Of a stretch of DNA of 64,000 bases, positions 1 through 64,000 are shown piece by piece. A program made the translations under genes and the position numbers. The notes beneath the pieces were generated by a model that was given only the letters and a program-made list of their open reading frames with translations, did no database searches and was not told where the DNA came from. This DNA comes from Rhodoblastus sp. 17X3 (GTDB lineage Bacteria; Pseudomonadota; Alphaproteobacteria; Rhizobiales; Beijerinckiaceae). How positions within the stretch are numbered: position 1 is the stretch's first letter; the number at the start of each line of letters is the position of its first letter. The stretch lies in the NCBI RefSeq assembly GCF_030056575.1, contig NZ_JASHHX010000010.1, positions 62,001 to 126,000 on the forward strand. Direction: 5' to 3'.

Positions 1-77
1 AAGCGGGTCCGTTGGAAATAAACAGGCGTCAATTTTCCAGTGCCTAGGTCTCGTTGTTCAAACGGGAGGATCATCCA

Positions 78-428
78 ATGAAACACAGGTTTGGCATTCT
101 AACGGCCGCCGCCGCGTCGGCAGCCGCGCTTGCTGTCGCCAGTTTCGCGGCGACGCAGGCAGTACAAGCGCAAAGTATGAGGACCGTCGATGGACAGACG
201 TACTGGCGCGGCGATCCTGGGCCGATCGATCCGGGATCCTTCTGGGATGGCGGCCAAAATAAATACGATCGGCATCACTATTCCGGTAGTTATACCACGA
301 GTCCGGGGATGTTTACTGATGTGGTCTATGCGTCCCATTCGGGAAGCGCGCGCTGCGTCTGGCGCCAGCGCGTCGTCAACTCCAATTGGGAGTTTCACCA
401 CCCGTATCTACAGGTGTGTCGTCCGTAA
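78..428 (+). CDS. Small secreted protein with C-terminal cysteine pair
   Basis: Predicted 116-residue exported protein of unknown function. The start at 78 is preferred over an in-frame ATG at 54 because a GGGAGGA ribosome-binding site lies 7 bases before it and the product then begins with Lys/His/Arg followed by an Ala-rich hydrophobic stretch ending near AVQAQS, a good Sec signal peptide. The mature part is rich in Tyr, Gly and His and ends with a Cys, about 20 residues, and a final V-C-R-P. The same Cys...VxC tail recurs in the secreted proteins at 21883 and 42411. A T-run terminator follows. No enzymatic motif is visible. Confidence is high that it is a gene, low on its role. Confidence 0.7.
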   Translation: MKHRFGILTAAAASAAALAVASFAATQAVQAQSMRTVDGQTYWRGDPGPIDPGSFWDGGQNKYDRHHYSGSYTTSPGMFTDVVYASHSGSARCVWRQRVVNSNWEFHHPYLQVCRP

Positions 429-470
429 AGGAGCTGGCGGCCCGCTAGAATTGAGACGATCGACGGGACG

Positions 471-495
471 AAGGCCGGCTACAAGCCGGCCTTTT
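471..495 (+). terminator. Intrinsic terminator of the small secreted protein gene
   Basis: Perfect 9-bp stem (AAGGCCGGC / GCCGGCCTT) with a 5-nt loop, running into four T residues, 43 bases after the stop codon at 428. Confidence 0.75.
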
Positions 496-786
496 CGCGT
501 CCGACGCGCCGCGGGCTCAGATGGAAAAAAATGGGCCGCTTGAATCCGAAGGCGTTCGCATCCGCGCCTGCCGGCGTCTCTGCGATATCGACCTTTTCGG
601 TCAATGCGATCGAAGCTCCGCTCTGCGCCGGTTTTCGCCATTGGCTTAATGGGATGTCGTGTCAACCTAACGCCACTGGAGCGCTTTCAGTCGAAGTGGG
701 TTCAGATCCGCGCGATCAACCACCGGGCCGCGAAGCTGAAAATGCATAGCGACAAAAAACAACGGTCACGATCGAATGAAAAGGCG
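496..786. other. Intergenic region, no supported gene
   Basis: Between the terminator and the convergent GNAT gene. Short open frames here have no credible ribosome-binding site or recognisable product. No tRNA fold or strong repeat was seen. Confidence 0.5.
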
Positions 787-1248
787 TTAGCGCGCCTGCT
801 GCGGCGGTGTCCAGCGTAGCGAAAGAACCGGCAGGCCGGAGAGCGGGTTCGTTCCCGCGCCGACGAGCTCAAAGCCTTCGCCATGATAAAAGGCCAGCGC
901 CCGGGAATTGTCGGCGTTGACATCGAGGCCGAAGCCCTCGGGGCAGGCCTGTTTTGCGTGACGGATCAGCTTCTGCGCCGCGCCCGTGCCCAGCGCGCGG
1001 GGATGGACCGCAATCTGCTCCAGCCAGCTGCGCGCCGGTTCGTAAAGCACGAAGCCGATCAGGCCCTCGCCGTCCTCGGCGACGACGATATGGGCGCCGC
1101 GCGCGGCGGAGTCCGCGAACAATGTCCCGAGCCAGGGCGCGCGGGCGGCGAAATCAATTTCTGGTCGCGCGAGGGTCCAGGTTTCGATCCACAGGGCGAG
1201 TACAGCCGGCCAGTCCTTGTCGCGATAGGGACGCAGCGAGACTGTCAT
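787..1248 (-). CDS. GNAT-family N-acetyltransferase
   Basis: A 153-residue single-domain GNAT, expected to transfer an acetyl group from acetyl-CoA to an unknown amine. The order is typical: an N-terminal strand (TVSLRPYRDKDWPAV), a central strand with G-L-I-G-F-V-L, the A-V-H-P-R-A-L-G-T-G-A-A acetyl-CoA pyrophosphate loop (V-x-P-x-x-x-x-x-G-x-G/A) at about residues 80-92, and a C-terminal N-x-R-A-L-A-F-Y helix. Its ATG overlaps the stop of the MotB-like gene by 4 bp (ATGA), so the two are co-transcribed. The substrate cannot be read from the sequence. Confidence 0.85.
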   Translation of the reverse strand: MTVSLRPYRDKDWPAVLALWIETWTLARPEIDFAARAPWLGTLFADSAARGAHIVVAEDGEGLIGFVLYEPARSWLEQIAVHPRALGTGAAQKLIRHAKQACPEGFGLDVNADNSRALAFYHGEGFELVGAGTNPLSGLPVLSLRWTPPQQAR

Positions 1249-2231
1249 CGTTCCGTGATCTTGAGTTCGATCCGTCGGTTGCGCCTCAGGGCGTCCTCGC
1301 TGTCGCCCTCGTCGATCGGCTGGAATTCACCATAGGCGCCGGCCAAAATATGTTGCGGCGAGAAGCCCTTGGTCAGCAAATATTGCACGACGGCTATGGC
1401 GCGCCCGGCGGAGAGGTCCCAGTTCGACTTGAATTGCGGCGACGAGATCGGGCGCTTGTCGGTATGGCCGTCCACCCGCAGAACCCACGGAATTTCCGGC
1501 GGAATTTCTTTCGCCACTTCGGAAAGCGCGACAAAGATCTTGTCCACCGCCGCCTTGCCTTCCGTCGTGAGGCTCGCCTGCCCGCTTTCGAACAGAACCT
1601 CGGACGGCAGCACGAAACGGTCGCCCACCACCTTGACGTCGGCCCGCTCGCCGAGAATTTCCCGCAGCCGGCCGAAGAAATCCGAACGATAGCGCGCGAG
1701 CTCCTGAACCTTTTGCGCCAAAGCAATATTGAGCCGCGAGCCGAGATCGGCGATTCGCGCCTGGTTTTCCTTGTCCTTGGCCTCTTGCGCGCCAAGCGCG
1801 TCCTGCACCGCGGCGAGCTGGCGGCGCAAGGCGGCGATCTGCTGGTTGAGCAGATCGAGCTGCGCCTGCGCGCGCGCGGAAAGCTGCTTTTCAGCGTCGA
1901 GATTTTCCGCCGCAGCGCCCGCGCCGGCTGCGAGCGCATCGCGCTCCCGGCGCGTCGATTCGAGCGTGGCGGTCAGCGCCGCCAGGTTTTGCTGCGTCTC
2001 CGCCTTGCCGCCCTTTTCCAGCGACAGGATCGCTGTCAATTCCTCGATCTGCCGGTTCAGACGCGCCAGCGCCGCGTCCTTGCCGCCGACGTCGCGCGAC
2101 AGGAAATATTGCGCGAAGACGAAGACCGAGAGCAGGAAGGTGAGGACCAGCAGCAAGGTCGAGAGCGCGTCCACGAAGCCCGGCCAGTAATTCATCGCCT
2201 CGGGCCGGCGTCGGCCGCGCGAAAGAGCCAT
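1245..2231 (-). CDS. MotB/OmpA-like peptidoglycan-anchoring stator protein
   Basis: A 328-residue inner-membrane protein with one N-terminal membrane span (about residues 17-40), a long Gln/Ala/Arg-rich coiled coil (about 45-170) and a C-terminal OmpA/MotB peptidoglycan-binding domain (about 210-325), recognised by V-D-G-H-T-D-K-R and the N-R-R-I-E-L-K end. The Asp in F-V-D-A-L-S just before the span sits where MotB carries its proton-binding Asp. It starts with a 1-bp overlap on the MotA-like gene, implying a two-protein proton channel. No flagellar genes are nearby, and the coiled coil is longer than in flagellar MotB, so a role in envelope energisation is likelier than motility. Confidence 0.8.
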   Translation of the reverse strand: MALSRGRRRPEAMNYWPGFVDALSTLLLVLTFLLSVFVFAQYFLSRDVGGKDAALARLNRQIEELTAILSLEKGGKAETQQNLAALTATLESTRRERDALAAGAGAAAENLDAEKQLSARAQAQLDLLNQQIAALRRQLAAVQDALGAQEAKDKENQARIADLGSRLNIALAQKVQELARYRSDFFGRLREILGERADVKVVGDRFVLPSEVLFESGQASLTTEGKAAVDKIFVALSEVAKEIPPEIPWVLRVDGHTDKRPISSPQFKSNWDLSAGRAIAVVQYLLTKGFSPQHILAGAYGEFQPIDEGDSEDALRRNRRIELKITER

Positions 2232-3124
2232 CAGCGCGGCTCCGGCTTCTCGCCCGCGAGATGGGCTTCCATCGCCGCCTGCAAGCGCGCCTGCCGATCC
2301 GCCTGGGCCTCGACCCAGTCTCGGATCATCTGCTGCTCCTGCCGCATGTGCCGCACCAGGGCCTGAACGCCGGTGGCGAGGCCTTCCAGCGCCTCGGTGG
2401 GATCCTGCTGCGCGCCCTGCGGCGCCCGCGCCGCTTCGAGATCTGCCGAGAGCCGGTCTTCCAGCTCGGTATAGAAGCGGCTTTGCGCCTGCCCGGCCTG
2501 AAGATCGAGAAAGCCGAGCACCAGCGAGCCGGAAAGGCCGAACAGCGAGGAGGTGAAGGCGAGGCTCATGCCCGCCAGCGGACGGGCGAGGCCGGATTTG
2601 AGGTCGTTGAACAGGGAGGTCGTTTCGCCGCCGCCCTGAAGCGAGGCGATGACGCCGCCGATGGAGCCGACCGTCTCCAGCAGGCCCCAGAAGGTGCCCA
2701 GCAGGCCGAGAAAGACCAGAAGTCCAGTGAGATAGCGCGAGGTTTCGCGCGATTCGTCGAGGCGCGTCGCGACCGAATCCAGCACCAGCCGCAAGATCTG
2801 CGGCGACAGGGGCGTCCTGCCGCCCTCTCCGACGATCTTCGCCATCGGCGCCAGCAAGGTGGGAAGCCTTGCGGGCGTGCCGTCGTCGCGCGCATTGACC
2901 CAGGCGATTTCACGATAGAGCCGGCCGACCTGCGCCAGCGCCAGCAGCACGCCCAGCGCCGCCGCCGCCACGATGAGGCCGTTCAGGCCGGGATTGGCCA
3001 TGAAGGCGGTTTCGATCTGGCGATGCAGGATCGCGGCGACGAAGCCGACCAGAATCAGGAACACCACCATGCGCACCAGGAAAATGGTGGGCGAGGACAG
3101 GCGATAGGCGTCTTTTTCCGGCAT
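2231..3124 (-). CDS. MotA/TolQ/ExbB-family proton channel protein
   Basis: A 297-residue polytopic membrane protein. Hydrophobic segments lie near residues 13-33 and 44-64, then a cytoplasmic stretch, then two more spans near 135-157 and 180-205. The third (L-G-L-L-G-T-F-W-G-L-L) matches the conserved MotA/ExbB/TolQ TM3, and the fourth carries P-L-A-G-M-S-L-A-F-T-S-S-L. It would form the proton-conducting partner of the MotB-like protein encoded directly downstream. The C-terminus is a charged helical tail of about 80 residues. This pair without flagellar context is common in Rhizobiales, and its exact function is not established here. Confidence 0.8.
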   Translation of the reverse strand: MPEKDAYRLSSPTIFLVRMVVFLILVGFVAAILHRQIETAFMANPGLNGLIVAAAALGVLLALAQVGRLYREIAWVNARDDGTPARLPTLLAPMAKIVGEGGRTPLSPQILRLVLDSVATRLDESRETSRYLTGLLVFLGLLGTFWGLLETVGSIGGVIASLQGGGETTSLFNDLKSGLARPLAGMSLAFTSSLFGLSGSLVLGFLDLQAGQAQSRFYTELEDRLSADLEAARAPQGAQQDPTEALEGLATGVQALVRHMRQEQQMIRDWVEAQADRQARLQAAMEAHLAGEKPEPR

Positions 3125-3240
3125 TTCCGGCGCCCTCTTGAGGATTGACCTTAGGTTGAGCGCAAGGATGAGGTAAATTCAAGATGAATATTCACGGCCC
3201 GCCGCGACAATGCGCGCTGGCCGAGCGAATATCGCCCCCC

Positions 3241-4032
3241 TCAGGCCTTTTTAAGAAGATCGAGCAGCTGCTTGTGGATGATTTCATTGCCACAGCAGAC
3301 CGACCCGGAGCCGAACAGATCCTGCTTGCCGTCGGCGTCGGTCAGATAGCCGCCCGCTTCGCGCACCAGCACGATTCCCGCCGCCATGTCCCAGCTCTTG
3401 AGGCCGCGCTCCCAGAAACCGTCAAAGCGGCCCGCCGCGACGAATGCAAGATCGAGCGAGGCCGCGCCGAGACGGCGCACGCCGCCCGCCCGGGTCATGA
3501 CCGAGGACAGCTCCAGCTTGAAGCGCGGATGAATCTTGGCGGCGGCGAGCGGCGGAATGCCGGTGGCGATCAGGCCCTCGGAGACGTCCCGGCGCGCGGC
3601 GACGCGGATGCGGCGGTTGTTGTAATAGGCGCCCTGCCCCTTTTCGGCGACGAAAATATCGTCAGTGGCCGGATTGTATATCACGCCCGCGACCATCTGG
3701 CCCTCGCGTTCCAGACCGATCGAGACGGCGAAGATCGGCAGGCCGTGAAGGAAATTGGTGGTGCCGTCGAGCGGATCGACATGCCAGACATGGCTCTTGT
3801 CGGAGCCCTCGACAATGCCGCCTTCCTCGAGCACGAAGCCATAGCCGGGGCGGGCCTTGGACAATTCCTCGAAAATCGTCCGTTCCGCTTTCTTGTCGGC
3901 GATGGTGACGAAATCGCCCGGTCCCTTGACCGAGACCTGGAGGTTTTCGACCTCGCCGAAGTCGCGCTTCAGGCCGCGCCCCGCCTTCAGGGCGGCGGAG
4001 GTCATCACATTCATAAGTGCGGAATTGATCAT
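3241..4032 (-). CDS. Inositol monophosphatase family protein (SuhB-like)
   Basis: A 264-residue Mg2+-dependent phosphatase of the IMPase/FBPase/CysQ superfamily. The start at the internal Met (4032) gives the usual length of 264-266; the upstream ATG at 4068 would add 12 atypical residues. Visible signatures are G-D-F-V-T-I-A-D (about 39-46), metal-binding L-E-E-G-G (E69/E70), D-P-L-D-G-T-T-N-F (D86, D89) and the C-terminal S-W-D-M-A-A-G. A phosphate ester such as myo-inositol-1-phosphate is the likely substrate, but relatives act on several sugar phosphates. It appears to be monocistronic. A second superfamily member (cysQ) lies at 58439. Confidence 0.85.
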   Translation of the reverse strand: MINSALMNVMTSAALKAGRGLKRDFGEVENLQVSVKGPGDFVTIADKKAERTIFEELSKARPGYGFVLEEGGIVEGSDKSHVWHVDPLDGTTNFLHGLPIFAVSIGLEREGQMVAGVIYNPATDDIFVAEKGQGAYYNNRRIRVAARRDVSEGLIATGIPPLAAAKIHPRFKLELSSVMTRAGGVRRLGAASLDLAFVAAGRFDGFWERGLKSWDMAAGIVLVREAGGYLTDADGKQDLFGSGSVCCGNEIIHKQLLDLLKKA

Positions 4033-4178
4033 GGGGCTTTCCGGGGCCTGTCCCTGTAGGGACGGCAAAGGCGAACGGCAGGCGCGCAGGCGAAGATCAG
4101 GCGCGATACGAAAGTCTCAGGTGATTTGCCCTGCGCGAGCGCCCGCGTCAAGCCGAGGCGCAGGCGACGCCTCGTGGA

Positions 4179-5096
4179 TCATTTGCCGAGATAGGACTTG
4201 ATCGCCGTCTCGACCTTCTGGCGCTCGTCCTGGGTCAGCTTCCCCGTTTCGGAATCGAGCCAGGGGTCGCGCAGCCCGGCGGAAGCCGAAAGAATGGCCC
4301 ATTTCGCCGCCTCGACGTGATCCGGCTTCACGCCGCGCCCCGCGAAGAGCATGCGCGCGATACGGTTCTGAGCCACGGGATTGTTGCGATTGGCGGCGCG
4401 CAGCAGCCATCTGGCCCCGCCCGCCTCGTCCGCCGGAACGCCGTCGCCATTGAACAGCACGATGCCATATTCGACCTGCGCGGCGAGGAAATCCGCCTGC
4501 GCCGCGCGCAGCATCCATTGCGCCGCCTGGGTCCGGTCCTTCTCGACGCCTTTGCCCTCGCGGTAGAGCAAAGCCAGCGAATAGGCGGCGTCGGCGAAGC
4601 CGAGGTCGGCGGCGCGGCGGAAATCCGCCGCCGCCAGCCTGAAGTCAGAGGCGACGCCATTGCCTTCGAGCGCGATGACGCCAAGATTGAACCAGGCGCC
4701 CGCGTGATCCTGCGCGGCGGCCTTCTCGAACAAGGCCCGCGCCTGCGCGACGTCTTTTTTCTCGCCGTCGCCGGCCATAAAAGCGTTGCCGAGGACATAT
4801 TGCGCGTTCTTGTCGCCGGCCTCCGCGGCAAGCTTGTACCACCGCATGGCCTCGTCGCGCTTTTGCGGCGCACCGACGCCCGACGAATAAAGCTCGGCGA
4901 CAAGGGTCATCGCCGCCGCGTCATGGCTGTCGGCGTCGATGCGCTTCATCGCCTCGTCGAAAGCGGTGCGGAAATAACCGCGTTGGAAGGCGCCGAAGGC
5001 GAGGTCCGGCTGGCCCGGCGCAAGAATGGCGCAGGCCGGGCTGGCGGCAACGACGGCCGCGGCCAAAAACGCAAATCTGGCGGCGTGACGTTTCAA
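4179..5096 (-). CDS. Sel1-repeat (SLR) secreted protein
   Basis: A 305-residue protein with an N-terminal signal peptide (M-K-R-H then a hydrophobic core, cleavage near P-A-C-A) and about six Sel1-like repeats spanning roughly residues 60-275, each with the A-x-x-x-L-G-x-x-x-x-x-G-x-G pattern and an A-x-x-W/F-x-x-x-A-A turn. Sel1 repeats are TPR-like helical scaffolds for protein contacts; no catalytic motif is present. Its ATG overlaps the stop of the upstream ThiE-like gene by 4 bp, so the two share a transcript, though a functional link is not obvious. It probably acts in the periplasm. Confidence 0.8.
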   Translation of the reverse strand: MKRHAARFAFLAAAVVAASPACAILAPGQPDLAFGAFQRGYFRTAFDEAMKRIDADSHDAAAMTLVAELYSSGVGAPQKRDEAMRWYKLAAEAGDKNAQYVLGNAFMAGDGEKKDVAQARALFEKAAAQDHAGAWFNLGVIALEGNGVASDFRLAAADFRRAADLGFADAAYSLALLYREGKGVEKDRTQAAQWMLRAAQADFLAAQVEYGIVLFNGDGVPADEAGGARWLLRAANRNNPVAQNRIARMLFAGRGVKPDHVEAAKWAILSASAGLRDPWLDSETGKLTQDERQKVETAIKSYLGK

Positions 5097-5728
5097 GCCC
5101 GCGCCTCCGCCCGGTCGAGCGCGGCCTGGGCTTCGGCGACCGCCGCGGCGGGACCGCGCGGATCATCGAAAATCTTCGCCCCCAGCGCCACGAATTCGGC
5201 GCCCGAACCAGCGAGCGGCTCCACGTCGGCCAGTTCATGCGCTACGGCGATGCAGGGCACATTGAACAGCTCAGCCCACCAGGAAGCGCGTTCAAGAATC
5301 TCGGCGGCGCTTTCGTCGCCCGGCTCAAGGCCGCCGAACATCAAATAATCCGCGTCGCTCTCGCCGGCCGCCATGGCCTCGTCGCGATTGGCGAGCGCGC
5401 CCACGCCCACGATGCGCTCCGGCTTGAGACTGTCCAGCGCGCCCGCGAAATTCTCGCCGACGCCCTCAATATGGACGCCGTCGGCGCCCGCGCGGGCGGC
5501 CAGTTGCGGATCGTCGGGCACCAGCACGGCTGCGCCGGCATCCTGCACGAGCGGCGCGAGCGATTTGACGATCTTCTTGCGCGCTCCTTCATCCTGCGAG
5601 GCGAAGCGCAGCAGCACGCAGGCGACGTCGCCCGCGCCGAGCGCGGCCTCCAGCGCAGGCGCGAAGCCTTCCGCATCGGCGATCGGCGGCGTGATGAGAT
5701 AGAGGCGTGGTTTGATAAAGTCGATCAT
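5093..5728 (-). CDS. ThiE/TenI-like thiamine phosphate synthase family protein
   Basis: A 211-residue TIM-barrel protein resembling thiamine-phosphate synthase, the enzyme joining HMP-pyrophosphate and the thiazole phosphate. Family features are the L-Y-L-I-T-P start, a central A-G-A-D-G-V-H-I-E and a D-Y-L-M-F-G-G-L strand. It departs from true ThiE: the strongly conserved D-G-V-H-L-G-Q is D-G-V-H-I-E-G, and the G-x-S phosphate loop reads G-V-G-A. No other thiamine genes are adjacent, so it may be a divergent paralogue with another role. It lies downstream of fba behind a terminator and is translationally coupled to the Sel1 gene. Confidence 0.65.
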   Translation of the reverse strand: MIDFIKPRLYLITPPIADAEGFAPALEAALGAGDVACVLLRFASQDEGARKKIVKSLAPLVQDAGAAVLVPDDPQLAARAGADGVHIEGVGENFAGALDSLKPERIVGVGALANRDEAMAAGESDADYLMFGGLEPGDESAAEILERASWWAELFNVPCIAVAHELADVEPLAGSGAEFVALGAKIFDDPRGPAAAVAEAQAALDRAEARA

Positions 5729-5756
5729 GGCTCGCCGAGGGAATGGCTCAATTCAA

Positions 5757-5792
5757 AGGCAAAAATGGGGCCGCGGCAAGCCGCGGCCCCAT
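5757..5792 (-). terminator. Intrinsic terminator of fba
   Basis: Perfect 13-bp inverted repeat (arms 5765-5777 and 5780-5792) with a 2-nt loop. On the minus strand the stem is followed by TTTTT (AAAAA at 5761-5765). It lies 38 bases after the fba stop codon. Confidence 0.85.
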
Positions 5793-5829
5793 CGCGATTC
5801 TGTCGGACGAAAACCGCCCGGAACGCCGC

Positions 5830-6897
5830 TCAGGCGGCCTTAGTGGCCAATTCGCCGGCGGCGTAGCGCTTGGCCATTTCGCCCAGCGTGAAGACTCGTC
5901 TGATCTTCGACGCCTGGCCGGCGGTGTTGAACTCTTCCAGTCGCTGGCGGCAGATCTTGGTCATGGCGTCGGTCGCCGGCTTCAGATATTTGCGCGGGTC
6001 GAATTCGCCAGGATGCTCCGCGAAGACTTTTCTGATCTGGCCGGTGATCGCCATGCGGTTGTCGGTGTCGATGTTGATCTTGCGCACGCCGTGCTTGATA
6101 CCGCGCTGGATTTCCTCGACCGGCACGCCCCAAGTCTGGGGCATCTTGCCGCCATAGGCGTTGATGATGTCCTGCAGGTCCTGCGGCACCGAGGAGGAGC
6201 CGTGCATGACCATGTGCAGGCCGGGCATCTTGCGGTGAATTTCCTCGATGACGTTCATCGCCAGGATGGCGCCGTCGGGCTTGCGCGAAAATTTATAGGC
6301 GCCATGCGAGGTGCCCATGGCGATGGCCAGCGCGTCGACGCCCGTCGCCTTGACGAATTTCACGGCGTCGTCGGGATTGGTGACGAGCTGGTCATGCGAC
6401 AGCTTGCCCTCAAAACCGTGGCCGTCTTCCTTCTCGCCCATGCCGGTTTCGAGCGAGCCGAGCACGCCGAACTCGCCTTCGACCGAGATGCCGCCAAGAT
6501 GCGCCATGTCGGCGACATATTTCGTGACGCCAACATTATAGTCCCAGTCGGCCGGGGTCTTGCCGTCCTCTTTCAGCGAGCCGTCCATCATCACCGAGGT
6601 GAAGCCGGCCTGCATCGCGGTGAAGCAGGTCGAGGCGCTGTTGCCATGGTCCTGATGCACGCAGATCGGGATCTGGGGATAGATTTCGACGCAGGCGTCC
6701 ATCATGTGCTTGAGCATGACGTCATTGGCGTATTGGCGGGCGCCGCGCGAGGCCTGGATGATGACCGGCGCGTCAACTGCGGAAGCCGCCGCCATGATGG
6801 CCAGCGCCTGCTCCATATTGTTGATATTGAAGGCCGGAACGCCGTAATCGTGCTCGGCGGCGTGGTCGAGCAGCTGGCGAAGGGTGATACGAGCCAT
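5830..6897 (-). CDS. fba: Fructose-bisphosphate aldolase, class II, Calvin-cycle subtype
   Basis: A 355-residue zinc-dependent aldolase catalysing reversible condensation of DHAP with glyceraldehyde-3-P (and with erythrose-4-P in carbon-fixing bacteria). Seen: V-H-Q-D-H-G (catalytic D83, zinc ligand H84), V-E-G-E-F-G, M-H-G-S-S-S near 210 and the K-I-N-I-D-T-D-N-R phosphate loop. The start M-A-R-I-T-L-R and the length match the Calvin-cycle class IIB group of alphaproteobacteria. A GGAGAGG ribosome-binding site precedes the ATG. It belongs to the minus-strand tkt/gap/pgk/fba cluster but has its own terminator. No RuBisCO or phosphoribulokinase gene is in this window. Confidence 0.95.
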
Positions 6898-7084
6898 GCG
6901 CGATCCTCTCCATTTTTGAAATCTGATAGGCGCGCGTTTAATGCAAATGGCGTCCGTTGGGAAGCAAGCCCTTTGACGCAGCCTTAATGCGCGGCGCCGG
7001 GATGTTCGCCGACATCAAAGCCGGGAGTTCGTTGGCGCTCGCTATCAACGGCCTGCATATCAAGACGTTCCGAGGCGTTCGGCG

Positions 7085-7119
7085 ATGCGAACGGCTGTTT
7101 GCGGGACAGCCGTTCGCAT
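7085..7119 (-). terminator. Perfect 14-bp hairpin downstream of pgk
   Basis: Arms 7085-7098 and 7106-7119 are exact reverse complements with a 7-nt loop. It begins 12 bases past the pgk stop on the minus strand. There is no T-run on either side, so it may be a processing or stability hairpin rather than a classic intrinsic terminator. Confidence 0.55.
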
Positions 7120-7130
7120 TCATTCGCAGG

Positions 7131-8324
7131 TCAGGCGCGAAGCGCCTCGACGCCTGGCAGGACCTTGCCTTCCAGCCATTCGAGGAAGGCGCCGCCGGCG
7201 GTCGAGACATAGGAGAAATTCTCCGCCGCGCCGGCGTGATTGAGCGCCGCCACGGTGTCGCCGCCGCCGGCCACGGAAAGCAGCTTGCCTTCCTGCGTCA
7301 GCCGCGCGGCGAAACGCGCCACGGCGTTGGTCGCCGCATCAAAGGGCTCCAGCTCGAAAGCGCCGAAGGGACCGTTCCAGACCAACGTCTTGATCGCGCC
7401 CAGCACCGCTTCGACCTCCGCCGCCGATTTCGGGCCGGCGTCGAGGATCATTTCGTCGTCGCCGACATGATCGACGCTGACGACATGCGACGGCGCATGG
7501 GCCCTGAACTCGGTCGCGACGACGGCGTCGATCGGCAGAACGATCTGGCATTTGTTGGCGGCGGCGTTTTTCAGGATATCGCGCGCGGTGTCGAGCAGGT
7601 CCTTCTCGCAAAGGCTTTTTCCCACCTTCTTGCCCTGCGCGGCGAGGAAGGTATTGGCCATGCCGCCGCCGATAATCAGGAAATCGACCTTTTTGGTCAG
7701 ATTGCCGAGCAGCTCCAGCTTGGACGAGACCTTGGCGCCGCCGACGACCGCGCCAACCGGGCGGGCCGGCTTTTCCAGCGCCTTGGACAGAGCCTCGATC
7801 TCGGCCTGCATGGTGCGGCCGGCATAGGCGGGCAGCTTGCGCGCCAGCCCCTCGGTCGAGGCGTGGGCGCGATGCGCGGCGGAAAAGGCGTCGTTGACAT
7901 AGACGTCGCCGAGCGCGGCCATTGCCTCGACGAGCGCGGGGTCGTTCTTTTCCTCGCCCTTGTGGAAGCGGGTGTTTTCCAGCAGCAGGAAATCGCCGTC
8001 GGCCAGCTTGGCGATGGCCTCCGCAGCCGGCGCGCCGATGCAATCCGTGGCGAAGGCGACCGGCTTGCCGAGATGCGCGGCGAGCGCGGCGGCGACGGGC
8101 TTGAGCGAATTGGCTTCGTCCGGCCCGTTCTTCGGACGTCCGAAATGGGCGAGCAGGATGACCTTGCCGCCCTTGCCGGAGATTTCGTTCAGCGTCGGCA
8201 GGATGCGGTCGATGCGTGTGGAGTCGCTCACCTTGCCGTTTTCCATCGGCACGTTGAGATCGACGCGGACAAGCACGCGCTTGCCCTTGAGTTCAGCAGA
8301 ATCCAGGGTGCGAAAAGCGGACAT
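7131..8324 (-). CDS. pgk: Phosphoglycerate kinase
   Basis: A 397-residue monomeric kinase interconverting 1,3-bisphosphoglycerate + ADP and 3-phosphoglycerate + ATP in the cytosol. Seen: R-V-D-L-N-V-P near residues 22-28, H-F-G-R-P-K, the hinge [18 protein letters not shown] and the nucleotide-binding A-G-G-G-D-T. Length is normal. It follows gap on the minus strand, but a T-run terminator separates them, so an own promoter or readthrough is needed. Confidence 0.97.
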
Positions 8325-8350
8325 GGCGGCCTCGAGCGAAAGAAATGAAG

Positions 8351-8381
8351 AAAAAAGCGCGCTTCCGTTATGGAAGCGCGC
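8351..8381 (-). terminator. Intrinsic terminator of gap
   Basis: A 10-bp perfect stem (8357-8366 with 8372-8381) and a 5-nt loop. On the minus strand it is followed by six T residues (AAAAAA at 8351-8356), 13 bases past the gap stop and before the pgk start. Confidence 0.85.
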
Positions 8382-8393
8382 CTGAAATTTCGT

Positions 8394-9401
<1,008 letters not shown>

Positions 9402-9430
9402 TTCGATGCGCTCCTTGAATGATCCCGTCA

Positions 9431-9457
9431 AAAAACGGGGGCGTTTTGCATCGCCCC
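9431..9457 (-). terminator. Intrinsic terminator of tkt
   Basis: On the minus strand GGGGCG, an 8-nt loop and CGCCCC are followed within two bases by six T residues, 34 bases past the tkt stop. It lies directly upstream of the gap ribosome-binding site. Confidence 0.75.
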
Positions 9458-9491
9458 TTTCAATTCCGGCGTAGTTGGGCGCGGAATTGCG

Positions 9492-11477
9492 TTAGAGGCC
9501 CTTTAATCCGTTTCGCGCTGCACAAGCAACCGCGGCGGAGTCGATTCCGAAGGCTTCATAGAGCTTTCTAAAAGGCGCGGAGGCTCCAAAGCCGGTCATT
9601 CCGACAAAAACGCCCTCGCGGCCCAGGAAAATGTCCCAGCCCATGGCGATGCCGGCCTCGACCGCGACGCGCACTGGCGCCGAGCCGATGATCTCGCGCC
9701 GGGCCGCGTCGCTTTGCCGCAGGAACAGTTCGAAACAGGGGACCGAGACGACGCGGGTCGCAACGCCCTCGGCTTCGAGCGCCTTCTGCGCGTCGAGCGC
9801 GATCTCGACTTCCGAGCCGGAGGCGAACAGGGTGACCTTGGCGGGACCCGAGGCCGGCGAAAGCTCATAGGCGCCCTTGGCCGAGAGGTTTTCGGCGACG
9901 AATTCGCGGCGCACGGCAGGCAGGTTCTGGCGGGTGAGCGCCAGCACGGAGGGCGCCGCGCGATTTTCCAGAGCCGCCTGCCAGCATTCCAGCGTCTCGG
10001 TCGCGTCCGCCGGACGGAACACGAGCAGGCCGGGAATGGCGCGCAGCGAAGCCAGATGCTCGACCGGCTGATGGGTCGGGCCATCCTCGCCAAGGCCGAT
10101 GGAATCATGGGTCAGCACTTCGATCGAGCCGATTCCCATCAGCGCGGCGAGGCGCAGCGCCGGACGGCAATAATCGGCGAAGGCCAAAAACGTCGCGCCC
10201 GAGGGGATCAGGCCGCCATGCAGCGTCATGCCGTTGACCGCAGCCGCCATGCCATGCTCGCGGATGCCCCAATGGACATAGCGTCCGCCATAGTTTCCGG
10301 GCGAAATGGCCGGGGTGGCCTCGACCTTGGTGTTGTTGGAGCCGGTGAGGTCCGCCGAGCCGGTGATCAGCTCCGGCACGGCCGGCGCAAGAATTTTCAG
10401 CGCGGCTTCCGAGGCCTTGCGGGTGGCCACGGCCGTGTCCATGCTGGCGAGGCGGCGCTTTTCCGTCGCGACGGCCTCGGCCAGAGCCGCCGGGAGGCGG
10501 CCTTCGAGACGGCGCAGGAATTCCGCGCGCCTGGCTGGCTCCAACGCGTCGACCTTGGCCTGCCATTCAGCTTGGGCCTTGGCGCCGCGCGCTCCGGCCG
10601 CGCGCCAGGCGGCGAGAATATCGTCCGGCACTTCGAACGGCGCATGGGGCCAGTTCAGGGCGGCCTTGGTTCCCGCCATTTCCTCGGCGCCCAGCGGTTC
10701 GCCATGGGCCTTGGACTTGCCCGCACGGGTCGGCGCGCCGAAGCCGATCACGGTCTTGCAGGCGATGAGGGTCGGCTTGTCGGATCTCTGCGCGGCTTCC
10801 AGCGCGGCGAGGATCGCGACCGGATCATGGCCGTCCACGCGGGTCGCCGCCCAGCCGGCGCTTTCGAAACGCTTCAGCTGGTCGACCGAATCGGACACCG
10901 AGATCGCGCCGTCGATCGAAATGCCGTTGTCGTCCCACAGGACGATGAGGCGGTTCAGCCGGAGATGGCCGGCGATGGCGATGGCCTCCTGCGAGACGCC
11001 TTCCATCAGGTCGCCGTCGGAGGCGAGAACATAGGTGCGGTGATCGACCAAATCGCCGAATTCGGCGGCAAGCATGCGCTCCGCCAGCGCGAAGCCGACT
11101 GAGGTGGCGAGGCCCTGCCCCAGCGGGCCGGTGGTCATCTCGACGCCCGCCGTATGGCCATATTCCGGGTGGCCCGGGGTCTTCGAGCCGAACTGGCGGA
11201 AATTGCGGATTTCCTCCAGCGTCATGCTCTTCTCGCCGGAGAGATGGAGCAGCGCATAGAGCAGCATCGAGCCGTGGCCGGCTGAAAGCACGAAACGGTC
11301 GCGATCCGGCCAGGCCGGGTCGGCGGCGTTATATTTCAGAACTTTGGTGAACAGGACCGTGGCGACGTCGGCGGCGCCGAGCGGCAGGCCGGGATGGCCG
11401 GACTTGGCCTGTTCGACGGCGTCGATGGAAAGCGCCCGGACGGCGTTGGCCAGAGAGGCGCTGCTGACTTCGGTCAT
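9492..11477 (-). CDS. tkt: Transketolase
   Basis: A 661-residue thiamine-diphosphate enzyme transferring two-carbon ketol units in the pentose-phosphate and Calvin cycles. Seen: the N-terminal H-P-G-L-P-L-G loop, the ThDP motif G-D-G-D-L-M-E-G ending in W-D-D-N near residue 180, the pyrimidine-domain D-L-T-G-S-N-N and the substrate loop [11 protein letters not shown]. Length is typical. It is first in the minus-strand order tkt-gap-pgk-fba. Its leader contains a 15-bp tandem duplication. Confidence 0.96.
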
Positions 11478-11506
11478 TTCAGGATTCCGATGGTTTCGCT
11501 TGGCGC

Positions 11507-11536
11507 GTTGGCGTTTGGCGGGTTGGCGTTTGGCGG
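11507..11536. repeat. 15-bp perfect tandem repeat in the tkt leader
   Basis: Two exact copies of GTTGGCGTTTGGCGG (11507-11521 and 11522-11536), 30-59 bases upstream of the tkt ATG, with a partial third match (TTGGCGCGTT) toward tkt. It could be a regulator-binding array or simple slippage. Confidence 0.7.
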
Positions 11537-11818
11537 GGTTGATATCAGGTCGCGCCCCCGAGTCAAAGCTTCACCGGGTCAAAGGGCGAAGCCGTCAAAG
11601 CGACGCCGCGTCCGACCGCCCGCGCGCGGCCGATCCAGCGAAAATCGGCTCGCGGCGCCCGATTTCCTGTGGCCTCAGCCGGGAACCACTTGGCGGCGGC
11701 TGGGACGATGCTAGATTGTTGGTTAAATTGTCGGCTAGAGTGTTGGAATCGCCCGTTCTCGCGCGCGGCGCCCGACCTGAGCCGCGAGATGAACCGCAAG
11801 CCGATCTGAAAGCCGCAC
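11537..11818. other. Divergent intergenic region between tkt and the DUF4164 gene
   Basis: No gene supported. With the tandem repeat it makes a gap of about 340 bases that must hold the promoters of tkt (leftward) and of the DUF4164-zapA pair (rightward). An AT-richer patch at 11710-11750 is the likeliest promoter area; no convincing -35/-10 pair was identified. Confidence 0.4.
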
Positions 11819-12193
11819 TTGTCCCCGACGCTGAACGAACAGACGCCAGCCGAAGTCGAGAGCGCCGCCCCCGCGGCTGCGGCGGATCCGCGCGGCGAGC
11901 GGCTGGGGCCTCAGGAACGGCTTGACGCGGCGCGGCGCCGGCTGCGGGCGGCGCTGGAGGGGCTCGACGCCGCCGTGATCCGCCAGGCCGAGCGGGCGAT
12001 CGAACAGGCCGACCAGACCGCCGAATATTCCGCCTTGCAGGACGATCGCTCCCGGCTGGCGCTGGAAGTCGATTCCGCCCTCAATCGAGTCCGCGCGCTC
12101 GAAGGCGCCAATGGCGAGGCCGCGCGTCGGATCGAGCGCGCCGCCGCCGCCGTGCGCGCCGTGCTGGCCGCCGATTCCGGCGAGGAGGCCTGA
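11819..12193 (+). CDS. DUF4164 coiled-coil protein upstream of zapA
   Basis: A 124-residue, Ala/Arg/Glu-rich protein predicted to be a single long coiled coil (about residues 30-120), matching small DUF4164 proteins found directly before zapA in Rhizobiales. The start is a TTG; no better in-frame start was found. It abuts zapA with no gap (stop TGA at 12191-12193, ATG at 12194), so the two are co-expressed and a structural or division role is inferred from context only. Confidence 0.7.
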   Translation: MSPTLNEQTPAEVESAAPAAAADPRGERLGPQERLDAARRRLRAALEGLDAAVIRQAERAIEQADQTAEYSALQDDRSRLALEVDSALNRVRALEGANGEAARRIERAAAAVRAVLAADSGEEA

Positions 12194-12559
12194 ATGGCGC
12201 AAGCCGTCGTCATGATCGCGGGCCGCACCTATCGCATGAATTGCGATGAGGGCGAGGAAGCGCATATCGAATCGCTGGCGCGGCTGGTGGATTCCAAGAT
12301 CGATGAATTGCGCGGCGCATTCGGCGAAATCGGCGACCAGCGCATCACCGTCATGGCCGCTCTGACCGTCGCCGACGAACTCGTCATGACCCGCAAGAAA
12401 CTGGCGGCGGAAGTCGAGGCGGCCGCGCAGGCGCGCGAGGAGACGGCGCAATTGCGCCTGCGTCTGGACGAAAGCGCGGCATGGGCGGCGGCGGCGCTTG
12501 ATGACGCGGCGGCCGAGGTGGAGGCCGCGACCCGGGCGCTGAACGACGAAGGCTCCTGA
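12194..12559 (+). CDS. zapA: Cell division protein ZapA
   Basis: A 121-residue FtsZ-associated protein that bundles FtsZ filaments at midcell. The N-terminal half has the ZapA strand-helix pattern (V-V-M-I-A-G-R-T-Y-R-M-N-C-D-E-G-E-E, then a long helix with the family A-L-T-V-A-D-E-L), and the C-terminal half is the dimerising coiled coil. It is coupled to the DUF4164 gene. The 6S RNA gene often found behind zapA is absent, because the convergent regulator ends 8 bases downstream. Confidence 0.88.
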   Translation: MAQAVVMIAGRTYRMNCDEGEEAHIESLARLVDSKIDELRGAFGEIGDQRITVMAALTVADELVMTRKKLAAEVEAAAQAREETAQLRLRLDESAAWAAAALDDAAAEVEAATRALNDEGS

Positions 12560-12567
12560 CGCGGCGT

Positions 12568-13350
12568 CTATTCGACGTCGGGGCCCTCGCCCTTCGACAA
12601 GGCGCGGATCTGCTCCATGTCGAACTGGGCCAGCATGACGATGGCGCGGGCGCGGTTATAGACCTTCAGCTTGCGCAGGATCTCGCCGACATGGGCCTTC
12701 ACGGTCGTCTCGCTGATGCCGAGTTCATGCGCGATGACCTTGTTGGGCAGGCCCTCGGCGAGCAGCTCCAGCACCTTTTTTTGCCGTGCGGTGAGCCTGT
12801 TGAGACGCGAGAGCAGGGAATCGCCCTCCTCCGGCGGCCCGCGATCCGGCGGCGCCATTGCGCCGGACAAGGCGCGCAGGTGCCGGTTCAGCGGGTCGGT
12901 CATCATCGACGCCATCTTGCGCGCCGAGGCGAAAAATTCCGTGACGCGCTCATTGACGGTGTCGCGCTGGCGGCGCGCCAGCTCGATCTGGCGGCTGGCG
13001 AGTTCGCCCGGCGTCTGGGCGGCGCCCAGAGCCTCGAAGAGGTCTATGGTCGCGAGCGCGCTGTCATGGATCGAGCGCAACGCCCGCGCCTGGAGATCCT
13101 CCAGTTCGGCCGCGATCTTCACATTACTGCATTCCACCGATTCGGCGGCCTCCTCGACCGCGGTCTGCAGCAGGCCATAAGCCATGCGCACCTGACGGGC
13201 GAAAAGGTTCGAAGTCGCATGCGGATCGTCGGCGGCGGGACCGGGCAGCGGTTCACTCGAAAGCGCGCCATCTATATGCGACGCCGTCAGCAGATTCCGC
13301 CCCTGCGCGACCCGCGCTTTGCTGCTGCGGCTGTCTTTGACGATGGGCAT
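12568..13350 (-). CDS. Phasin-like domain fused to LuxR-type HTH regulator
   Basis: A 260-residue predicted transcription regulator with an unusual architecture. Residues about 50-150 are an amphipathic helical domain like phasins, the polyhydroxybutyrate granule coat proteins, including the hallmark A-Q-T-P-G-E-L-A-S-R-Q-I-E-L-A-R-R-Q (111-128). Residues 186-242 are a NarL/FixJ-type LuxR helix-turn-helix (L-T-A-R-Q-K-K-V-L-E-L-L-A-E-G, V-I-A-H-E-L-G-I-S-E-T-T-V-K-A-H). No receiver domain is present. The start at 13350 has AAGG upstream; an in-frame ATG at 13434 is less likely because it lies inside a palindrome (13418-13434). Inferred role: sensing PHB granules through the phasin-like part and controlling storage genes. 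Confidence 0.75.
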   Translation of the reverse strand: MPIVKDSRSSKARVAQGRNLLTASHIDGALSSEPLPGPAADDPHATSNLFARQVRMAYGLLQTAVEEAAESVECSNVKIAAELEDLQARALRSIHDSALATIDLFEALGAAQTPGELASRQIELARRQRDTVNERVTEFFASARKMASMMTDPLNRHLRALSGAMAPPDRGPPEEGDSLLSRLNRLTARQKKVLELLAEGLPNKVIAHELGISETTVKAHVGEILRKLKVYNRARAIVMLAQFDMEQIRALSKGEGPDVE

Positions 13351-13417
13351 CTGGCGACCTTGAATTGACGTGAAAGGGGCGACCGGCAAAGCGCCGCGGC
13401 GAGCTTCCATCATTCCA

Positions 13418-13434
13418 ATGCTGCAATGCAGCAT
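13418..13434. promoter_or_regulatory. Perfect palindrome ATGCTGC-AAT-GCAGCAT upstream of the phasin-LuxR gene
   Basis: Two 7-bp arms with a 3-nt centre, 68-84 bases upstream of the chosen start and between this gene and the divergent metX-like gene. The core CTGC-N3-GCAG is the form I recall for PhaR repressor sites in Rhodobacter and Paracoccus; that link is from memory. It is a candidate operator for autoregulation or PHB control. Confidence 0.6.
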
Positions 13435-13618
13435 TTCAGCAAGGTGCGGCTATAGTACTTTCTTACATCCTCGTCGCGCGGCCCTGATTTTTCCCCCGCC
13501 TTCGTCCTCCTGAACAATCTCGGCGCGCGGCGGGCGAACGCCTGCGGGCCTCGAAATATTCACGAAAAGAATATAGTGCCGATCAGGCCCCATTCCAACG
13601 CTCCCGAAAGGACAGCAC

Positions 13619-14752
13619 GTGGCGGAAGATCTCCTGGTCACAAAGCAGCGTTTCGAGCTTCCCGAATTGCGCACGGTCGGCGGCGCGACGGTCCGCGACG
13701 TCGCGGTGGGCTATGAGACCTATGGCGCGCTCAACGCCGCCCGCGACAACGCCATTCTCGTCGCGCATTATTTTTCCGGCACGAGCCACGCGGCGGGCCG
13801 CTATCGCCCGGACGACCCCCTGCCCGGCTATTGGGATTCGATCATCGGGCCCGGCAAGGCGGTCGACACGGATCGCTATTTCGTCATCGCTTCCGACACC
13901 CTGGTCAATTTCAACGCCAACGACCCCAATGTCGTCACCACCGGCCCGGCGAGCCTCGACCCCGCCACGGGCCGTCCCTATGGCCTGAGCTTTCCCGCCG
14001 TCGCCATCGCCGATTTCGTGCGCGTGCAAAAGGCTCTGGTCGATTCTTTCGGCATCAAGCGGCTTCATGCGGTGATGGGCCCCTCGATGGGAGGGTTGCA
14101 GACCTTCGAATGGGCGGCCTCCTTCCCGGATTTCATGGAGCGGATCATTCCAGTGATCGCCGCCCCGAACTTCAATGGCTGGCTCACGGGCTGGCTATCG
14201 ATGTGGACGCAGCCGATCCGGCTCGATCCCGACTGGCGCGGCGGCGCTTACTACGACGGAGCGGCGCCGCGCGCCGGACTCGAAGCCGCGATGCGGATCA
14301 TGACCTTGCACGCCTTGCATAGCGAATGGGCCGACACCGCCGGCGGGCGCGCCGTCGCGGAAGGCGGCGATCCCGCCGACATCGCCTCGACGCCCTTCGC
14401 CATCGACAAGACTCTGGAAGAGGCCGTGCGGGCGCGTGCGCCGATGGCCGACGCCAACCACATGCTCTATCTCGCCCGCGCCAACCAGACCTATATCCCC
14501 GGCGCCGGGGCGGGCGCGGCGAGCGTCGCCGAAGGCCTTGGGCGGATCAAGGCGCCGACGCTGCTGATCTACGCGCCTGACGATCTGGTCTTTCTGCCCG
14601 AATGGGTCGAGGCGACCGCGAAAGCCCTGCGCGGCCAGGGCGTCGCGGTCGAAACCGCCCAACTCGCCGGTCCCTATGGCCATTACAACGGCATCATGCG
14701 CATCGCCGACGCGGGCCCACAGATCGCCGATTTCCTCGCGCGGCGGATTTAG
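13619..14752 (+). CDS. MetX-family O-acyltransferase (alpha/beta hydrolase fold)
   Basis: A 377-residue protein related to homoserine O-acetyltransferase. The triad is intact: nucleophile Ser156 in M-G-P-S-M-G-G, Asp near 321 in Y-A-P-D-D-L-V and His355 in P-Y-G-H-Y-N-G. Family markers include the L-V-A-H-Y-F-S-G-T-S-H-A-A-G strand and I-G-P-G-K-A-V-D-T-D-R-Y. Genuine MetX usually has G-G-S-x-G-G at the nucleophile; here it is G-P-S, so the acceptor may not be homoserine. The start is GTG with GAAAGGA before it. No other methionine genes adjoin and no SAM riboswitch was recognised upstream. Confidence 0.75.
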   Translation: MAEDLLVTKQRFELPELRTVGGATVRDVAVGYETYGALNAARDNAILVAHYFSGTSHAAGRYRPDDPLPGYWDSIIGPGKAVDTDRYFVIASDTLVNFNANDPNVVTTGPASLDPATGRPYGLSFPAVAIADFVRVQKALVDSFGIKRLHAVMGPSMGGLQTFEWAASFPDFMERIIPVIAAPNFNGWLTGWLSMWTQPIRLDPDWRGGAYYDGAAPRAGLEAAMRIMTLHALHSEWADTAGGRAVAEGGDPADIASTPFAIDKTLEEAVRARAPMADANHMLYLARANQTYIPGAGAGAASVAEGLGRIKAPTLLIYAPDDLVFLPEWVEATAKALRGQGVAVETAQLAGPYGHYNGIMRIADAGPQIADFLARRI

Positions 14753-14820
14753 GCCATAATCGCACTGGCTCACGCCCGATGGAGCCGCAATTTCGATTTT
14801 CCGCGCGGGGCGTTTTCGCA

Positions 14821-15426
14821 ATGAACAAGAAAAGCAATATGGCGCCGATGGATTCAGGCGCAGGGACGCCCGACGAAAGCGTCGCCCCCAAGAAGCGGAC
14901 AACGCCAAAGAAGCGGGCGGCCGGCTCGGCGGCGCGCGGCGCCAAAAAGGCCGCCGCCAAGAAGAGCGTCGGCAAGAAGAGCGTCGGCAAGAAAGGCGGA
15001 TCAAAGAAGGCCGCCGCCAAAAAGCGTTCGTCGGGCGGCCTGAACCTGTTCCTTCCATTAGCCAAGGCGCGCAAGCTCGCCGGAGATCTTTACGAGGCGG
15101 CGGGGCTCGCTTTGTGGACCGAAGCGATCGCGTCCGCCGAGGAGCCGAAGAAATCCGGGCTCGTCCATCTCCAGGACTCGATCTGCGACGCCGCCGATTT
15201 CCTGCGCGAAGCCAAGGCGTCCAACCCCCGGCACCTACAACTGTTCTGGGTCGCCTGCCTGGACCGCAACGGCCTGCCCTCCACCACGCCGCGCTTCGTC
15301 ACGGCGGCGACCGAGGAAGACGCGCTGGCGATCTGGCGCGAGGCGTTCAAGGGCGAATATGGCCGCCGCCGCCCGCACGCCTGGCCGGTTCCGGCGCTGG
15401 CGCCCGCCCCCGGCGTGCATGAATGA
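14821..15426 (+). CDS. Protein with histone-H1-like Lys/Ala tail
   Basis: A 201-residue protein of unknown function. Residues about 24-70 are almost wholly Lys, Ala, Gly, Ser and Arg, with repeated A-A-A-K-K and S-V-G-K-K units like eukaryotic H1 tails and bacterial H1-like proteins, suggesting contact with DNA or another polyanion. The remaining 130 residues (K-A-R-K-L-A-G-D-L-Y-E-A-A-G-L onward) look like a folded alpha/beta domain with no motif I recognise. The start at 14821 is chosen because the basic region then begins at once (M-N-K-K-S); an in-frame ATG at 14779 is possible. Neither has a strong ribosome-binding site. Confidence 0.65.
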   Translation: MNKKSNMAPMDSGAGTPDESVAPKKRTTPKKRAAGSAARGAKKAAAKKSVGKKSVGKKGGSKKAAAKKRSSGGLNLFLPLAKARKLAGDLYEAAGLALWTEAIASAEEPKKSGLVHLQDSICDAADFLREAKASNPRHLQLFWVACLDRNGLPSTTPRFVTAATEEDALAIWREAFKGEYGRRRPHAWPVPALAPAPGVHE

Positions 15427-15516
15427 CGCGCGCCGGCGTTTCCGCGCCAAAGCTTGCCGATCGGGGGCGAAGCCCCTAAGACGGCGGTCGACAGAAGCGA
15501 TCGGGGCCGTCAATCG

Positions 15517-16632
15517 ATGATCTATCTGGAGAAGGCGCGCGGCAGGGACAATAATTTCAACCTGATCCGCGTCGTGGCCGCCTTCATCATCCTGTTCATC
15601 CACAGCCGCGCGCTGCTCGGGCTCGAACCCGCGGGCGATCCACTTTACCCGCGCCTGGTCGAACTCGGCGGCGCGGCCGTGGACACCTTTTTCTTCACCA
15701 GCGGCTTTCTCATCGCCGGCAGCCTGTTTTCGCGCGCCAATATCTTCGATTTCGTCTGGGCGCGCTTCATGCGGGTATTCCCCGGCCTGTGGGTGATGCT
15801 GCTGATCACGGTGACCGGCCTCGGCCTGTTCGTCGGAACCCTGCCTGCGGCCGAATTCTTCGCCTCGCCCGCCACCCATGACTATTTCTGGCGCTGCGCG
15901 ACGCTCATCAATGGCATCCGCTACAAATTGCCGGGCGTTTTCGAGAGCAATCCCTTCGGCGCCGGCGTGAACGGCTCGCTCTGGACGCTGCCGGTCGAAT
16001 GGCGGCTCTACGAATATATGGCGGCGGCCTGGGTTCTCTTCGCGCTCAAGCCGTCCTGGCGCCCCGCCGCCTTTCGCTATGGCGCGCCGCTCGTGGCGCT
16101 GATCCTGGCGATCGTCGCTTTCACCAAGATCGAGATCCATAACGGGCGCGACAATATCGAAGCGCCCATGGCGATGTTTTTCTTCGGCGCCGCTTTCTAT
16201 TTCTGGCGCAGTCACGTGCGGCTTTCCTATTATCAGCTGGCCGCGCTGGCCGCAGCGCTCGGCCTTGCCGCGCTCAACCGCCACGCCTTCCTTGCGGTCT
16301 ATATGCTGACGCTTGGCCCGATCGTGCTGCATATGGCCTATCTCTTCGGCGGGCCGATTCGCGCTTATAATCGCCTCGGCGACTATTCCTATGGCGTCTA
16401 CATCTACGCCTTTCCGATCCAGCAAAGTCTCGTCGCGCTGATCCCCGGCCTGACGCTGACGGGCATGAATCTCTATGCCTGCGCCCTGAGCCTGACCTGC
16501 GCGGCGCTCTCGTGGCGGCTGGTGGAAAAGCCGGCGCTGGCCGCGAAACTCATTCCCGCGCAGGCGACCGAGCGCCTGTTCGAACGGCTCCGCTTCGAGT
16601 TTCTCGAATGGCGCCGCCGCCGCATGGCCTGA
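15517..16632 (+). CDS. Membrane acyltransferase, family 3 (OafA/YrhL-like)
   Basis: A 371-residue polytopic protein of the acyltransferase-3 family, which O-acylates sugars in surface polysaccharides. Seen: N-F-N-L-I-R-V-V-A-A-F-I-I-L-F-I-H-S with the essential N-x-x-R and His, the following D-T-F-F-F-T-S-G-F-L segment, and about ten hydrophobic spans. The start at 15517 (M-I-Y-L-E-K) places the family motif about 18 residues in. The next gene is an ABC exporter, but no polysaccharide cluster is visible. A second family member is at 35051. Confidence 0.88.
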   Translation: MIYLEKARGRDNNFNLIRVVAAFIILFIHSRALLGLEPAGDPLYPRLVELGGAAVDTFFFTSGFLIAGSLFSRANIFDFVWARFMRVFPGLWVMLLITVTGLGLFVGTLPAAEFFASPATHDYFWRCATLINGIRYKLPGVFESNPFGAGVNGSLWTLPVEWRLYEYMAAAWVLFALKPSWRPAAFRYGAPLVALILAIVAFTKIEIHNGRDNIEAPMAMFFFGAAFYFWRSHVRLSYYQLAALAAALGLAALNRHAFLAVYMLTLGPIVLHMAYLFGGPIRAYNRLGDYSYGVYIYAFPIQQSLVALIPGLTLTGMNLYACALSLTCAALSWRLVEKPALAAKLIPAQATERLFERLRFEFLEWRRRRMA

Positions 16633-16705
16633 TCGCGCGTTGGCGCAACGGCGCGCACGGCCTATATGGGAGAAGAAATTTCCCCCCTCCAGCCCAAGGG
16701 CAGGA

Positions 16706-18628
16706 ATGCGCGACTTATCCGCCGACAAGAAAGATGCAGCCAGGGGTCCCCGCCTCGGGCGGGTGCTGATCCGGCTCTGGCCCTATATCTGGCCGCGCGA
16801 ACGCGCCGATTTGCGCCTGCGCATCTTCGCATCGCTGGCGCTGCTGACGCTCGCCAAGCTGGCGACCGTCGCCGTTCCCTTCGCCTTCAAATGGGCGACC
16901 GACGCGTTGGTCGCCCTGCGCGCGGGCGACGCGTCCAGTCTGTCTCTTCTCGCCGCGCCGCTCGCCCTCACCCTGCTTTACGGCGCATTGCGCATTCTCA
17001 TGGCCGGTCTGACCCAGGCGCGCGATGCGGTCTTCGCCGATGTCGCGATGAACGCCGTGCGCCGCCTTGCCGTGGATGTTTTCGTGCATCTCCACGCCTT
17101 GTCGATGCGGTTTCATCTCGAACGCAAGACCGGCGCGCTGACCCGCGTGCTGGAGCGCGGCCGCAACGCCATCGAAACACTGACGCGCATGGTCACGCTC
17201 AATGGCGTGCCGACGGCGCTGGAATTCGCCCTGATACTGGGGGTGATGTTTTTCCAGTTCGACTGGCGCTACGCCGCGATCACGACCGGGACCATCGCCG
17301 CCTATCTCGCCTATACGGCGGCGGCGACGAACTGGCGCATCGGCATCCGCCGCTCAATGAACGAAAGCGATTCCGACGCCAACGCCAAGGCGATCGACTC
17401 CCTGCTCAATTACGAGACGGTCAAATATTTCGGCGCCGAACAGCGCGAGAGCGCGCGCTATGACCGCTCGATGGAGCGTTACGAGCGCAACAGCGTCCGG
17501 AGCTACGTCTCGCTGGCGGTGCTCAATTTCGGTCAGGCCTTCATCTTCACGCTCGGCATGGTCGCGATCATGTCGCTTTGCGTCAAAGGCATAAGCGAAG
17601 GCCGCAACAGCGTCGGCGATTTCGTCATGCTCAACGCGATGCTGATCCAGCTCTACCAACCGCTCAATTTCATGGGCATGCTCTATCGCGAGGTCAAACA
17701 GGCGATCATCGACATCGACATGATGTTCGACATCCTCGAAACGCCCAATGAGATCGCGGAGGCGCGCGACGCGCCCGCGCTGGTGGTCAAGGCGGGCGAC
17801 CTGCGGTTCGAAAACGTGCATTTCGCCTATGATCCGGCGCGGGAAATCCTCCGCGGCGTCGATTTCGAGGTTCCCGCCGGCCGCACGCTCGCTATTGTCG
17901 GCGCCTCGGGCGCCGGCAAATCCACCATCTCGCGGCTGATCTTCCGCTTCTTCGACCCGCAGCAGGGCCGTATCCTGATCGACGGCCAGGACATCGCCAG
18001 GGTCTCGCTGGAGTCCCTGCGCGGAAAGATCGGCATGGTCCCGCAGGACAATGTGCTGTTCAACGACAGCGTCCGCTACAACATCCTTTATGGCCGCCCC
18101 GACGCGACCGACGCGGAAATGCGCGCCGCCGCCGCGCAGGCGCAGATCGACACGTTCATCGAAAGCGCGCCCGGCGGCTATGACGCCCAGGTCGGCGAAC
18201 GCGGCCTGAAGCTGTCGGGCGGCGAGAAACAGCGCGTCGCCATCGCCCGCACCCTGCTCAAGGCGCCGCCGATTCTGGTGCTGGACGAGGCGACCAGCGC
18301 GCTCGACACCTTCACCGAACGGGAAATTCAGGGCGCGCTGGACGAAGCCTCGCGCGGTCGCACCACCATCGTCATCGCGCACCGGCTCTCGACGGTGGTC
18401 AACGCCGATGAGATCCTGGTGCTCGACAAGGGCCGGGTGATCGAACGCGGCGGGCATGAGAGCCTGTTGGCGGCGGACGGCGCCTATGCGGCCCTGTGGC
18501 GGCGGCAGGCGCGCGAGGAAGAAGAGTTGGCGGCCTCGCCGCGCGAAGAGGCGCCGATGGCGGAATCCGACGAGGATTCCCTGCGTCGCGACCGCGACGA
18601 AGCCCTGCTGCGGGCGTCCGAGATCTAG
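16706..18628 (+). CDS. ABC exporter, Atm1/HMT1-type half transporter
   Basis: A 640-residue half transporter with an N-terminal six-span domain (about 25-320) and a C-terminal ATPase domain (about 355-590). The ATPase has Walker A G-A-S-G-A-G-K-S-T, signature L-S-G-G-E-K-Q-R, Walker B I-L-V-L-D-E-A-T-S-A-L-D and the switch I-V-I-A-H-R-L-S-T-V. The segment N-E-S-D-S-D-A-N-A-K-A-I-D-S-L-L-N-Y-E-T and the following V-K-Y-F match Atm1-type exporters, which homodimerise and move glutathione-linked sulfur or metal compounds. The start at 16706 has AGGGCAGGA before it. A C-terminal acidic tail of about 45 residues follows the ATPase. Confidence 0.92.
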   Translation: MRDLSADKKDAARGPRLGRVLIRLWPYIWPRERADLRLRIFASLALLTLAKLATVAVPFAFKWATDALVALRAGDASSLSLLAAPLALTLLYGALRILMAGLTQARDAVFADVAMNAVRRLAVDVFVHLHALSMRFHLERKTGALTRVLERGRNAIETLTRMVTLNGVPTALEFALILGVMFFQFDWRYAAITTGTIAAYLAYTAAATNWRIGIRRSMNESDSDANAKAIDSLLNYETVKYFGAEQRESARYDRSMERYERNSVRSYVSLAVLNFGQAFIFTLGMVAIMSLCVKGISEGRNSVGDFVMLNAMLIQLYQPLNFMGMLYREVKQAIIDIDMMFDILETPNEIAEARDAPALVVKAGDLRFENVHFAYDPAREILRGVDFEVPAGRTLAIVGASGAGKSTISRLIFRFFDPQQGRILIDGQDIARVSLESLRGKIGMVPQDNVLFNDSVRYNILYGRPDATDAEMRAAAAQAQIDTFIESAPGGYDAQVGERGLKLSGGEKQRVAIARTLLKAPPILVLDEATSALDTFTEREIQGALDEASRGRTTIVIAHRLSTVVNADEILVLDKGRVIERGGHESLLAADGAYAALWRRQAREEEELAASPREEAPMAESDEDSLRRDRDEALLRASEI

Positions 18629-18651
18629 GTCATTTCTCGCCTATGGCGAGT

Positions 18652-18723
18652 CCCTCGCATAAGCTCGGCGTCGCATCGGCTCCTAAGAGCTGTTCCCGCT
18701 TCACATGAAGCGGGAACAGCTCT
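18652..18723 (+). repeat. Dispersed intergenic repeat: 35-nt head plus 17-bp hairpin
   Basis: Positions 18652-18686 are a 35-nt sequence that recurs at 23660 and 36382. It is followed at once by a perfect inverted repeat (18686-18702 with 18707-18723, 4-nt loop). The hairpin lies between the convergent ABC exporter and esterase genes and may end both transcripts. The three copies share the head but not the stem sequence. Confidence 0.7.
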
Positions 18724-18733
18724 CGTGAAAGAG

Positions 18734-19621
18734 TCAGGCCAGCCAGCGCCGCGCAAAAAGCCCGACATGGTCCAGCGCCTGGCGGCCGGGCTCAAGTCGC
18801 GCGTTCCACAAGGGCCACGCGTGGATCATTTGCGGCCAGATTTCGAGCGTGACCGCATTTCCCGCCGCGCCAGCCGCCCCGGCCAGTCGTGTCGAATCCG
18901 CCAGCAGGGTTTCGTCGGAGCCAACCTGGATCAGCAGCGGCGGCAGCCCGCTCAAATCGGCGAAAAGGGGCGAAATGCGCGGGTCCTTGCGGTTCGCGCC
19001 CGCCGGAACATAGGCCTGCGCGAGTTCTTCGAGATAGGCCTTGTGAATGAGCGGATCGACCGCGTCCTTGCTCGCCATGGCGTCGCCGGACATGGTGAGG
19101 TCCGTCCAGGGCGAAGCGAGCCAGCCGCAGGCCGGCGCGTCTTCGCCGGCGTCGCGCAGATGCTGTAGCAGCGCGAGCGTCAGGCCGCCGCCCGCGCTGT
19201 CGCCGCCAACGACGATCTTGCCGGCGGCGATTCCCTGCGCGCGAAGATAATTCCATGCCGCGATCGCGTCCTCGATCGCGGCGGGAAAGGGATGTTCCGG
19301 CGCCAGCCGATAGCCGATCGCCAGCGTGCGCAAGCCGCAGGCGCGGCCAGCCTCCGTGACCATGCGGCGATGGCTCAGTATCGAGCCGGAGCAATAGCCG
19401 CCGCCGTGAAAAAAGAGCAGGATTCCGGAAGGATCGGCGCCCGGGACGCTCGAAAATTCACCCGGCGTCTCGCCGATATCGACGCTTTCGAGCCTGACGT
19501 CATCGGCGACCGGCCATACCGAGCCGACCTCATCGAGGCGCAGCCGCCGTTGTTCCCAGCCGACCGGGCGGGGTTTCGACCCCAACAAGGCGCGAATGGC
19601 GTCGATTTCGCTCTGTCCCAT
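18734..19621 (-). CDS. Alpha/beta hydrolase, HSL-family esterase
   Basis: A 295-residue carboxylesterase of the hormone-sensitive-lipase family. Seen: the oxyanion motif F-F-H-G-G-G-Y (about residues 68-74), nucleophile motif G-D-S-A-G-G, a C-terminal D-E-T-L-L-A-D acid position and the catalytic His in M-I-H-A-W. It is expected to hydrolyse short- to medium-chain acyl esters in the cytosol; the natural substrate is unknown. The start at 19621 (M-G-Q-S-E-I-D) gives the typical length; an ATG at 19654 would add 11 residues. Confidence 0.88.
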   Translation of the reverse strand: MGQSEIDAIRALLGSKPRPVGWEQRRLRLDEVGSVWPVADDVRLESVDIGETPGEFSSVPGADPSGILLFFHGGGYCSGSILSHRRMVTEAGRACGLRTLAIGYRLAPEHPFPAAIEDAIAAWNYLRAQGIAAGKIVVGGDSAGGGLTLALLQHLRDAGEDAPACGWLASPWTDLTMSGDAMASKDAVDPLIHKAYLEELAQAYVPAGANRKDPRISPLFADLSGLPPLLIQVGSDETLLADSTRLAGAAGAAGNAVTLEIWPQMIHAWPLWNARLEPGRQALDHVGLFARRWLA

Positions 19622-19698
19622 CGGTCCTGCTCCGATGTTGCGGCACGCTTTCAACGTAAAATATCAGCGCCGCGCGGCGATTGAAAACGCCGCCCGCG

Positions 19699-20745
19699 TC
19701 AGTGCGCGCGGGCGATGCAGAAATCGACGGTATCGAGCAGGGCCTGCTTCCAGGGCGAATCGGGGAAAAGCCCGAGGGCGTCGCGCGCCATGGCGCCATA
19801 ATGGCGGGCGCGCTCGACCGTGTCTTCCAAGGCGCGGTGCTTCTTCATGGTCGCCAGCGCGGTTTCGAGGTCGCCCTCGGCGATCTCGCCCTGCTCCAGC
19901 ACGCGCTTCCAGAAGGCGCGCTCGCTTTCGGAACCGCGCCGGAAGGACAGAACCACCGGCAGGGTGATCTTGCCCTCACGGAAGTCGTCGCCGACATTCT
20001 TGCCGAGCTTGGCCGACTGGCCTCCGTAATCCAGCGCGTCGTCAACGAGCTGGAAGGCCACGCCGAGATTCATGCCATAGGCGCGGCAGGCCTCAATTTC
20101 CGCCTTGGGGCGGTTGGCGACGGTCGGCCCGACTTCGGCGGCGGCGGCGAAAAGCTCCGCGGTCTTGGCCCGTATCACGGCGAGATAGGCGTCTTCCGTC
20201 GTTTCCGTGTCCTTGGCGGCGGAAAGCTGCATCACTTCGCCTTCCGCGATCACGGTAGCCGCGACCGAAAGCACGTCGAGACAGGCGAGCGAGCCAACCT
20301 CGACCATCATGCGGAAGGCCTGACCGAGCAGGAAATCGCCGACCAGAACGCTGGCCTCATTGCCCCAGAGCATGCGCGCCGCCAGCTTGCCGCGCCGCAT
20401 GTCGCTCTGGTCCACGACATCGTCATGCAGCAGGGTCGCGGTATGCATGAATTCGACGGCGGCGGCGAGCTTGACGTGGCCTTCGCCCTTGTAGCCGCAC
20501 AGTCCGGCTCCGGCGAGCGTCAACATAGGCCGCAGGCGCTTTCCGCCGGAGGAAATCAGATGGTTGGCGACTTCCGGGATCATCGCGACATCCGAGCCGG
20601 TGCGCGAGAGAATGGTCTGATTGACCCGGTTCATGTCCGCGGCGACCAGGGCGACGAGATTTTCCAGCCCGGATTCGCTGGTTTTCTCATCGAAAGGTAT
20701 GACCAGACCCAAAGCGCGCCCCTCTTTAACTAGCGGCGCGACCAT
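19699..20745 (-). CDS. Polyprenyl diphosphate synthase (octaprenyl/decaprenyl type)
   Basis: A 348-residue trans-prenyltransferase that builds the ubiquinone side chain from isopentenyl diphosphate. Seen: G-G-K-R-L-R-P, the first Asp-rich motif L-L-H-D-D-V-V-D, and the second as F-Q-L-V-D-D-A-L-D-Y, followed by the lysine loop G-K-N-V-G-D-D-F-R-E-G-K-I-T-L-P. The start at 20745 (M-V-A-P-L-V-K-E-G) matches Rhizobiales homologues, and the ATG at 20787 is rejected. Chain length cannot be deduced from the motifs alone; decaprenyl (Q10) is usual in this class. The DUF2007 and methyltransferase genes lie divergently to the right, a conserved neighbourhood. Confidence 0.92.
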   Translation of the reverse strand: MVAPLVKEGRALGLVIPFDEKTSESGLENLVALVAADMNRVNQTILSRTGSDVAMIPEVANHLISSGGKRLRPMLTLAGAGLCGYKGEGHVKLAAAVEFMHTATLLHDDVVDQSDMRRGKLAARMLWGNEASVLVGDFLLGQAFRMMVEVGSLACLDVLSVAATVIAEGEVMQLSAAKDTETTEDAYLAVIRAKTAELFAAAAEVGPTVANRPKAEIEACRAYGMNLGVAFQLVDDALDYGGQSAKLGKNVGDDFREGKITLPVVLSFRRGSESERAFWKRVLEQGEIAEGDLETALATMKKHRALEDTVERARHYGAMARDALGLFPDSPWKQALLDTVDFCIARAH

Positions 20746-20873
20746 AGAGCGGCGGAAGCAAAAGGAAAAGTCGCTTTTTCGCCACACAGGTTACGAAAGC
20801 CCCGATCGCGGCCGCATTGCCAGCGCCCGGGCGCGGCCTTACAGTTTCTCTCGTCCTCGCCGAGCCCCATGAC

Positions 20874-21098
20874 ATGATCGAACTGTTGCGCACGAATGAC
20901 ATCGTGCTGATCTCCGCCATCGAGGCCATTTTGCGCGACGCGGGCGTCTATTTTTTCATCGCCGACCAGAACATGAGCGTGATGGAAGGCTCGCTGGGCT
21001 TCCTGCCGCGCCGGTTCGTCGTCCCGGAGGACCAGGCGGACTGGGCGCGGCGCCTGCTGCGGGAGGCCGGCTTTGGCGGCGAATTGTCCGACACCTGA
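20874..21098 (+). CDS. DUF2007 family small protein
   Basis: A 74-residue protein of the DUF2007 (putative signal-transducing) family: M-I-E-L-L-R-T-N-D at the start, a strand-helix-strand fold, and the A-D-Q-N-M-S-V-M-E-G-S-L-G loop. The start at 20874 gives the family N-terminus. It overlaps the following methyltransferase by 26 bp. In Rhizobiales the pair lies divergent from the polyprenyl synthase, as here. Function is unknown. Confidence 0.8.
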   Translation: MIELLRTNDIVLISAIEAILRDAGVYFFIADQNMSVMEGSLGFLPRRFVVPEDQADWARRLLREAGFGGELSDT

Positions 21099-21834
21099 GC
21101 CGGACCGCCTCTTCGGCGGCAGGCTCGCGCTGCATCAGCCGGCGCGCGGCCATCGCGTCGGCACGGACGCCGTGCTGCTCGCCGCCGCCGCGCCGGAAAT
21201 TCCACGCGGTCTGATTGTCGATGTCGGCGCCGGCGTCGGCGCGGTCGGCCTCGCGCTGGCGCAGAAAAATCCGGGCGCGCAGATCGTGCTGCTGGAGAAA
21301 AACGCGCCCGCCGCAGCTTTCGCGCGCGAAAATGTGGCGCTGAACGGGTTGGAGGCCCGCACCCGCGTGGTCGAGGCCGATCTGTTCGATGTTCCGGCGC
21401 GCAAGGCCGAGGGACTGGTCGAGGCGGCGGAGCTGGTCGTCACCAATCCGCCCTTTCTCACCGCCTGCGCAGCGCGGCGCTCGCCCGACTCCGACCGGGC
21501 CTTGGCCCATGTGCTGGACGAGGGCGGCGTGGACAAATGGCTGCGCGCCAGTCTGGCCCTCTTGCGTCCCGGCGGAACGCTCGTCGCCGTTCACCGCGCG
21601 GACGCGCTTGACGCTCTGCTCGCGGCCTTGTCGGGGCGGCTCGGCGAATTGCGCGTACTGCCTATCTTTCCGAAAGTGGGAGAGAGCGCCGTGCGCGTGA
21701 TCCTGCGCGGCCGGAAGGGATCGAAGGCGCCGCTGGCGCTGCTGCCGGGCCTCATCCTGCACGAGCCGGACGGGCGCTTCACCTCGCTGACGGAGGACAT
21801 CCACCGCACGGGCCGTCGCCTCTTCGCAGACTGA
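21073..21834 (+). CDS. Class I SAM-dependent N6-adenine methyltransferase (TrmN6/YfiC-like)
   Basis: A 253-residue methyltransferase. Seen: the SAM loop V-D-V-G-A-G-V-G-A-V-G (about residues 49-59), an acidic strand L-L-E-K-N, and the catalytic N-P-P-F motif in V-V-T-N-P-P-F, typical of enzymes methylating an exocyclic amine on adenine. The N-terminal Q-P-A-R-G-H-R-V-G-T-D-A-V-L-L matches the YfiC/TrmN6 group that modifies A37 of tRNA-Val; rRNA substrates in related families cannot be excluded. The start is TTG, inside the end of the DUF2007 gene. Confidence 0.82.
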   Translation: MAANCPTPEPDRLFGGRLALHQPARGHRVGTDAVLLAAAAPEIPRGLIVDVGAGVGAVGLALAQKNPGAQIVLLEKNAPAAAFARENVALNGLEARTRVVEADLFDVPARKAEGLVEAAELVVTNPPFLTACAARRSPDSDRALAHVLDEGGVDKWLRASLALLRPGGTLVAVHRADALDALLAALSGRLGELRVLPIFPKVGESAVRVILRGRKGSKAPLALLPGLILHEPDGRFTSLTEDIHRTGRRLFAD

Positions 21835-21835
21835 A

Positions 21836-21860
21836 TCAAAAACCGGCCCGAAGGCCGGTT
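21836..21860 (-). terminator. Intrinsic terminator of the Gly/Trp-rich protein gene
   Basis: An 8-bp stem (21841-21848 with 21853-21860) and CGAA loop. On the minus strand it is followed by a run of five T residues. It lies between convergent genes. Confidence 0.75.
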
Positions 21861-21882
21861 CGAGACGTCGTGAGACCAAGCC

Positions 21883-22380
21883 TCACTGATAGCAATAGCG
21901 CACCCGGCGCCAGCGCCAGCCATAGCGCGTATGCACCTGCACGCGCCGGAGGAAGCATTGCGAATAGACGGGCGACCTGTAAACCGGCGCAGCGTAATAG
22001 CCGTCGTCCCAGCCCCAGCCCGGCCCCCAGCCGCCGCCCCAGCCCCAGCCGAAGACGGGCGCCGCGACAATCGGAGCGCCCCAGCCCCAGCCGCCGTTCC
22101 AGCCGTTGTTCCACCCGCCATTCCAGCCCGGACGGCCCGCCCAGCCGCCGCCGCGCCAGGCCCCGCCGTTCCAGCCCGGGCGTCCCGCCCAAGCGCCGCC
22201 CGGACGTCCGGCCCAGCCGCCGCCACGAAAGCCGCCGCCGCCAAAACCGCCGCCGCGGAAGCCGCCGCCGTGGAAACCGCCGCCGCCATGGAAAGCGAAG
22301 GCGGGTTCGGAAAGGACGAGCGCGCCAGTGGAGACCGCCACCACCGCCGCCGTCTTGAAGAAACCACTAGAGAACGCCAT
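21883..22380 (-). CDS. Gly/Trp-rich secreted protein with C-terminal cysteine pair
   Basis: A 165-residue exported protein. Residues 1-29 are a signal peptide (cleavage near P-A-F-A). Residues 30-125 are low complexity, first G-G-G-F/H repeats and then A-G-R-P-G-W-N-G-G units. The last 35 residues hold Q-C-F-L-R-R-V ... R-V-R-Y-C, a Cys pair seen in two other secreted proteins in this window. Such proteins are common in Rhizobiales with no assigned function; an envelope or surface role is inferred. The repeats are encoded by GGC-rich codons, so an indel between strains would be unsurprising. Confidence 0.75.
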   Translation of the reverse strand: MAFSSGFFKTAAVVAVSTGALVLSEPAFAFHGGGGFHGGGFRGGGFGGGGFRGGGWAGRPGGAWAGRPGWNGGAWRGGGWAGRPGWNGGWNNGWNGGWGWGAPIVAAPVFGWGWGGGWGPGWGWDDGYYAAPVYRSPVYSQCFLRRVQVHTRYGWRWRRVRYCYQ

Positions 22381-22683
22381 GGCGAAACCTCCTGGAAGCC
22401 AATTGATCGCCTATTAACCCTTCGCCCCTGAACCTTAGCTGAACGCGAGCGCCTCGCTTTCGTTCCTGCGGCGCTGTGTCGTGAGTCCCTTGGAATTCCT
22501 GACCGGATTTTGGCCAATTTACACCGGCGCCGCGCGAAAGAGGCGCAATTCACGCATTAACCTTGCCAGCGCGCTTCCCGCCAACGTCCGCGTGTTGACC
22601 GGCCCTGACGCGCGCTTTAGTTTGCGCCCGCCTCGCCGCGACTGCGCGGCCCCCTTTCCCGCCCTTGCCCCCGTGACGGCCCG
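22381..22683. other. Divergent intergenic region upstream of glyQ
   Basis: No gene supported in 303 bases. It must contain the promoters for the secreted protein (leftward) and glyQ (rightward). Two TTAACC-type AT-richer spots at about 22415 and 22558 were noted without a clear promoter pair. No riboswitch or T-box-like fold was recognised. Confidence 0.45.
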
Positions 22684-23625
22684 ATGATTCAATCCGACGC
22701 GACGCCCAATTCCTCCGCTCTCGACCCGAAGAAGAGCTTTCAGGGCCTAATCCTGACGCTGCAGAATTTCTGGGCGCAGAAGGGCGCGGTGATTCTCCAG
22801 CCCTATGACATGGAAGTCGGCGCCGGCACGTTCCACCCGGCGACGACCCTGCGCTCGCTCGGCAAGAAGCCGTGGAAGGCCGCCTATGTGCAGCCCTCGC
22901 GCCGGCCCAAGGACGGCCGCTATGGCGAGAACCCCAACCGCCTCCAGCATTATTACCAATATCAGGTCATCCTGAAGCCGAGCCCCGACAATCTGCAGGA
23001 GCTTTACCTGCAATCGCTCGCCGCCATCGGCGTCGACGCCGCCCTGCATGACATCCGCTTCGTCGAGGACGATTGGGAAAGCCCGACGCTCGGCGCCTGG
23101 GGGCTGGGCTGGGAATGCTGGTGCGACGGCATGGAAGTGTCGCAATTCACTTATTTCCAGCAGGTCGCGGGCGTGGAATGCGCGCCGGTTTCCGGCGAGC
23201 TGACCTATGGGCTTGAGCGCCTCGCCATGTATGTGCAGGGCGTCGAGAACGTCTATGACCTGAACTTCAACGGCCTCGACGGCGACGCGCGCATCACCTA
23301 TGGCGACGTCTTCTTGCAGGCCGAGCAGGAATATTCGCGCCATAATTTCGAGGCCGCGAATGTTGAAAAGCTGTTCGGAGATTTTTCGCGCGCCGAAGCC
23401 GAATGCAAGGCCCTGCTGGCCTTCGGCGAACAGGTTGACGACAAGCATCACAAGATGGTGCTGCCGGCCTATGACCAGTGCATCAAGGCGAGCCACGCCT
23501 TCAACCTGCTCGACGCGCGCGGCGTGATCTCCGTGACCGAGCGGCAGAGCTATATTTTGCGCGTCCGCGAGTTGGCCAAGGCCTGCGGCGCCGCCTGGAT
23601 GAAAACCGAAGGCGCGGGACGTTGA
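22684..23625 (+). CDS. glyQ: Glycyl-tRNA synthetase alpha subunit
   Basis: A 313-residue catalytic subunit of the tetrameric alpha2beta2 bacterial glycyl-tRNA synthetase. It starts with [13 protein letters not shown] and carries the class II motifs, including [29 protein letters not shown] and G-L-E-R-L-A-M-Y. Full length. The beta subunit follows 114 bases downstream on the same strand, with a dispersed repeat between them. Confidence 0.97.
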
Positions 23626-23659
23626 TTTATTGCCGGTCGCGCCTCAGCGCAACCGGCGC

Positions 23660-23722
23660 CCCTCGCGTCAGCTCGGCGTCGCATTCGCTCCTACTAGCCG
23701 GCCCCAATGGGAACCGGCGTGA
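23660..23722 (+). repeat. Dispersed intergenic repeat, copy between glyQ and glyS
   Basis: The 35-nt head (23660-23694) matches the one at 18652 at about 30 of 35 positions. It is followed by an imperfect stem-loop (GCCGG...CCGGC, about 23697-23718). Its place inside the glyQS operon suggests it is tolerated in transcripts or modulates glyS expression. Confidence 0.6.
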
Positions 23723-23739
23723 ATTTCCGAAAGTCCACC

Positions 23740-25872
23740 ATGTCCGATCTTCTGCTCGAACTCTTCTCCGAGGAAATTCCGGCCCGGATGCAGGCCCAGG
23801 CCGCCGCCGACTTGAAGAAGCTCGTCACGGACGCGCTGGTCGAGCGCGGGCTCACCTATGAGGCGGCGGAAAGCTTTGTCACGCCGCGCCGGCTGACCCT
23901 GCATATCGTCGGCCTGCCCGTGCGCCAGCCCGATCAGCGCGAGGAGAAGAAGGGCCCGCGCGTCGGCGCGCCCGAGGCCGCCGTGCAGGGCTTCTTGAAA
24001 AGCGCCGGACTGGCCTCGCTGGATCAGGCCAGGATCGAGACGGATAAAAAGGGCGGCCAGTTCTATCTCGCCGTGATCGAGCGCCCGGGCGCGGCGACGC
24101 TCGACGTGCTGGCCGAGATCCTGCCGGCGATCATCCGAAATTTCCCCTGGCCAAAGGCCATGCGCTGGGGCGCGCATTCCGCCGAGCCGAATTGCCTGCG
24201 CTGGGTGCGTCCGCTGCACGCCATTGTCGCCACCTTCGGGCCGGAGACGGAAGAGCCGGAAATCGTCCCCTTCGAGATCGGCGGCATCAAGGCGGGCAAC
24301 ACCACCTACGGCCATCGCTTCATGGCGCCGCAGGCGATCAAGGTGCGCCGCTTCGACGATTATCTCACGGCGCTTGGCGCGGCAAAAGTCGTGCTCGATC
24401 CGGCGCGGCGGCGCGACATCATCCTCCATGACTGCAAGGACCTCGCCTTCGCACAGGGGTTGGAGCTGGTCGAGGACGAGGGCCTGCTGCATGAGGTCGC
24501 CGGGCTGGTCGAATGGCCGGTCGTGCTGATGGGCGAGTTCGACGCGAGCTTCCTGGACATTCCCGGCGAAGTGATCCGCGCCACCATCCGCGCCAACCAG
24601 AAATGCTTCGTCTTGCGCGACCCGGAGACCGGCAAGCTGGCCAACAAGTTCCTGCTGGTCTCGAACGTGATCGCCAGCGACGGCGGCAAGGCCATCGCGG
24701 CGGGCAATGGCCGCGTCGTGCGCGCTCGCCTCTCGGACGCGCTCTATTTCTGGAAGACCGATCAGGGCCCGCTGCCCGATTACGCCCATCTCGGCAAGCC
24801 GCTCGACCAGCGCCTCGCCAAGCTGCGCGCGCTGAATATCGTGTTCCACCAGAAGCTTGGCACACAGGGCGCGCGGGTGGACCGCATCATGGCTCTGGCG
24901 CGCGAACTGGCGCCCTTGGTCGGCGCGGACGCCGAAAAAGCGGCGCGCGCGGCGGAACTGGCCAAGGCCGATTTGGTGACCGAAGTGGTCGGCGAATTTC
25001 CCGAAGTGCAGGGCCTGATGGGCCGCACCTACGCCGAATTGCAGGCCGAGGACGGCGAAGTCGCCGCCGCCATCGAGGATCATTACAAGCCGCAAGGCCC
25101 AAACGACCTGATCCCGTCGGCGCCGGTCAGCATTGCGGTCGCTCTGGCCGACAAGCTCGATACGCTGGTCGGCTTCTGGGCGATCGACGAAAAGCCGACC
25201 GGCTCGAAAGACCCGTTTGCCTTGCGCCGCGCGGCGCTGGGCGTGATCCGCATCATTCTCGAGAATGGGCTGCGGCTGCGCCTCGCGTCCCTGTTCGCCG
25301 AAATCGCCAGGACCTTCGGCGTCCGCGACGCCGCGGAGCTCGCCAAGAGCCTGCTCGCCTTCTTCGCCGACCGCCTGAAAGTCGACCTGCGCGACCGCGG
25401 CGCCCGTCACGACCTGCTCGACGCGGTTTTCGCTTTGGGCGAGGACGACCTCGTGTTGATTGTGTCGCGCATCAATGCGCTGGACTCTTTCCTCAAGACC
25501 GAAGACGGCGCGAGCCTGCTCGCCGGCTACAAGCGCGCGGGCAATATTCTCAAGGCCGAGGAAAAGAAGGACGGCGCCGGCGCCTTTGAAAAGCACCCGG
25601 AAGCCAATCTGCGCATCGAACATGAGGAACATGTGCTGGCCGCCGCGCTCGACCGCGCCGAGCGCGAGGCCGGCGAGGCTCTGAAGGCCGAGGATTTCGA
25701 AGGCGCCATGCACGCCCTCACGAAACTCCGCGCGCCGGTGGACGCGTTTTTCGACAAGGTCACGGTCAATTCCGAAAACCCGGACCTGCGCCGCAACCGC
25801 CTGCAATTGCTGGCGCAATTGCGCCGCGCCATCCATCTGGTCGCGGATTTCTCCAAAATCGGCGGCGCGTAG
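23740..25872 (+). CDS. glyS: Glycyl-tRNA synthetase beta subunit
   Basis: A 710-residue subunit that recognises tRNA-Gly and is needed for aminoacylation by GlyQ. The start at 23740 ([17 protein letters not shown]) is the family N-terminus; the ATG at 23707 lies in the repeat region. Other markers are M-R-W-G-A, F-L-L-V-S-N, the K-L-D-T-L-V-G-F-W segment with [12 protein letters not shown], and a C-terminal anticodon-binding domain. Length is normal. It ends two bases before a palindromic repeat that brackets the next gene. Confidence 0.97.
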
Positions 25873-25873
25873 C

Positions 25874-25929
25874 TTTCTCCCCTTGCGGGAGAAGGTGGCT
25901 CGCCCCGCAGGGGCGAGACGGATGAGGGG
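25874..25929 (+). repeat. Palindromic repeat flanking the DUF559 gene, left copy
   Basis: Two stem-loops: TTCTCCC/GGGAGAA (25875-25893) and CTCGCCCC/GGGGCGAG (25899-25917), ending in CGGATGAGGGG. An inverted copy occurs at 26298-26344, so the small gene between them is bracketed. Confidence 0.8.
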
Positions 25930-25934
25930 ACTTC

Positions 25935-26291
25935 GTGTCCGACGAAACAAAGCTTCGTGAACTCCGCTTCCGCGCCCGCGCCATGCGCTGCGAACCCACC
26001 GAAGCCGAGGCCGCTCTTTGGCGCATTTTGCGCAACCGGCGCCTCGCCACGTTGAAATTCCGGCGGCAGGCGCCGATCCCGCCTTACATTGTTGATTTCA
26101 TCTGTTTTCAGCATCGCATCATTGTCGAGGCTGATGGCTCGCAACATGCGGAAAGCCGTTACGATGAGAAACGCGATGCTTTTCTGGCGTCGCAAGGGTT
26201 TATTGTCCTGCGGTTCTGGAACCATGATGTGCTGAACAATCCGCGCATAATCGAGGATACCATTCTCACTCGATGCGGACTTGCGATCTGA
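25935..26291 (+). CDS. DUF559 (Vsr-like) endonuclease-domain protein
   Basis: A 118-residue protein of the DUF559 family, related to the PD-(D/E)XK very-short-patch repair nucleases. Seen: R-A-R-A-M-R-C-E-P-T-E-A-E-A-A-L-W, then L-K-F-R-R-Q-A-P-I-P-P-Y-I-V-D-F-I-C, I-I-V-E-A-D-G-S-Q-H and V-L-R-F-W-N. The D-F-I-C and E-A-D-G-S-Q-H segments carry the acidic residues expected at the metal site. The start is GTG. The gene lies exactly between inverted copies of a palindromic repeat, an arrangement recalling the REP-associated RAYT genes. Biological role unknown; it is not near a DNA methyltransferase. Confidence 0.8.
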   Translation: MSDETKLRELRFRARAMRCEPTEAEAALWRILRNRRLATLKFRRQAPIPPYIVDFICFQHRIIVEADGSQHAESRYDEKRDAFLASQGFIVLRFWNHDVLNNPRIIEDTILTRCGLAI

Positions 26292-26297
26292 CCCTTA

Positions 26298-26344
26298 CCC
26301 CTCATCCGGCGCTCCGCGCCACCTTCTCCCGCCAGGGGAGAAGG
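26298..26344 (-). repeat. Palindromic repeat flanking the DUF559 gene, right copy
   Basis: Inverted copy of the repeat at 25874: CCCCTCATCCG, a short GGCGC/GCGCC stem, then CCTTCTCCC/GGGAGAAGG. It starts seven bases after the DUF559 stop codon. Confidence 0.8.
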
Positions 26345-26496
26345 AAATCCCTCCTCGTCCCAATTCGGGACTTCGTGCAGCTTGCCCCCGGTAACGCGCT
26401 CTCAAGCCTAACAAGCGATAACCATGAGGCTCTTCGCACGCTCAATGCGTCGTGACGGGTGTTGGTGAAGCGGCGCCGCCGCTCCGTTTGTCGAGC

Positions 26497-27738
26497 ATGG
26501 GAACGCGTATGCGGAAGGCGCGGCGTCAGGCGCATTTCAATTGGGCGGTGGGCGTCGTCGCGCCCTGGGTCCTTGGCGCCGGCCTGCTGGCGGCCTCCGT
26601 CGCCGACGCCGGGCAGGAAATTCCCGCCGGCGCCTCGCTGGCGCCGCTCTCATCGAAAAGCGCCGCCGTCATCCCCGCCGATCTCGCGCCGCCGCCGCAA
26701 TTTTTCGCGGCCTCCTTCGGCGAGCGCTCCGGACGAGGACTGCTCCGCGAGGCCCGCCTTATCATCGGCGGCCCGGATCAGCTCTCAGGACAGCCGGACG
26801 AGGAAATCGAGCCGCGCAAGGATTTGAAGAAAGGCGCCGCCGCCTTTCCGGAAATAGACCGCCGCCACAAGGGCGACCCCGTCGTCGGCCTGCGCCCGAC
26901 CATCGACGGCCGCCTGCGCCAGCAGAACGCCGTCACGAAGATGCGCAGCAATATTCTGACCTTCGGCCAGGATGAAAGCGGCCTCGCCTCGACCTTCACG
27001 CCCGGCGACGGCGACGCGCCCGGTCCCGATTCCGTCGCCAGCTTCGAAGCCTGGCAGGATGGCGAAACGCCCGTGACCGAGCCGAGCGCCGGAGGCTCCT
27101 CGCCTTCCGCCGGCGCCGGGGCGCTCACCATGCGCCCGGCGGCTGTGGCCGAACGCATAGCGCAGGGGGCCAGTCCCGCCGTCCCGCGCGCCGCCGCCCT
27201 GGCCTCAAGCACGCCCTTCGCGGCCGACCAAACGCCCGTCGAGGCCAATCTTGCCGCCCTGGCGCCCGCCCGGCGCGGGCCAGCCGCCAGGATCGACGAA
27301 AAACGCGGCTATCTGGCTTTGCTGGCGCCGGAGCGCGCCGATGCTGAAAAACGCTGCCTCGCGCAGGCCATCTATTTCGAGGCGCGCAGCGAGCCCGTTG
27401 AAGGGCAGGCCGCCGTCGCGCAGGTGATCCTCAACCGCATGACGTCCGGCCTCTATCCCTCGACCATCTGCGGCGTGGTGTTCCAGAACCGCAGCCATTA
27501 CCGCGCCTGCCAGTTCTCCTTCGCCTGCGAGGGCAAATCCTTGCGGATCGTGGAGGCGGAGTCCTGGGCGCAGGCGACGCGCGTCGCCAATGAGGTGCTG
27601 GAAGGCAGGACGTGGCTCGCCGACGTCGGCGGCTCAACGCATTACCACGCAAACTATGTGCGACCGCGCTGGGCGCGGTCGCTCAAGAAGACCGACACGA
27701 TCGGCCGTCACATCTTCTATCGTCTCAAATCCGGCTGA
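26497..27738 (+). CDS. SleB-type cell wall hydrolase
   Basis: A 413-residue exported peptidoglycan hydrolase. An N-terminal membrane or signal segment (about residues 15-38) is followed by a Pro/Ala/Ser-rich linker of some 220 residues, then a C-terminal Hydrolase_2 (SleB) domain: C-L-A-Q-A-I-Y-F-E-A-R-S-E-P with the catalytic Glu, G-Q-A-A-V-A-Q-V-I-L-N-R, C-Q-F-S-F-A-C-E-G and H-Y-H-A-N-Y-V. Alphaproteobacterial SleB domains act as muramidases or transglycosylases in wall remodelling rather than spore germination. The start at 26497 is chosen among several in-frame options (26452 GTG, 26509 ATG). An L,D-transpeptidase and a lytic transglycosylase follow nearby on the other strand. Confidence 0.85.
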   Translation: MGTRMRKARRQAHFNWAVGVVAPWVLGAGLLAASVADAGQEIPAGASLAPLSSKSAAVIPADLAPPPQFFAASFGERSGRGLLREARLIIGGPDQLSGQPDEEIEPRKDLKKGAAAFPEIDRRHKGDPVVGLRPTIDGRLRQQNAVTKMRSNILTFGQDESGLASTFTPGDGDAPGPDSVASFEAWQDGETPVTEPSAGGSSPSAGAGALTMRPAAVAERIAQGASPAVPRAAALASSTPFAADQTPVEANLAALAPARRGPAARIDEKRGYLALLAPERADAEKRCLAQAIYFEARSEPVEGQAAVAQVILNRMTSGLYPSTICGVVFQNRSHYRACQFSFACEGKSLRIVEAESWAQATRVANEVLEGRTWLADVGGSTHYHANYVRPRWARSLKKTDTIGRHIFYRLKSG

Positions 27739-27739
27739 A

Positions 27740-28147
27740 CTATTCCGCCGGCTCAAGCTCGACAGGACGCGCTTCCTCCGCGGGCGCCTGCTCCTCTTCG
27801 CGGCGGGGCGTTTCGCGCGCGATGTCGGCCAGGCTGACCAGAACGCCGACGCCGAGCCTGTTCAGCGCGATGCGCAGGCCACTGGCGAATTCGACGCCGT
27901 CCCGATACAGGCCTTCCCGAAGATGAACGAAGACGACATTCTCGGCCTCGCTCACCCCAAAAGTCTTCCGGGTTTCTTCCGACAGGTTTTCCAGAGCCAG
28001 GCGGGCTCCGCAGCAGATGCAGACCGCGGTCTCGCGATCCTCGGGAGCCACAAGGCCGATCGAACCGCTCGGGAAGCGCGAGGTGACATAAACCTCGCCC
28101 TCGCGCGCCGCCCGCGATTGATAGGATTCCAAAGAGTAGTCACACAT
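27740..28147 (-). CDS. Conserved hypothetical protein (MCDYSLESY-type)
   Basis: A 135-residue protein of unknown function whose N-terminus M-C-D-Y-S-L-E-S-Y and R-F-P-S-G-S-I-G are typical of a widespread Rhizobiales hypothetical family. It holds a C-I-C-C-G motif near residue 50 that could bind metal or form a disulfide. The C-terminal 25 residues are Glu/Pro-rich. The start at 28147 gives the family N-terminus; an upstream in-frame ATG at 28270 would add 41 residues. It ends one base from the convergent SleB-type gene. Confidence 0.7.
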   Translation of the reverse strand: MCDYSLESYQSRAAREGEVYVTSRFPSGSIGLVAPEDRETAVCICCGARLALENLSEETRKTFGVSEAENVVFVHLREGLYRDGVEFASGLRIALNRLGVGVLVSLADIARETPRREEEQAPAEEARPVELEPAE

Positions 28148-28370
28148 GGCGTTGCTCCACTTTTCTGAGCATCGCCTCGTCGCTTCGACGACGTCGGCTT
28201 CATCGAGCCGAGCTGCGTCCCGGATATTTTCGGTCGGATCGCCTGGACGAGGCGCGCGGGCGATCGCCATTCGTTGTTCAACTTAAGACGAATCGCGCCG
28301 AAAAGTTCCGCGCCTTTTCGCCTCTTTTTTGAACGCTGCCAAATGTTTCGCCGCGCGCGCCGCCGCCGCC

Positions 28371-28409
28371 CGGAAAAAGAAAAAGGCGCGCCGGTCGTCC
28401 GACGCGCCT
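28371..28409 (-). terminator. Intrinsic terminator of the L,D-transpeptidase gene
   Basis: A 7-bp stem AGGCGCG/CGCGCCT (28384-28390 with 28403-28409) and 12-nt loop. On the minus strand it is followed by two runs of five T residues separated by one C. It lies 27 bases past the stop. Confidence 0.75.
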
Positions 28410-28435
28410 GCCAGGCCTTTGCGGGGCGATTTCGC

Positions 28436-29353
28436 TTACATCACGACGACGTGCGCGCCCTTGTTGACGCGGCCGTAAAGGTCGATCACATCGGCGTTAT
28501 GCATGCGGATGCAGCCGGACGACACCGCGTGGCCGATCGAATTCGGCTCGTTGGTGCCGTGGATGCGGAACAGGGTGTCCTTGTTGCCCTGGAACAGATA
28601 GAGCGCGCGGGCGCCGAGTGGATTGGCGAGGCTGCCGTCCATATGTTCCGGCAGGTCGGGACGGCGTTCAATCATTTCGGGCGGCGGGGTCCAGCCCGGC
28701 CAATAGGATTTGCGGCCGACCATGGCGTCGCCTTTCCAGGCGAAGCCCTGCTTGCCGACGCCGATGCTGTATTCCATCGCCTTGCCGTCGCCCATCGAGA
28801 GGTAAAGCTTGCGCTTGGCCGTGCTGATCGTGATGGTGCCCGCCGGCTGCCCGGTCGTGTCGGCGACTTCCTTTTGCGTCTTGAACTTGTAATTGACATC
28901 CGGATCGTAATTCACCGGCGTGGAGTAGTTCGGATCGGCGTCGGGCGGCAGCACGGCGCTGGCCGCGGCGGCGCCGGAAACCGCCCCTTGGCGGCGATAG
29001 CCGCCATCGAGCAGGGAATTGCGCGAGGCCAGATCGACCACCGGCGCGTTGTCGTCCTCGGGCAGGCGCTGGCGCGCGACCTGCGGACGGGGCTGCTGCG
29101 GCTCGGGCTGCGGCTGCCCCCAGAACCATTGCTGCTCCTGGCGCGGCTGGGCCTGTTGCTGATGGGCCTGCTGGGGCTGGCCCTGCTGCTGCTGAACCTG
29201 CCGCTGGCGCTGTTGCTGCTGTGGCGTGGGCTTGGCCCGCTGCTGCGGCTGCGGGTCGGGCTGAGCGAACCAGAACAACTGGGCCTGCGCCTGCGGCGCA
29301 GCCAGAAGCAGGCCGGCCAGCAGGGCGGAACGAAAATTCGATTTGGGGGACAT
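28436..29353 (-). CDS. L,D-transpeptidase (YkuD) with Gln/Pro-rich linker
   Basis: A 305-residue periplasmic enzyme that makes 3-3 cross-links in peptidoglycan or attaches proteins to it. Residues 1-24 are a signal peptide (A-P-Q-A-Q-A-Q). About residues 28-100 are a Gln/Pro-rich low-complexity linker with tracts of Q. The C-terminal YkuD domain carries I-H-G-T-N and S-S-G-C-I-R-M-H-N with the catalytic Cys. The start at 29353 gives the signal peptide; the longer frame from 29470 does not. The linker probably lets the domain reach the wall. Confidence 0.92.
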   Translation of the reverse strand: MSPKSNFRSALLAGLLLAAPQAQAQLFWFAQPDPQPQQRAKPTPQQQQRQRQVQQQQGQPQQAHQQQAQPRQEQQWFWGQPQPEPQQPRPQVARQRLPEDDNAPVVDLASRNSLLDGGYRRQGAVSGAAAASAVLPPDADPNYSTPVNYDPDVNYKFKTQKEVADTTGQPAGTITISTAKRKLYLSMGDGKAMEYSIGVGKQGFAWKGDAMVGRKSYWPGWTPPPEMIERRPDLPEHMDGSLANPLGARALYLFQGNKDTLFRIHGTNEPNSIGHAVSSGCIRMHNADVIDLYGRVNKGAHVVVM

Positions 29354-29509
29354 GGCGGTCCAATCCTTGCGCGGGCGGCGCGCCAAAGACCTGAGCTTCG
29401 TTTGGCCGCGCCGAAACAGCTGCGTCTTATTTGCGAAACGCGACCGCCTTTGTAAAGGCTGTTCCTGCAAAGATAGACCCGCTCCGGCGCCTTCTGTGTC
29501 AGTAGTGTA

Positions 29510-30394
29510 TCATGTTTTCAACACTGCGCAGGCGCCGCCGGCCCGCTCGATCGCCGTGCAGAGCGCCTGGGCCGCGCCACGGGTCTGCGCGGGAGCCCGC
29601 ACGCGCCAGAACCGGGCGAAGCCGCGTCCCGGCGCGCGCTTGCCGATCACCATCGGCTCGCCGTCGCCCAGAAGCCCCGCGAATTGCCGGTGCGCGCGCT
29701 GGTACGCGGCCAGCGCCGCTCTCTTGTTGAAAGAGCCGGCAAGCTGCACGCCCCAGGGCGCGGTGAGGGTCGAGCCTGCGAAGCGCTGCGGCTCGCGGGC
29801 GTTGATCGCCTCGGCCGTGGCGGCGCAGGTCGCCGGCTGGGCGAGTTCGGCGTCGAGCTTGGCGGCCGCCGCGGCGTCGCGCCAGTCCTCGGCCGCGTGG
29901 CGGGTGACGAGTTCGACATAGATCTGGGTCTCGAAGGGCAGCCCTCCGCTGCCGGCGAGCCAATTGGCGACCCGGTTCGGCCCGCCATTATAGGCCGCCG
30001 CCGCCAGCCCGAGATTGCCGAAGCGCAGCCGCAGCTCGGCGAGAAATTCAGCGGCCTTGGGAATGGCCTGTTCAGGATCGAAGGGATCGGCCAGGCCGCG
30101 CTCCGCCGCCGTGCCGGGCATGAACTGGGCGATTCCCTGCGCGCCCGCCGGGCTGATGACATGCGAGCGGAAGCTGCTCTCGCGCCAGATCAGCCGGGTG
30201 AGAAAGGCTGGCGGAAGGTTGTGCGCGGCGGCCGCCTGTTCGATCATCCGGCAGACTTCGCCGCGCAGACCGCTCGAAGCCTCGGCCTGGGCCTTGCTCT
30301 CGACGCTGGCCTCCGCCTGGCCGTCGACCGCGGCCAGGCTCGCGCTCGCCGTCAGCAGGAGGGCCGCTCCGATGGCGGGCGCAATCTTTCGCAT
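29510..30394 (-). CDS. Lytic transglycosylase (SLT) with SPOR-like C-terminus
   Basis: A 294-residue periplasmic glycan-cleaving enzyme. A signal peptide (M-R-K-I-A-P then hydrophobic, cleavage near S-L-A-A) is followed by an SLT domain: L-I-W-R-E-S-S-F with the catalytic Glu, S-P-A-G-A-Q-G-I-A-Q-F-M-P, and A-A-A-Y-N-G-G-P. The last 75 residues (W-G-V-Q-L-A-G-S-F-N-K-R-A-A-L) look like a SPOR repeat, which binds denuded septal peptidoglycan. That pairing suggests work at division sites. The start at 30394 is set by the signal peptide; longer in-frame starts run into the RND promoter region. Confidence 0.9.
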   Translation of the reverse strand: MRKIAPAIGAALLLTASASLAAVDGQAEASVESKAQAEASSGLRGEVCRMIEQAAAAHNLPPAFLTRLIWRESSFRSHVISPAGAQGIAQFMPGTAAERGLADPFDPEQAIPKAAEFLAELRLRFGNLGLAAAAYNGGPNRVANWLAGSGGLPFETQIYVELVTRHAAEDWRDAAAAAKLDAELAQPATCAATAEAINAREPQRFAGSTLTAPWGVQLAGSFNKRAALAAYQRAHRQFAGLLGDGEPMVIGKRAPGRGFARFWRVRAPAQTRGAAQALCTAIERAGGACAVLKT

Positions 30395-30548
30395 GCGCGA
30401 ACGCAAAATGCGGCTTGCAGGCCAGCCCCCTGTCAAATGCGCCAAAAAAGGCCAAATTTGGGGACTTGATTTTCGCGCGTGAAAAACGTCCGGCGACGCC
30501 TTCGCGGCCGGCTTCTCGCGGCGCTTCTGGAAAAAGATTGGGCGTTTC

Positions 30549-33500
30549 ATGGGCCTCGTACGTTTCGCCTTGCGCTTTCCGCATACGTTTTACGTGCTCG
30601 CGGCGCTGATTCTGTTCCTTGGCGGCATCGCCATCAAGACCATGCCGGCGGATATTTTTCCCGAAATCCGTATCCCCGTCGTGACGGTGATCTGGCAATA
30701 TTCCGGCCTCAGCACCCCGGAAATGGAGCAACGCGTCACCACTTACAGCCAGTTCGCCATCAGCTCCAACGTGAACGGCATCAAGAATATGGAAGCGCAG
30801 ACCCTCAACGGCCTGTCGGTCCAGAAAATCTACTTCCAGCCTGACGTCAATATCGACCTCGCCATTTCCCAGATCATCGCGGCGACCAATTTCATTCGCG
30901 TCGTGATGCCGCCCGGCATTCAGGCGCCGGTGGTCGTGCAATTCAACGCCTCCAGCGTGCCCGTGCTCCAGCTCAGCCTCAGCTCCGACACCATGAGCGA
31001 GCAGCAGCTTTACGATTACGGCATCTATCGCGTGCGCCAGGGCCTTGCGCCCGTGCCCGGCGTCACCCTGCCGACGCCGTCGGGCGGCAAATATCGCCAG
31101 ATCATGGTCGATATCGATCCCGACAAGCTCGCCGCGCGCGGCCTGACGCCGATGGACGTGGTCAGCGCCGTCAACGCCCAGAACCTGACCCTGCCATCAG
31201 GAACGGCCAAGCTCGGCGACACCCAATATGTCGTTCGCACCAATGCGACGCCCGCCAGCATCGCCGAACTGAACGACATCCCGATCAAGAGCGTCAATGG
31301 CGCGATGGTTTTCGTGCGCGACGTCGGCCAGGTTCACGACGGCTGGCTGGTGCAGCAGAATGTGGTGCGCGAGGACGGCAAGCGCTCGGTGCTGCTGAGC
31401 ATCATCAAGAATGGCAACGCCTCGACGCTCGACGTGGTCAATGGCGTGCGCAACGCCCTCAAGACCTTGCGCGCCGCCGCGCCGCCCGGGCTGAGGATCG
31501 GCGAATTGCTCGACCAGTCGGTCTTCGTCCGCGAGGCCGTCGACGGCGTGATCCGCGAAGGCCTGATCGCCGGCGCGCTGACCGCCGCAATGATCCTGCT
31601 GTTCCTGCGCTCCTGGCGCTCGACATTGGTGGTGATGGTCTCGATCCCGCTGTCGATCCTGGCCTCGCTCGTCGTGCTCTCGGCGCTCGGCCATACGCTC
31701 AACACCATGACGCTCGGCGGCCTCGCGCTCGCGGTCGGCATTCTGGTGGACGATTCCACCGTCACCATCGAGAACACACACCGCCTGCTGACCGAAGAGA
31801 AAATGCCCCTGCCCTACGCCACGCTGCATGGCGCGGCGGGCATAGCGGTGCCGACGCTGGTTTCGACCATCGCCATCTGCTGCGTCTTCACCTCGGTGGT
31901 GTTCCTCGACGGCCCGGCGAAATTCCTTTTCACCCCGCTCGGCCTCGCCGTGGTCTTCGCCATGCTGGCGTCCTACGCCCTGTCGCGGACGCTGACGCCG
32001 ATCATGATCGGCCTGCTGCTGCGCCACGAGAAGCATGGCGACGAAGAGCCAAGCGGCTTTTTCGGCCGCATCAGCGCCAGTTTCGAGCGTGGTTTCGAAA
32101 ACATGCGCGCCAGCTATGTCGAGCTGCTGCAATCCCTGCTCGCCCATCGCGTCGTCATTCCAGTCGTCATCGTCGCCATTCTCGGCCTCGCCGGGCTCAT
32201 GTTCTCGCTGGTCGGGCGCGATTTCTTCCCGCTGATCGACGGCGGCCAGATCCAGCTTCACGTCCGCGCGCCCGCCGCGACCCGCATCGAAGCGACTGAA
32301 GCCCTGTTCCAGCAAGTCGAGGACAAGATCCGCGAAGTCATCCCCGAGAAGGACCGCGAGCGAATCGTCGACAATATCGGCCTGCCCGCGCGCTCGTATA
32401 ATCTGGCCTTTACCGACGGCTCGACCATTGGGGTCAACGACGGCGTGATCGTTGTCGCGCTGAAAGAGGGCCACGCGCCGACGCAGGACTATATCGACAA
32501 GCTGCGCCTTGCCCTGCGTCAGGACTTTCCGCAGGCCATCTTCTATTTCCAGGCCGCCGACATGGTGACGCAGATCCTTAATTTCGGCCTGCCGGCGCAG
32601 ATCGACATCCGCACCGTCGGCTATGACCGCGCCAATAATCTCGCGGTCGCCAAGGAGATCAGGGACCGCCTCGGCGCCACGCCCGGCTTTGCCGACGTCC
32701 ATCTGCAACAGGAGACGGATGCGCCCTCATTATTGGCGTCGATCGACCGCTCCCGCGCCCAGCAACTCGGCATGAGCGCCAGCACGATCGCCTCCAATCT
32801 CAATATCGCGCTCAGCTCCTCGGCGCAGGTGTCGCCGAATTTCTGGACCGATCCGACCTCGGGCATTCCCTATTTCTTCGCGGTTCAGACGCCGGAACGG
32901 CGCATCGCCTCGCTGGACGACATCAAGAACATTCCGGTCTCCAGTTCGCTCGGGAGCAACGGCGGCGCGCCCGTGCCCGGGCTGCTGTCCAATGTCGCCA
33001 CCTTCGCGCGCGGGGCCATCCCGACCAACGCCAACCAGAGCAACATCCAGCCGGTCTATGAGATCTACGCCAGCCTGCAGGGGATCGATCTCGGGACCGC
33101 CTCGCGCGAGATCGACAAGGTCGTCGCGGAGCTGAGCCCCAAGCTCAAGCCGGGCAACCGCATCGAAGTGGTCGGCCAGATCCAGTCGATGCGCGATTCC
33201 TTCCGCAATCTCGGCATCGGCCTGCTTTTCGCCGCGGTGCTGGTCTATTTCCTGATGGTGGTGAATTATCAGAACTTCGGCGATCCGCTGGTGGTCATCC
33301 TGGCCCTGCCCGCGACCTTCTGCGGCATTCTGACCATGCTTTTCGTCACCGGCTCGACCCTTAACGTGCCGTCGCTGATGGGCGCGATCATGGCGGTCGG
33401 CGTGGCCTCGGCCAATTCGATCCTGCTCGTCACATTCGCGCGCGAGCGCCAGCTTGAGGGAGCGTCGTCGTTCGAGGCGGCGGTCGAGGCAGGCCACACC

Positions 33501-33734
33501 CGCATCCGCCCGGTGCTGATGACCGCGGCGGCGATGATCGTCGGCATGATTCCCATGGCGATCGGCGGCCCGGGCGAGGAGCAGAACGCGGTTCTCGCCC
33601 GCGCGGTGATCGGCGGCCTGCTGTTCGCCACGCCGACGACTCTGCTGATCGTGCCCTATCTTTTTGCAATCATGCGGCGCGGCAATGATGGCAAGCCCGC
33701 GCATGGCGTCTTCCCGGAGGCGGAACTCGTATGA
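30549..33734 (+). CDS. RND efflux pump inner-membrane permease
   Basis: A 1061-residue proton-driven RND transporter of the AcrB/MdtB type. Seen: the N-terminal cytoplasmic start and TM1 (F-P-H-T-F-Y-V-L-A-A-L-I-L-F-L-G-G), P-A-D-I-F-P-E-I, the TM4 proton-relay motif G-I-L-V-D-D-S-T-V, and the repeat-half TM11 G-V-A-S-A-N-S-I-L-L-V. The two halves and two large periplasmic loops give the normal length. Its ATGA overlap with the next gene shows co-expression with the adaptor. Substrate unknown. No outer-membrane factor gene follows, so the pump must borrow a TolC-like channel encoded elsewhere. Confidence 0.93.
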   Translation: MGLVRFALRFPHTFYVLAALILFLGGIAIKTMPADIFPEIRIPVVTVIWQYSGLSTPEMEQRVTTYSQFAISSNVNGIKNMEAQTLNGLSVQKIYFQPDVNIDLAISQIIAATNFIRVVMPPGIQAPVVVQFNASSVPVLQLSLSSDTMSEQQLYDYGIYRVRQGLAPVPGVTLPTPSGGKYRQIMVDIDPDKLAARGLTPMDVVSAVNAQNLTLPSGTAKLGDTQYVVRTNATPASIAELNDIPIKSVNGAMVFVRDVGQVHDGWLVQQNVVREDGKRSVLLSIIKNGNASTLDVVNGVRNALKTLRAAAPPGLRIGELLDQSVFVREAVDGVIREGLIAGALTAAMILLFLRSWRSTLVVMVSIPLSILASLVVLSALGHTLNTMTLGGLALAVGILVDDSTVTIENTHRLLTEEKMPLPYATLHGAAGIAVPTLVSTIAICCVFTSVVFLDGPAKFLFTPLGLAVVFAMLASYALSRTLTPIMIGLLLRHEKHGDEEPSGFFGRISASFERGFENMRASYVELLQSLLAHRVVIPVVIVAILGLAGLMFSLVGRDFFPLIDGGQIQLHVRAPAATRIEATEALFQQVEDKIREVIPEKDRERIVDNIGLPARSYNLAFTDGSTIGVNDGVIVVALKEGHAPTQDYIDKLRLALRQDFPQAIFYFQAADMVTQILNFGLPAQIDIRTVGYDRANNLAVAKEIRDRLGATPGFADVHLQQETDAPSLLASIDRSRAQQLGMSASTIASNLNIALSSSAQVSPNFWTDPTSGIPYFFAVQTPERRIASLDDIKNIPVSSSLGSNGGAPVPGLLSNVATFARGAIPTNANQSNIQPVYEIYASLQGIDLGTASREIDKVVAELSPKLKPGNRIEVVGQIQSMRDSFRNLGIGLLFAAVLVYFLMVVNYQNFGDPLVVILALPATFCGILTMLFVTGSTLNVPSLMGAIMAVGVASANSILLVTFARERQLEGASSFEAAVEAGHTRIRPVLMTAAAMIVGMIPMAIGGPGEEQNAVLARAVIGGLLFATPTTLLIVPYLFAIMRRGNDGKPAHGVFPEAELV

Positions 33735-35050
33735 ACGAAGTCTGGAAAAATCCGCCCGAGCACGGCGATCCCGAGCGCCAGAAGGCGCATGAGGTCCATG
33801 AGACGCATGAGTCCCATGGTGAACTCGGCTGCACCTGGCGTCCGCCGGACCCGGCGGCGTGCGACCTGAAGCTGGCGCAGGCGCGCGCCCGCCAGCGCCG
33901 TCGCTTCGGCCTGTGGCTCGGCGCGGCCATCATCGTCGGGCTCGGCTGGGGCCTGTGGCAGAATCGCGCGGCAAGGACTGCGGCCGAGGAGGCCAAAGCG
34001 CAGTTCCACGATGTGGTTCCGGTCGTCCGCGTCGCGCAGATCGCGCCCGGCGCCGCCTTCATTCCGGTCAAGCTGCCCGGCGCCACCCTGGCGCACGAGG
34101 CCGCCGACATTTACGCCCGCGCCAATGGCTATGTCGAAAAGCGCAATGTCGATATCGGCTCCCACGTCAAGGCGGGCGACGTGCTGGCGGTGCTGGCTGC
34201 GCCGGAACTCGATCATCAGATCGCCCAGGCCGAGGCCGCCATCGCCCAGGCCAAGGCCGACGTGCGCCAGAACGACGCCAACGCCAAGCTCGCCGCGACG
34301 ACCAACGCCCGCAGCGCGGCGCTGGTGCGGCAAGGCTGGGTCACCGCGCAGCAGGGCGACATTGACCGGCTGACCGAGGAAGCGAAAAACGCCGCGCTCG
34401 GCGCTTCGAAAGCCAATGACGACGCCCTGACCAACGCGCTTCGCGTCTTGAGACAGCAGAGGGATTATCTCACCCTCGTCGCGCCCTTCGACGGCGTCAT
34501 CACCCAGCGCGGCATCGACGTGGGCTCGCTCGTGCAGTCCGGCGCGACCTTCATGTTCAACCTGCAGAACACCAACACGCTGCGCGTCCAGGTCTTCGTG
34601 CCGCAGGATCAGGCCTTTGCCCTGGCGCCGGGCGTCGAGGTCGCGGTGCGCGTTCCCGAAATGCCGGATCGCGTCTTCCCCGGCAAGGTCACCCGCATTG
34701 CGGAATCCCTGCAGCAAGGCACCCGCACGCTGCTGGCGGAAGCCGACGTCCCCAATCCGGACGGCGTTCTGAAAGCCGGGATCTATTGCCAGGTCGAACT
34801 GAAAATCCCGCGCAAGACCCCGGCGGTGAACGTCCCCGCCGACGCCCTGATCTTCAACCGCAACGGCACGCAGGTCGCGGTAGTGGAAGACGGCGTCGCG
34901 CATTTGCGCAAGATTGTCGTGGCGCGGGATTTCGGAACGTCGATCGAGGCCTCGTCCGGTCTCGAGCCGGGCGAGAAGGTGATCCTCTACCCCGCCGCCG
35001 ATCTCGCCGACGGCCAGAAGGTCAAGATCGCCGAAGCCGCGGCGAAATGA
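33731..35050 (+). CDS. RND periplasmic adaptor (MFP) with His-rich cytoplasmic N-terminus
   Basis: A 439-residue membrane-fusion protein linking the RND permease to an outer-membrane channel. It has one membrane span (about residues 60-78, F-G-L-W-L-G-A-A-I-I-V-G-L), then lipoyl, alpha-hairpin and beta-barrel regions; the lipoyl halves show A-N-G-Y-V-E-K-R-N-V-D-I-G and A-P-F-D-G-V-I-T-Q-R. Unusually, about 55 residues precede the span and include H-E-V-H-E-T-H-E-S-H-G followed by a Cys, a His-rich stretch that could bind metal. There is no lipobox. The gene order permease-then-adaptor is the reverse of the common one. Confidence 0.9.
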   Translation: MNEVWKNPPEHGDPERQKAHEVHETHESHGELGCTWRPPDPAACDLKLAQARARQRRRFGLWLGAAIIVGLGWGLWQNRAARTAAEEAKAQFHDVVPVVRVAQIAPGAAFIPVKLPGATLAHEAADIYARANGYVEKRNVDIGSHVKAGDVLAVLAAPELDHQIAQAEAAIAQAKADVRQNDANAKLAATTNARSAALVRQGWVTAQQGDIDRLTEEAKNAALGASKANDDALTNALRVLRQQRDYLTLVAPFDGVITQRGIDVGSLVQSGATFMFNLQNTNTLRVQVFVPQDQAFALAPGVEVAVRVPEMPDRVFPGKVTRIAESLQQGTRTLLAEADVPNPDGVLKAGIYCQVELKIPRKTPAVNVPADALIFNRNGTQVAVVEDGVAHLRKIVVARDFGTSIEASSGLEPGEKVILYPAADLADGQKVKIAEAAAK

Positions 35051-36325
35051 TCATTCCGCCGCCTGAACCCGCCGCGCCGCAGCCCGGCGCGCGGCCAAGT
35101 CAGCGGCCAAGTCAGCGGCCAGGGTCGCGGGCTGTTCGGCGGCGTCGCGGCGCGCGGCGACGGCGTTGAAATAGCGCCGCGCCGGCTTCTCCACGAAGCG
35201 GAAGGTGAGGCTCGACATCAGCAGCACCGCGCCGAGATAGGCGACGATGACCGCGCCGACCATCAACGGCCCCTGTTGATAGAGCCCCGCGACATAATCG
35301 CCCGCGTCGGCGCCGGGAACGGCGTGGAGTCCAAGCCAGCCCTTCTTGCCGACCATCGAGGCGAGTCGTCCGAATACATGCATCAGCAGGAAGCTATGGA
35401 CCAGATAGAGCGAATAGGACCATTCGCCGATGGCGTGCAGCGGCGGCATCAGCAGCAGGCGTGAGAATGGCCCCTTCTCATGCGCATAGACCAGCGTAAG
35501 AAGGCTGAACAGGACCGGCATGATGGCGAACAGCCAGAACCAGGGCAAGTAAATCACCAGCACCAGCGTGACGCAGGTCATGACGACTTCGCCCAGCGCG
35601 ATCCCGTTGTCCGAGAGACGGGCGAAGGGATCGAGGCCGCCAGCGCGAAGGCGCTGCGCCAGCACGCCGCAGAAGAAGCCGTAGATGCAGCGCAACAGGC
35701 CAAAATCATAGCTCATCGCATGGCTGTAGCGCGTCGCCCAGATCGTGCCGGCGCAGCCCGCCACGGCCAGGGCCGCCATGATCCATGTCTTCCGGCGCAA
35801 CACATCGCCGCCCGCCGTCTCGGCGCGTTCCGTCCGGCGCAGCGGCAGGATCATGATCAGGCAGAACAGCAGGTTCACATAAAACTCGACGCTGATGCTC
35901 CAGGCCGGGAAATTCCAGGTCAGCCGGTCATGCACGCCAAGCGCCTGGATCAGCAGAAGATTGGAGGCCAGCGCGGGCAGCGAATTCTCATTGGCGAAGG
36001 GCTGGGCGAGCATCGCGACGCCGTGGCGCGCCGCAAACCATTTCGCGGCCTCCAGCGCCACGAACAGCATCAGCATGAAGAAATGCAGCGGATACATGCG
36101 GCCGAAGCGGCGGATGGCGAAGGACCAGCCCCCGCCCTTGAACGCCAGCTTGTCGAAAAAGGCATGGGCGAGCACGAAGCCGGACAGGACGAAGAAGAAA
36201 TCGACGAAGGCGAAGGCGTGGCCGATCGATTGAGGCGACGGAACCTTCATGAATTCGTAGAGATGGAACAAGGCGACGGCGAGGGCGCATAGGCCGCGCA
36301 AACCATCCAGGGCATGAAATCGCAT
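35051..36325 (-). CDS. Membrane acyltransferase, family 3
   Basis: A 424-residue polytopic acyltransferase-3 protein. The start at 36325 gives the hallmark R-F-H-A-L-D-G-L-R-G-L-C-A-L-A-V-A-L-F-H, including the catalytic His, followed by D-F-F-F-V-L-S-G-F-V-L-A-H and about ten spans. It should O-acylate a surface glycan or lipid. The C-terminal 45 residues are an Ala/Arg-rich charged tail. Its stop codon directly abuts that of the RND adaptor (35050/35051). The window also has a family member at 15517; the two share little beyond the motifs. Confidence 0.88.
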   Translation of the reverse strand: MRFHALDGLRGLCALAVALFHLYEFMKVPSPQSIGHAFAFVDFFFVLSGFVLAHAFFDKLAFKGGGWSFAIRRFGRMYPLHFFMLMLFVALEAAKWFAARHGVAMLAQPFANENSLPALASNLLLIQALGVHDRLTWNFPAWSISVEFYVNLLFCLIMILPLRRTERAETAGGDVLRRKTWIMAALAVAGCAGTIWATRYSHAMSYDFGLLRCIYGFFCGVLAQRLRAGGLDPFARLSDNGIALGEVVMTCVTLVLVIYLPWFWLFAIMPVLFSLLTLVYAHEKGPFSRLLLMPPLHAIGEWSYSLYLVHSFLLMHVFGRLASMVGKKGWLGLHAVPGADAGDYVAGLYQQGPLMVGAVIVAYLGAVLLMSSLTFRFVEKPARRYFNAVAARRDAAEQPATLAADLAADLAARRAAARRVQAAE

Positions 36326-36381
36326 AAATCCACTCCGCAAGACAATTTCTGCTTGACCGCGATAAATCACGGTCAAGGAAC

Positions 36382-36451
36382 CCCTCACATTGGTTCGGCG
36401 GCGCAGTCGCACCTAACCGAGTCTCACAGGCTCTCGCCTGTGAGACTCGGT
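36382..36451 (+). repeat. Dispersed intergenic repeat, third copy, with 15-bp hairpin
   Basis: The 35-nt head (36382-36416) matches the copy at 18652 at 26 of 35 positions with no gap. A perfect 15-bp inverted repeat (36416-36430 with 36437-36451, 6-nt loop) follows at once; its sequence is unrelated to the stem at 18686. It lies 16 bases past the end of the minus-strand GNAT gene, so it may also act as its terminator. Confidence 0.6.
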
Positions 36452-36466
36452 ATTAAAATCAGGCGC

Positions 36467-37621
36467 TCAGGCCCCGGCCAATTCTCCGGCCTCGGCTTCC
36501 TCCGGCCCCTCGTCGCGCTCCGGCGCCGCAGCCCCGGCGCCGCGCAGCTTGCGCATCGCCGCGAAGGCGAGCCGTCCGCGCCAGCCGGCGCTCACGGAAT
36601 AGAAGCCCTCAGAGGCGATCATTTCCGGTCGGAATCTCGTCTTGGAGCGATCGACGCCCGAGGACAGATTGACCAGAGCGACCCCGTTCTCATGCGCCCA
36701 TTGCAGCGTCTCGGCCATCAGTGTGGTCATGATGCTGTAGGGGCCGTAATCGGGGTCGTAGCCCGAAAAATAGAGATAGAGCTGGTCGCCGAAGGCAAAG
36801 CCGAGACGCGCGGCGACGATCCGGCCCGCGACACGGATCTGGAAGATGCGCATATCGCCGGCGCGAGCCATTTGCGCGCAATAATCGTTGAGGAAGGCCC
36901 GCTCGGCCTCGCCCGCGAAGACATCGGGATGGCGCGCGACATCGGTCAGGGCGGCGCGGCGCGAATGCAGGTCGTAAAAGGCGGCCAGGCCTTGCTCGAT
37001 TTCTTCGGGCGTCGTCGCCACGCGGAAGTCTATCGCGATCCCTGCGGCGTTCAGATCATTGCGGCTCTTGCGAAGATGCTTGCGCGTCTTTTTCGGCAAG
37101 GCGCCGTGGAAGGCGTCCCAGCTTTCCCGCATGATGAGGCAGGAATCGATGTCCTCGAGCGCGGGCTGGCGCTCGCCTTGCGCGGTCGCGCAGGCGCCCT
37201 GCGCCATGCCGCGCCATTGCACAAGATCATGTCCCTTGCGCGAGCGGAAAAAAGTCGCCAGCGCGGCGCCGACGTCGGGCAGATGGTCGCGGACGCAGAC
37301 CGGACCGCGCAATTGCGTCACATAGGGATCGGCGCCGAAAAACTGCAGTTCGCGCACCAGAGCCGGGCCATAGCCGGGACGCCGCGTGAGCATCATCGGC
37401 GCGACCGCGTGCAGCGCGCCATCCGCTCCACGCAAGGTGACGACCTGCATGTCATGGCGGCAAGCGAGGCTGCGCCGGGCGCCGAAATGACGCCACCATG
37501 TCAATTGCCATAGCGGGGATTTCGATGGCGTGCGCAGCGACGTCCGCGCAAACAGCGCGCTCCATTCCGGCGCGAGGACCTGGAGCGCATCAAGGTTTTC
37601 GATGGTGGCGATTTCAAGCAT
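36467..37621 (-). CDS. CelD/FemAB-like GNAT acyltransferase
   Basis: A 384-residue protein of the acetyltransferase_6 (CelD-like) group, two GNAT-like halves in one chain. Seen: P-L-W-Q-L-T-W-W-R-H-F-G, K-K-T-R-K-H-L-R-K-S-R-N-D-L in the middle, and a C-terminal V-A-A-R-L-G-F-A-F-G-D-Q-L-Y-L-Y-F-S-G-Y-D-P strand set. Relatives take part in exopolysaccharide or cell-envelope modification. It overlaps the glycosyltransferase gene by 8 bp, so the two form one unit, probably for a surface glycan. The Pro/Glu/Ala-rich C-terminus looks disordered. Confidence 0.8.
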   Translation of the reverse strand: MLEIATIENLDALQVLAPEWSALFARTSLRTPSKSPLWQLTWWRHFGARRSLACRHDMQVVTLRGADGALHAVAPMMLTRRPGYGPALVRELQFFGADPYVTQLRGPVCVRDHLPDVGAALATFFRSRKGHDLVQWRGMAQGACATAQGERQPALEDIDSCLIMRESWDAFHGALPKKTRKHLRKSRNDLNAAGIAIDFRVATTPEEIEQGLAAFYDLHSRRAALTDVARHPDVFAGEAERAFLNDYCAQMARAGDMRIFQIRVAGRIVAARLGFAFGDQLYLYFSGYDPDYGPYSIMTTLMAETLQWAHENGVALVNLSSGVDRSKTRFRPEMIASEGFYSVSAGWRGRLAFAAMRKLRGAGAAAPERDEGPEEAEAGELAGA

Positions 37622-38417
37622 GGAGCCGGTCCAGAATTTTGGCGAATGTCTTCAGGGCGAAGAAATCGACCGGGCCATGCTCGCGGCGGTAGCGGGCATG
37701 GATGGCGCGATAGGAGGAGTCGATCAGCGGCTGGCGGTCGGGCAGGCGCATCAGCGACGGGCCGATGCGGTAATGGATCGAGGTGCGGTCCAGCACGGCC
37801 GCGCCCGAATGACGGATCGCCCGCGCGTAAAAATCCACGTCCTCCGCCAGCGAGGGCTCGGGATCGAACCCGCCGATTGCTTCGACGCAACTCTTGCGCA
37901 CCATGCCGGCGCTGCAAATCAGCAGGGTCCGCTGGAAGAACATGGCCGCCGAAAAGCCAAGCTTCGGCCCGAGCCTGCCATAGCGCCGGGCGCGGCGATA
38001 AGCCGTCTCGAAATAGTCGCGCTCGGACGCCACGTCGATGTCGCCGAAGGGCTCGACCTTGCCGAACACCACGCCAATGTCCGGTCGCCGCGCGAAGACT
38101 TCGAGAGCTTCAGCGTAATAGCCCTCGGGCGCGAGATCGTCGTCGTCGAGGAAATGGATGATGTCGGCGCGGGCCTGCCTGAAGCCGAAATTGCGGACGA
38201 CAGCGGGCCGCCCGCCGGAGGGCGACGGCGAGCGCATGTAGATCACGCCACGAGCGGCGAAGGGTCGCACGGCGTCTTCGGCGCTGCCTTCAGGGCAATC
38301 GTCGATCACGAGGATTTCGCAGTTTGCGCCCTTCTGGACGAGGACGCTTTCAATCGCCTCGACCAGAGGGCCGGGACGACGGTAAGTCGGGATGATAACG
38401 GAAATATCCGGGGCCAT
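37614..38417 (-). CDS. Family 2 glycosyltransferase
   Basis: A 267-residue GT-A fold glycosyltransferase. Seen: S-V-I-I-P-T-Y-R-R-P-G-P-L at the N-terminus, I-L-V-I-D-D-C near residue 40, the metal-binding D-D-D-D in H-F-L-D-D-D-D-L-A, and a C-terminal acceptor segment with L-A-E-D-V-D-F-Y-A-R. It is predicted to be cytosolic. Start 38417 (M-A-P-D-I-S-V) is preferred; ATG at 38444 is possible. With the overlapping CelD-like gene it probably serves a surface polysaccharide; donor and acceptor are unknown. Confidence 0.88.
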   Translation of the reverse strand: MAPDISVIIPTYRRPGPLVEAIESVLVQKGANCEILVIDDCPEGSAEDAVRPFAARGVIYMRSPSPSGGRPAVVRNFGFRQARADIIHFLDDDDLAPEGYYAEALEVFARRPDIGVVFGKVEPFGDIDVASERDYFETAYRRARRYGRLGPKLGFSAAMFFQRTLLICSAGMVRKSCVEAIGGFDPEPSLAEDVDFYARAIRHSGAAVLDRTSIHYRIGPSLMRLPDRQPLIDSSYRAIHARYRREHGPVDFFALKTFAKILDRLHA

Positions 38418-38444
38418 GAACACGCTTGCTCCACCGAAATTCAT

Positions 38445-38815
38445 ATTTCGGGATTTGAGCGAGACTAGGCGGCGCGTGGTTAATGAAACGTTACTTCTAT
38501 AATATAAAAGTCGTTAATATCCGATATTTTGTGTATAATTTTACCAAAACCAATCGTAACCCTAACATAATTTTCTTCTCCACGAAGTATTTATGGTAAA
38601 CGCGAGCTCGCGGCTCGGCGCGGCCGCCTCAAAACGCGACCGCCCGCCCGAAATCGGGCAGGCGGCTTTGGCATTGCCTGAATTTGTGTCAAAAGCTCGA
38701 AGACTTCAGTCTTCCGAACCGGGACAAAGCCGGCCCCCGCGTCCGAGAGATACGCAGGCCCGTTCCGCTTCGCGCGGCGCCGCGCATATAAAGGCCGCAT
38801 GGCGACGAATGCGTC
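38445..38815. other. Intergenic region with AT-rich promoter tract and hairpin
   Basis: About 370 bases without a credible gene. 38478-38592 is strikingly AT-rich for this genome and probably holds the promoter of the leftward glycosyltransferase unit. It includes TTAA-N7-TTAC at 38480-38494, one base from the CtrA consensus TTAA-N7-TTAA. 38645-38666 is a near-perfect GC hairpin (CGCCCGCCCGA with TCGGGCAGGCG) that may end the metallo-hydrolase transcript coming from the right. Confidence 0.5.
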
Positions 38816-40201
38816 TCAGAGATCGAAAGTCTGCCCCAATTCAGGCAGGACGACATCCGCATCGCCGGTCTTCGCCGCGAAAGACTTCATGGCTTCCTCC
38901 TCGCCATGAACGAGAAAAGTGCGCCGCGGATTGGCCGTCCTGCGCCACGCCAGAAGTTCCGCCTGATCTGCATGGGCGGAGAAGCCGTTGATGGTGTAGA
39001 TATGGGCGCGGACGGGGACGTTTTCGCCGAAAATCGTGACATGCCGCGCGCCGTCGACGATCTGGCGCGCCAAGGTGCCCTTCGCGGCGAAGCCGACGAA
39101 GATCACGCTGGAATCCGGGCGGCCGAGATTGCGCCGAAGATGATGGCGCACCCGCCCGCCCGTACACATGCCCGAGCCGGCGAGAATAACCGCGCCGCCG
39201 GAAATGGAATTGAGCGCGATGGAGTCCGCCGTCTCCCGGCAGAAATGCAGGCCGGGCGGGCCGAATGGGTCGATGCGCTCCGCGAACAGCCGCGCCGTTT
39301 CCGGCCCATAGCAGTCGGGATGTTTGCGGAAAATTTCAGTGGCCGAGATGGCCATGGGCGAATCCAGAAAGACCTGAATGGAAGGGGCCAATTTGTTCTT
39401 CTCCACGCCTTCGCGCAGGAAGAACAGCACGTCCTGCGTGCGCTCCAGAGCGAAGGTCGGGATGATCACATTGCCGCCGCGCTGGAACGCCTCGTTGAGC
39501 GCCAGATAGAATTCCTCCAGCGTCGCGGGGAGCGAACGATGGAGACGGTCGCCATAGGTCGTCTCCATGATCGCGACATCGACATTTTCGGGCGGGTCCG
39601 GATCGCGCAGCAGGGCGCCGCCATAATTGCCGATGTCTCCCGAAAACAGAATTTTTCGCGCGCCGCCCTCATCGGCTTCGATCAGCACGCTCGCCGAACC
39701 CAGAATATGGCCGGCGTCGAAGAAGGTGGCGCGAAGTCCCGGCGCCAGTTCGATTTCCTTGCGATAGGCGGCGACGCGGCCGAAACGGTCGAACACGTCC
39801 ATGGCGTCGAGCAGGGAAAACAGCGGCTCGACCGGCTCATTCGCAGCGCCGCGCCGCTCATGCGGGCGGGAGCGAAACCGCGCTTCCTCCTCCTGCAGAT
39901 GCGCGGCGTCGAGCAGCACAACCCGCGCCAGTTCGCGCGTCGCCGCCGTGGCTATGATCTCGCCGGTAAATCCGCGACGCGTAAGCAAGGGCAGTCGGCC
40001 GCAATGGTCGAGATGGGCGTGGGTCAGCAGCACGATGTCGATCTTCGCCGCATCGAAGCCGAAGTCGCGCGCATTTTCCTCCTCGATCTGCCGGCCGCCC
40101 TGATAGAGGCCGCAATCGATCAGGATCGTCCGGCCCGCCGCCTCCAGCATGTGGCAGGAGCCGGTGACGCCGCGATCGGCGCCGTGGAAGGACAATTTCA
40201 T
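38816..40201 (-). CDS. Metallo-beta-lactamase / beta-CASP RNA-processing-type nuclease
   Basis: A 461-residue two-domain enzyme. The N-terminal metallo-beta-lactamase domain has the zinc motif L-T-H-A-H-L-D-H-C-G (H61, H63, D65, H66). A beta-CASP insert and a C-terminal RMMBL segment follow (G-S-G-M-C-T-G-G-R-V-R-H-H-L, then I-N-G-F-S-A-H-A-D-Q with the last metal ligand, and V-H-G-E-E). These features match the CPSF73-like group acting on RNA ends; an RNA substrate is inferred from family. The start at 40201 (M-K-L-S-F-H-G-A) fits the family; upstream in-frame residues look like untranslated leader. Confidence 0.88.
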   Translation of the reverse strand: MKLSFHGADRGVTGSCHMLEAAGRTILIDCGLYQGGRQIEEENARDFGFDAAKIDIVLLTHAHLDHCGRLPLLTRRGFTGEIIATAATRELARVVLLDAAHLQEEEARFRSRPHERRGAANEPVEPLFSLLDAMDVFDRFGRVAAYRKEIELAPGLRATFFDAGHILGSASVLIEADEGGARKILFSGDIGNYGGALLRDPDPPENVDVAIMETTYGDRLHRSLPATLEEFYLALNEAFQRGGNVIIPTFALERTQDVLFFLREGVEKNKLAPSIQVFLDSPMAISATEIFRKHPDCYGPETARLFAERIDPFGPPGLHFCRETADSIALNSISGGAVILAGSGMCTGGRVRHHLRRNLGRPDSSVIFVGFAAKGTLARQIVDGARHVTIFGENVPVRAHIYTINGFSAHADQAELLAWRRTANPRRTFLVHGEEEAMKSFAAKTGDADVVLPELGQTFDL

Positions 40202-40253
40202 TGTGGCGGCTCCCGGGTAAGAGTTCGAGGCGGATCGCCTCGGGCGGCGGCTT

Positions 40254-41270
40254 TCAGGAAGCTTGCGCATTGCGCTCCCAGGCGATCATCGACTCGTAGA
40301 TTTCCTGCGCCGTTTCGGCGAACCAGAACAGGCCCCGGTCCTCGACGTCGATCACGCCCTCGGCGACGAGGAAATCGAAATCCACCGCACGCCGCCAGAA
40401 ATCCACGCCAACAAGCACGATGGGAATGGGCTTCATCACGCGCGTCTGCACGAGGTTCAGCACTTCGAACAGTTCGTCCAGCGTGCCATAGCCGCCCGGA
40501 AAGGCCACCAAAGCCCGCGCGCGCTGCATGAAGTGAAGCTTGCGCAGCGCGAAATAATGAAACTGGAAGCAAAGCTCCGGCGTGACATAGGGGTTTGGAT
40601 ACTGTTCGTGCGGCAGCGCGATATTGAGGCCGATGGTCTCGGCGCCGGCGTCGAAGGCACCGCGATTGGCCGCCTCCATGATCCCCGGCCCGCCGCCGGT
40701 CATCACCAGCGTCGTTGGACGTCCGTCGCCGTCATTGGCCTCGCCGATCAGCCGCCCCAGTTCGCGCGCGACCTCGTAATAGCGGCTCCCCGCGAGGATG
40801 CGCTCGGCGACATCAAGGCGAGCGGCGAGGTCGGGCGCCGCCTGCGGCCCGCCGGCGGCGGCAAGGCGCGCACCGGCCTCGTCCACCCGGCGGCGGGCCT
40901 CGGCCGGCTCGCAGATGCGCGTGCCGCCGAAGACGACGATGGTCCTCTCCACGCCATGCCGCTGCAAGGCCAGTTCCGGCTTGAGGTAATCCAGCAGCAG
41001 GCGCAGGCCGCGGGTGTCGTCGCTTTGCAGAAAATCCGGGTCCTCGCTGGCGACGCGATAGGACGGCGAGGCGATGATCCGGCCCACGCGCTCCGGCGCT
41101 TCGGGGTCTTCCTCGGACGGCTTGGGCTGGCGGCAGGGCAAGGGCTCGCGCCGCGCCAGCGGCGCAGCCGGGACGGAATTTGCGGGATCGCTGTCGGTTT
41201 CGTCCGGGATTTCGGTCAAGGTCGCGACTCGCTTGGCGGACGGGAGCGCCGCGCTTATCAATATAGTCAC
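40254..41270 (-). CDS. LOG-family (TIGR00730-like) Rossmann-fold protein
   Basis: A 338-residue protein related to LONELY GUY cytokinin-riboside-5'-monophosphate phosphoribohydrolases and mis-annotated lysine decarboxylases. Seen: V-F-G-G-T-R-I (about residue 112), the nucleotide-binding G-G-G-P-G-I-M-E-A-A-N-R-G-A and the signature P-G-G-Y-G-T-L-D-E. The first 100 residues are Pro/Glu-rich and lie outside the family core. It may cleave AMP or related nucleoside monophosphates. It lies 52 bases upstream of the beta-CASP gene on the same strand and is probably co-transcribed. Confidence 0.82.
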   Translation of the reverse strand: MTILISAALPSAKRVATLTEIPDETDSDPANSVPAAPLARREPLPCRQPKPSEEDPEAPERVGRIIASPSYRVASEDPDFLQSDDTRGLRLLLDYLKPELALQRHGVERTIVVFGGTRICEPAEARRRVDEAGARLAAAGGPQAAPDLAARLDVAERILAGSRYYEVARELGRLIGEANDGDGRPTTLVMTGGGPGIMEAANRGAFDAGAETIGLNIALPHEQYPNPYVTPELCFQFHYFALRKLHFMQRARALVAFPGGYGTLDELFEVLNLVQTRVMKPIPIVLVGVDFWRRAVDFDFLVAEGVIDVEDRGLFWFAETAQEIYESMIAWERNAQAS

Positions 41271-41322
41271 ATTACGCGAATATCGCTCTCAGCGAGCTAC
41301 CTCCCGATCATCGAAACGTCCC

Positions 41323-42306
41323 ATGCTGAAATTCGGATCAACACATTTCCGGGGCGACGTCGAAGTCCCGCTCGAAGCGGAGAAAATTCCCCCGGAGGTG
41401 AACTGGATCGACGCCATCCGTCCCACGGCGGAGGAGATCGCATTCCTCGAGGGGAAGCTCGGCGTCAAGGTCCCAACACTGGAGCGGCTATCGGAAATCG
41501 AAACCTCCAGCCGCCTTTATACCGACCGCGGCCATCTCTTCATGTCCATGCCCATGATCGTGCATACCGAACGCGGGCTGGCGAGGACCTCGCCGCTCGG
41601 CTTCGTGCTCGGGCGGGATTTCACCTTGTCGATCCGCTTCGACCACATCAAACCCTGCGACGACCTGCACACGGCCCGGGTCTATGAAAACGGCCGCGGC
41701 GCCAGCGGGCCCAACGCTTTCATCATGCTGATCGAGAGCATCATCGATTCCATCGCCGACGAGCTGGAGCGGGTGACCGCCGAACTCGACGCCTTGTCCC
41801 AAACCATTTTCGAGCAGGGCAAGGGCGGCGACGGCGACATGAAACGCGACAACACCGTCATGAAGCGCTCGCTCGGCGCGATTTCCGGCAATGGCTATCT
41901 CACCGCCAAGGCCTCGGACACCTTGCTCGGCATTTCGCGCATGCTGGCCTTCGTCTCGGGCGAGGCGAAATATTTTCTTTCGGCCGAGGAAAGCTCCAAG
42001 CTCAAGGCGCAGGGCCGCGACGTCGCCTCTCTGATCGATTATGCGCGCTCACAGAACGACCGGCTGCAACTGCTGCTCGACGCCGCGCTGGGCCTGACCA
42101 ATATCGAGCAGAACAATATTTTCCGGCTGCTGACGGTGGTTTCGGTCGTCGGCATTCCGCCGACGCTGGTGGCCAGCATGTATGGCATGAACTTCAAGAA
42201 CATGCCGGAGCTCGACTGGGCCTGGGGCTATCAATGGGGCCTCGGGCTGATCCTGTGCAGCGCGCTCATCCCGGCGCTCTGGTTCAAGCGGCGCGGCTGG
42301 TGGTGA
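41323..42306 (+). CDS. CorA-family magnesium/divalent cation transporter
   Basis: A 327-residue channel subunit, pentameric in the family. A large N-terminal cytoplasmic domain with a long helix is followed by two C-terminal spans, the first ending in the selectivity motif Y-G-M-N-F-K-N-M-P-E, the second in Y-Q-W-G-L-G-L-I-L-C-S. It imports Mg2+ (or Co2+/Ni2+) across the inner membrane. The start at 41323 gives normal length; upstream codons are intergenic. The gene is divergent from the LOG gene across about 50 bases. The positively charged K-R-R-G-W-W end is typical. Confidence 0.93.
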   Translation: MLKFGSTHFRGDVEVPLEAEKIPPEVNWIDAIRPTAEEIAFLEGKLGVKVPTLERLSEIETSSRLYTDRGHLFMSMPMIVHTERGLARTSPLGFVLGRDFTLSIRFDHIKPCDDLHTARVYENGRGASGPNAFIMLIESIIDSIADELERVTAELDALSQTIFEQGKGGDGDMKRDNTVMKRSLGAISGNGYLTAKASDTLLGISRMLAFVSGEAKYFLSAEESSKLKAQGRDVASLIDYARSQNDRLQLLLDAALGLTNIEQNNIFRLLTVVSVVGIPPTLVASMYGMNFKNMPELDWAWGYQWGLGLILCSALIPALWFKRRGWW

Positions 42307-42410
42307 GCCGCCGGAATAATTCTTCAAAAAAGTTTTGAACCTTTCGCGCGGTCGCCGCGACCCATGGATGCAAGGCCGATGAGATGGCCTCCAACATGGG
42401 AGTTACGACA

Positions 42411-42734
42411 ATGACCGCCACTTCTTCTTTCGCCCGCAAGAACACTTCTTCCCTCTTCAGCAAGACCATCAGCGCCCTGCTCGTCGCCGGCGCCCTCGCC
42501 ACCACTTCGCTCGCCGGCGCCTCCAGCGCGCAGGCCTTCCCGTTCCACCCGCACCCTCATTTCCATCATCACTGGGGTCCGGGCTGGGGTCCGGGAATCG
42601 GCCTTGGCCTCGCCGCCGGAGCGATCGGCGCCGCCGTCGCCTATGACGCCTACGCCGCGCCCAGCTATTGCCACCTGGAACGCCGCTTCGGCCCCTATGG
42701 CGAATATCTCGGCCGCGTCCGGGTCTGCGAATGA
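42411..42734 (+). CDS. Small His/Gly-rich secreted protein with cysteine pair
   Basis: A 107-residue exported protein. The start at 42411 has GGGAG nine bases upstream and is preferred over the ATG at 42384. A long signal peptide (to about A-Q-A-F) is followed by P-F-H-P-H-P-H-F-H-H-H, which may bind metal, a Gly/Ala hydrophobic stretch and a tail S-Y-C-H-L-E-R-R ... V-R-V-C-E. The tail resembles those of the proteins at 78 and 21883. It lies just before an ECF sigma operon on the same strand; regulation by that sigma factor is a possibility only. Confidence 0.7.
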   Translation: MTATSSFARKNTSSLFSKTISALLVAGALATTSLAGASSAQAFPFHPHPHFHHHWGPGWGPGIGLGLAAGAIGAAVAYDAYAAPSYCHLERRFGPYGEYLGRVRVCE

Positions 42735-42827
42735 AAGCGCATGAATGAGCCGCGAAAGGGCGGCGGGCTCGGATGAGCGCGCCGCCGCTTCGCAAGAAAG
42801 GCGCCTTGACCTTTGGGACTTCAAGCT

Positions 42828-42837
42828 GGAACGTTCC
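42828..42837. promoter_or_regulatory. GGAACGTTCC palindrome upstream of the ECF sigma gene
   Basis: A perfect 10-bp palindrome 29 bases before the chosen start. GGAAC is also the -35 form of many ECF promoters, but no matching -10 at the right distance is evident. Weak candidate for self-regulation. Confidence 0.3.
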
Positions 42838-42866
42838 GCCGACAGCTGAGCTCCCTGAAGGCCCCC

Positions 42867-43442
42867 ATGACGCAGGATGGCGCCGAAGCGTGCGACGATC
42901 CACATCTGATCCGGCGGATCGCAGAAGGCGACCGGCTGGCCATGCAAGTCCTGTTCGGGCGCCATCGCGTCCGGGTGTTCCGCTTCATCCTGCGTTTCGT
43001 GCGCGACGAGGCCGGGGCCGAGGACATCCTGGCCGAGGTCTTCCTCGACGTCTGGCGCCAGGCCGGCAAATTCGAGGGCCGCTCCAGCGTTTCGACCTGG
43101 CTGCTGTCCATCGCCCGCTTCAAGGCGCTGTCCTGCGTGCGGCAGCGCCGCGACGCGCCCTATGACGAAGAGGCTGCGGCGGAAATCGCCGACGAGGCCG
43201 ACGATCCCGAGATCGAGATCGCCAAGCGCGACAAGAGCGCGGCCCTGCGGCAATGTTTGCAAAAACTCACGGTCGAGCATCGCGAGATCATCGACCTGGT
43301 CTATTACCACGAGAAATCGGTCGAGGAGGTCGCGCAGATCACCGGCGTTCCGGCCGCGACCGTCAAGACGCGCCTGTTTTACGCGCGCCAGAAATTGTCG
43401 GAAATTCTCAAACGCGCAGGCGTCGATCGAGGCTGGCCATGA
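42867..43442 (+). CDS. ECF-type RNA polymerase sigma factor
   Basis: A 191-residue sigma-70 family protein with only regions 2 and 4. Region 2 (about 25-90) has D-I-L-A-E-V-F-L-D-V-W-R-Q and the helix G-R-S-S-V-S-T-W-L-L-S-I-A-R. Region 4 (about 125-180) has H-R-E-I-I-D-L-V-Y-Y and the DNA-recognition helix V-P-A-A-T-V-K-T-R-L-F-Y-A-R. The start at 42867 (ATG, with GAAGG upstream) is preferred to a TTG at 42813. Its stop overlaps the anti-sigma start (ATGA), the usual sigma/anti-sigma coupling. The target regulon is unknown. Confidence 0.9.
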   Translation: MTQDGAEACDDPHLIRRIAEGDRLAMQVLFGRHRVRVFRFILRFVRDEAGAEDILAEVFLDVWRQAGKFEGRSSVSTWLLSIARFKALSCVRQRRDAPYDEEAAAEIADEADDPEIEIAKRDKSAALRQCLQKLTVEHREIIDLVYYHEKSVEEVAQITGVPAATVKTRLFYARQKLSEILKRAGVDRGWP

Positions 43443-44101
43443 CCACGCGGACTCCAAATCAGGATCTGGCTGAACTCGCGCCCTTCTATGTCGCGGGCGC
43501 GCTGACGCCCGACGAGCAGGCGCGTTTCGAGGCTGCGCTGGCGCAGGATCCCGAACTGGCGCGCAATGTCGCGGCGGCCCGCGCCGAGCGCGACGAAATC
43601 CTGGCGCTGAACGAAGCCCTGCCCGCCCCCTCCGCCCGCGCCCTTGACGTCCTGTTCGCGAAGATCGACGCCGAGCCCGCGCACAAGCCGAGCCTTTGGG
43701 CGAGGCTCGATCTCGGCGGCGCGCTCGCGGGCCTGCTTTCGCCGCGCGCGCTGGGCTGGGCGACGGTGGCGGCCTGCGCCGTCATCGCCTTGCAGGCGGG
43801 CCTGCTGACCCAATCGAAACTCGCCCCCGACGCGCATTACAGCACCGCCTCCGGCCCGCAGGAGAATGTCCGCGCGGCGGGAACTTACGCACTCGTCGCC
43901 TTCGCCCCCGGCGCCAATATGGAGGCCATCGGCGCGCTGCTGGCCCAGACCGGCGCGCAGATCGTCGAAGGCCCGCGCGCGGGCGGCTTCTATCGCCTGC
44001 GCATCGGCGGAGCCGATCTCGCCCCTGCCGAGGCGCAAAGGAAACTGGACGCATTGCGTCAGGCGAACGCCCTGGTGCGCTTCGCCGCGCCAAGTCCTTG
44101 A
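43439..44101 (+). CDS. Membrane anti-sigma factor
   Basis: A 220-residue single-span protein. The N-terminal 60 residues (L-A-E-L-A-P-F-Y-V-A-G-A-L-T-P-D-E-Q-A-R-F-E) are a RskA/ChrR-like anti-sigma domain without the zinc His/Cys triad. A span lies near 103-123 (W-A-T-V-A-A-C-A-V-I-A-L), followed by a periplasmic domain of about 95 residues. It should hold the ECF sigma factor at the membrane until an envelope signal. The following gene encodes a secreted protease, so release by proteolysis is a reasonable guess. It starts within the sigma stop codon. Confidence 0.82.
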   Translation: MTTRTPNQDLAELAPFYVAGALTPDEQARFEAALAQDPELARNVAAARAERDEILALNEALPAPSARALDVLFAKIDAEPAHKPSLWARLDLGGALAGLLSPRALGWATVAACAVIALQAGLLTQSKLAPDAHYSTASGPQENVRAAGTYALVAFAPGANMEAIGALLAQTGAQIVEGPRAGGFYRLRIGGADLAPAEAQRKLDALRQANALVRFAAPSP

Positions 44102-44125
44102 AAGCTGTCCATCAGGAGCAAGGCC

Positions 44126-45592
44126 ATGAGGCTGCTGGGCCAAATCTTCGCCGTTCTGGCCGCCGTCGCCCTGGTCGCCCCGGCCTCGGCGCAGACTTAC
44201 GGCAATGGCATGACGCGCGGCGGCTATGGCGGCCCCATGCGCGGCGGCGGATATGGCGTGGTTCCCGGCCTGCTGCTGCCGGCCATCGCGGCGGGCGCCG
44301 CGGCGGCGGCCGCGCAGGGCGAGGAAGAGCCGCCGCCGCGCCGTCGTCACACGCCTGCGCGCCAGAAGATCGCAAGTCCCCATCCCCTGCCCCATTCCAC
44401 TCCGCAAAAACCCGCGCCGAAAAAGCCGGAACGCAAGCAGATTCTGGCGGCGAGCGCGCGGCTCGATCTACCGCGCAAAGGCGAGACGCGCCTTGAGCCC
44501 AGGGAAGCGCTGGTCGTGTTCAGGTCCGGCGTCGACGATCGCCAGATCGCGGCGCTGGCCAGGCGCCAGAAGCTGGAGCCGGCGCAATTTCGCGATATCG
44601 CTTTGCTCGGCCAGCGCGTCTATCGCCTCCGCTATTTCGACGACCGCCCGCTGGAGGGCGTGTTGAAGGCGCTGGCGCGCGAACCCGCCATCGCCTCCGT
44701 CCAGCCAAATTATGTTTACGCCCTCGCTGACGACGCGCGACCTGCCGCGCCCGCGCCGCAAACCGCTGCGGAAAGCGCAGCGCCGGCCTCATACGCCTCG
44801 GCCATGCTGCATCTGCCCGAAGCGCATCGCGTCGCCGACGGCAAAGGCGTGCGCGTGGCGCTGATCGATTCCGCCATCGACCTGAATCATCCCGAAATCG
44901 CGGGTTCGGTCGTCGCACAATTCGATGTTGCCGCCGCCCCGGCCAAACCAAGCCGCCATGGCGCGGGCATGGCCGCCGCCATCGCCGGCCACAGGCAGAT
45001 CGACGGCGGGGCGCCGGGCGCCGAGCTTCTTGCCGCCCGCGCCTTCGACGAGACGGGCGACGGCGCTCGCGCGGTCGGGCTGGACCTGCTTGCGGCATTG
45101 GACTGGGCGGTCGGGCAAAAGGCGCGGATCGTCAATATGAGCTTCGCCGGCCCCGCCGACCCGTTGCTGGCGAAAATGCTGGAGGCGGCGGCGGCGCGAA
45201 AGATCGTCCTCATCGCGGCGGCGGGCAATGACGGCCCCGGGGCGCCGCCGGCCTTTCCCGGCGCCGATCCCCATGTCATCGCGGTCAGCGCCGTGGACGA
45301 GCAATCGCGCCTTTATGACCGCGCCAACCGGGGCGGCTATGTCGCGCTCGCCGCGCCGGGCGTCGACGTGCTGGTCGCCGCGCCCGGCGGCGCTTATGAC
45401 CTGACCAGCGGCACATCCGTCGCGTGCGCCGAGGTCAGCGGCGTCGCCGCCCTGCTGCTGGAGAAGGCTCCTAACCTCGACGGTCCGGCCATGCGGCGTC
45501 TGTTGCGCGATTCCGCTGCTGCGCTCAAGGGCGCGCCGGACGCCGGCGCCGGGCTTGCCGACGCCCAGGCCGCGCTGCAGCGCGCGCGCTAG
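44126..45592 (+). CDS. S8 subtilisin-like serine protease
   Basis: A 488-residue exported subtilase. A signal peptide (to about P-A-S-A-Q) is followed by a Gly-rich and a Lys/Pro-rich linker, an I9-like propeptide (about 120-200, ending S-V-Q-P-N-Y-V-Y), then the catalytic domain: Asp in V-A-L-I-D-S-A-I-D, His in R-H-G-A-G-M-A (H-G-T-H in most relatives), the oxyanion Asn in A-A-A-G-N-D-G-P-G, and Ser in T-S-G-T-S-V-A. All three catalytic residues are present. It starts 24 bases after the anti-sigma gene, completing a sigma/anti-sigma/protease operon. Confidence 0.88.
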   Translation: MRLLGQIFAVLAAVALVAPASAQTYGNGMTRGGYGGPMRGGGYGVVPGLLLPAIAAGAAAAAAQGEEEPPPRRRHTPARQKIASPHPLPHSTPQKPAPKKPERKQILAASARLDLPRKGETRLEPREALVVFRSGVDDRQIAALARRQKLEPAQFRDIALLGQRVYRLRYFDDRPLEGVLKALAREPAIASVQPNYVYALADDARPAAPAPQTAAESAAPASYASAMLHLPEAHRVADGKGVRVALIDSAIDLNHPEIAGSVVAQFDVAAAPAKPSRHGAGMAAAIAGHRQIDGGAPGAELLAARAFDETGDGARAVGLDLLAALDWAVGQKARIVNMSFAGPADPLLAKMLEAAAARKIVLIAAAGNDGPGAPPAFPGADPHVIAVSAVDEQSRLYDRANRGGYVALAAPGVDVLVAAPGGAYDLTSGTSVACAEVSGVAALLLEKAPNLDGPAMRRLLRDSAAALKGAPDAGAGLADAQAALQRAR

Positions 45593-45617
45593 AATTGCAA
45601 TCCTGGCCGAACAGGCC

Positions 45618-45857
45618 TTAGCGGCCGATGGTGCGCGAATTCATATGTTCGGGGCGCGACAGGTCCCAGCCGCTGCGCTCGCGCGTTTGCGGCGCGACGG
45701 TCTTATCGCCAAGGATGGAATAGCCAATCATCAGAAGCGCGCAGAGGCCCGTGAAATAGGCCGACAGGAAATAAAAGCGATCCACCCATTCGGCGGACCG
45801 GAAATTGATCCGGGCGCCGTTCTCGCTCTTGCCGCGAAAAAATCGAAAAATGCTCAT
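45618..45857 (-). CDS. Small single-span membrane protein
   Basis: A 79-residue protein with one membrane span (about residues 31-51, F-L-S-A-Y-F-T-G-L-C-A-L-L-M-I-G-Y) and a polar C-terminus. No family recognised. It is convergent with the protease gene. Before the integration event it would have been the next gene after tRNA-Ser on this side, so it marks the left chromosomal flank of the element. Confidence 0.5.
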   Translation of the reverse strand: MSIFRFFRGKSENGARINFRSAEWVDRFYFLSAYFTGLCALLMIGYSILGDKTVAPQTRERSGWDLSRPEHMNSRTIGR

Positions 45858-46055
45858 GGCGGCGATGCCGAACTCAAAACTCCGCGAAGCCAGACGGCGG
45901 ATTCCGCCGCGATTTTGGCCGCGTCGGGGCTTGAACCGGATTTTCGCCCTTGGCCATTTCGTTTTGGTTAATCTGCGCGAAAGCCAAGGCCGATGCCGCG
46001 CTTTTCAGGCTGCGAGGCCGCCGGGGAGCCATTTCAGGCCCAACCAAGCCGTTTG

Positions 46056-46069
46056 TGGCGGAGGGAGCG
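46056..46069. repeat. Left attachment site (14-bp core)
   Basis: TGGCGGAGGGAGCG, identical to the 3' terminal 14 bases of the tRNA-Ser gene at 57311-57324 (read on the plus strand). Flanking bases on both sides differ, so the identity is exactly 14 bp. Confidence 0.8.
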
Positions 46070-46189
46070 TCCTCCGCATTGCTATACCGATGCGTCCGCA
46101 TTCATTCGACAAAGCTGCTGATTTAAAGTAATTTTCCGTCGCAATTGTCTTCCACCGTCCTCCCTCGTTCGCTATAATCTGCGTCAGAA

Positions 46190-46210
46190 AGTGGGGCCGA
46201 TAGTGGGGCC
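46190..46210 (+). repeat. Left pair of AGTGGGGCC repeats (candidate integrase arm sites)
   Basis: Two direct copies at 46190-46198 and 46202-46210, 12 bp start to start, directly upstream of the integrase gene. The same pair with the same spacing and orientation is at 57237-57257. Confidence 0.7.
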
Positions 46211-46228
46211 CAGTCGTGAGGCGGACAC

Positions 46229-47458
46229 TTGGCAAGGGCTCGAAACAAGCTAACGGCACGGAAGGTGGCGACGCTCGCAGAACCGGGACGTCACTCAGAC
46301 GGCGGCTCGCTTTATCTCGCAATAGACGGCTCCGGGGCCGCCATGCGCCGCCGCTGGCTCTTCCTCTTCAATTGTCGTGGCAAGCGACGGGAAATGGGCC
46401 TCGGCGGTTTCCCCGAGGTCTCGCTCGCCGATGCCCGCGCCCAGCGTGACTTGGCTGAACAAGCGGTCCGGGCTGGGCGGGATCCTATCGAGGAGCGCGC
46501 AGCGGCTCGGCAGGCGGAGGCCGGAAAGCCGACCTTCGGACAGATCGCCGACGCCCTGATCGAAGCAAAGGGTCCCGAATGGCGCAACGACAAGCATCGG
46601 GCGCAGTGGAAAATGACGCTCGAGGTTTACGCCGCGCCCCTTCGCACGCGTCCGGTTGACGAAATCGACACGGAAGCGGTGCTGGGGATTTTGCAACCAA
46701 TTTGGCAAACGAAGCCGGAGACCGCCTCTCGGCTTCGCGGGCGTATCGAAGCCGTCTTGGACGCCGCCCGCGCCAAGGGTCATATCCCTAGAAACGAGGC
46801 CAATCCGGCGCGTTGGCGCGGTCACCTCGACAAACTCCTGCCAAAACGGACAAAACTGTCGCGCGGCCATCATGCGGCGATGGACTATGCCGACGTTCCC
46901 GGTTTCATCGCCGAACTGCGCGGGCGCGACGCCACGGCGGCGCTTTGTCTCGAATTCACTATTCTGACGGCCTGTCGCAGCGGCGAAACGCTCAATGCGC
47001 TCTGGTCAGAAATCGACATCGACAAGAAACTCTGGATGATCCCCGCCGCGCGGATGAAAGCGGCGCGCGAGCACCGCGTCCCGCTCTCCGACCGCGCCCT
47101 GGCGATCCTTGAAAATCTGGCCACGGCAAAGACGGGCGAATTCGTCTTCGGCGGCCAGAAGGCAGGCAAGCCGCTTTCGGGGATGGCGATGGAAATGGTC
47201 TTGCGCCGGATGAAGGTCGATGACGTTACTGTCCACGGCTTCCGCTCGGCGTTCCGTGACTGGGCCGGGAATGAAACGCATTTCCCGCGTGAGCTGGCCG
47301 AGGCCGCCCTTGCCCACGTCATCGGCGACAAAGCTGAGCAGGCCTATCGGCGTGGTGACGCGCTCGAAAAGCGGCGGGCGCTGATGGAGGCGTGGGCGAA
47401 TTATTGTGAGCCAACGACCACCATCAATGTGATCCCGATCAAGCGCAACGAGATCTGA
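46229..47458 (+). CDS. Tyrosine-type site-specific recombinase (P4-like integrase)
   Basis: A 409-residue integrase. The N-terminal 80 residues are a DUF4102 arm-binding domain (K-L-T-A-R-K-V-A-T-L, G-G-S-L-Y-L-A-I), followed by a core-binding domain and the catalytic domain with Arg in L-T-A-C-R-S-G-E, H-x-x-R in V-H-G-F-R-S-A-F-R and the nucleophile Tyr in E-Q-A-Y-R-R-G-D. It should catalyse integration into and excision from the 3' end of tRNA-Ser(GGA). The start is TTG. It lies at the end of the element away from the intact tRNA gene, just inside the left arm repeats. Confidence 0.95.
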   Translation: MARARNKLTARKVATLAEPGRHSDGGSLYLAIDGSGAAMRRRWLFLFNCRGKRREMGLGGFPEVSLADARAQRDLAEQAVRAGRDPIEERAAARQAEAGKPTFGQIADALIEAKGPEWRNDKHRAQWKMTLEVYAAPLRTRPVDEIDTEAVLGILQPIWQTKPETASRLRGRIEAVLDAARAKGHIPRNEANPARWRGHLDKLLPKRTKLSRGHHAAMDYADVPGFIAELRGRDATAALCLEFTILTACRSGETLNALWSEIDIDKKLWMIPAARMKAAREHRVPLSDRALAILENLATAKTGEFVFGGQKAGKPLSGMAMEMVLRRMKVDDVTVHGFRSAFRDWAGNETHFPRELAEAALAHVIGDKAEQAYRRGDALEKRRALMEAWANYCEPTTTINVIPIKRNEI

Positions 47459-47611
47459 CCAGCACAGGCGGCGACATGACCGCATCGTTCTTCATTTGTC
47501 CTGCCGCGTTTGTCACTATATCTTGGCGTCCACGCGGATAGGACAGTCGTTCCAAAAGCTGGCGCGCTTCGCCCGGGCTCTCCGCATCATAACGGCGCAA
47601 AAAAGGGGGGG

Positions 47612-48214
47612 GTGGTGGGAAAAAATTGGTCGGATAGGAGGTTCGGGGGCGATAGGGCGCGCGAGTTCGTCGAGTTCGTTCGGGATTGCGCCGTTTCAAC
47701 ACTTATCGAGGAACAACATAAAAGTTTCCTCGCGCCGAAAGACAAGGCAGATCTTTTCAGGGCGCTGGAATCGTTGCGTCCGGCGTTCGACGATCTGGAA
47801 AAGCGAATTTTCGACCCACTAAAAGATACTCAACCCGAACTCCATTCTGATGGGCGTGAATGGCTTTGGAAGTTGATGGCGGCAATCTTTAAGTTGGGCG
47901 CGCTCAGTCTTTTCCCCGCCAGCGCCAAGAACTACTTCTCACCAGAAATCGTCGGCGAGACACGCTCCACACAAGCGGCCACCGCGCGGAAGGCGAGAGC
48001 GCCAAAGGTCGAAAAACGGAGAGCCGACCTCTGCAACGCGATAATAGCCGAGGCAGCAGAGAGGGAATTGAAACTCGCGGCAGGTAACAAATTCGCAGCA
48101 AGAATTCGTCCGGGCGTTCGGAATCGCCTGGGAGCTAAAGATGGGGACGCATACCCGTCTGCGGGCACGATCAAGGCAGCTATCAGCGAGCTAAAAAAAA
48201 CAACCAAGACTTAA
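47612..48214 (+). CDS. Hypothetical protein of the integrated element
   Basis: About 200 residues, no family recognised. The N-terminal part is acidic and helical (R-E-F-V-E-F-V-R-D-C-A); the middle has W-L-W-K-L-M-A-A-I-F-K-L; the C-terminal third is very Lys/Arg/Ala-rich (A-R-K-A-R-A-P-K-V-E-K-R-R) and ends K-K-T-T-K-T, suggesting nucleic-acid contact. The start is uncertain: GTG at 47612 or 47615 follows an AAAAAA-GGGGGGGG tract that could serve as ribosome-binding site, while the frame stays open up to 47510. The homopolymer tract is also a likely place for frameshifts or sequencing error. Confidence 0.55.
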   Translation: MVGKNWSDRRFGGDRAREFVEFVRDCAVSTLIEEQHKSFLAPKDKADLFRALESLRPAFDDLEKRIFDPLKDTQPELHSDGREWLWKLMAAIFKLGALSLFPASAKNYFSPEIVGETRSTQAATARKARAPKVEKRRADLCNAIIAEAAERELKLAAGNKFAARIRPGVRNRLGAKDGDAYPSAGTIKAAISELKKTTKT

Positions 48215-48264
48215 AGAATTAGCCTCTTACAGGCCAACTCTTGAATTATTAGCCTAAACGATTG

Positions 48265-48321
48265 CTGACAACTGCGGCAACGTACGTACTAAAGGGGATC
48301 GCAAAAATTTGGAGGCGATCC
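48265..48321 (+). promoter_or_regulatory. Candidate promoter and inverted repeat before the excisionase-like gene
   Basis: CTGACA (48265-48270), a 16-base spacer and TACTAA (48287-48292) make a plausible sigma-70 promoter. Downstream, GGATCGC (48296-48302) and GCGATCC (48315-48321) are an exact inverted repeat whose 12-nt spacer contains the GGAG ribosome-binding site. It may be an operator or an RNA hairpin presenting or hiding the ribosome-binding site. Confidence 0.45.
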
Positions 48322-48322
48322 T

Positions 48323-48517
48323 ATGGCACTGCGTGACACTATCCAGCCCACTCAAAAACGGGCCCTTCATGTCAAAGAGGCCGCTAGCGCGTACGGCTGG
48401 TCTCGGTCCACAATTTACAAATTAATGAACGCGGGAACGCTGCGCACCGTGAAAATCGGCGGGCGTCGTTTGATTCCGCTTGACGTGCTGGAAGCGCTCA
48501 TCGGGGAGGGCAAGTGA
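48323..48517 (+). CDS. Excisionase/AlpA-like HTH DNA-binding protein
   Basis: A 64-residue winged-HTH protein of the excisionase family: H-V-K-E-A-A-S-A-Y-G-W-S-R-S-T-I-Y-K-L-M-N then V-K-I-G-G-R-R-L-I-P. Such proteins bend DNA at attachment sites or act as regulators. In an integrase-bearing element it is the likely recombination directionality factor. A GGAG ribosome-binding site lies eight bases upstream. Its stop overlaps the next start by 4 bp (ATGA), so it begins an operon of three genes ending with the polymerase. Confidence 0.82.
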   Translation: MALRDTIQPTQKRALHVKEAASAYGWSRSTIYKLMNAGTLRTVKIGGRRLIPLDVLEALIGEGK

Positions 48518-49119
48518 TGACCAGGCGCCCTAACGAAAAGATTGAGGCCGAGGGTCACGCCGCCACGCCCGACCCCTTCGATCCTGCCTCGCTGCGCATC
48601 GACCCACAGAGCGAAGCAGCGCTCGGCGTCGAAAAGCCTCTGGTCCATGTGCGCGTCGGCAAGCCGGACCGGCAAGCGTTTTTCCGCGTGCGCCCAGACG
48701 CCGAATATCGCCTGGAAATGGCCGTGTTGGAGCTGAAGGAGGAGCGTGAAATTTACGCCGTCTTGCCCAACGTCGCCTGGGCCTTGCCTAGCGAGACGCG
48801 TATTGTCGAAATGCGGGTCGGCATCACGCGCGCGGGCACTGTCTTTCTCTGGCCAGTCCCCCTTCCAACCCCCGACGGGCGTGAAAATGCGTGGCACACT
48901 ACAGCGCGCGCCGCCGCCGAATTCGCGGAAACAAAATGGACGCGCATGGTCGCGAACATGGGCGCAGGCTGCTATGACGTGACGGTTGCGTCCGCGGACA
49001 TTTCGGAGCCGATTTGGTCCGCAGCCACATTTCAAGAGCTCCTGCGCGTTGCATTCGGCAACGGTCGCCTGATCGACTCTCTCGATCATCCCGTCGTCCA
49101 GCGTCTGCTGGGCAAATAA
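48514..49119 (+). CDS. Hypothetical protein coupled to the element DNA polymerase
   Basis: A 201-residue protein of unknown function with balanced charge and no signal or membrane segment. Its central part (H-V-R-V-G-K-P-D-R-Q-A-F-F-R-V, then E-Y-R-L-E-M-A-V-L-E-L-K) is predicted beta-rich. It begins within the excisionase stop and its own stop overlaps the polymerase start by one base (TAATG). That tight coupling points to a role in replication of the element, for example an accessory or ssDNA-binding factor; this is inference from context alone. Confidence 0.65.
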   Translation: MMTRRPNEKIEAEGHAATPDPFDPASLRIDPQSEAALGVEKPLVHVRVGKPDRQAFFRVRPDAEYRLEMAVLELKEEREIYAVLPNVAWALPSETRIVEMRVGITRAGTVFLWPVPLPTPDGRENAWHTTARAAAEFAETKWTRMVANMGAGCYDVTVASADISEPIWSAATFQELLRVAFGNGRLIDSLDHPVVQRLLGK

Positions 49120-50897
49120 TGCTCGGCGATCTCGCCGACATCTTTACCGGCCTTGGCTACCGTCGGGTCTGGTGCGTCGATTTTGAATTCGTCGCACCAT
49201 CTGGCCATCCGCCAAGGCCGATTTGCATGGTCGCCAAATGCATCCTGACGGGTGAGACCATGCGGCTCTGGGGAGATCAGCTCGCCCATTGCCCGTTCGA
49301 CGTCGCCGATGACGTCCTGTTTGTCGCTTATTACGCCAGCGCCGAAAGCTCTTGCTTCAACGTTCTCGGCTGGCCACATCCACGTCGCATCCTAGATCTC
49401 TTCACCGAATTCCGCTGTCTCACGAACGGCGTTGACACGCGTCACGGCAACGGCCTGATCGGCGCGCTGCTGCATTACAGTCTGCCAACCATCGGCGGCG
49501 AGGCGAAGGACGACATGCGCGCCCTCATCATGGGCGGCGGCCCTTGGTCGGATACCGAGCGCGAGCAAATCATCGCCTATTGCGAAAGCGACGTCGATGC
49601 GCTGCAGAGGCTCCTGGAAGCCATGTCGCCAGCTATCGTGGCATCTCCTCGCCGCTTCGGCCAAGCCCTGCTCAGAGGCCGCTATATGGCTGCCGCGGGC
49701 GTCGTCGAAAATCATGGAGTTCCACTCGACGTCGAGTTGCTTGAACAACTCACCCGGAATTGGGCAACGATCAAGCTCGGCCTCATCGAAGCCGTAGACG
49801 GCGATTTCGGTGTCTATGAAAATGGGCGTTTCGTCCAGGCTCGCTTCGAAGGCTATCTGGCGCGAAATCGAATTCCCTGGCCGCGGCTTGCGTCGGGAGC
49901 GCTGGCCCTCGACGATGAGACATTTCGGAAGCAGGCGCGGGCATATCCGATCATCGCCCCATTGTGCGAACTGCGCCAGGCACTCGGTCAACTGCGCCTG
50001 AACAAACTGAGCGTTGGTCCCGACGGACGCAACCGCATCCTATTGTCGGCTTTTGGGGCCCGAACCGGGCGTAACCAGCCTTCGACCAGCCGGTTCATTT
50101 TCGGCCCGTCCGTCTGGTTGCGGTCTCTGATCCGTCCAGCCAGGGGCCAGGCGCTCGCTTACGTTGACTGGTCGTCGCAGGAAATTGCCATCGCGGGCGC
50201 GCTATCGGGCGACGAGGCGCTGTGGCAAGCGTACGACTCCGGCGATCCTTACATCGCCTTCGCAAAGCAGGCAGGCCTTGTTCCGCCGGACGCCACTAAA
50301 GCGTCGCACGGCGACGTTCGCCAGGCCTGCAAATCCATTGTGCTCGGCGTCAACTACGGCATGGGACCTGAGAGCATCGCCGCTCAATCGGGGATCCACA
50401 TAGATCGAGCGCGCGAGCTATTGCGCCTGCATCGCGAAACATACCGCGGGTTCTGGAATTGGGCCGACGAAAAGGTTGACCGCGCGCTCCTCGGGCTGCC
50501 GCTCGAGACGGTTTTCGGTTGGCGAATCCAATACCCGCCCGGCTGCAACGTCGCCGTCAACAGCCGCTCGATTCTCAATTGGCCGATGCAAAGTCACGGC
50601 GCCGAGATGATGCGCCTTGGCCTGGCAATGGGGATTGAAGCGGGCCTGAAAGTCTGCGCGCCGATCCATGACGCGCTCTTGCTCGAGGCTCCAATCGATG
50701 AAATCGAAGACCAAGCCGCCCGCCTTGCCGAATTCATGGGCGACGCGTCCGAACTCGTTCTCGGGCCGGGCAAACGCTGCCGCTCCGACATCAAGATCAT
50801 CCGCCATCCCGACCGCTTCGACGACGAGCGGGGGACGGTCATGTTCAAACGCGTGATGAGCCTCCTCGAGGCGGTGGAGGCCGGATGCGACAGATGA
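49119..50897 (+). CDS. Family-A DNA polymerase with DEDDy exonuclease domain
   Basis: A 592-residue replicative-type polymerase encoded by the element. Residues 1-170 form a 3'-5' exonuclease: D21-x-E23 in C-V-D-F-E-F, D93 in I-L-D-L-F, and Y-C-E-S-D (154-158). The polymerase domain has motif A Y-V-D-W-S-S-Q-E (D350), motif B R401-Q-A-C-K405 through Y413 (G-V-N-Y-G), and motif C I-H-D-A (H517, D518). Two departures from Pol I are visible: motif C has Ala where Glu is usual, and the dNTP-selecting Phe of the O-helix is Leu (409). There is no 5' nuclease domain. The start at 49119 (ATG) follows translational coupling. Confidence 0.88.
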   Translation: MLGDLADIFTGLGYRRVWCVDFEFVAPSGHPPRPICMVAKCILTGETMRLWGDQLAHCPFDVADDVLFVAYYASAESSCFNVLGWPHPRRILDLFTEFRCLTNGVDTRHGNGLIGALLHYSLPTIGGEAKDDMRALIMGGGPWSDTEREQIIAYCESDVDALQRLLEAMSPAIVASPRRFGQALLRGRYMAAAGVVENHGVPLDVELLEQLTRNWATIKLGLIEAVDGDFGVYENGRFVQARFEGYLARNRIPWPRLASGALALDDETFRKQARAYPIIAPLCELRQALGQLRLNKLSVGPDGRNRILLSAFGARTGRNQPSTSRFIFGPSVWLRSLIRPARGQALAYVDWSSQEIAIAGALSGDEALWQAYDSGDPYIAFAKQAGLVPPDATKASHGDVRQACKSIVLGVNYGMGPESIAAQSGIHIDRARELLRLHRETYRGFWNWADEKVDRALLGLPLETVFGWRIQYPPGCNVAVNSRSILNWPMQSHGAEMMRLGLAMGIEAGLKVCAPIHDALLLEAPIDEIEDQAARLAEFMGDASELVLGPGKRCRSDIKIIRHPDRFDDERGTVMFKRVMSLLEAVEAGCDR

Positions 50898-50925
50898 CGC
50901 CGCCGCCTGTCGGACGAGACCGATA

Positions 50926-51009
50926 CCCCTATTTGGAGCGCGCCACTCCCCTATTTGGGGGCGTCCCTGGAACCTTATTTCTATATTCTATGATAGAACG
51001 AGATAGGGG
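50926..51009. promoter_or_regulatory. Iteron-like repeats and palindrome downstream of the polymerase gene
   Basis: CCCCTATTTGG occurs twice, at 50926-50936 and 50948-50958 (22 bp apart, two helical turns). Its core CCCCTAT returns inverted at 51003-51009. Between them is the perfect palindrome TTCTATGATAGAA (50986-50998). All lie in the 118-bp gap before the next gene. It could be an operator array or a replication origin for the element. Confidence 0.55.
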
Positions 51010-51015
51010 AGTCCG

Positions 51016-51429
51016 GTGATTGGCAAATCTCGCTCTCCAATGAACGAACACGCTATCCTGGAACAGGTGCTGACGGCGGAACTGGATTGCCACGCCGAAC
51101 GAGTCGATCTCGAAAAGGCCCCCGTTGCCGCGAGCCGTTACGTCCCCAAAATCCCTGTCGCGATCATAGAGTGCGTTGAACAAGCGGGAGCCATGACAGC
51201 CATGGGGCTCATCTTGGCGATCCACCGGCAATTGGCGATGCGAAAGAGCGACTCGACGCCGCTCAATGCCGCGATCTGGAAAGCCGCAGGGTCGCCGTCG
51301 AAGAAACGTCGGGAAGTGATATTGCGGAACCTAGCCAAGGTGCCCGACGTCTTCGTCCTTCAGCAAGAGCGCAGTCAGCAGGGGCATTATCGTGTCGGGC
51401 GAGGTGAGCTTTGGACGAATGGCAGATGA
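51016..51429 (+). CDS. Hypothetical protein, possible winged-helix regulator
   Basis: A 137-residue protein of unknown function. The start is GTG at 51016 with GGGGAG seven bases before it; ATG at 51040 is an alternative. The middle (V-E-Q-A-G-A-M-T-A-M-G-L-I-L-A-I-H-R) and the later S-P-S-K-K-R-R-E-V-I-L-R-N-L-A-K-V-P-D-V-F-V-L resemble a winged-helix arrangement, with a C-terminal G-H-Y-R-V-G. It sits right behind the repeat/palindrome array and could bind it. No family match was recognised. Confidence 0.55.
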   Translation: MIGKSRSPMNEHAILEQVLTAELDCHAERVDLEKAPVAASRYVPKIPVAIIECVEQAGAMTAMGLILAIHRQLAMRKSDSTPLNAAIWKAAGSPSKKRREVILRNLAKVPDVFVLQQERSQQGHYRVGRGELWTNGR

Positions 51430-51882
51430 TAGTTGTCGGACGTCATGGGTTCTGGTTTCTGGGCTAAGCGTCGATTATCAGCGTGATGCCGACTGCCGAT
51501 ATTGCCACACGCGCGCGAAGGCGTCTCTATCACAGCGAACAGGACTCAGGTGACGCCTGGATCGGTGGTCAATGTCGGCGGATTGTTACCTGACCGGGCA
51601 ATTTCGTTCGTCCGCCTTCGGCTCGAAGCCGTCATTCGCCGGTGGACCGCCAATGGCGGAAAAGCTGGCCAAATTCCAGACTTCGACGGCGATACTTAGA
51701 AGCGGGGGGCCGCTCTTCACGAAAGCGTTACTAAGGATGAACTTGAACCAAATCAATGCCAGAAAATCATAGTTGTGATTTTAGTAAAAATTGAACTCGG
51801 AAAATAAACGGGAACTATCCGGGCTTAATTTTTCTTAGCTCGAACGTCCGGCGATCTCCCCTAAAATAGGTAGGAGACTGAG
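51430..51882. other. Intergenic region before the first RTX-like gene
   Basis: About 450 bases. Short open frames (for example 51502-51699) lack a convincing start and product. The last 120 bases are AT-rich and must hold the promoter of the RTX-like gene; TTGAAC at 51791 followed 17-18 bases later by a weak -10 is a possible match. Confidence 0.4.
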
Positions 51883-53226
51883 ATGACGATTTTCCAAGGC
51901 CAGGACAATCTCGACAACGCGCCGTTCTTCGGCGACGGGAATCTCACCGCCACCCGCGGCGTGGGCGGAAACGATGACCTCGCCGGCGGCAACGCCACAT
52001 CGTTTGGTCTCAGCGCTTCAAATATCCTGTTCGGCGATTGGTATAAGATGGTCGGCGTTGCTCATGGCGGCGACGATGTTCTGACGGGAGGGTACGCCTA
52101 TGGCGGCGGCAGCGCCTCGAACATTCTCTATGGCGACGCTTACGAAATGTCGGGAAACACCAAGGGTGGCGATGACATTCTGAGCGGCGGGTACGGCGCT
52201 CGGGGTGGCAGCGCCTCCAACATCCTCTATGGCGACGCCTACGAGATGTCGGGAAACGCCAAGGGCGGCGACGACACCCTGATAGGCGGCGGGGCTGGAT
52301 CTTCATTGCCGGGGGCTGGCAACGCAGACAACGTGCTCTATGGCGACGCCAACCTTATGTCCGGCAACGCCAAGGGTGGTAACGATGCCCTGACAGGCGG
52401 AACGAACGCGTCCAACACCCTCTATGGCGACGGGTATGGCATGTCCGGCAGCGCCAAGGGCGGCAACGACACCCTAGTCGGCGGCTTTGGCTATCAGAGA
52501 ATTTCAGACAACGTGCTCTACGGCGACGCATACAGCATGGCTGGCTCAGCGAGGGGCGGCGACGACAACCTGACCGGCGGGAATGGCTCCGGGAGCTCAT
52601 CGTTCGGTGGCCGGGCGAACAACACGCTCTACGGCGACGCGTACGACATGTCCGGTGCCGCCAGAGGCGGCAACGACAACCTGGTTGGCGGAAGCAGTGG
52701 CCGAGGTTCCGCAAACAACGCTCTCTACGGCGACGCTTACAATATGGCTGACGCCACTCATGGCGGCAACGACACCCTGAGTGGGGGGGACAAGCTGTCG
52801 TCGGGTTATGGACCACTCTTGAACAGTCTTTACGGAGATGCGGAAACCTTGTCCGGCTCGGCCAAGGGCGGGGATGATATTCTTTATGCTGGAAGGTCAA
52901 GTTACGGGACGGTCGTCAACGACATGTGGGGTGACGGACAATTGAGCGGCTGCGCCCAAGGCGGTCAAGATTTGTTCGTCTTCAAAGACGAAGGTTCTTT
53001 GACAGTCGGGACCCAGAACAGCATCGAGGATTTCAGTCAGGCGCAGCATGACATGATCGAATTCGCGAGCGTGTTCAACGGTGCGGATAAGATCGATCAG
53101 TTCTCTGATCTCAACATTAGCTACAACGTGTTGAGCGCGACCGCCACGATCACGGCAGGAAACGACCAGGTAACGTTGAAGAACTTTACAGGCGCATTAA
53201 CGGCGAGTGATTTTTCGTTTGCCTGA
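51883..53226 (+). CDS. RTX-like repeat protein A, probable type I secretion substrate
   Basis: A 447-residue Gly/Asp/Asn-rich protein without a Sec signal peptide. After 45 residues come about ten units of about 33 residues with the pattern N-x-L-Y-G-D-A-x-x-M-S-G-x-A-x-G-G-x-D-x-L-x-G-G. Each unit carries RTX-type G-G-N-D-x-L-x-G-G, a calcium-binding beta-roll turn, plus a second turn based on L-Y-G-D. The last 80 residues (D-L-F-V-F, D-F-S-Q-A-Q-H-D-M-I-E-F, then N-D-Q-V-T-L-K-N-F) match the C-terminal targeting region of RTX proteins exported by ABC-type I systems. A GGAG ribosome-binding site is present. No secretion genes lie in the element. No enzymatic domain is seen. Confidence 0.8.
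   Translation: MTIFQGQDNLDNAPFFGDGNLTATRGVGGNDDLAGGNATSFGLSASNILFGDWYKMVGVAHGGDDVLTGGYAYGGGSASNILYGDAYEMSGNTKGGDDILSGGYGARGGSASNILYGDAYEMSGNAKGGDDTLIGGGAGSSLPGAGNADNVLYGDANLMSGNAKGGNDALTGGTNASNTLYGDGYGMSGSAKGGNDTLVGGFGYQRISDNVLYGDAYSMAGSARGGDDNLTGGNGSGSSSFGGRANNTLYGDAYDMSGAARGGNDNLVGGSSGRGSANNALYGDAYNMADATHGGNDTLSGGDKLSSGYGPLLNSLYGDAETLSGSAKGGDDILYAGRSSYGTVVNDMWGDGQLSGCAQGGQDLFVFKDEGSLTVGTQNSIEDFSQAQHDMIEFASVFNGADKIDQFSDLNISYNVLSATATITAGNDQVTLKNFTGALTASDFSFA
52018..52930 (+). repeat. Tandem repeats of about 99 bp within RTX-like gene A
   Basis: About ten imperfect copies, each beginning near the codons for N-x-L-Y-G-D. Unit length varies between about 84 and 111 bp because the Gly/Ser-rich segment between the two turns differs. 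Confidence 0.75.
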
Positions 53227-53289
53227 CTGGGCTTACCGGGCTGAGCCGCCACTTCAAAGGCGCTCATGCCAGACCAACTGGAGGGTGTT

Positions 53290-55479
53290 ATGTCCAAGAA
53301 CAAATACCTCGTCGGTATTGATAATTCGAACAACACACTCTTCGGCGACAGTAATGATACGGTCGTCAGCGGCCATGGGGGCAATGACACGCTCATCGGC
53401 GGCAATAGGACCGCCGGGGGTGGCTTTATGTCCAACTCTCTCTATGGCGATTGGTACGCCATGTCCGGGTCCGCCAAGGGTGGCAACGATAAGTTGACCG
53501 GAGGAAATAACAGCGGCGATGACGCTGTCAGCCTCATCAACTACCTCTATGGCGACGCGTACACCATGACCGAGACCGCCAAGGGCGGCAACGATACGTT
53601 GAGCGGCGGCGACAGCACCGGTGCCTATAGCTATCTGACGAACTATCTTGTTGGTGATGCATACGCGATGTCCGGGTCGGCCACGGGCGGCAACGATAAG
53701 TTGTTCGGCGGAGACGCCGGCATAAATGGTGTGGCGAATAACAATCTCTATGGTGTGGCGAATAATAATCTGTTTGGCGATGCGTACACGATGACAGAAG
53801 CCTCCAAGGGCGGCAACGATACGCTGACGGGAGGAAACAACAACGGTGGCGGGACCTCGGTGAACGGTCTCTATGGCGATGCACGCACCATGTCCGGGTC
53901 CGCCAAGGGCGGCAACGATAGGTTGATCGGCGGCGACAACAGCGGCGCCGGCATTCTCTACAACCATCTCTATGGCGATGCAGCCGCCATGAACGATTCC
54001 GCCAGGGGCGGCAACGACCAGTTGATCGGCGGCAACAACAGTGGCGCGGGCAGCCTGGAGAACAATATCTCTGGCGACGCAGACGTCATGTACGTTTCCG
54101 CCCAAGGCGGAAATGACATAATGATCGGCGGAAACAACAGCGGCGCCGGCAGTGTCTATAACAACCTTAGTGGCGACGCCGACACTATGTACGGCTCGCC
54201 CCAGGGGGGCGACGACAAGTTGATCGGCGGCAACAACAGCGGAAGCGGCTCTCTCTACAACTATCTCTATGGCGACGCAGCCGTCATGAACGATTCCGCC
54301 AGGGGCGGCAACGACCAGTTGATCGGCGGCGACAACAGCGGTAGCGGCTCTCTCAAGAACTATCTCTATGGCGACGCATCCGCCATCAGCGGCGGGTCCG
54401 CAGTAACGGGCGGCGACGATAAGTTGACGGGAGGCAACGCCAGCGGAAGCGGCTCTCTCTACAACTATCTCTATGGCGACGAACGCAGTATGCACGGCTC
54501 CCGCAAGGGCGGCAATGACAAACTGATCGGCGGCGACAACACCTTCGCCGGTGGCCATATCGAGAACTATCTCTATGGTGATGCATACACCATGTCCGAA
54601 TCCGCCACGGGCGGAGACGATACCCTAACTGGCGGAGCTGCCATTACCAGTGGCTATGTCCTGAACTTTTTCTTTGGAGATGCATACTCCATGTCCGGGT
54701 CCGCAAAAGGCGGCGACGATAAGTTGATCGGCGGCGACAACATTGGTGCCGGCGCCACGCCGCCACTTTCTGACCGAATGCAGAACGCAATGTTTGGCGA
54801 TGCATTGACAATGTCGGGGTCTTCCGCGGGGGGCAACGATACCCTGGTCGGCGGAGACAGCCGCAGCGGTGACCGGGCGGACAACACACTCTACGGCGAT
54901 GCAATTGCCATGTCCGGGTCGGCGAAGGGCGGCAACGACAAATTAATCGGCGGAGATGGCAGTAGCGGCAGTGTCTATCTCACGAACGTTCTCTATGGCG
55001 ACGCAATCGACATGTCCGATCAGTCCCATGCAGGCGACGATACGCTGATCGGCGGCGACTCCAAAGGAGCCGGGACTGTCAACAATGTTCTCTATGGTGA
55101 TGGGCAGACTGCAGGCACCAGTGTTGGCGGCGGCAACGACACCCTGTTTGCTGGGACCGCCATAACCGGCGGCACAGTCTACAACGACATGTGGGGCGAT
55201 TTCGGATCAATGTCGGGAAACGCAAGCGGGGGCAAGGATCTGTTTGTCTTTGAGGACAGTTGCTCCATGACGGTCGGAATCTACAATAACATCTATGACT
55301 TCAGCCAAGTACAAGGCGACCAGATCGAGTTCAGCCATGTGGCGGGCGTCGGGTCATTTGCTGATTTGCTCATCACTCAAAGCGGCGCGGACACGATCAT
55401 TACCGCAGGGACTGATCAACTCACACTGTTGGGCGTCACGGCGACGACGCTGGTGGCGGGCGACTTCAAGTTCGCTTGA
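53290..55479 (+). CDS. RTX-like repeat protein B, probable type I secretion substrate
   Basis: A 729-residue paralogue of protein A, encoded 63 bases downstream. The start at 53290 follows GGAGGG; ATG at 53266 is not preceded by one. About 18 units, mostly exactly 33 residues, run from residue 12 to about 640 with the consensus N-x-L-Y-G-D-A-x-x-M-S-x-S-A-x-G-G-N-D-x-L-I-G-G-x-N-S-G-x-G-S. The C-terminal 90 residues (N-D-M-W-G-D, D-L-F-V-F-E-D, D-F-S-Q-V-Q-G-D-Q-I-E-F, T-D-Q-L-T-L) match those of protein A. Expected fate: export by a host type I system and folding on Ca2+ outside. Possible roles are surface layer or adhesion; no activity can be assigned. Confidence 0.8.
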   Translation: MSKNKYLVGIDNSNNTLFGDSNDTVVSGHGGNDTLIGGNRTAGGGFMSNSLYGDWYAMSGSAKGGNDKLTGGNNSGDDAVSLINYLYGDAYTMTETAKGGNDTLSGGDSTGAYSYLTNYLVGDAYAMSGSATGGNDKLFGGDAGINGVANNNLYGVANNNLFGDAYTMTEASKGGNDTLTGGNNNGGGTSVNGLYGDARTMSGSAKGGNDRLIGGDNSGAGILYNHLYGDAAAMNDSARGGNDQLIGGNNSGAGSLENNISGDADVMYVSAQGGNDIMIGGNNSGAGSVYNNLSGDADTMYGSPQGGDDKLIGGNNSGSGSLYNYLYGDAAVMNDSARGGNDQLIGGDNSGSGSLKNYLYGDASAISGGSAVTGGDDKLTGGNASGSGSLYNYLYGDERSMHGSRKGGNDKLIGGDNTFAGGHIENYLYGDAYTMSESATGGDDTLTGGAAITSGYVLNFFFGDAYSMSGSAKGGDDKLIGGDNIGAGATPPLSDRMQNAMFGDALTMSGSSAGGNDTLVGGDSRSGDRADNTLYGDAIAMSGSAKGGNDKLIGGDGSSGSVYLTNVLYGDAIDMSDQSHAGDDTLIGGDSKGAGTVNNVLYGDGQTAGTSVGGGNDTLFAGTAITGGTVYNDMWGDFGSMSGNASGGKDLFVFEDSCSMTVGIYNNIYDFSQVQGDQIEFSHVAGVGSFADLLITQSGADTIITAGTDQLTLLGVTATTLVAGDFKFA
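53325..55200 (+). repeat. Tandem 99-bp repeats within RTX-like gene B
   Basis: About 18 copies, many exactly 99 bp. A stretch of about 45 bp is identical between the units starting at 53988 and 54285, an offset of 297 bp or three units, showing a recent multi-unit duplication. Confidence 0.8.
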
Positions 55480-56080
55480 ACCGCACCCGGGTGATTAAGG
55501 GTTTTGCAAGGGGCGTCTGCTCCTTGACGCCAATGGCTCTCGGTTCCCCGCCGCTCCATCGAGCGGCGGGGCTGAACGGGGGGCTGAGTGAAGCGACGCC
55601 GCTTATGGATCTGCCGACGAGGGCGCGCAATGACCCTTATTCAGCGGTTCCACGGCCATCGCCTGGATGACATCGCGCTCCGCTTCAAACATTCGGTCAT
55701 CTGATCGGCAGGGGGTACGAAACTGTTCGGAGCCAAGGACGATTCCCTCGCAAGCGCCATATCCGGATCATCGAATGATGCACGCCTCACAATGTCTGGG
55801 GGGCAGTTGCAACGCCAAGGCGGCTGTCCCGGGGGTATTTACGGCAACGGAGTGATCCAGTCGGCACCCGCCTGGCCTGCCCCCTTAAAAATTGCCATCA
55901 ATGAAGGATGGCTTTTGAAATGCGATGTGGACTTGAGATCCGACCAACCGTCAACGTCCGCTAAGGGACAAGGCGGGCAGAATCTGCGATGACCCCTTTC
56001 CGCCGCCAGCGGACTTTGTTTCACGCGCCATCGGCTGCCAATTACGTCTGATTTGACTCCGGATTAGGCTGCGGCCCAGA
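55480..56080. other. Non-coding region in the right part of the element
   Basis: About 600 bases. Open frames of 60-66 codons occur but none has a good ribosome-binding site or recognisable product. No transposase remnant or tRNA was seen. It separates the rightward RTX genes from two leftward genes. Confidence 0.45.
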
Positions 56081-56659
56081 TCACCGCGCCAACTTTGACG
56101 ACGGCGTCAATCCGAGCAGCGCGACGACCGACCGCGCCTCAACATCGTCCAGCATCTGACGAACCGCCGCCTCCTGCCGCGCAATCTCGTCGGCGCTCTC
56201 ACTGTCGCCGCCGCCGCGCAGTTTGTTGAGCGACCATTTTTCTGGATGACGACAGGCCATCCAATATTGCGCCGCCTTCAAATCCGCCTCGACGGCCTCA
56301 TCGTATTCGACGATCTCCACGGACTTATCGACAACCATGGGCCGCGCCCGTCGAACAGTTCGCCGCTGGGTCAGCTCGTACAAAGACGAAATCACGGGCG
56401 CGTCAGCTATGTCTTTGCCTGCATGGATCGCCGCCTTAAATTCGGGGAATTTCCGCTTCCAAAGGGTCAGCGTCGATTCACTGATCCCGAGCGCCGTCGC
56501 GATCCGCTGGTCGTCGAGGCCGATCAAAGCCAACCGACGCGCCAGTTCGCAATGCTCCGGGGTGACGACGCCACGTTCTGACATCGGCAGCAGCGGATCG
56601 CGGGGCTTTGTCTTTGAGCCCTTGGGTCGCCCTTCCGCCTTCGTTGTTCGCGCGGCCAT
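56081..56659 (-). CDS. HTH protein resembling phage terminase small subunit
   Basis: A 192-residue protein. A basic N-terminus (G-R-P-K-G-S-K-T-K-P-R-D) is followed by an HTH of the type seen in terminase small subunits (I-A-T-A-L-G-I-S-E-S-T-L-T-L-W-K-R-K-F-P-E-F), a helical middle, and D-L-K-A-A-Q-Y-W-M-A-C-R-H-P-E-K-W, which is close to the K-A-A-x-x-W-L-x-x-R-x-P-x-x-W segment of such proteins. No large terminase or head genes are present. It could mark DNA for packaging by a helper phage or act as a regulator. The start at 56659 is one base after the zinc-ribbon gene stop. Confidence 0.6.
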   Translation of the reverse strand: MAARTTKAEGRPKGSKTKPRDPLLPMSERGVVTPEHCELARRLALIGLDDQRIATALGISESTLTLWKRKFPEFKAAIHAGKDIADAPVISSLYELTQRRTVRRARPMVVDKSVEIVEYDEAVEADLKAAQYWMACRHPEKWSLNKLRGGGDSESADEIARQEAAVRQMLDDVEARSVVALLGLTPSSKLAR

Positions 56660-56660
56660 G

Positions 56661-56960
56661 TCAGTCGTCTCCAACCCACGGCGGGCGGTGATACATATTG
56701 ACGCCCTGCGCGCTCAAAATCTCGCCGACAGCCTCGTCGATGGCGTTCCGCGAACAGCCGTTCGTGCACCAGAAAGCCACGGCGCCAGAATCTTCGACAT
56801 CGCGAATGAGCAAGGCATCGGTTCCGCCGCAGACAGGGCAACGCCGTACGCCCTGCGCTTGCCATTCACCGCCCAACAACTCCGTCGTCTCGCGAGCGTC
56901 GCATCGGGCCGCGGCCCGACATTTCAATTTTTCGATGATGTTTTGGGCATGCGTTTTCAT
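56661..56960 (-). CDS. Zinc-ribbon protein, primase-like finger
   Basis: A 99-residue protein whose core is C-P-V-C-G-G-T-D-A-L-L-I-R-D ... F-W-C-T-N-G-C-S, a C-x2-C ... C-x3-C zinc ribbon like the CHC2/Toprim-associated finger of primases. It is followed by a short helix (R-N-A-I-D-E-A-V-G-E-I-L). There is no catalytic primase domain, so it may be a stand-alone DNA-binding finger. It starts at 56960 behind an AT-rich tract (56955-57000) and forms a leftward operon with the terminase-like HTH gene. Confidence 0.6.
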   Translation of the reverse strand: MKTHAQNIIEKLKCRAAARCDARETTELLGGEWQAQGVRRCPVCGGTDALLIRDVEDSGAVAFWCTNGCSRNAIDEAVGEILSAQGVNMYHRPPWVGDD

Positions 56961-57310
56961 GCCAAGAACATAACAAAAACAAAGAACTTTGGCGATATTG
57001 GAACCGCGTTTTGTTCGCAGTCGTGTGGCGCGTATCTCGCGCGTCCTGTCCCGCTTCGGTAGACGCGCATCCGTCTAGGCAGGGCAATGGCTGCCGGAAA
57101 CGCAGCGGTAGCTCAGCAATTGATTGGCGGTTCGGTGGGTATCGGGACAGCTCTGCCGGAGCAACTTCCACACGAGCCTAGGCGCGAAGGACTGTTCGCC
57201 CCTGTCCATGGCGAGCCGCTCAAATCTCACGCCTAAAGTGGGGCCTAAAGTGGGGCCGCATACAGTGGTGCAAAAAATATCTTTTTGTATCAGCTAGGTA
57301 TAGGCTTGGC
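56961..57310. other. Right end of the element, non-coding
   Basis: About 350 bases between the zinc-ribbon gene and tRNA-Ser. An AT-rich stretch at 56955-57000 is the probable promoter of the leftward operon. The arm-site repeats at 57237-57257 lie here. No gene is supported. Confidence 0.5.
57237..57257 (+). repeat. Right pair of AGTGGGGCC repeats (candidate integrase arm sites)
   Basis: Direct copies at 57237-57245 and 57249-57257, with the same orientation and 12-bp spacing as the pair at 46190-46210, 54 bases from the right core repeat. Confidence 0.7.
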
Positions 57311-57324
57311 TGGCGGAGGGAGCG
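57311..57324. repeat. Right attachment site within tRNA-Ser
   Basis: TGGCGGAGGGAGCG, the reverse complement of the last 14 bases of tRNA-Ser including the encoded CCA; exact match to 46056-46069. Confidence 0.8.
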
Positions 57325-57400
57325 GGATTCGAACCCGCGATACGGTTTCCCGTATACACACTTTCCAGGCGTGCGCCTTCAACCACTCGGCCACCCCTCC
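57311..57400 (-). tRNA. tRNA-Ser (anticodon GGA)
   Basis: A 90-base class II tRNA including encoded CCA (57311-57313). The acceptor stem GGAGGG pairs with CCCTCC, the anticodon loop CTGGAAA has GGA at 57364-57366, a long variable arm (TATACGG...CCGTATC) is present and the T-loop is GTTCGAATC. It reads UCC/UCU serine codons. Its 3' end is the integration site of the element to the left and remains complete. Confidence 0.96.
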
Positions 57401-57535
57401 ATTCGCATTTCCGGGGGCGGAACTCCCCGACGAATTTCGCGTCTTTATAACCGCCTGTCGCGCCAACGCAAGGCGAAGACGCCGCCTTTCGCAAAACTTT
57501 CACCGGGAACGCGGCTCGTCCCTCCGCGCCCAGCC

Positions 57536-58186
57536 TTACTCGGCGGCGGCGGTCGAAGCCTTGAAGGTCACGTCGTCGCTGCTGGCCGTGACCTGCACGG
57601 CCATGCCGCAGGAGCGCGCGACCAGGCCGGTGAAATAGGGCTGGATGCCATGGGCGTCCACGGACCCGCTTTCCGAGCGGCCTTCGAGCAGATCGGCGAC
57701 ATGGCTGGCCAGCTTGAGATTCGGACCCTTGACAGTGACGTCGATGCGGGCGTCGTCGCCTTCGCCTTCAATGACCACATGCATCACGCCGCCGCGCGGG
57801 ATGCAGGCCGCCGCGATCAGGCAGAGATTGAGCGCGAGCTTAACCTTGTTCTTCGGCATGAAGACCCGGGGCGCGTCCCAGATCAGCTGGGTGCGTTCGT
57901 CGGCGAACAGGCCGCGGGCCACCTTTTCGGCGTCGCCGGTGTCAATGGAGGCGCCCGCCGAGCCGGCGGCGCCGAACGCGAGACGGCAGAATTGCAGCCG
58001 CGCCGAAGCGGTCCTGGCGCTCTTGCGGATCAGGTCGAGCGCGAATTCGCGCATGCCCTCGTCCTTGTCTTCCTCCAGGACCTCCAGTCCGTTGACGATG
58101 GCGCCGACGGGGCTGATCACGTCATGACAGACGCGCGAGGCCAGGAGGGCGGCGAGATCGAGTGGTTCGAGCGCGAGAATGTTCAT
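57536..58186 (-). CDS. chpT: Histidine phosphotransferase ChpT
   Basis: A 216-residue phosphorelay protein that passes phosphate from CckA to CtrA and CpdR, controlling the alphaproteobacterial cell cycle. The phospho-accepting His is in L-A-S-R-V-C-H-D-V-I-S-P-V-G-A-I-V-N-G-L-E (about residue 22), at the start of the dimerisation helices. The C-terminal 100 residues form the degenerate kinase-like ATPase domain lacking catalytic motifs, as in known ChpT. Length is typical. It lies beyond the tRNA on the right chromosomal flank. Confidence 0.9.
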   Translation of the reverse strand: MNILALEPLDLAALLASRVCHDVISPVGAIVNGLEVLEEDKDEGMREFALDLIRKSARTASARLQFCRLAFGAAGSAGASIDTGDAEKVARGLFADERTQLIWDAPRVFMPKNKVKLALNLCLIAAACIPRGGVMHVVIEGEGDDARIDVTVKGPNLKLASHVADLLEGRSESGSVDAHGIQPYFTGLVARSCGMAVQVTASSDDVTFKASTAAAE

Positions 58187-58438
58187 GAGAAGGTTCCGGT
58201 CTGGTCAAACGAATCAGCTGCGGTTAAGGCGCGGGCGCGACAAGAGTCTAGCCCGATTTCGGCTTCCCTTGAACCCGGATGTTCGGGCCGCGCGGCGGCT
58301 GCGGCGGAGGCGGACGGCGAATACAGGTGAAAGAGATAGACGAAAGAGGCTGGGCGCCGTGGACAGGAAGGCCTTTCGCGGGCGCCTGCCCCAGCTTATG
58401 TAGGGGATTGGTTAGCGCGAGGTTAGCGGCGGGAAACC

Positions 58439-59278
58439 ATGACGGATCGATTGCAGGATGACGACGCCCTGGCGGAAATTTTCGCCTTTCTCGCCCTCAA
58501 GGCGGGCGCCGCCATCATGCGCGTCCGCGCGTCGGGCGCCCGGGCGCGAATCAAGAGCGATTCGAGTCCGGTCTGTGACGCCGACCTTCTCGCCGAGGAA
58601 ATCATTCTCGAGGGCCTGGTGCGCCTGGCGCCGCGTTTTCCAATCGTCGCGGAAGAACTTTGCGCAAGCGGAGGAACGCCGGAAATCGACAGGGGCCCGT
58701 TCTTCCTGGTCGATCCGCTCGACGGCACCCGGGAATTTCTGGAGGGGCGCGACTGTTTCTCGGTCAATATCGCCCTGATCCGCAATGGCGCGCCTGCGGT
58801 AGGCGCTGTCTACGCGCCCGCGCGCGGCGAAATGTTCGTCGCAGGCAGCCGCGCCTGGACCTTTGTCGCCGAACCGGGCGGCGGCATGCCGCCCCGCGCC
58901 GAATGGCGAGAGCTGCATGTACGGCCCATGCCCGAGCGCGATGCCGTCGCCGTGGCGAGCCGAAGCCATCTCGACACGGGAACCAAGCGTTTCCTGGGGC
59001 GCCTGACTGTCAGGGACATCGTCCCGCTCGGCTCGTCGCTGAAATTTTGCCTCCTCGCCGCGGGCGAGGCCGATGTCTATCCACGCTTCGGCCCCACCAT
59101 GGAATGGGACACGGCCGCCGGCGACGCCGTGCTGCGCCGCGCGGGCGGCGTGGTGCTCGACCTCTCCGGCGCGCCCGCCGTCTATGGCAAGGCGGCGCGC
59201 GAATTCGCCAATGGCCCCTTCATCGCCTGGGGCGACCCCTCGGCGGCGGCGCGTTTCCGGGCGAGCGGCGTCTGTTAA
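58439..59278 (+). CDS. cysQ: 3'(2'),5'-bisphosphate nucleotidase
   Basis: A 279-residue Mg2+-dependent phosphatase that removes the 3'-phosphate of PAP/PAPS, by-products of sulfate assimilation. Seen: S-D-S-S-P-V-C-D-A-D (about 40-50), the E-E acid pair in P-I-V-A-E-E-L, D-P-L-D-G-T-R-E-F (the R/K-E-F ending marks CysQ rather than inositol phosphatase, which has T-N-F) and M-E-W-D-T-A-A-G-D. The ATG at 58439 follows a GGGAAA stretch. The next gene downstream is eipA. Confidence 0.88.
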   Translation: MTDRLQDDDALAEIFAFLALKAGAAIMRVRASGARARIKSDSSPVCDADLLAEEIILEGLVRLAPRFPIVAEELCASGGTPEIDRGPFFLVDPLDGTREFLEGRDCFSVNIALIRNGAPAVGAVYAPARGEMFVAGSRAWTFVAEPGGGMPPRAEWRELHVRPMPERDAVAVASRSHLDTGTKRFLGRLTVRDIVPLGSSLKFCLLAAGEADVYPRFGPTMEWDTAAGDAVLRRAGGVVLDLSGAPAVYGKAAREFANGPFIAWGDPSAAARFRASGVC

Positions 59279-59334
59279 TGAACGGTTCAGCCTGAGCCGC
59301 GATAATCCGGCGCTCGAACCAAGCCTGAGAGAGC

Positions 59335-59934
59335 ATGGCCATGAACAGCATGTCGCGGCGCGCCCTCTGCCAGAGACTCGGGCTTGGCGTCTTCGCCGCC
59401 CTATCCGGGGCCGCGGGCGGATCTGGTCCCGCTTTGGCCGAAGAGCGGCCGATTCCCTATACCGACAATGAACTGATCGACAACGGCCACCGCTTTTTCG
59501 GCTCGCTCTCGCGCGGACTGGCCGAAGCGATCCAGTCGGCGACCAAGCGCTGGGGCCAGCCCAACGCCTATGTGCTCGGCCAGGAGGCGGGCGGCGCCTT
59601 TGTCGGCGGCCTGCGCTTTGGCGAGGGCTCGATGTACACGCGCAACGCCGGCGATCGCCGCGTGTTCTGGCAGGGGCCGTCGCTGGGCCTCGATTATGGC
59701 GCGGATGGCGACCGCACCATGATGCTCATCTATAACCTGCCCTCGACCGAGGCCCTGTACCAGCGTTTCGTCGGCGTCGACGGCTCGGCCTATCTGGTCG
59801 GCGGCTTCGGCGTCACCGCCTTGACGGCCAATGGCGTGACCGTTGTTCCCATCCGCACCGGCGTCGGCGCCCGGCTCGGCATCAACATCGGCTATCTGAA
59901 ATTCACCGAACACCCCACCTGGAATCCGTTCTGA
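59335..59934 (+). CDS. eipA: Periplasmic envelope protein EipA (DUF1134)
   Basis: A 199-residue exported protein of the DUF1134 family. A twin-Arg-like N-terminus (M-S-R-R-A-L-C) and hydrophobic core end near P-A-L-A-E. The mature domain contains the family pattern I-D-N-G-H-R-F-F-G-S-L-S-R-G-L-A, G-Q-E-A-G-G-A-F-V-G-G-L-R-F-G-E-G and a C-terminal G-V-G-A-R-L-G-I-N-I-G-Y-L-K-F. From memory, the Brucella member (EipA) forms a small beta-barrel in the periplasm, supports envelope integrity and is CtrA-regulated. It is encoded near chpT, in keeping with that link. Start 59335; ATG at 59341 is an alternative. Confidence 0.85.
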   Translation: MAMNSMSRRALCQRLGLGVFAALSGAAGGSGPALAEERPIPYTDNELIDNGHRFFGSLSRGLAEAIQSATKRWGQPNAYVLGQEAGGAFVGGLRFGEGSMYTRNAGDRRVFWQGPSLGLDYGADGDRTMMLIYNLPSTEALYQRFVGVDGSAYLVGGFGVTALTANGVTVVPIRTGVGARLGINIGYLKFTEHPTWNPF

Positions 59935-60026
59935 CCCCGCCGCCGCTTTGCAATGCGGCGGCAAAAGTGGCAGTGTGAGCCGGTTTTCGGGCGCATTCGC
60001 GGGCGCCGTTTCACAGGGCGGGACCC

Positions 60027-60971
60027 TTGGTCGAACAGATCGTCGATTTCGCGTTGGGCTTTGTCATTTGCGGCCTCATCGGCCTGGCCTTTCTGCCCGT
60101 CGTCTCCGCGCGCGCGCGGCGGCTGACCTTGGCGCGGGTCGAATCGCGCCTGCCGATGACTTTCGACGAGATTGAAGCCGACCGTGATCTGTTGCGCGCG
60201 CGCTTCGCCGCCGAGAACCGCGCCCTCGAACTCAAGGCGGCGGAAGCGCGCGACGGGCGCGCCGCCGACGCCGCGGAGTTGGGGCGTCGCGCTGTGGCCC
60301 TCATGCGGACCACCGAACAGCTGGAGCAGACGACCGCGCTGCTGAACGAGCGCAATTCCCAGCTCGCCAAATCCCTGGAGTTCGGCGAAAAAACGCAGGC
60401 TGCGCTCGATGAAACGCGCGAAACGCTGGCCCAGCGCCAGTCCGACCTGACCGCCCTTCATGGCGAGTTCGACAAGCTGGCCGAAGAACGCCGCCGGCTC
60501 GACAACCGCGTCAGCGAACTGGAGACCGCCCTGGAAACGGCGGGCGGCAATCTTCAGGACGCGCGCGAACGTCTGGCCGCCGTCGAAGCGGCGCGGCGGG
60601 AGATCGCGTCTCAGGTCGAGGAGCTATCCAGCCGCAACAACGCCATGGCGGCGGATCTCGCCGAGGCCGAGCGGCGCTCGGCCGATTTCGATGCGCGCCG
60701 CGCGCGGATGCTGGCAAAAATCGCGGCCGAGCGGAAGCGCGGCGAGGAAATGGAGAGCGCCAATCTCGACCTGCGGCGCCGGCTGATCGAACGCCCGGAG
60801 GCTTTGCATTCCGGCGAGACGGCGGCGCCCAACGATTCGGGCGAGCTGGACGGCCCGCACGCCAACGGCGCGCCGGCCTCGCCCAGCGCGGAGCAGGAAT
60901 TGCTGGACTTGCGCGAGGCCATCTCGCGCCTTGGGCGTCAGCTCGCGCAGATGGAGCGCGTCGAGGACTAG
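60027..60971 (+). CDS. Membrane-anchored coiled-coil protein
   Basis: A 314-residue protein of unknown function with one N-terminal span (about residues 6-27, F-A-L-G-F-V-I-C-G-L-I-G-L) followed by a cytoplasmic, almost uninterrupted coiled coil (about 45-265) rich in Glu, Arg, Ala and Leu. The C-terminal 45 residues are Pro/Ser-rich and end with a short helix. The start is TTG. Similar proteins occur next to DUF1134 genes in Rhizobiales. A scaffolding or envelope-organising role is a guess from shape only. Confidence 0.65.
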   Translation: MVEQIVDFALGFVICGLIGLAFLPVVSARARRLTLARVESRLPMTFDEIEADRDLLRARFAAENRALELKAAEARDGRAADAAELGRRAVALMRTTEQLEQTTALLNERNSQLAKSLEFGEKTQAALDETRETLAQRQSDLTALHGEFDKLAEERRRLDNRVSELETALETAGGNLQDARERLAAVEAARREIASQVEELSSRNNAMAADLAEAERRSADFDARRARMLAKIAAERKRGEEMESANLDLRRRLIERPEALHSGETAAPNDSGELDGPHANGAPASPSAEQELLDLREAISRLGRQLAQMERVED

Positions 60972-60975
60972 ATAT

Positions 60976-62556
60976 CTAATGCCCGGCGTCTGGCCGCGGA
61001 GCGACGACGGGCCGGCGCATCAGGGGCACGACGCCTGCCATGACGACGAACAGAACCGCCATGCCGAGAAAGACGTCGGCCAGCGCCATGACCAGCGCCT
61101 CGCGCCGCGCCAGCGCCGCCAGCTGGCGGGTCGCGGCCAGATTGGCCTGATCGCCGTGATGGGCGTAGAGCGCGCCGAGCCGCGCCAGATATTCCTGCGC
61201 CTGCACATTGCCCCAGGTGAGCTTCTCGTGCAGCCGCTGGATGTGCAGATCGAAGCGGTTGTTCAGCGTCGTATTGATGATCGCGAGGCCCACGGCGCCG
61301 CCCAGATTGCGCGTGACGTTGAAGAGTCCGGACGCATTTTTCAGCTTCTCCTGCGGCAGTGTGCCCAGGGCCAGCGTGTTGATCGGCACCATCATGAACA
61401 TCAGGGAGAAGCCGCGAAGCATTTGCGGAGCCAGCAACTCCTGGAACGCCCAGTCCCTCGTGATGAAGGCGGGGATGGCCGCGCCCCAGGCGAAGCCGAT
61501 GAAACCAATTCCGATCATCAGACGCAGATCGATCTTGCCGAGCAGCCGCCCGACAATCGGCGCGGCGATGAACTGGCACAGGCCGGTGACGAACATGGTT
61601 TCGCCGATTTGCAGGGCGGAAAATCCGCGCACGCGGGCGAGATAAATCGGATAGACATAGGTCAGGCCGTACAGCCCGACGCCAAGGACGAAGGAGGCCA
61701 GCGAGCCGGTCCAGAAATTCCGGTTGCCGAAGGTGGATAGATCGACAATCGGATTTGGCGCGTTGAAGGCCCGCCAGAAGAACAGGATCGCGCCGAAAGC
61801 CGACAGCAGCGCCGCCCAGACGATCGCCGGTTCCTCGAACCAGTTCTTGCCGGGACCTTCCTCCAGCAGATATTCCAGGCCGCCGAGGAACAGGGCCATG
61901 GAGACCAGCCCGATCCAGTCGAAGTTCTTCAGGACGCGCAAATCGGGCCGGTCGAAATCGACCAGCGCCCAGACCGTCAGGGTCACGACGATTCCCGGCC
62001 CGATATTGACCAGGAACAGCCAGCGCCACGAGAACAAGTCGGTCAGGTAACCGCCGACCGTGGGGCCGATGGTGGGCGCGAGCGTGGCGACGAGGCCGAC
62101 GATCGGCGCTACGATCGACATCTTGTCGCGCGGAAAGATCGAATAGGCGGCGGCGAAGACCGTCGGAATCATGGCCCCGCCGATGAAGCCCTGCAAGGCG
62201 CGCCAGACGATCATCTGGTGGATGTCGGTCGCCGTCGCGCAGAGCAGGCTCATCAGGGTGAAGCCCCCGGCGGAAAATGCGAACAGCAGCCGGGTCGAGA
62301 AGGCGCGCGACAGGAATCCCGACAACGGAATCATCACCACTTCGGCGACGAGATAGGCGGTCTGCACCCAGGTGACTTCGTCTGAGCTGGCGGAGAGCCC
62401 GGCCTGAATGGTCGAGAGCGAGGCTGAGACAATCTGGATGTCCAGGATCGCCATGAACATGCCAAAGACCATGGCGATGAAGGCGATCAGCCGCGCAGCC
62501 GAAAACTCCCGGCCTGCCTCGTCGTCCGGCGTAACGCCGGACGCCCGGCTGGTCAT
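60976..62556 (-). CDS. DHA2-family MFS drug exporter (EmrB-like)
   Basis: A 526-residue 14-span proton antiporter. Seen: the TM1 motif (M-A-I-L-D-I-Q-I-V-S-A-S-L) with the family Asp, W-V-Q-T-A-Y-L-V-A-E, motif C-like G-P-T-V-G-G-Y-L in TM5, and the R-W-L-F-L-V-N-I stretch. It exports hydrophobic drugs or lipophilic acids together with the EmrA-like adaptor encoded upstream; their genes overlap by 4 bp. It needs an outer-membrane TolC, which is not in the window. Confidence 0.92.
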   Translation of the reverse strand: MTSRASGVTPDDEAGREFSAARLIAFIAMVFGMFMAILDIQIVSASLSTIQAGLSASSDEVTWVQTAYLVAEVVMIPLSGFLSRAFSTRLLFAFSAGGFTLMSLLCATATDIHQMIVWRALQGFIGGAMIPTVFAAAYSIFPRDKMSIVAPIVGLVATLAPTIGPTVGGYLTDLFSWRWLFLVNIGPGIVVTLTVWALVDFDRPDLRVLKNFDWIGLVSMALFLGGLEYLLEEGPGKNWFEEPAIVWAALLSAFGAILFFWRAFNAPNPIVDLSTFGNRNFWTGSLASFVLGVGLYGLTYVYPIYLARVRGFSALQIGETMFVTGLCQFIAAPIVGRLLGKIDLRLMIGIGFIGFAWGAAIPAFITRDWAFQELLAPQMLRGFSLMFMMVPINTLALGTLPQEKLKNASGLFNVTRNLGGAVGLAIINTTLNNRFDLHIQRLHEKLTWGNVQAQEYLARLGALYAHHGDQANLAATRQLAALARREALVMALADVFLGMAVLFVVMAGVVPLMRRPVVAPRPDAGH

Positions 62557-63869
62557 TCGCTTCCGCCGCCGGAGCGCGTGTCGACGTCCACGACGACCGA
62601 CATGCCGGCGCGCAGACGACTGCCGTCGGCCGTGGCGAGGCGGATGCGCACCGGGAAGCGCTGGGTGATCTTGGTGAAATTGCCGGTGGCGTTTTCCGGG
62701 GGCAGCAGCGAGAACTCCGAGCCGGAGGCCGGCGCGATGCTTTCGACGACGCCCTCGACTTCCTTGCCGTCATAGGCGTCGATATGGACCAAGGCCTTCT
62801 GGCCGGGAGCCAGGCGGTCGAGCTGCGTTTCCTTGAAATTGGCCTCGACGTAATAATGACCATCCGGCGCTATGGCAAGCAGCCGCGCGCCGGGCTGGAC
62901 ATATTGGCCGGGCTCGACAACGCGGTTGCCCAGCGTTCCGTCGAATGGCGCCTTGATGTCCGTGAAGCCGAGATCGCGCTCGGCCCGCGTCGCTGCGATG
63001 GCCAGTTCGGCGCGCACATGCTCGGCCTCCTGCACCGAGGATTGCAGCACGACCAGATTGGCGCGCGCGCCGGCAAGCTGCGCCTGCGCGCCGGCGAGCG
63101 CGGCGTTCGCCTTGTCGCGGTCCGCGATGGACTGGTCGTAACGCTGCTTCGAGGCGAAGGACGACGCGGCAAGCGACCGCACGCGTCCCAGCTCCGCCTC
63201 GGAGCGCGCAACCTCCGCCCGGGCGGCGTCGATCTGGGCCTCGGCCTGCGCCACGGCGGCCGATTGCGCATCGGCCTGCGCCTTAATTCGCAGGATTGCG
63301 GCTTCCTGGGTCTGAACCTTGTGGCGCGCCATGTCGACAGCCAGCTGGTAATCGCCGGAATCGATCCGCGCGAGCAGCTGCCCCGCCCTGACGTGCTGGT
63401 TGTCGATGACGGGAACCTGTTCGACATAGCCGGAAATCTTGGGGGAGACGATCGCAAGATCGGTCCGCACATAGGCGTTGTCGGTCGAATAGACGAAACG
63501 GCCGACAGAGATGTAATGCGACAGAGCCATACCCGCATAGGCGAACGCGAGAGCGGCCGCCGCGACGAGCGCCGCCTGTTTGAATTTGCTCGGCGAGGCG
63601 TCGTCCGCCGCCGTTCCCGCGCAAATCTCGTCTGCCCCCGCGGGGGCGTCAAAAGAACCGCGCAAGCCCGCCGGGATCGGGCGCGAAAAGACCTGGCGGG
63701 AAAAACCTTTTACAGAGGGGCCCTGGCTGGACGAACCGCGCGACCAAAGGCGCGCCAGTTTTTCAGCCGGAACGACATTGCCCTCGTTGGAGGGCGTGAC
63801 GGCGGCATCGCCTTCGAGCGAATCGCGGCTGGGCGTGAATTCCTGTGGGCGGCTGGACGATTCGCTCAT
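62553..63869 (-). CDS. HlyD/EmrA-like membrane fusion protein
   Basis: A 438-residue adaptor for the EmrB-like exporter. Its membrane span (about residues 88-108, A-A-L-V-A-A-A-A-L-A-F-A-Y-A-G) follows an unusually long cytoplasmic segment of about 87 residues rich in Ser, Pro and charged residues. The periplasmic part has the first lipoyl half (V-S-P-K-I-S-G-Y-V), a long alpha-hairpin coiled coil, and the second half (F-T-D-I-K-A-P-F-D-G-T-L-G). It is first in the two-gene operon. Confidence 0.9.
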   Translation of the reverse strand: MSESSSRPQEFTPSRDSLEGDAAVTPSNEGNVVPAEKLARLWSRGSSSQGPSVKGFSRQVFSRPIPAGLRGSFDAPAGADEICAGTAADDASPSKFKQAALVAAAALAFAYAGMALSHYISVGRFVYSTDNAYVRTDLAIVSPKISGYVEQVPVIDNQHVRAGQLLARIDSGDYQLAVDMARHKVQTQEAAILRIKAQADAQSAAVAQAEAQIDAARAEVARSEAELGRVRSLAASSFASKQRYDQSIADRDKANAALAGAQAQLAGARANLVVLQSSVQEAEHVRAELAIAATRAERDLGFTDIKAPFDGTLGNRVVEPGQYVQPGARLLAIAPDGHYYVEANFKETQLDRLAPGQKALVHIDAYDGKEVEGVVESIAPASGSEFSLLPPENATGNFTKITQRFPVRIRLATADGSRLRAGMSVVVDVDTRSGGGSE

Positions 63870-64000
63870 CTGATCCCCGAAAATAGCGCGCCAGGTCCAA
63901 ATCCCTGGAAATTAATTTGGTTCCGCCGGGCGGGCGGACGAAATGAACGGCGCTGGACGCCGCATGTCAGCAATAAAGCTCGCCTTCGCGCGCAGCTGAA
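63870..64000. other. Upstream region of the EmrAB-like operon
   Basis: The last 131 bases hold no supported gene and probably include the promoter of the leftward operon (AATTAATTTGG near 63910). Any gene to the right is cut by the window edge. Confidence 0.4.

Follow-up and report, generated by a model that had tools for sequence, protein, structure and literature searches.

On the minus strand of the window, by which we mean the whole analysed stretch of 64,000 nucleotides from Rhodoblastus sp. 17X3, lies a gene whose predicted product joins a phasin domain to a LuxR-type DNA-binding domain. The gene and the parts of its product are as follows.

12568..13350, minus strand: phasin-LuxR fusion gene with a product of 260 amino acids (open reading frame, Pfam, orthologs in 7 of 11 congeneric genomes).
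13207..13350, minus strand: variable, fast-evolving N-terminal tail, residues 1-48 (alignment, dN/dS).
12877..13206, minus strand: phasin domain, residues 49-158, predicted to be helical and amphipathic (Pfam, phasin profile, low-confidence model, dN/dS).
12967..13020, minus strand: phasin signature AQTPGELASRQIELARRQ, residues 111-128 (translation, ortholog alignment).
12820..12876, minus strand: interdomain linker, residues 159-177, variable in most ortholog pairs (alignment, dN/dS).
12634..12798, minus strand: LuxR/NarL-type helix-turn-helix (HTH; GerE), residues 185-239 (Pfam; best-predicted part of the model).

The two domains, already suspected in a preliminary description of this DNA, were both recovered with hmmscan against Pfam: Phasin_2 (PF09361) matches residues 64-156 with 32.0 bits (cut-off 24.9, E 1.5e-7) and GerE (PF00196) residues 185-239 with 72 bits (cut-off 23.5). 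The statement that the HTH comes without a receiver holds as well, since no Response_reg domain is present among the 21 Pfam families listed at E<=1. The NCBIfam model TIGR01985 ('phasin') matches residues 51-155 at 25.5 bits and stays far short of its equivalog cut-off of 99.7, so that the protein is not classed as an ordinary phasin. Translation likely starts at 13350, because in most orthologs a start codon is found close to the equivalent position and a second in-frame ATG further upstream, at 13434, falls within a predicted operator (see below). An AlphaFold model computed from a two-row alignment has a mean pLDDT of 50, with long helices at low confidence in the N-terminal part and 10-residue block means of 74-84 across residues 181-230 of the HTH. 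The sequence search of solved structures with residues 1-180 gave a single weak match, to YajQ (E 0.24).

By sequence comparison, the N-terminal part is homologous to the stand-alone phasins of the same genome. A genome-wide search with Phasin_2 gave seven matches, six of them above the cut-off, namely five stand-alone phasins, all without an HTH, and the fusion gene. When the fusion protein itself was compared with the whole genome, stand-alone phasins on contigs C12 (E 1.9e-9) and C68 (E 2.3e-6) were detected. The profile check proposed earlier for the N-terminal part was also carried out with a profile of the five own phasins, which gave this part 49.9 bits (E 8.9e-14, Z 4000) and the seven orthologs 31.0 to 49.9 bits; 981 of 1000 residue shuffles received a score, with 7.2 bits at the top, which rules out a chance resemblance of helical sequence. 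With hhalign, 109 columns of fusion protein and phasins were aligned at 96.7% probability. In the reverse direction, a profile of the orthologs detected three of the five own phasins below E 0.001 (54.8, 20.2 and 17.4 bits) and not the other two (9.2 and 3.6 bits). All seven orthologs match both Phasin_2 and GerE at E<=0.1; the curated Phasin_2 cut-off is reached in four (32.0, 29.6, 29.3, 26.9) and slightly missed in three (24.0, 22.5, 22.4). The proposed phasin hallmark AQTPGELASRQIELARRQ, whose counterpart in the C12 phasin is SPGELAPLQSAFAEKQ, is well conserved across the seven orthologs, with PGEL kept in each of them. The largest hydrophobic moment is 0.55-0.62 in the orthologs and 0.47-0.59 in the five own phasins. 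The phasin domain of the fusion is rich in arginine (10-16 Arg), whereas the stand-alone phasins are lysine-rich there.

The DNA-binding part has a close relative in the same genome, the NarL/FixJ response regulator L003, whose HTH region shares 51% identity with the one in the fusion; L003 possesses a receiver (Response_reg), which the fusion lacks. From this likeness the fusion may have arisen by a phasin taking the place of the receiver. Three receiver-HTH regulators with the same type of HTH (L003, L094 and L161:192-848) adjoin genes that by eye resemble PQQ-dependent dehydrogenases. Two larger groups of matches were set aside. A wide family of apparently full-length matches (residues up to 49-250, about 35%; for example L004, L096, L105 and L109) consists by eye of receiver-HTH proteins and was not reckoned among the fusions, L003 being the one checked with Pfam. 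Among plasmids, 543 records matched, but in no record did a single place account for 80% of the query; the two that were inspected, H1 and H2, represent by eye a large regulator plus a receiver-like protein.

Of the 11 genomes of the genus, seven carry an ortholog (G000, the genome of the window, and G002, G003, G006, G007, G009 and G010), and none was found in G001, G004, G005 and G008; among named records the closest match, a Rhodoblastus MAG, has 94% identity. Across six ortholog pairs, the phasin domain shows a dN/dS of 0.06-0.33 and the HTH one of 0-0.28, compared with 0.40-1.04 for the N-terminal tail (the four of six pairs with unsaturated dS) and 0.08-1.73 for the linker, which is a short segment. 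Purifying selection acts on both domains; the tail drifts, as does the linker in most pairs. In all seven genomes the gene is flanked on one side by zapA and on the other by a divergent alpha/beta-hydrolase gene, whole or as a remnant, and ZapA, DUF4164 and hydrolase domains were identified at the locus. The hydrolase gene of the window (13619-14752, plus strand) is presumably related to homoserine acetyltransferase; in G002 and G007 it is reduced to a short remnant match and the fusion gene is retained. The four genomes without the fusion carry zapA and the glycolytic genes in unchanged order, with no fusion match there. In an unrooted tree of three genes from 10 of the 11 genomes (G010 omitted, G003 lacking the third gene), they form one clade with a support of 100, so that one loss or one gain would suffice.

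In a sample of 397 genomes of the family, which we take to be Beijerinckiaceae, 12 matched the seven-ortholog profile at E<=1e-24: the seven orthologs and diverged relatives in two further genera, one in g17 and four in g163. NCBI taxonomy places Rhodoblastus in Rhodoblastaceae. Samples of the order (397 genomes) and the class (385 genomes) gave phasin-spanning matches in our genome only, among the matches listed, and a wider profile led to the same result in the order sample, again among the matches listed; in all of these samples at most six candidates were scored per genome, and more distant fusions may be missed. On the earlier question of how many genomes hold this architecture and whether they all make PHB (polyhydroxybutyrate), 12 of 397 genomes in the family sample have a match, and each carries phaC and phaR. 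The four genomes of the genus that lack the fusion were checked as well and also have both genes (16 of 16 in total), so that PHB synthesis genes do not predict its presence.

Together with a second member in our own genome, six diverged members are available. The g17 member shows a weak Phasin_2 match in Pfam (17.4 bits) and the other five none. These five score 21-60 bits with the ortholog profile, their N-terminal region still being alignable and their HTH kept, and only 3.9-6.4 bits with the profile of own phasins, so that their phasin ancestry rests on a chain via the orthologs. In three of the four g163 members (L151, L152 and L153) a conserved cysteine-rich stretch, CPRD[IV]TCLHLGDWNRCNSCF, is found where the phasin signature would be expected; it could serve in metal binding or redox sensing. 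The second member of the genome of the window, L002, is diverged and shorter (225 amino acids read) and lies at the end of contig C32 (L165:1-8080). It has neither a Phasin_2 match in Pfam nor a good operator (matrix score 7.4). L002 is located directly downstream, and on the same strand, of genes for an AMP-binding enzyme, an acyl-CoA dehydrogenase, a thiolase and a 3-hydroxyacyl-CoA dehydrogenase/enoyl-CoA hydratase, a beta-oxidation context which is suggestive and not more than that.

The region upstream of the fusion gene contains two further conserved elements.

13416..13436, no strand assigned: predicted PhaR operator CAATGCTGCAATGCAGCATTT (letters of the plus strand), with the inner 17 bases palindromic except for the centre base (motif of PMC12542648, upstream alignment, weight matrix).
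13450..13462, minus strand: conserved box GAAAGTACTATAG, a short way upstream of the operator (upstream alignment).

The predicted operator supplies a link to PHB from evidence that the preliminary description did not contain. According to the available part of PMC12542648, PhaR of Sinorhizobium meliloti recognizes the motif WNWD2NYGCRNYGCRNH2WNW, backed by gel shifts; guaB, a motif-like site among those assayed, showed no binding. The accessible text of PMC10888616 likewise speaks of a PhaR box rich in TGC. The site lies 65 bp upstream of the fusion gene and fits this motif at 20 of 21 positions, a count that discriminates poorly alone, since the weak site of L002 reaches 19 of 21. A weight matrix was made from eight gel-shifted S. 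meliloti sites (five 'efficient' and three 'weak'; other sites and the unbound guaB excluded). With this matrix the operator scores 24.7-27.3 in all seven orthologs, 54-94 bp before the start (the 54 bp of G009 being approximate), and the palindrome, ATGCTGCATTGCAGCAT in our genome, shows only small changes among them in surroundings that mostly drift. In five of the six diverged members a site with a score of 16.2-25.9 lies at 58-64 bp; the weakest, in G584, is marginal and falls under the 99th percentile of random stretches. For G538 an internal ATG (5664 of L162) was taken as the start, the first ATG (5616) lying 14 bases past the palindrome. In G009 and in G520, the g17 member, both arms are altered jointly (TGTTGCATTGCAACA, TGTTGC...GCAACA), as expected of a site with two-fold symmetry.

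Within the genome of the window, three of the five stand-alone phasins have a predicted operator at their promoter (24.9, 22.5 and 17.1) and two have no good one (2.1, and -1.5 for the second gene of a close pair). Random stretches of this genome (up to 3000 draws, minus the few on the fusion gene) have a 99th percentile of 17.1 and a maximum of 24.9, the latter being the score of the C12 phasin site. These stretches and 146 upstream regions come from loci that were partly chosen for phasins or operator-like sites, which inflates the upper tail; in the comparison of the 146 regions the fusion gene was not among the reading frames picked, and its site is counted under the divergent gene. Allowing up to one mismatch, TGYTGCANTGCARCA occurs at six places in the genome versus two for the reversed control, and the sole exact match in 4.18 Mb is the fusion promoter. 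In the genomes without the fusion no site of such strength was detected in the 900 bp after zapA (best scores 1.2-10.0). We also considered the operator as an element of the divergent hydrolase gene and rejected this. G002 and G007 retain the site with a mere hydrolase remnant, which suggests that the site goes with the fusion gene; besides, the hydrolase copies in the four fusion-less genomes score at best 2.0-5.3, and five of the six diverged members have the site without a hydrolase neighbour (tblastn on the fetched stretches). The fusion gene is probably PhaR-repressed and expressed together with phasins during PHB accumulation. The neighbouring box GAAAGTACTATAG, largely conserved in the seven orthologs (GAAAGTAC in six, GAAAGTCC in G010), is possibly a promoter element; a sigma-70 scan showed no promoter-like site at the box and a single match further upstream, at 13570-13598.

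As our main reading, which we hold to be evenly balanced between right and wrong, we propose a transcription factor of the PHB regulon in which a phasin domain replaces the receiver in front of a NarL/LuxR-type HTH and which divides between granule surface and DNA. The computational support for it, all of it predictive, covers domain homology, purifying selection, a fixed locus and the putative PhaR operator. Without PHB, PhaR would repress the fusion gene along with the phasins; when PHB builds up, PhaR would be titrated onto the granules and the fusion protein made together with the phasins. Its phasin domain would then adsorb to the granule surface or join phasin oligomers, which would keep the HTH off the DNA. 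As the granule surface becomes smaller or fully occupied, oligomers left free may bind DNA through the HTH and adjust genes for carbon storage or mobilisation. The fusion protein would in this way form a second, PhaR-controlled layer of storage-to-transcription coupling. More tentatively, and short of even confidence, we suggest a granule-anchored factor, in which the PHB surface sequesters the LuxR-type regulator by way of the phasin domain and the quantity of stored polymer sets promoter occupancy, as a second tier below PhaR and in a small family with a diverged N-terminal sensor. Evidence against the main reading comes from the four genomes of the genus that have phaC and phaR and do without the fusion gene. 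Also weighing against it are the three orthologs slightly under the Phasin_2 cut-off, the five diverged members with no Phasin_2 match, the two own phasins and L002 with no good operator, the arginine in place of lysine in the fusion domain, and the low-confidence model, which lends the N-terminal part no structural support.

Several other explanations have to be weighed. It is rather unlikely, in our view, that the phasin domain is merely a helical oligomerisation module of a receiver-less LuxR-type regulator, or its contact to other phasins, with no binding to granules. LuxR-type HTHs usually act as dimers, and a module of this kind would agree with the five diverged members that show no Phasin_2 match and still have an alignable N-terminal region together with the HTH. 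Coiled-coil oligomerisation is moreover suggested to be common among phasins in the available part of PMC5658603. However, a plain oligomerisation module does not sit well with a hydrophobic moment near that of the own phasins, with the PGEL signature in all seven orthologs, or with a predicted PhaR operator like that at three of the five phasins.

Rather unlikely too, to nearly the same degree, is a function as a tether which connects granules with DNA so that they are positioned and segregated, the HTH being used for anchoring and not for gene control. An HTH of this type is usually sequence-specific, and that of the fusion is strongly constrained. Precedents for a tether are PhaF and PhaM, which, in the accessible parts of PMC3574117 and PMC9049629, combine granule and DNA binding and act in granule segregation, but the binding of PhaF to DNA is described there as non-specific and the C-terminus of PhaM as histone-like. 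The predicted co-expression with phasins would suit a structural granule protein, whereas the four fusion-less genomes retain phaC and phaR. Finally, the palindrome accompanies this gene family in three genera and the empty sites carry nothing comparable (1.2-10.0), as an autoregulatory site of the fusion protein would, with a PHB link through PhaR that is only apparent, but this is very unlikely given that S. meliloti PhaR bound sites of the same motif in gel shifts (available text of PMC12542648) and that alike sites precede three of the five stand-alone phasins; PhaR and the fusion protein could also share one site.

Returning to the proposed granule-responsive transcription factor, a comparison with described systems places it next to several known granule proteins. 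By analogy, PhaF of Pseudomonas putida, which the preliminary description did not name, is a conceptual precedent and the closest one. As far as the available text of PMC3574117 and PMC5658603 goes, PhaF is a phasin with a DNA-binding tail, in the same order of a granule-binding domain followed by a DNA-binding part, and it affects pha gene expression (PMC5658603, PMC3574117 and, likewise in part, PMC9049629). Unlike the fusion, PhaF binds DNA non-specifically through short C-terminal repeats; the NarL-type HTH sets the fusion protein apart, going by these partial descriptions. Consistent with this, its C-terminal domain was identified as GerE and not as a histone-like repeat tail, and Phasin_2 was the sole phasin family among those listed in the Pfam scan. 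PhaM of Cupriavidus/Ralstonia is likewise a phasin-like granule protein that also binds DNA, but it has a histone-like C-terminus with PAKKA motifs, and no HTH is mentioned in the accessible part of PMC9049629. With PhaR/AniA the fusion shares the proposed logic of a protein divided between PHB and DNA. As the preliminary description had already pointed out, PhaR is built differently: the PHB_acc_N and PHB_acc domains are not matched by the fusion protein in the Pfam scan and are encoded elsewhere in the genome, by the phaR gene on C67. In the regulatory hierarchy PhaR probably stands above the fusion gene. The Phasin_2 phasins share the homologous N-terminal domain and, in three of five cases here, the predicted operator, but not the HTH nor the richness in arginine.

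A phasin joined to a LuxR-type HTH was not found described in the literature covered, in which subscription journals are thinly represented. A granule protein that also touches DNA is of a known kind. In the accessible literature, sensing of the size of the PHB store is mainly explained by PhaR titration; if our reading is true, the fusion protein would represent a second direct reading of the polymer surface, itself apparently PhaR-controlled, and stored carbon may steer gene expression directly. This would offer a naturally occurring component for making gene control respond to polymer in bioplastic producers, and it suggests a route by which a response regulator can swap its phospho-receiver for a storage-granule domain.

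The PhaR regulon of S. meliloti extends well past granule genes (available text of PMC12542648), so that a site alone does not show a granule role. At a locus on contig C8 that was picked for its PhaR-type pattern (L212:3643-4230), a gene which by eye resembles an acetyltransferase has such a site 79 bp upstream with a score of 23.7, and it is a possible further target of PhaR.
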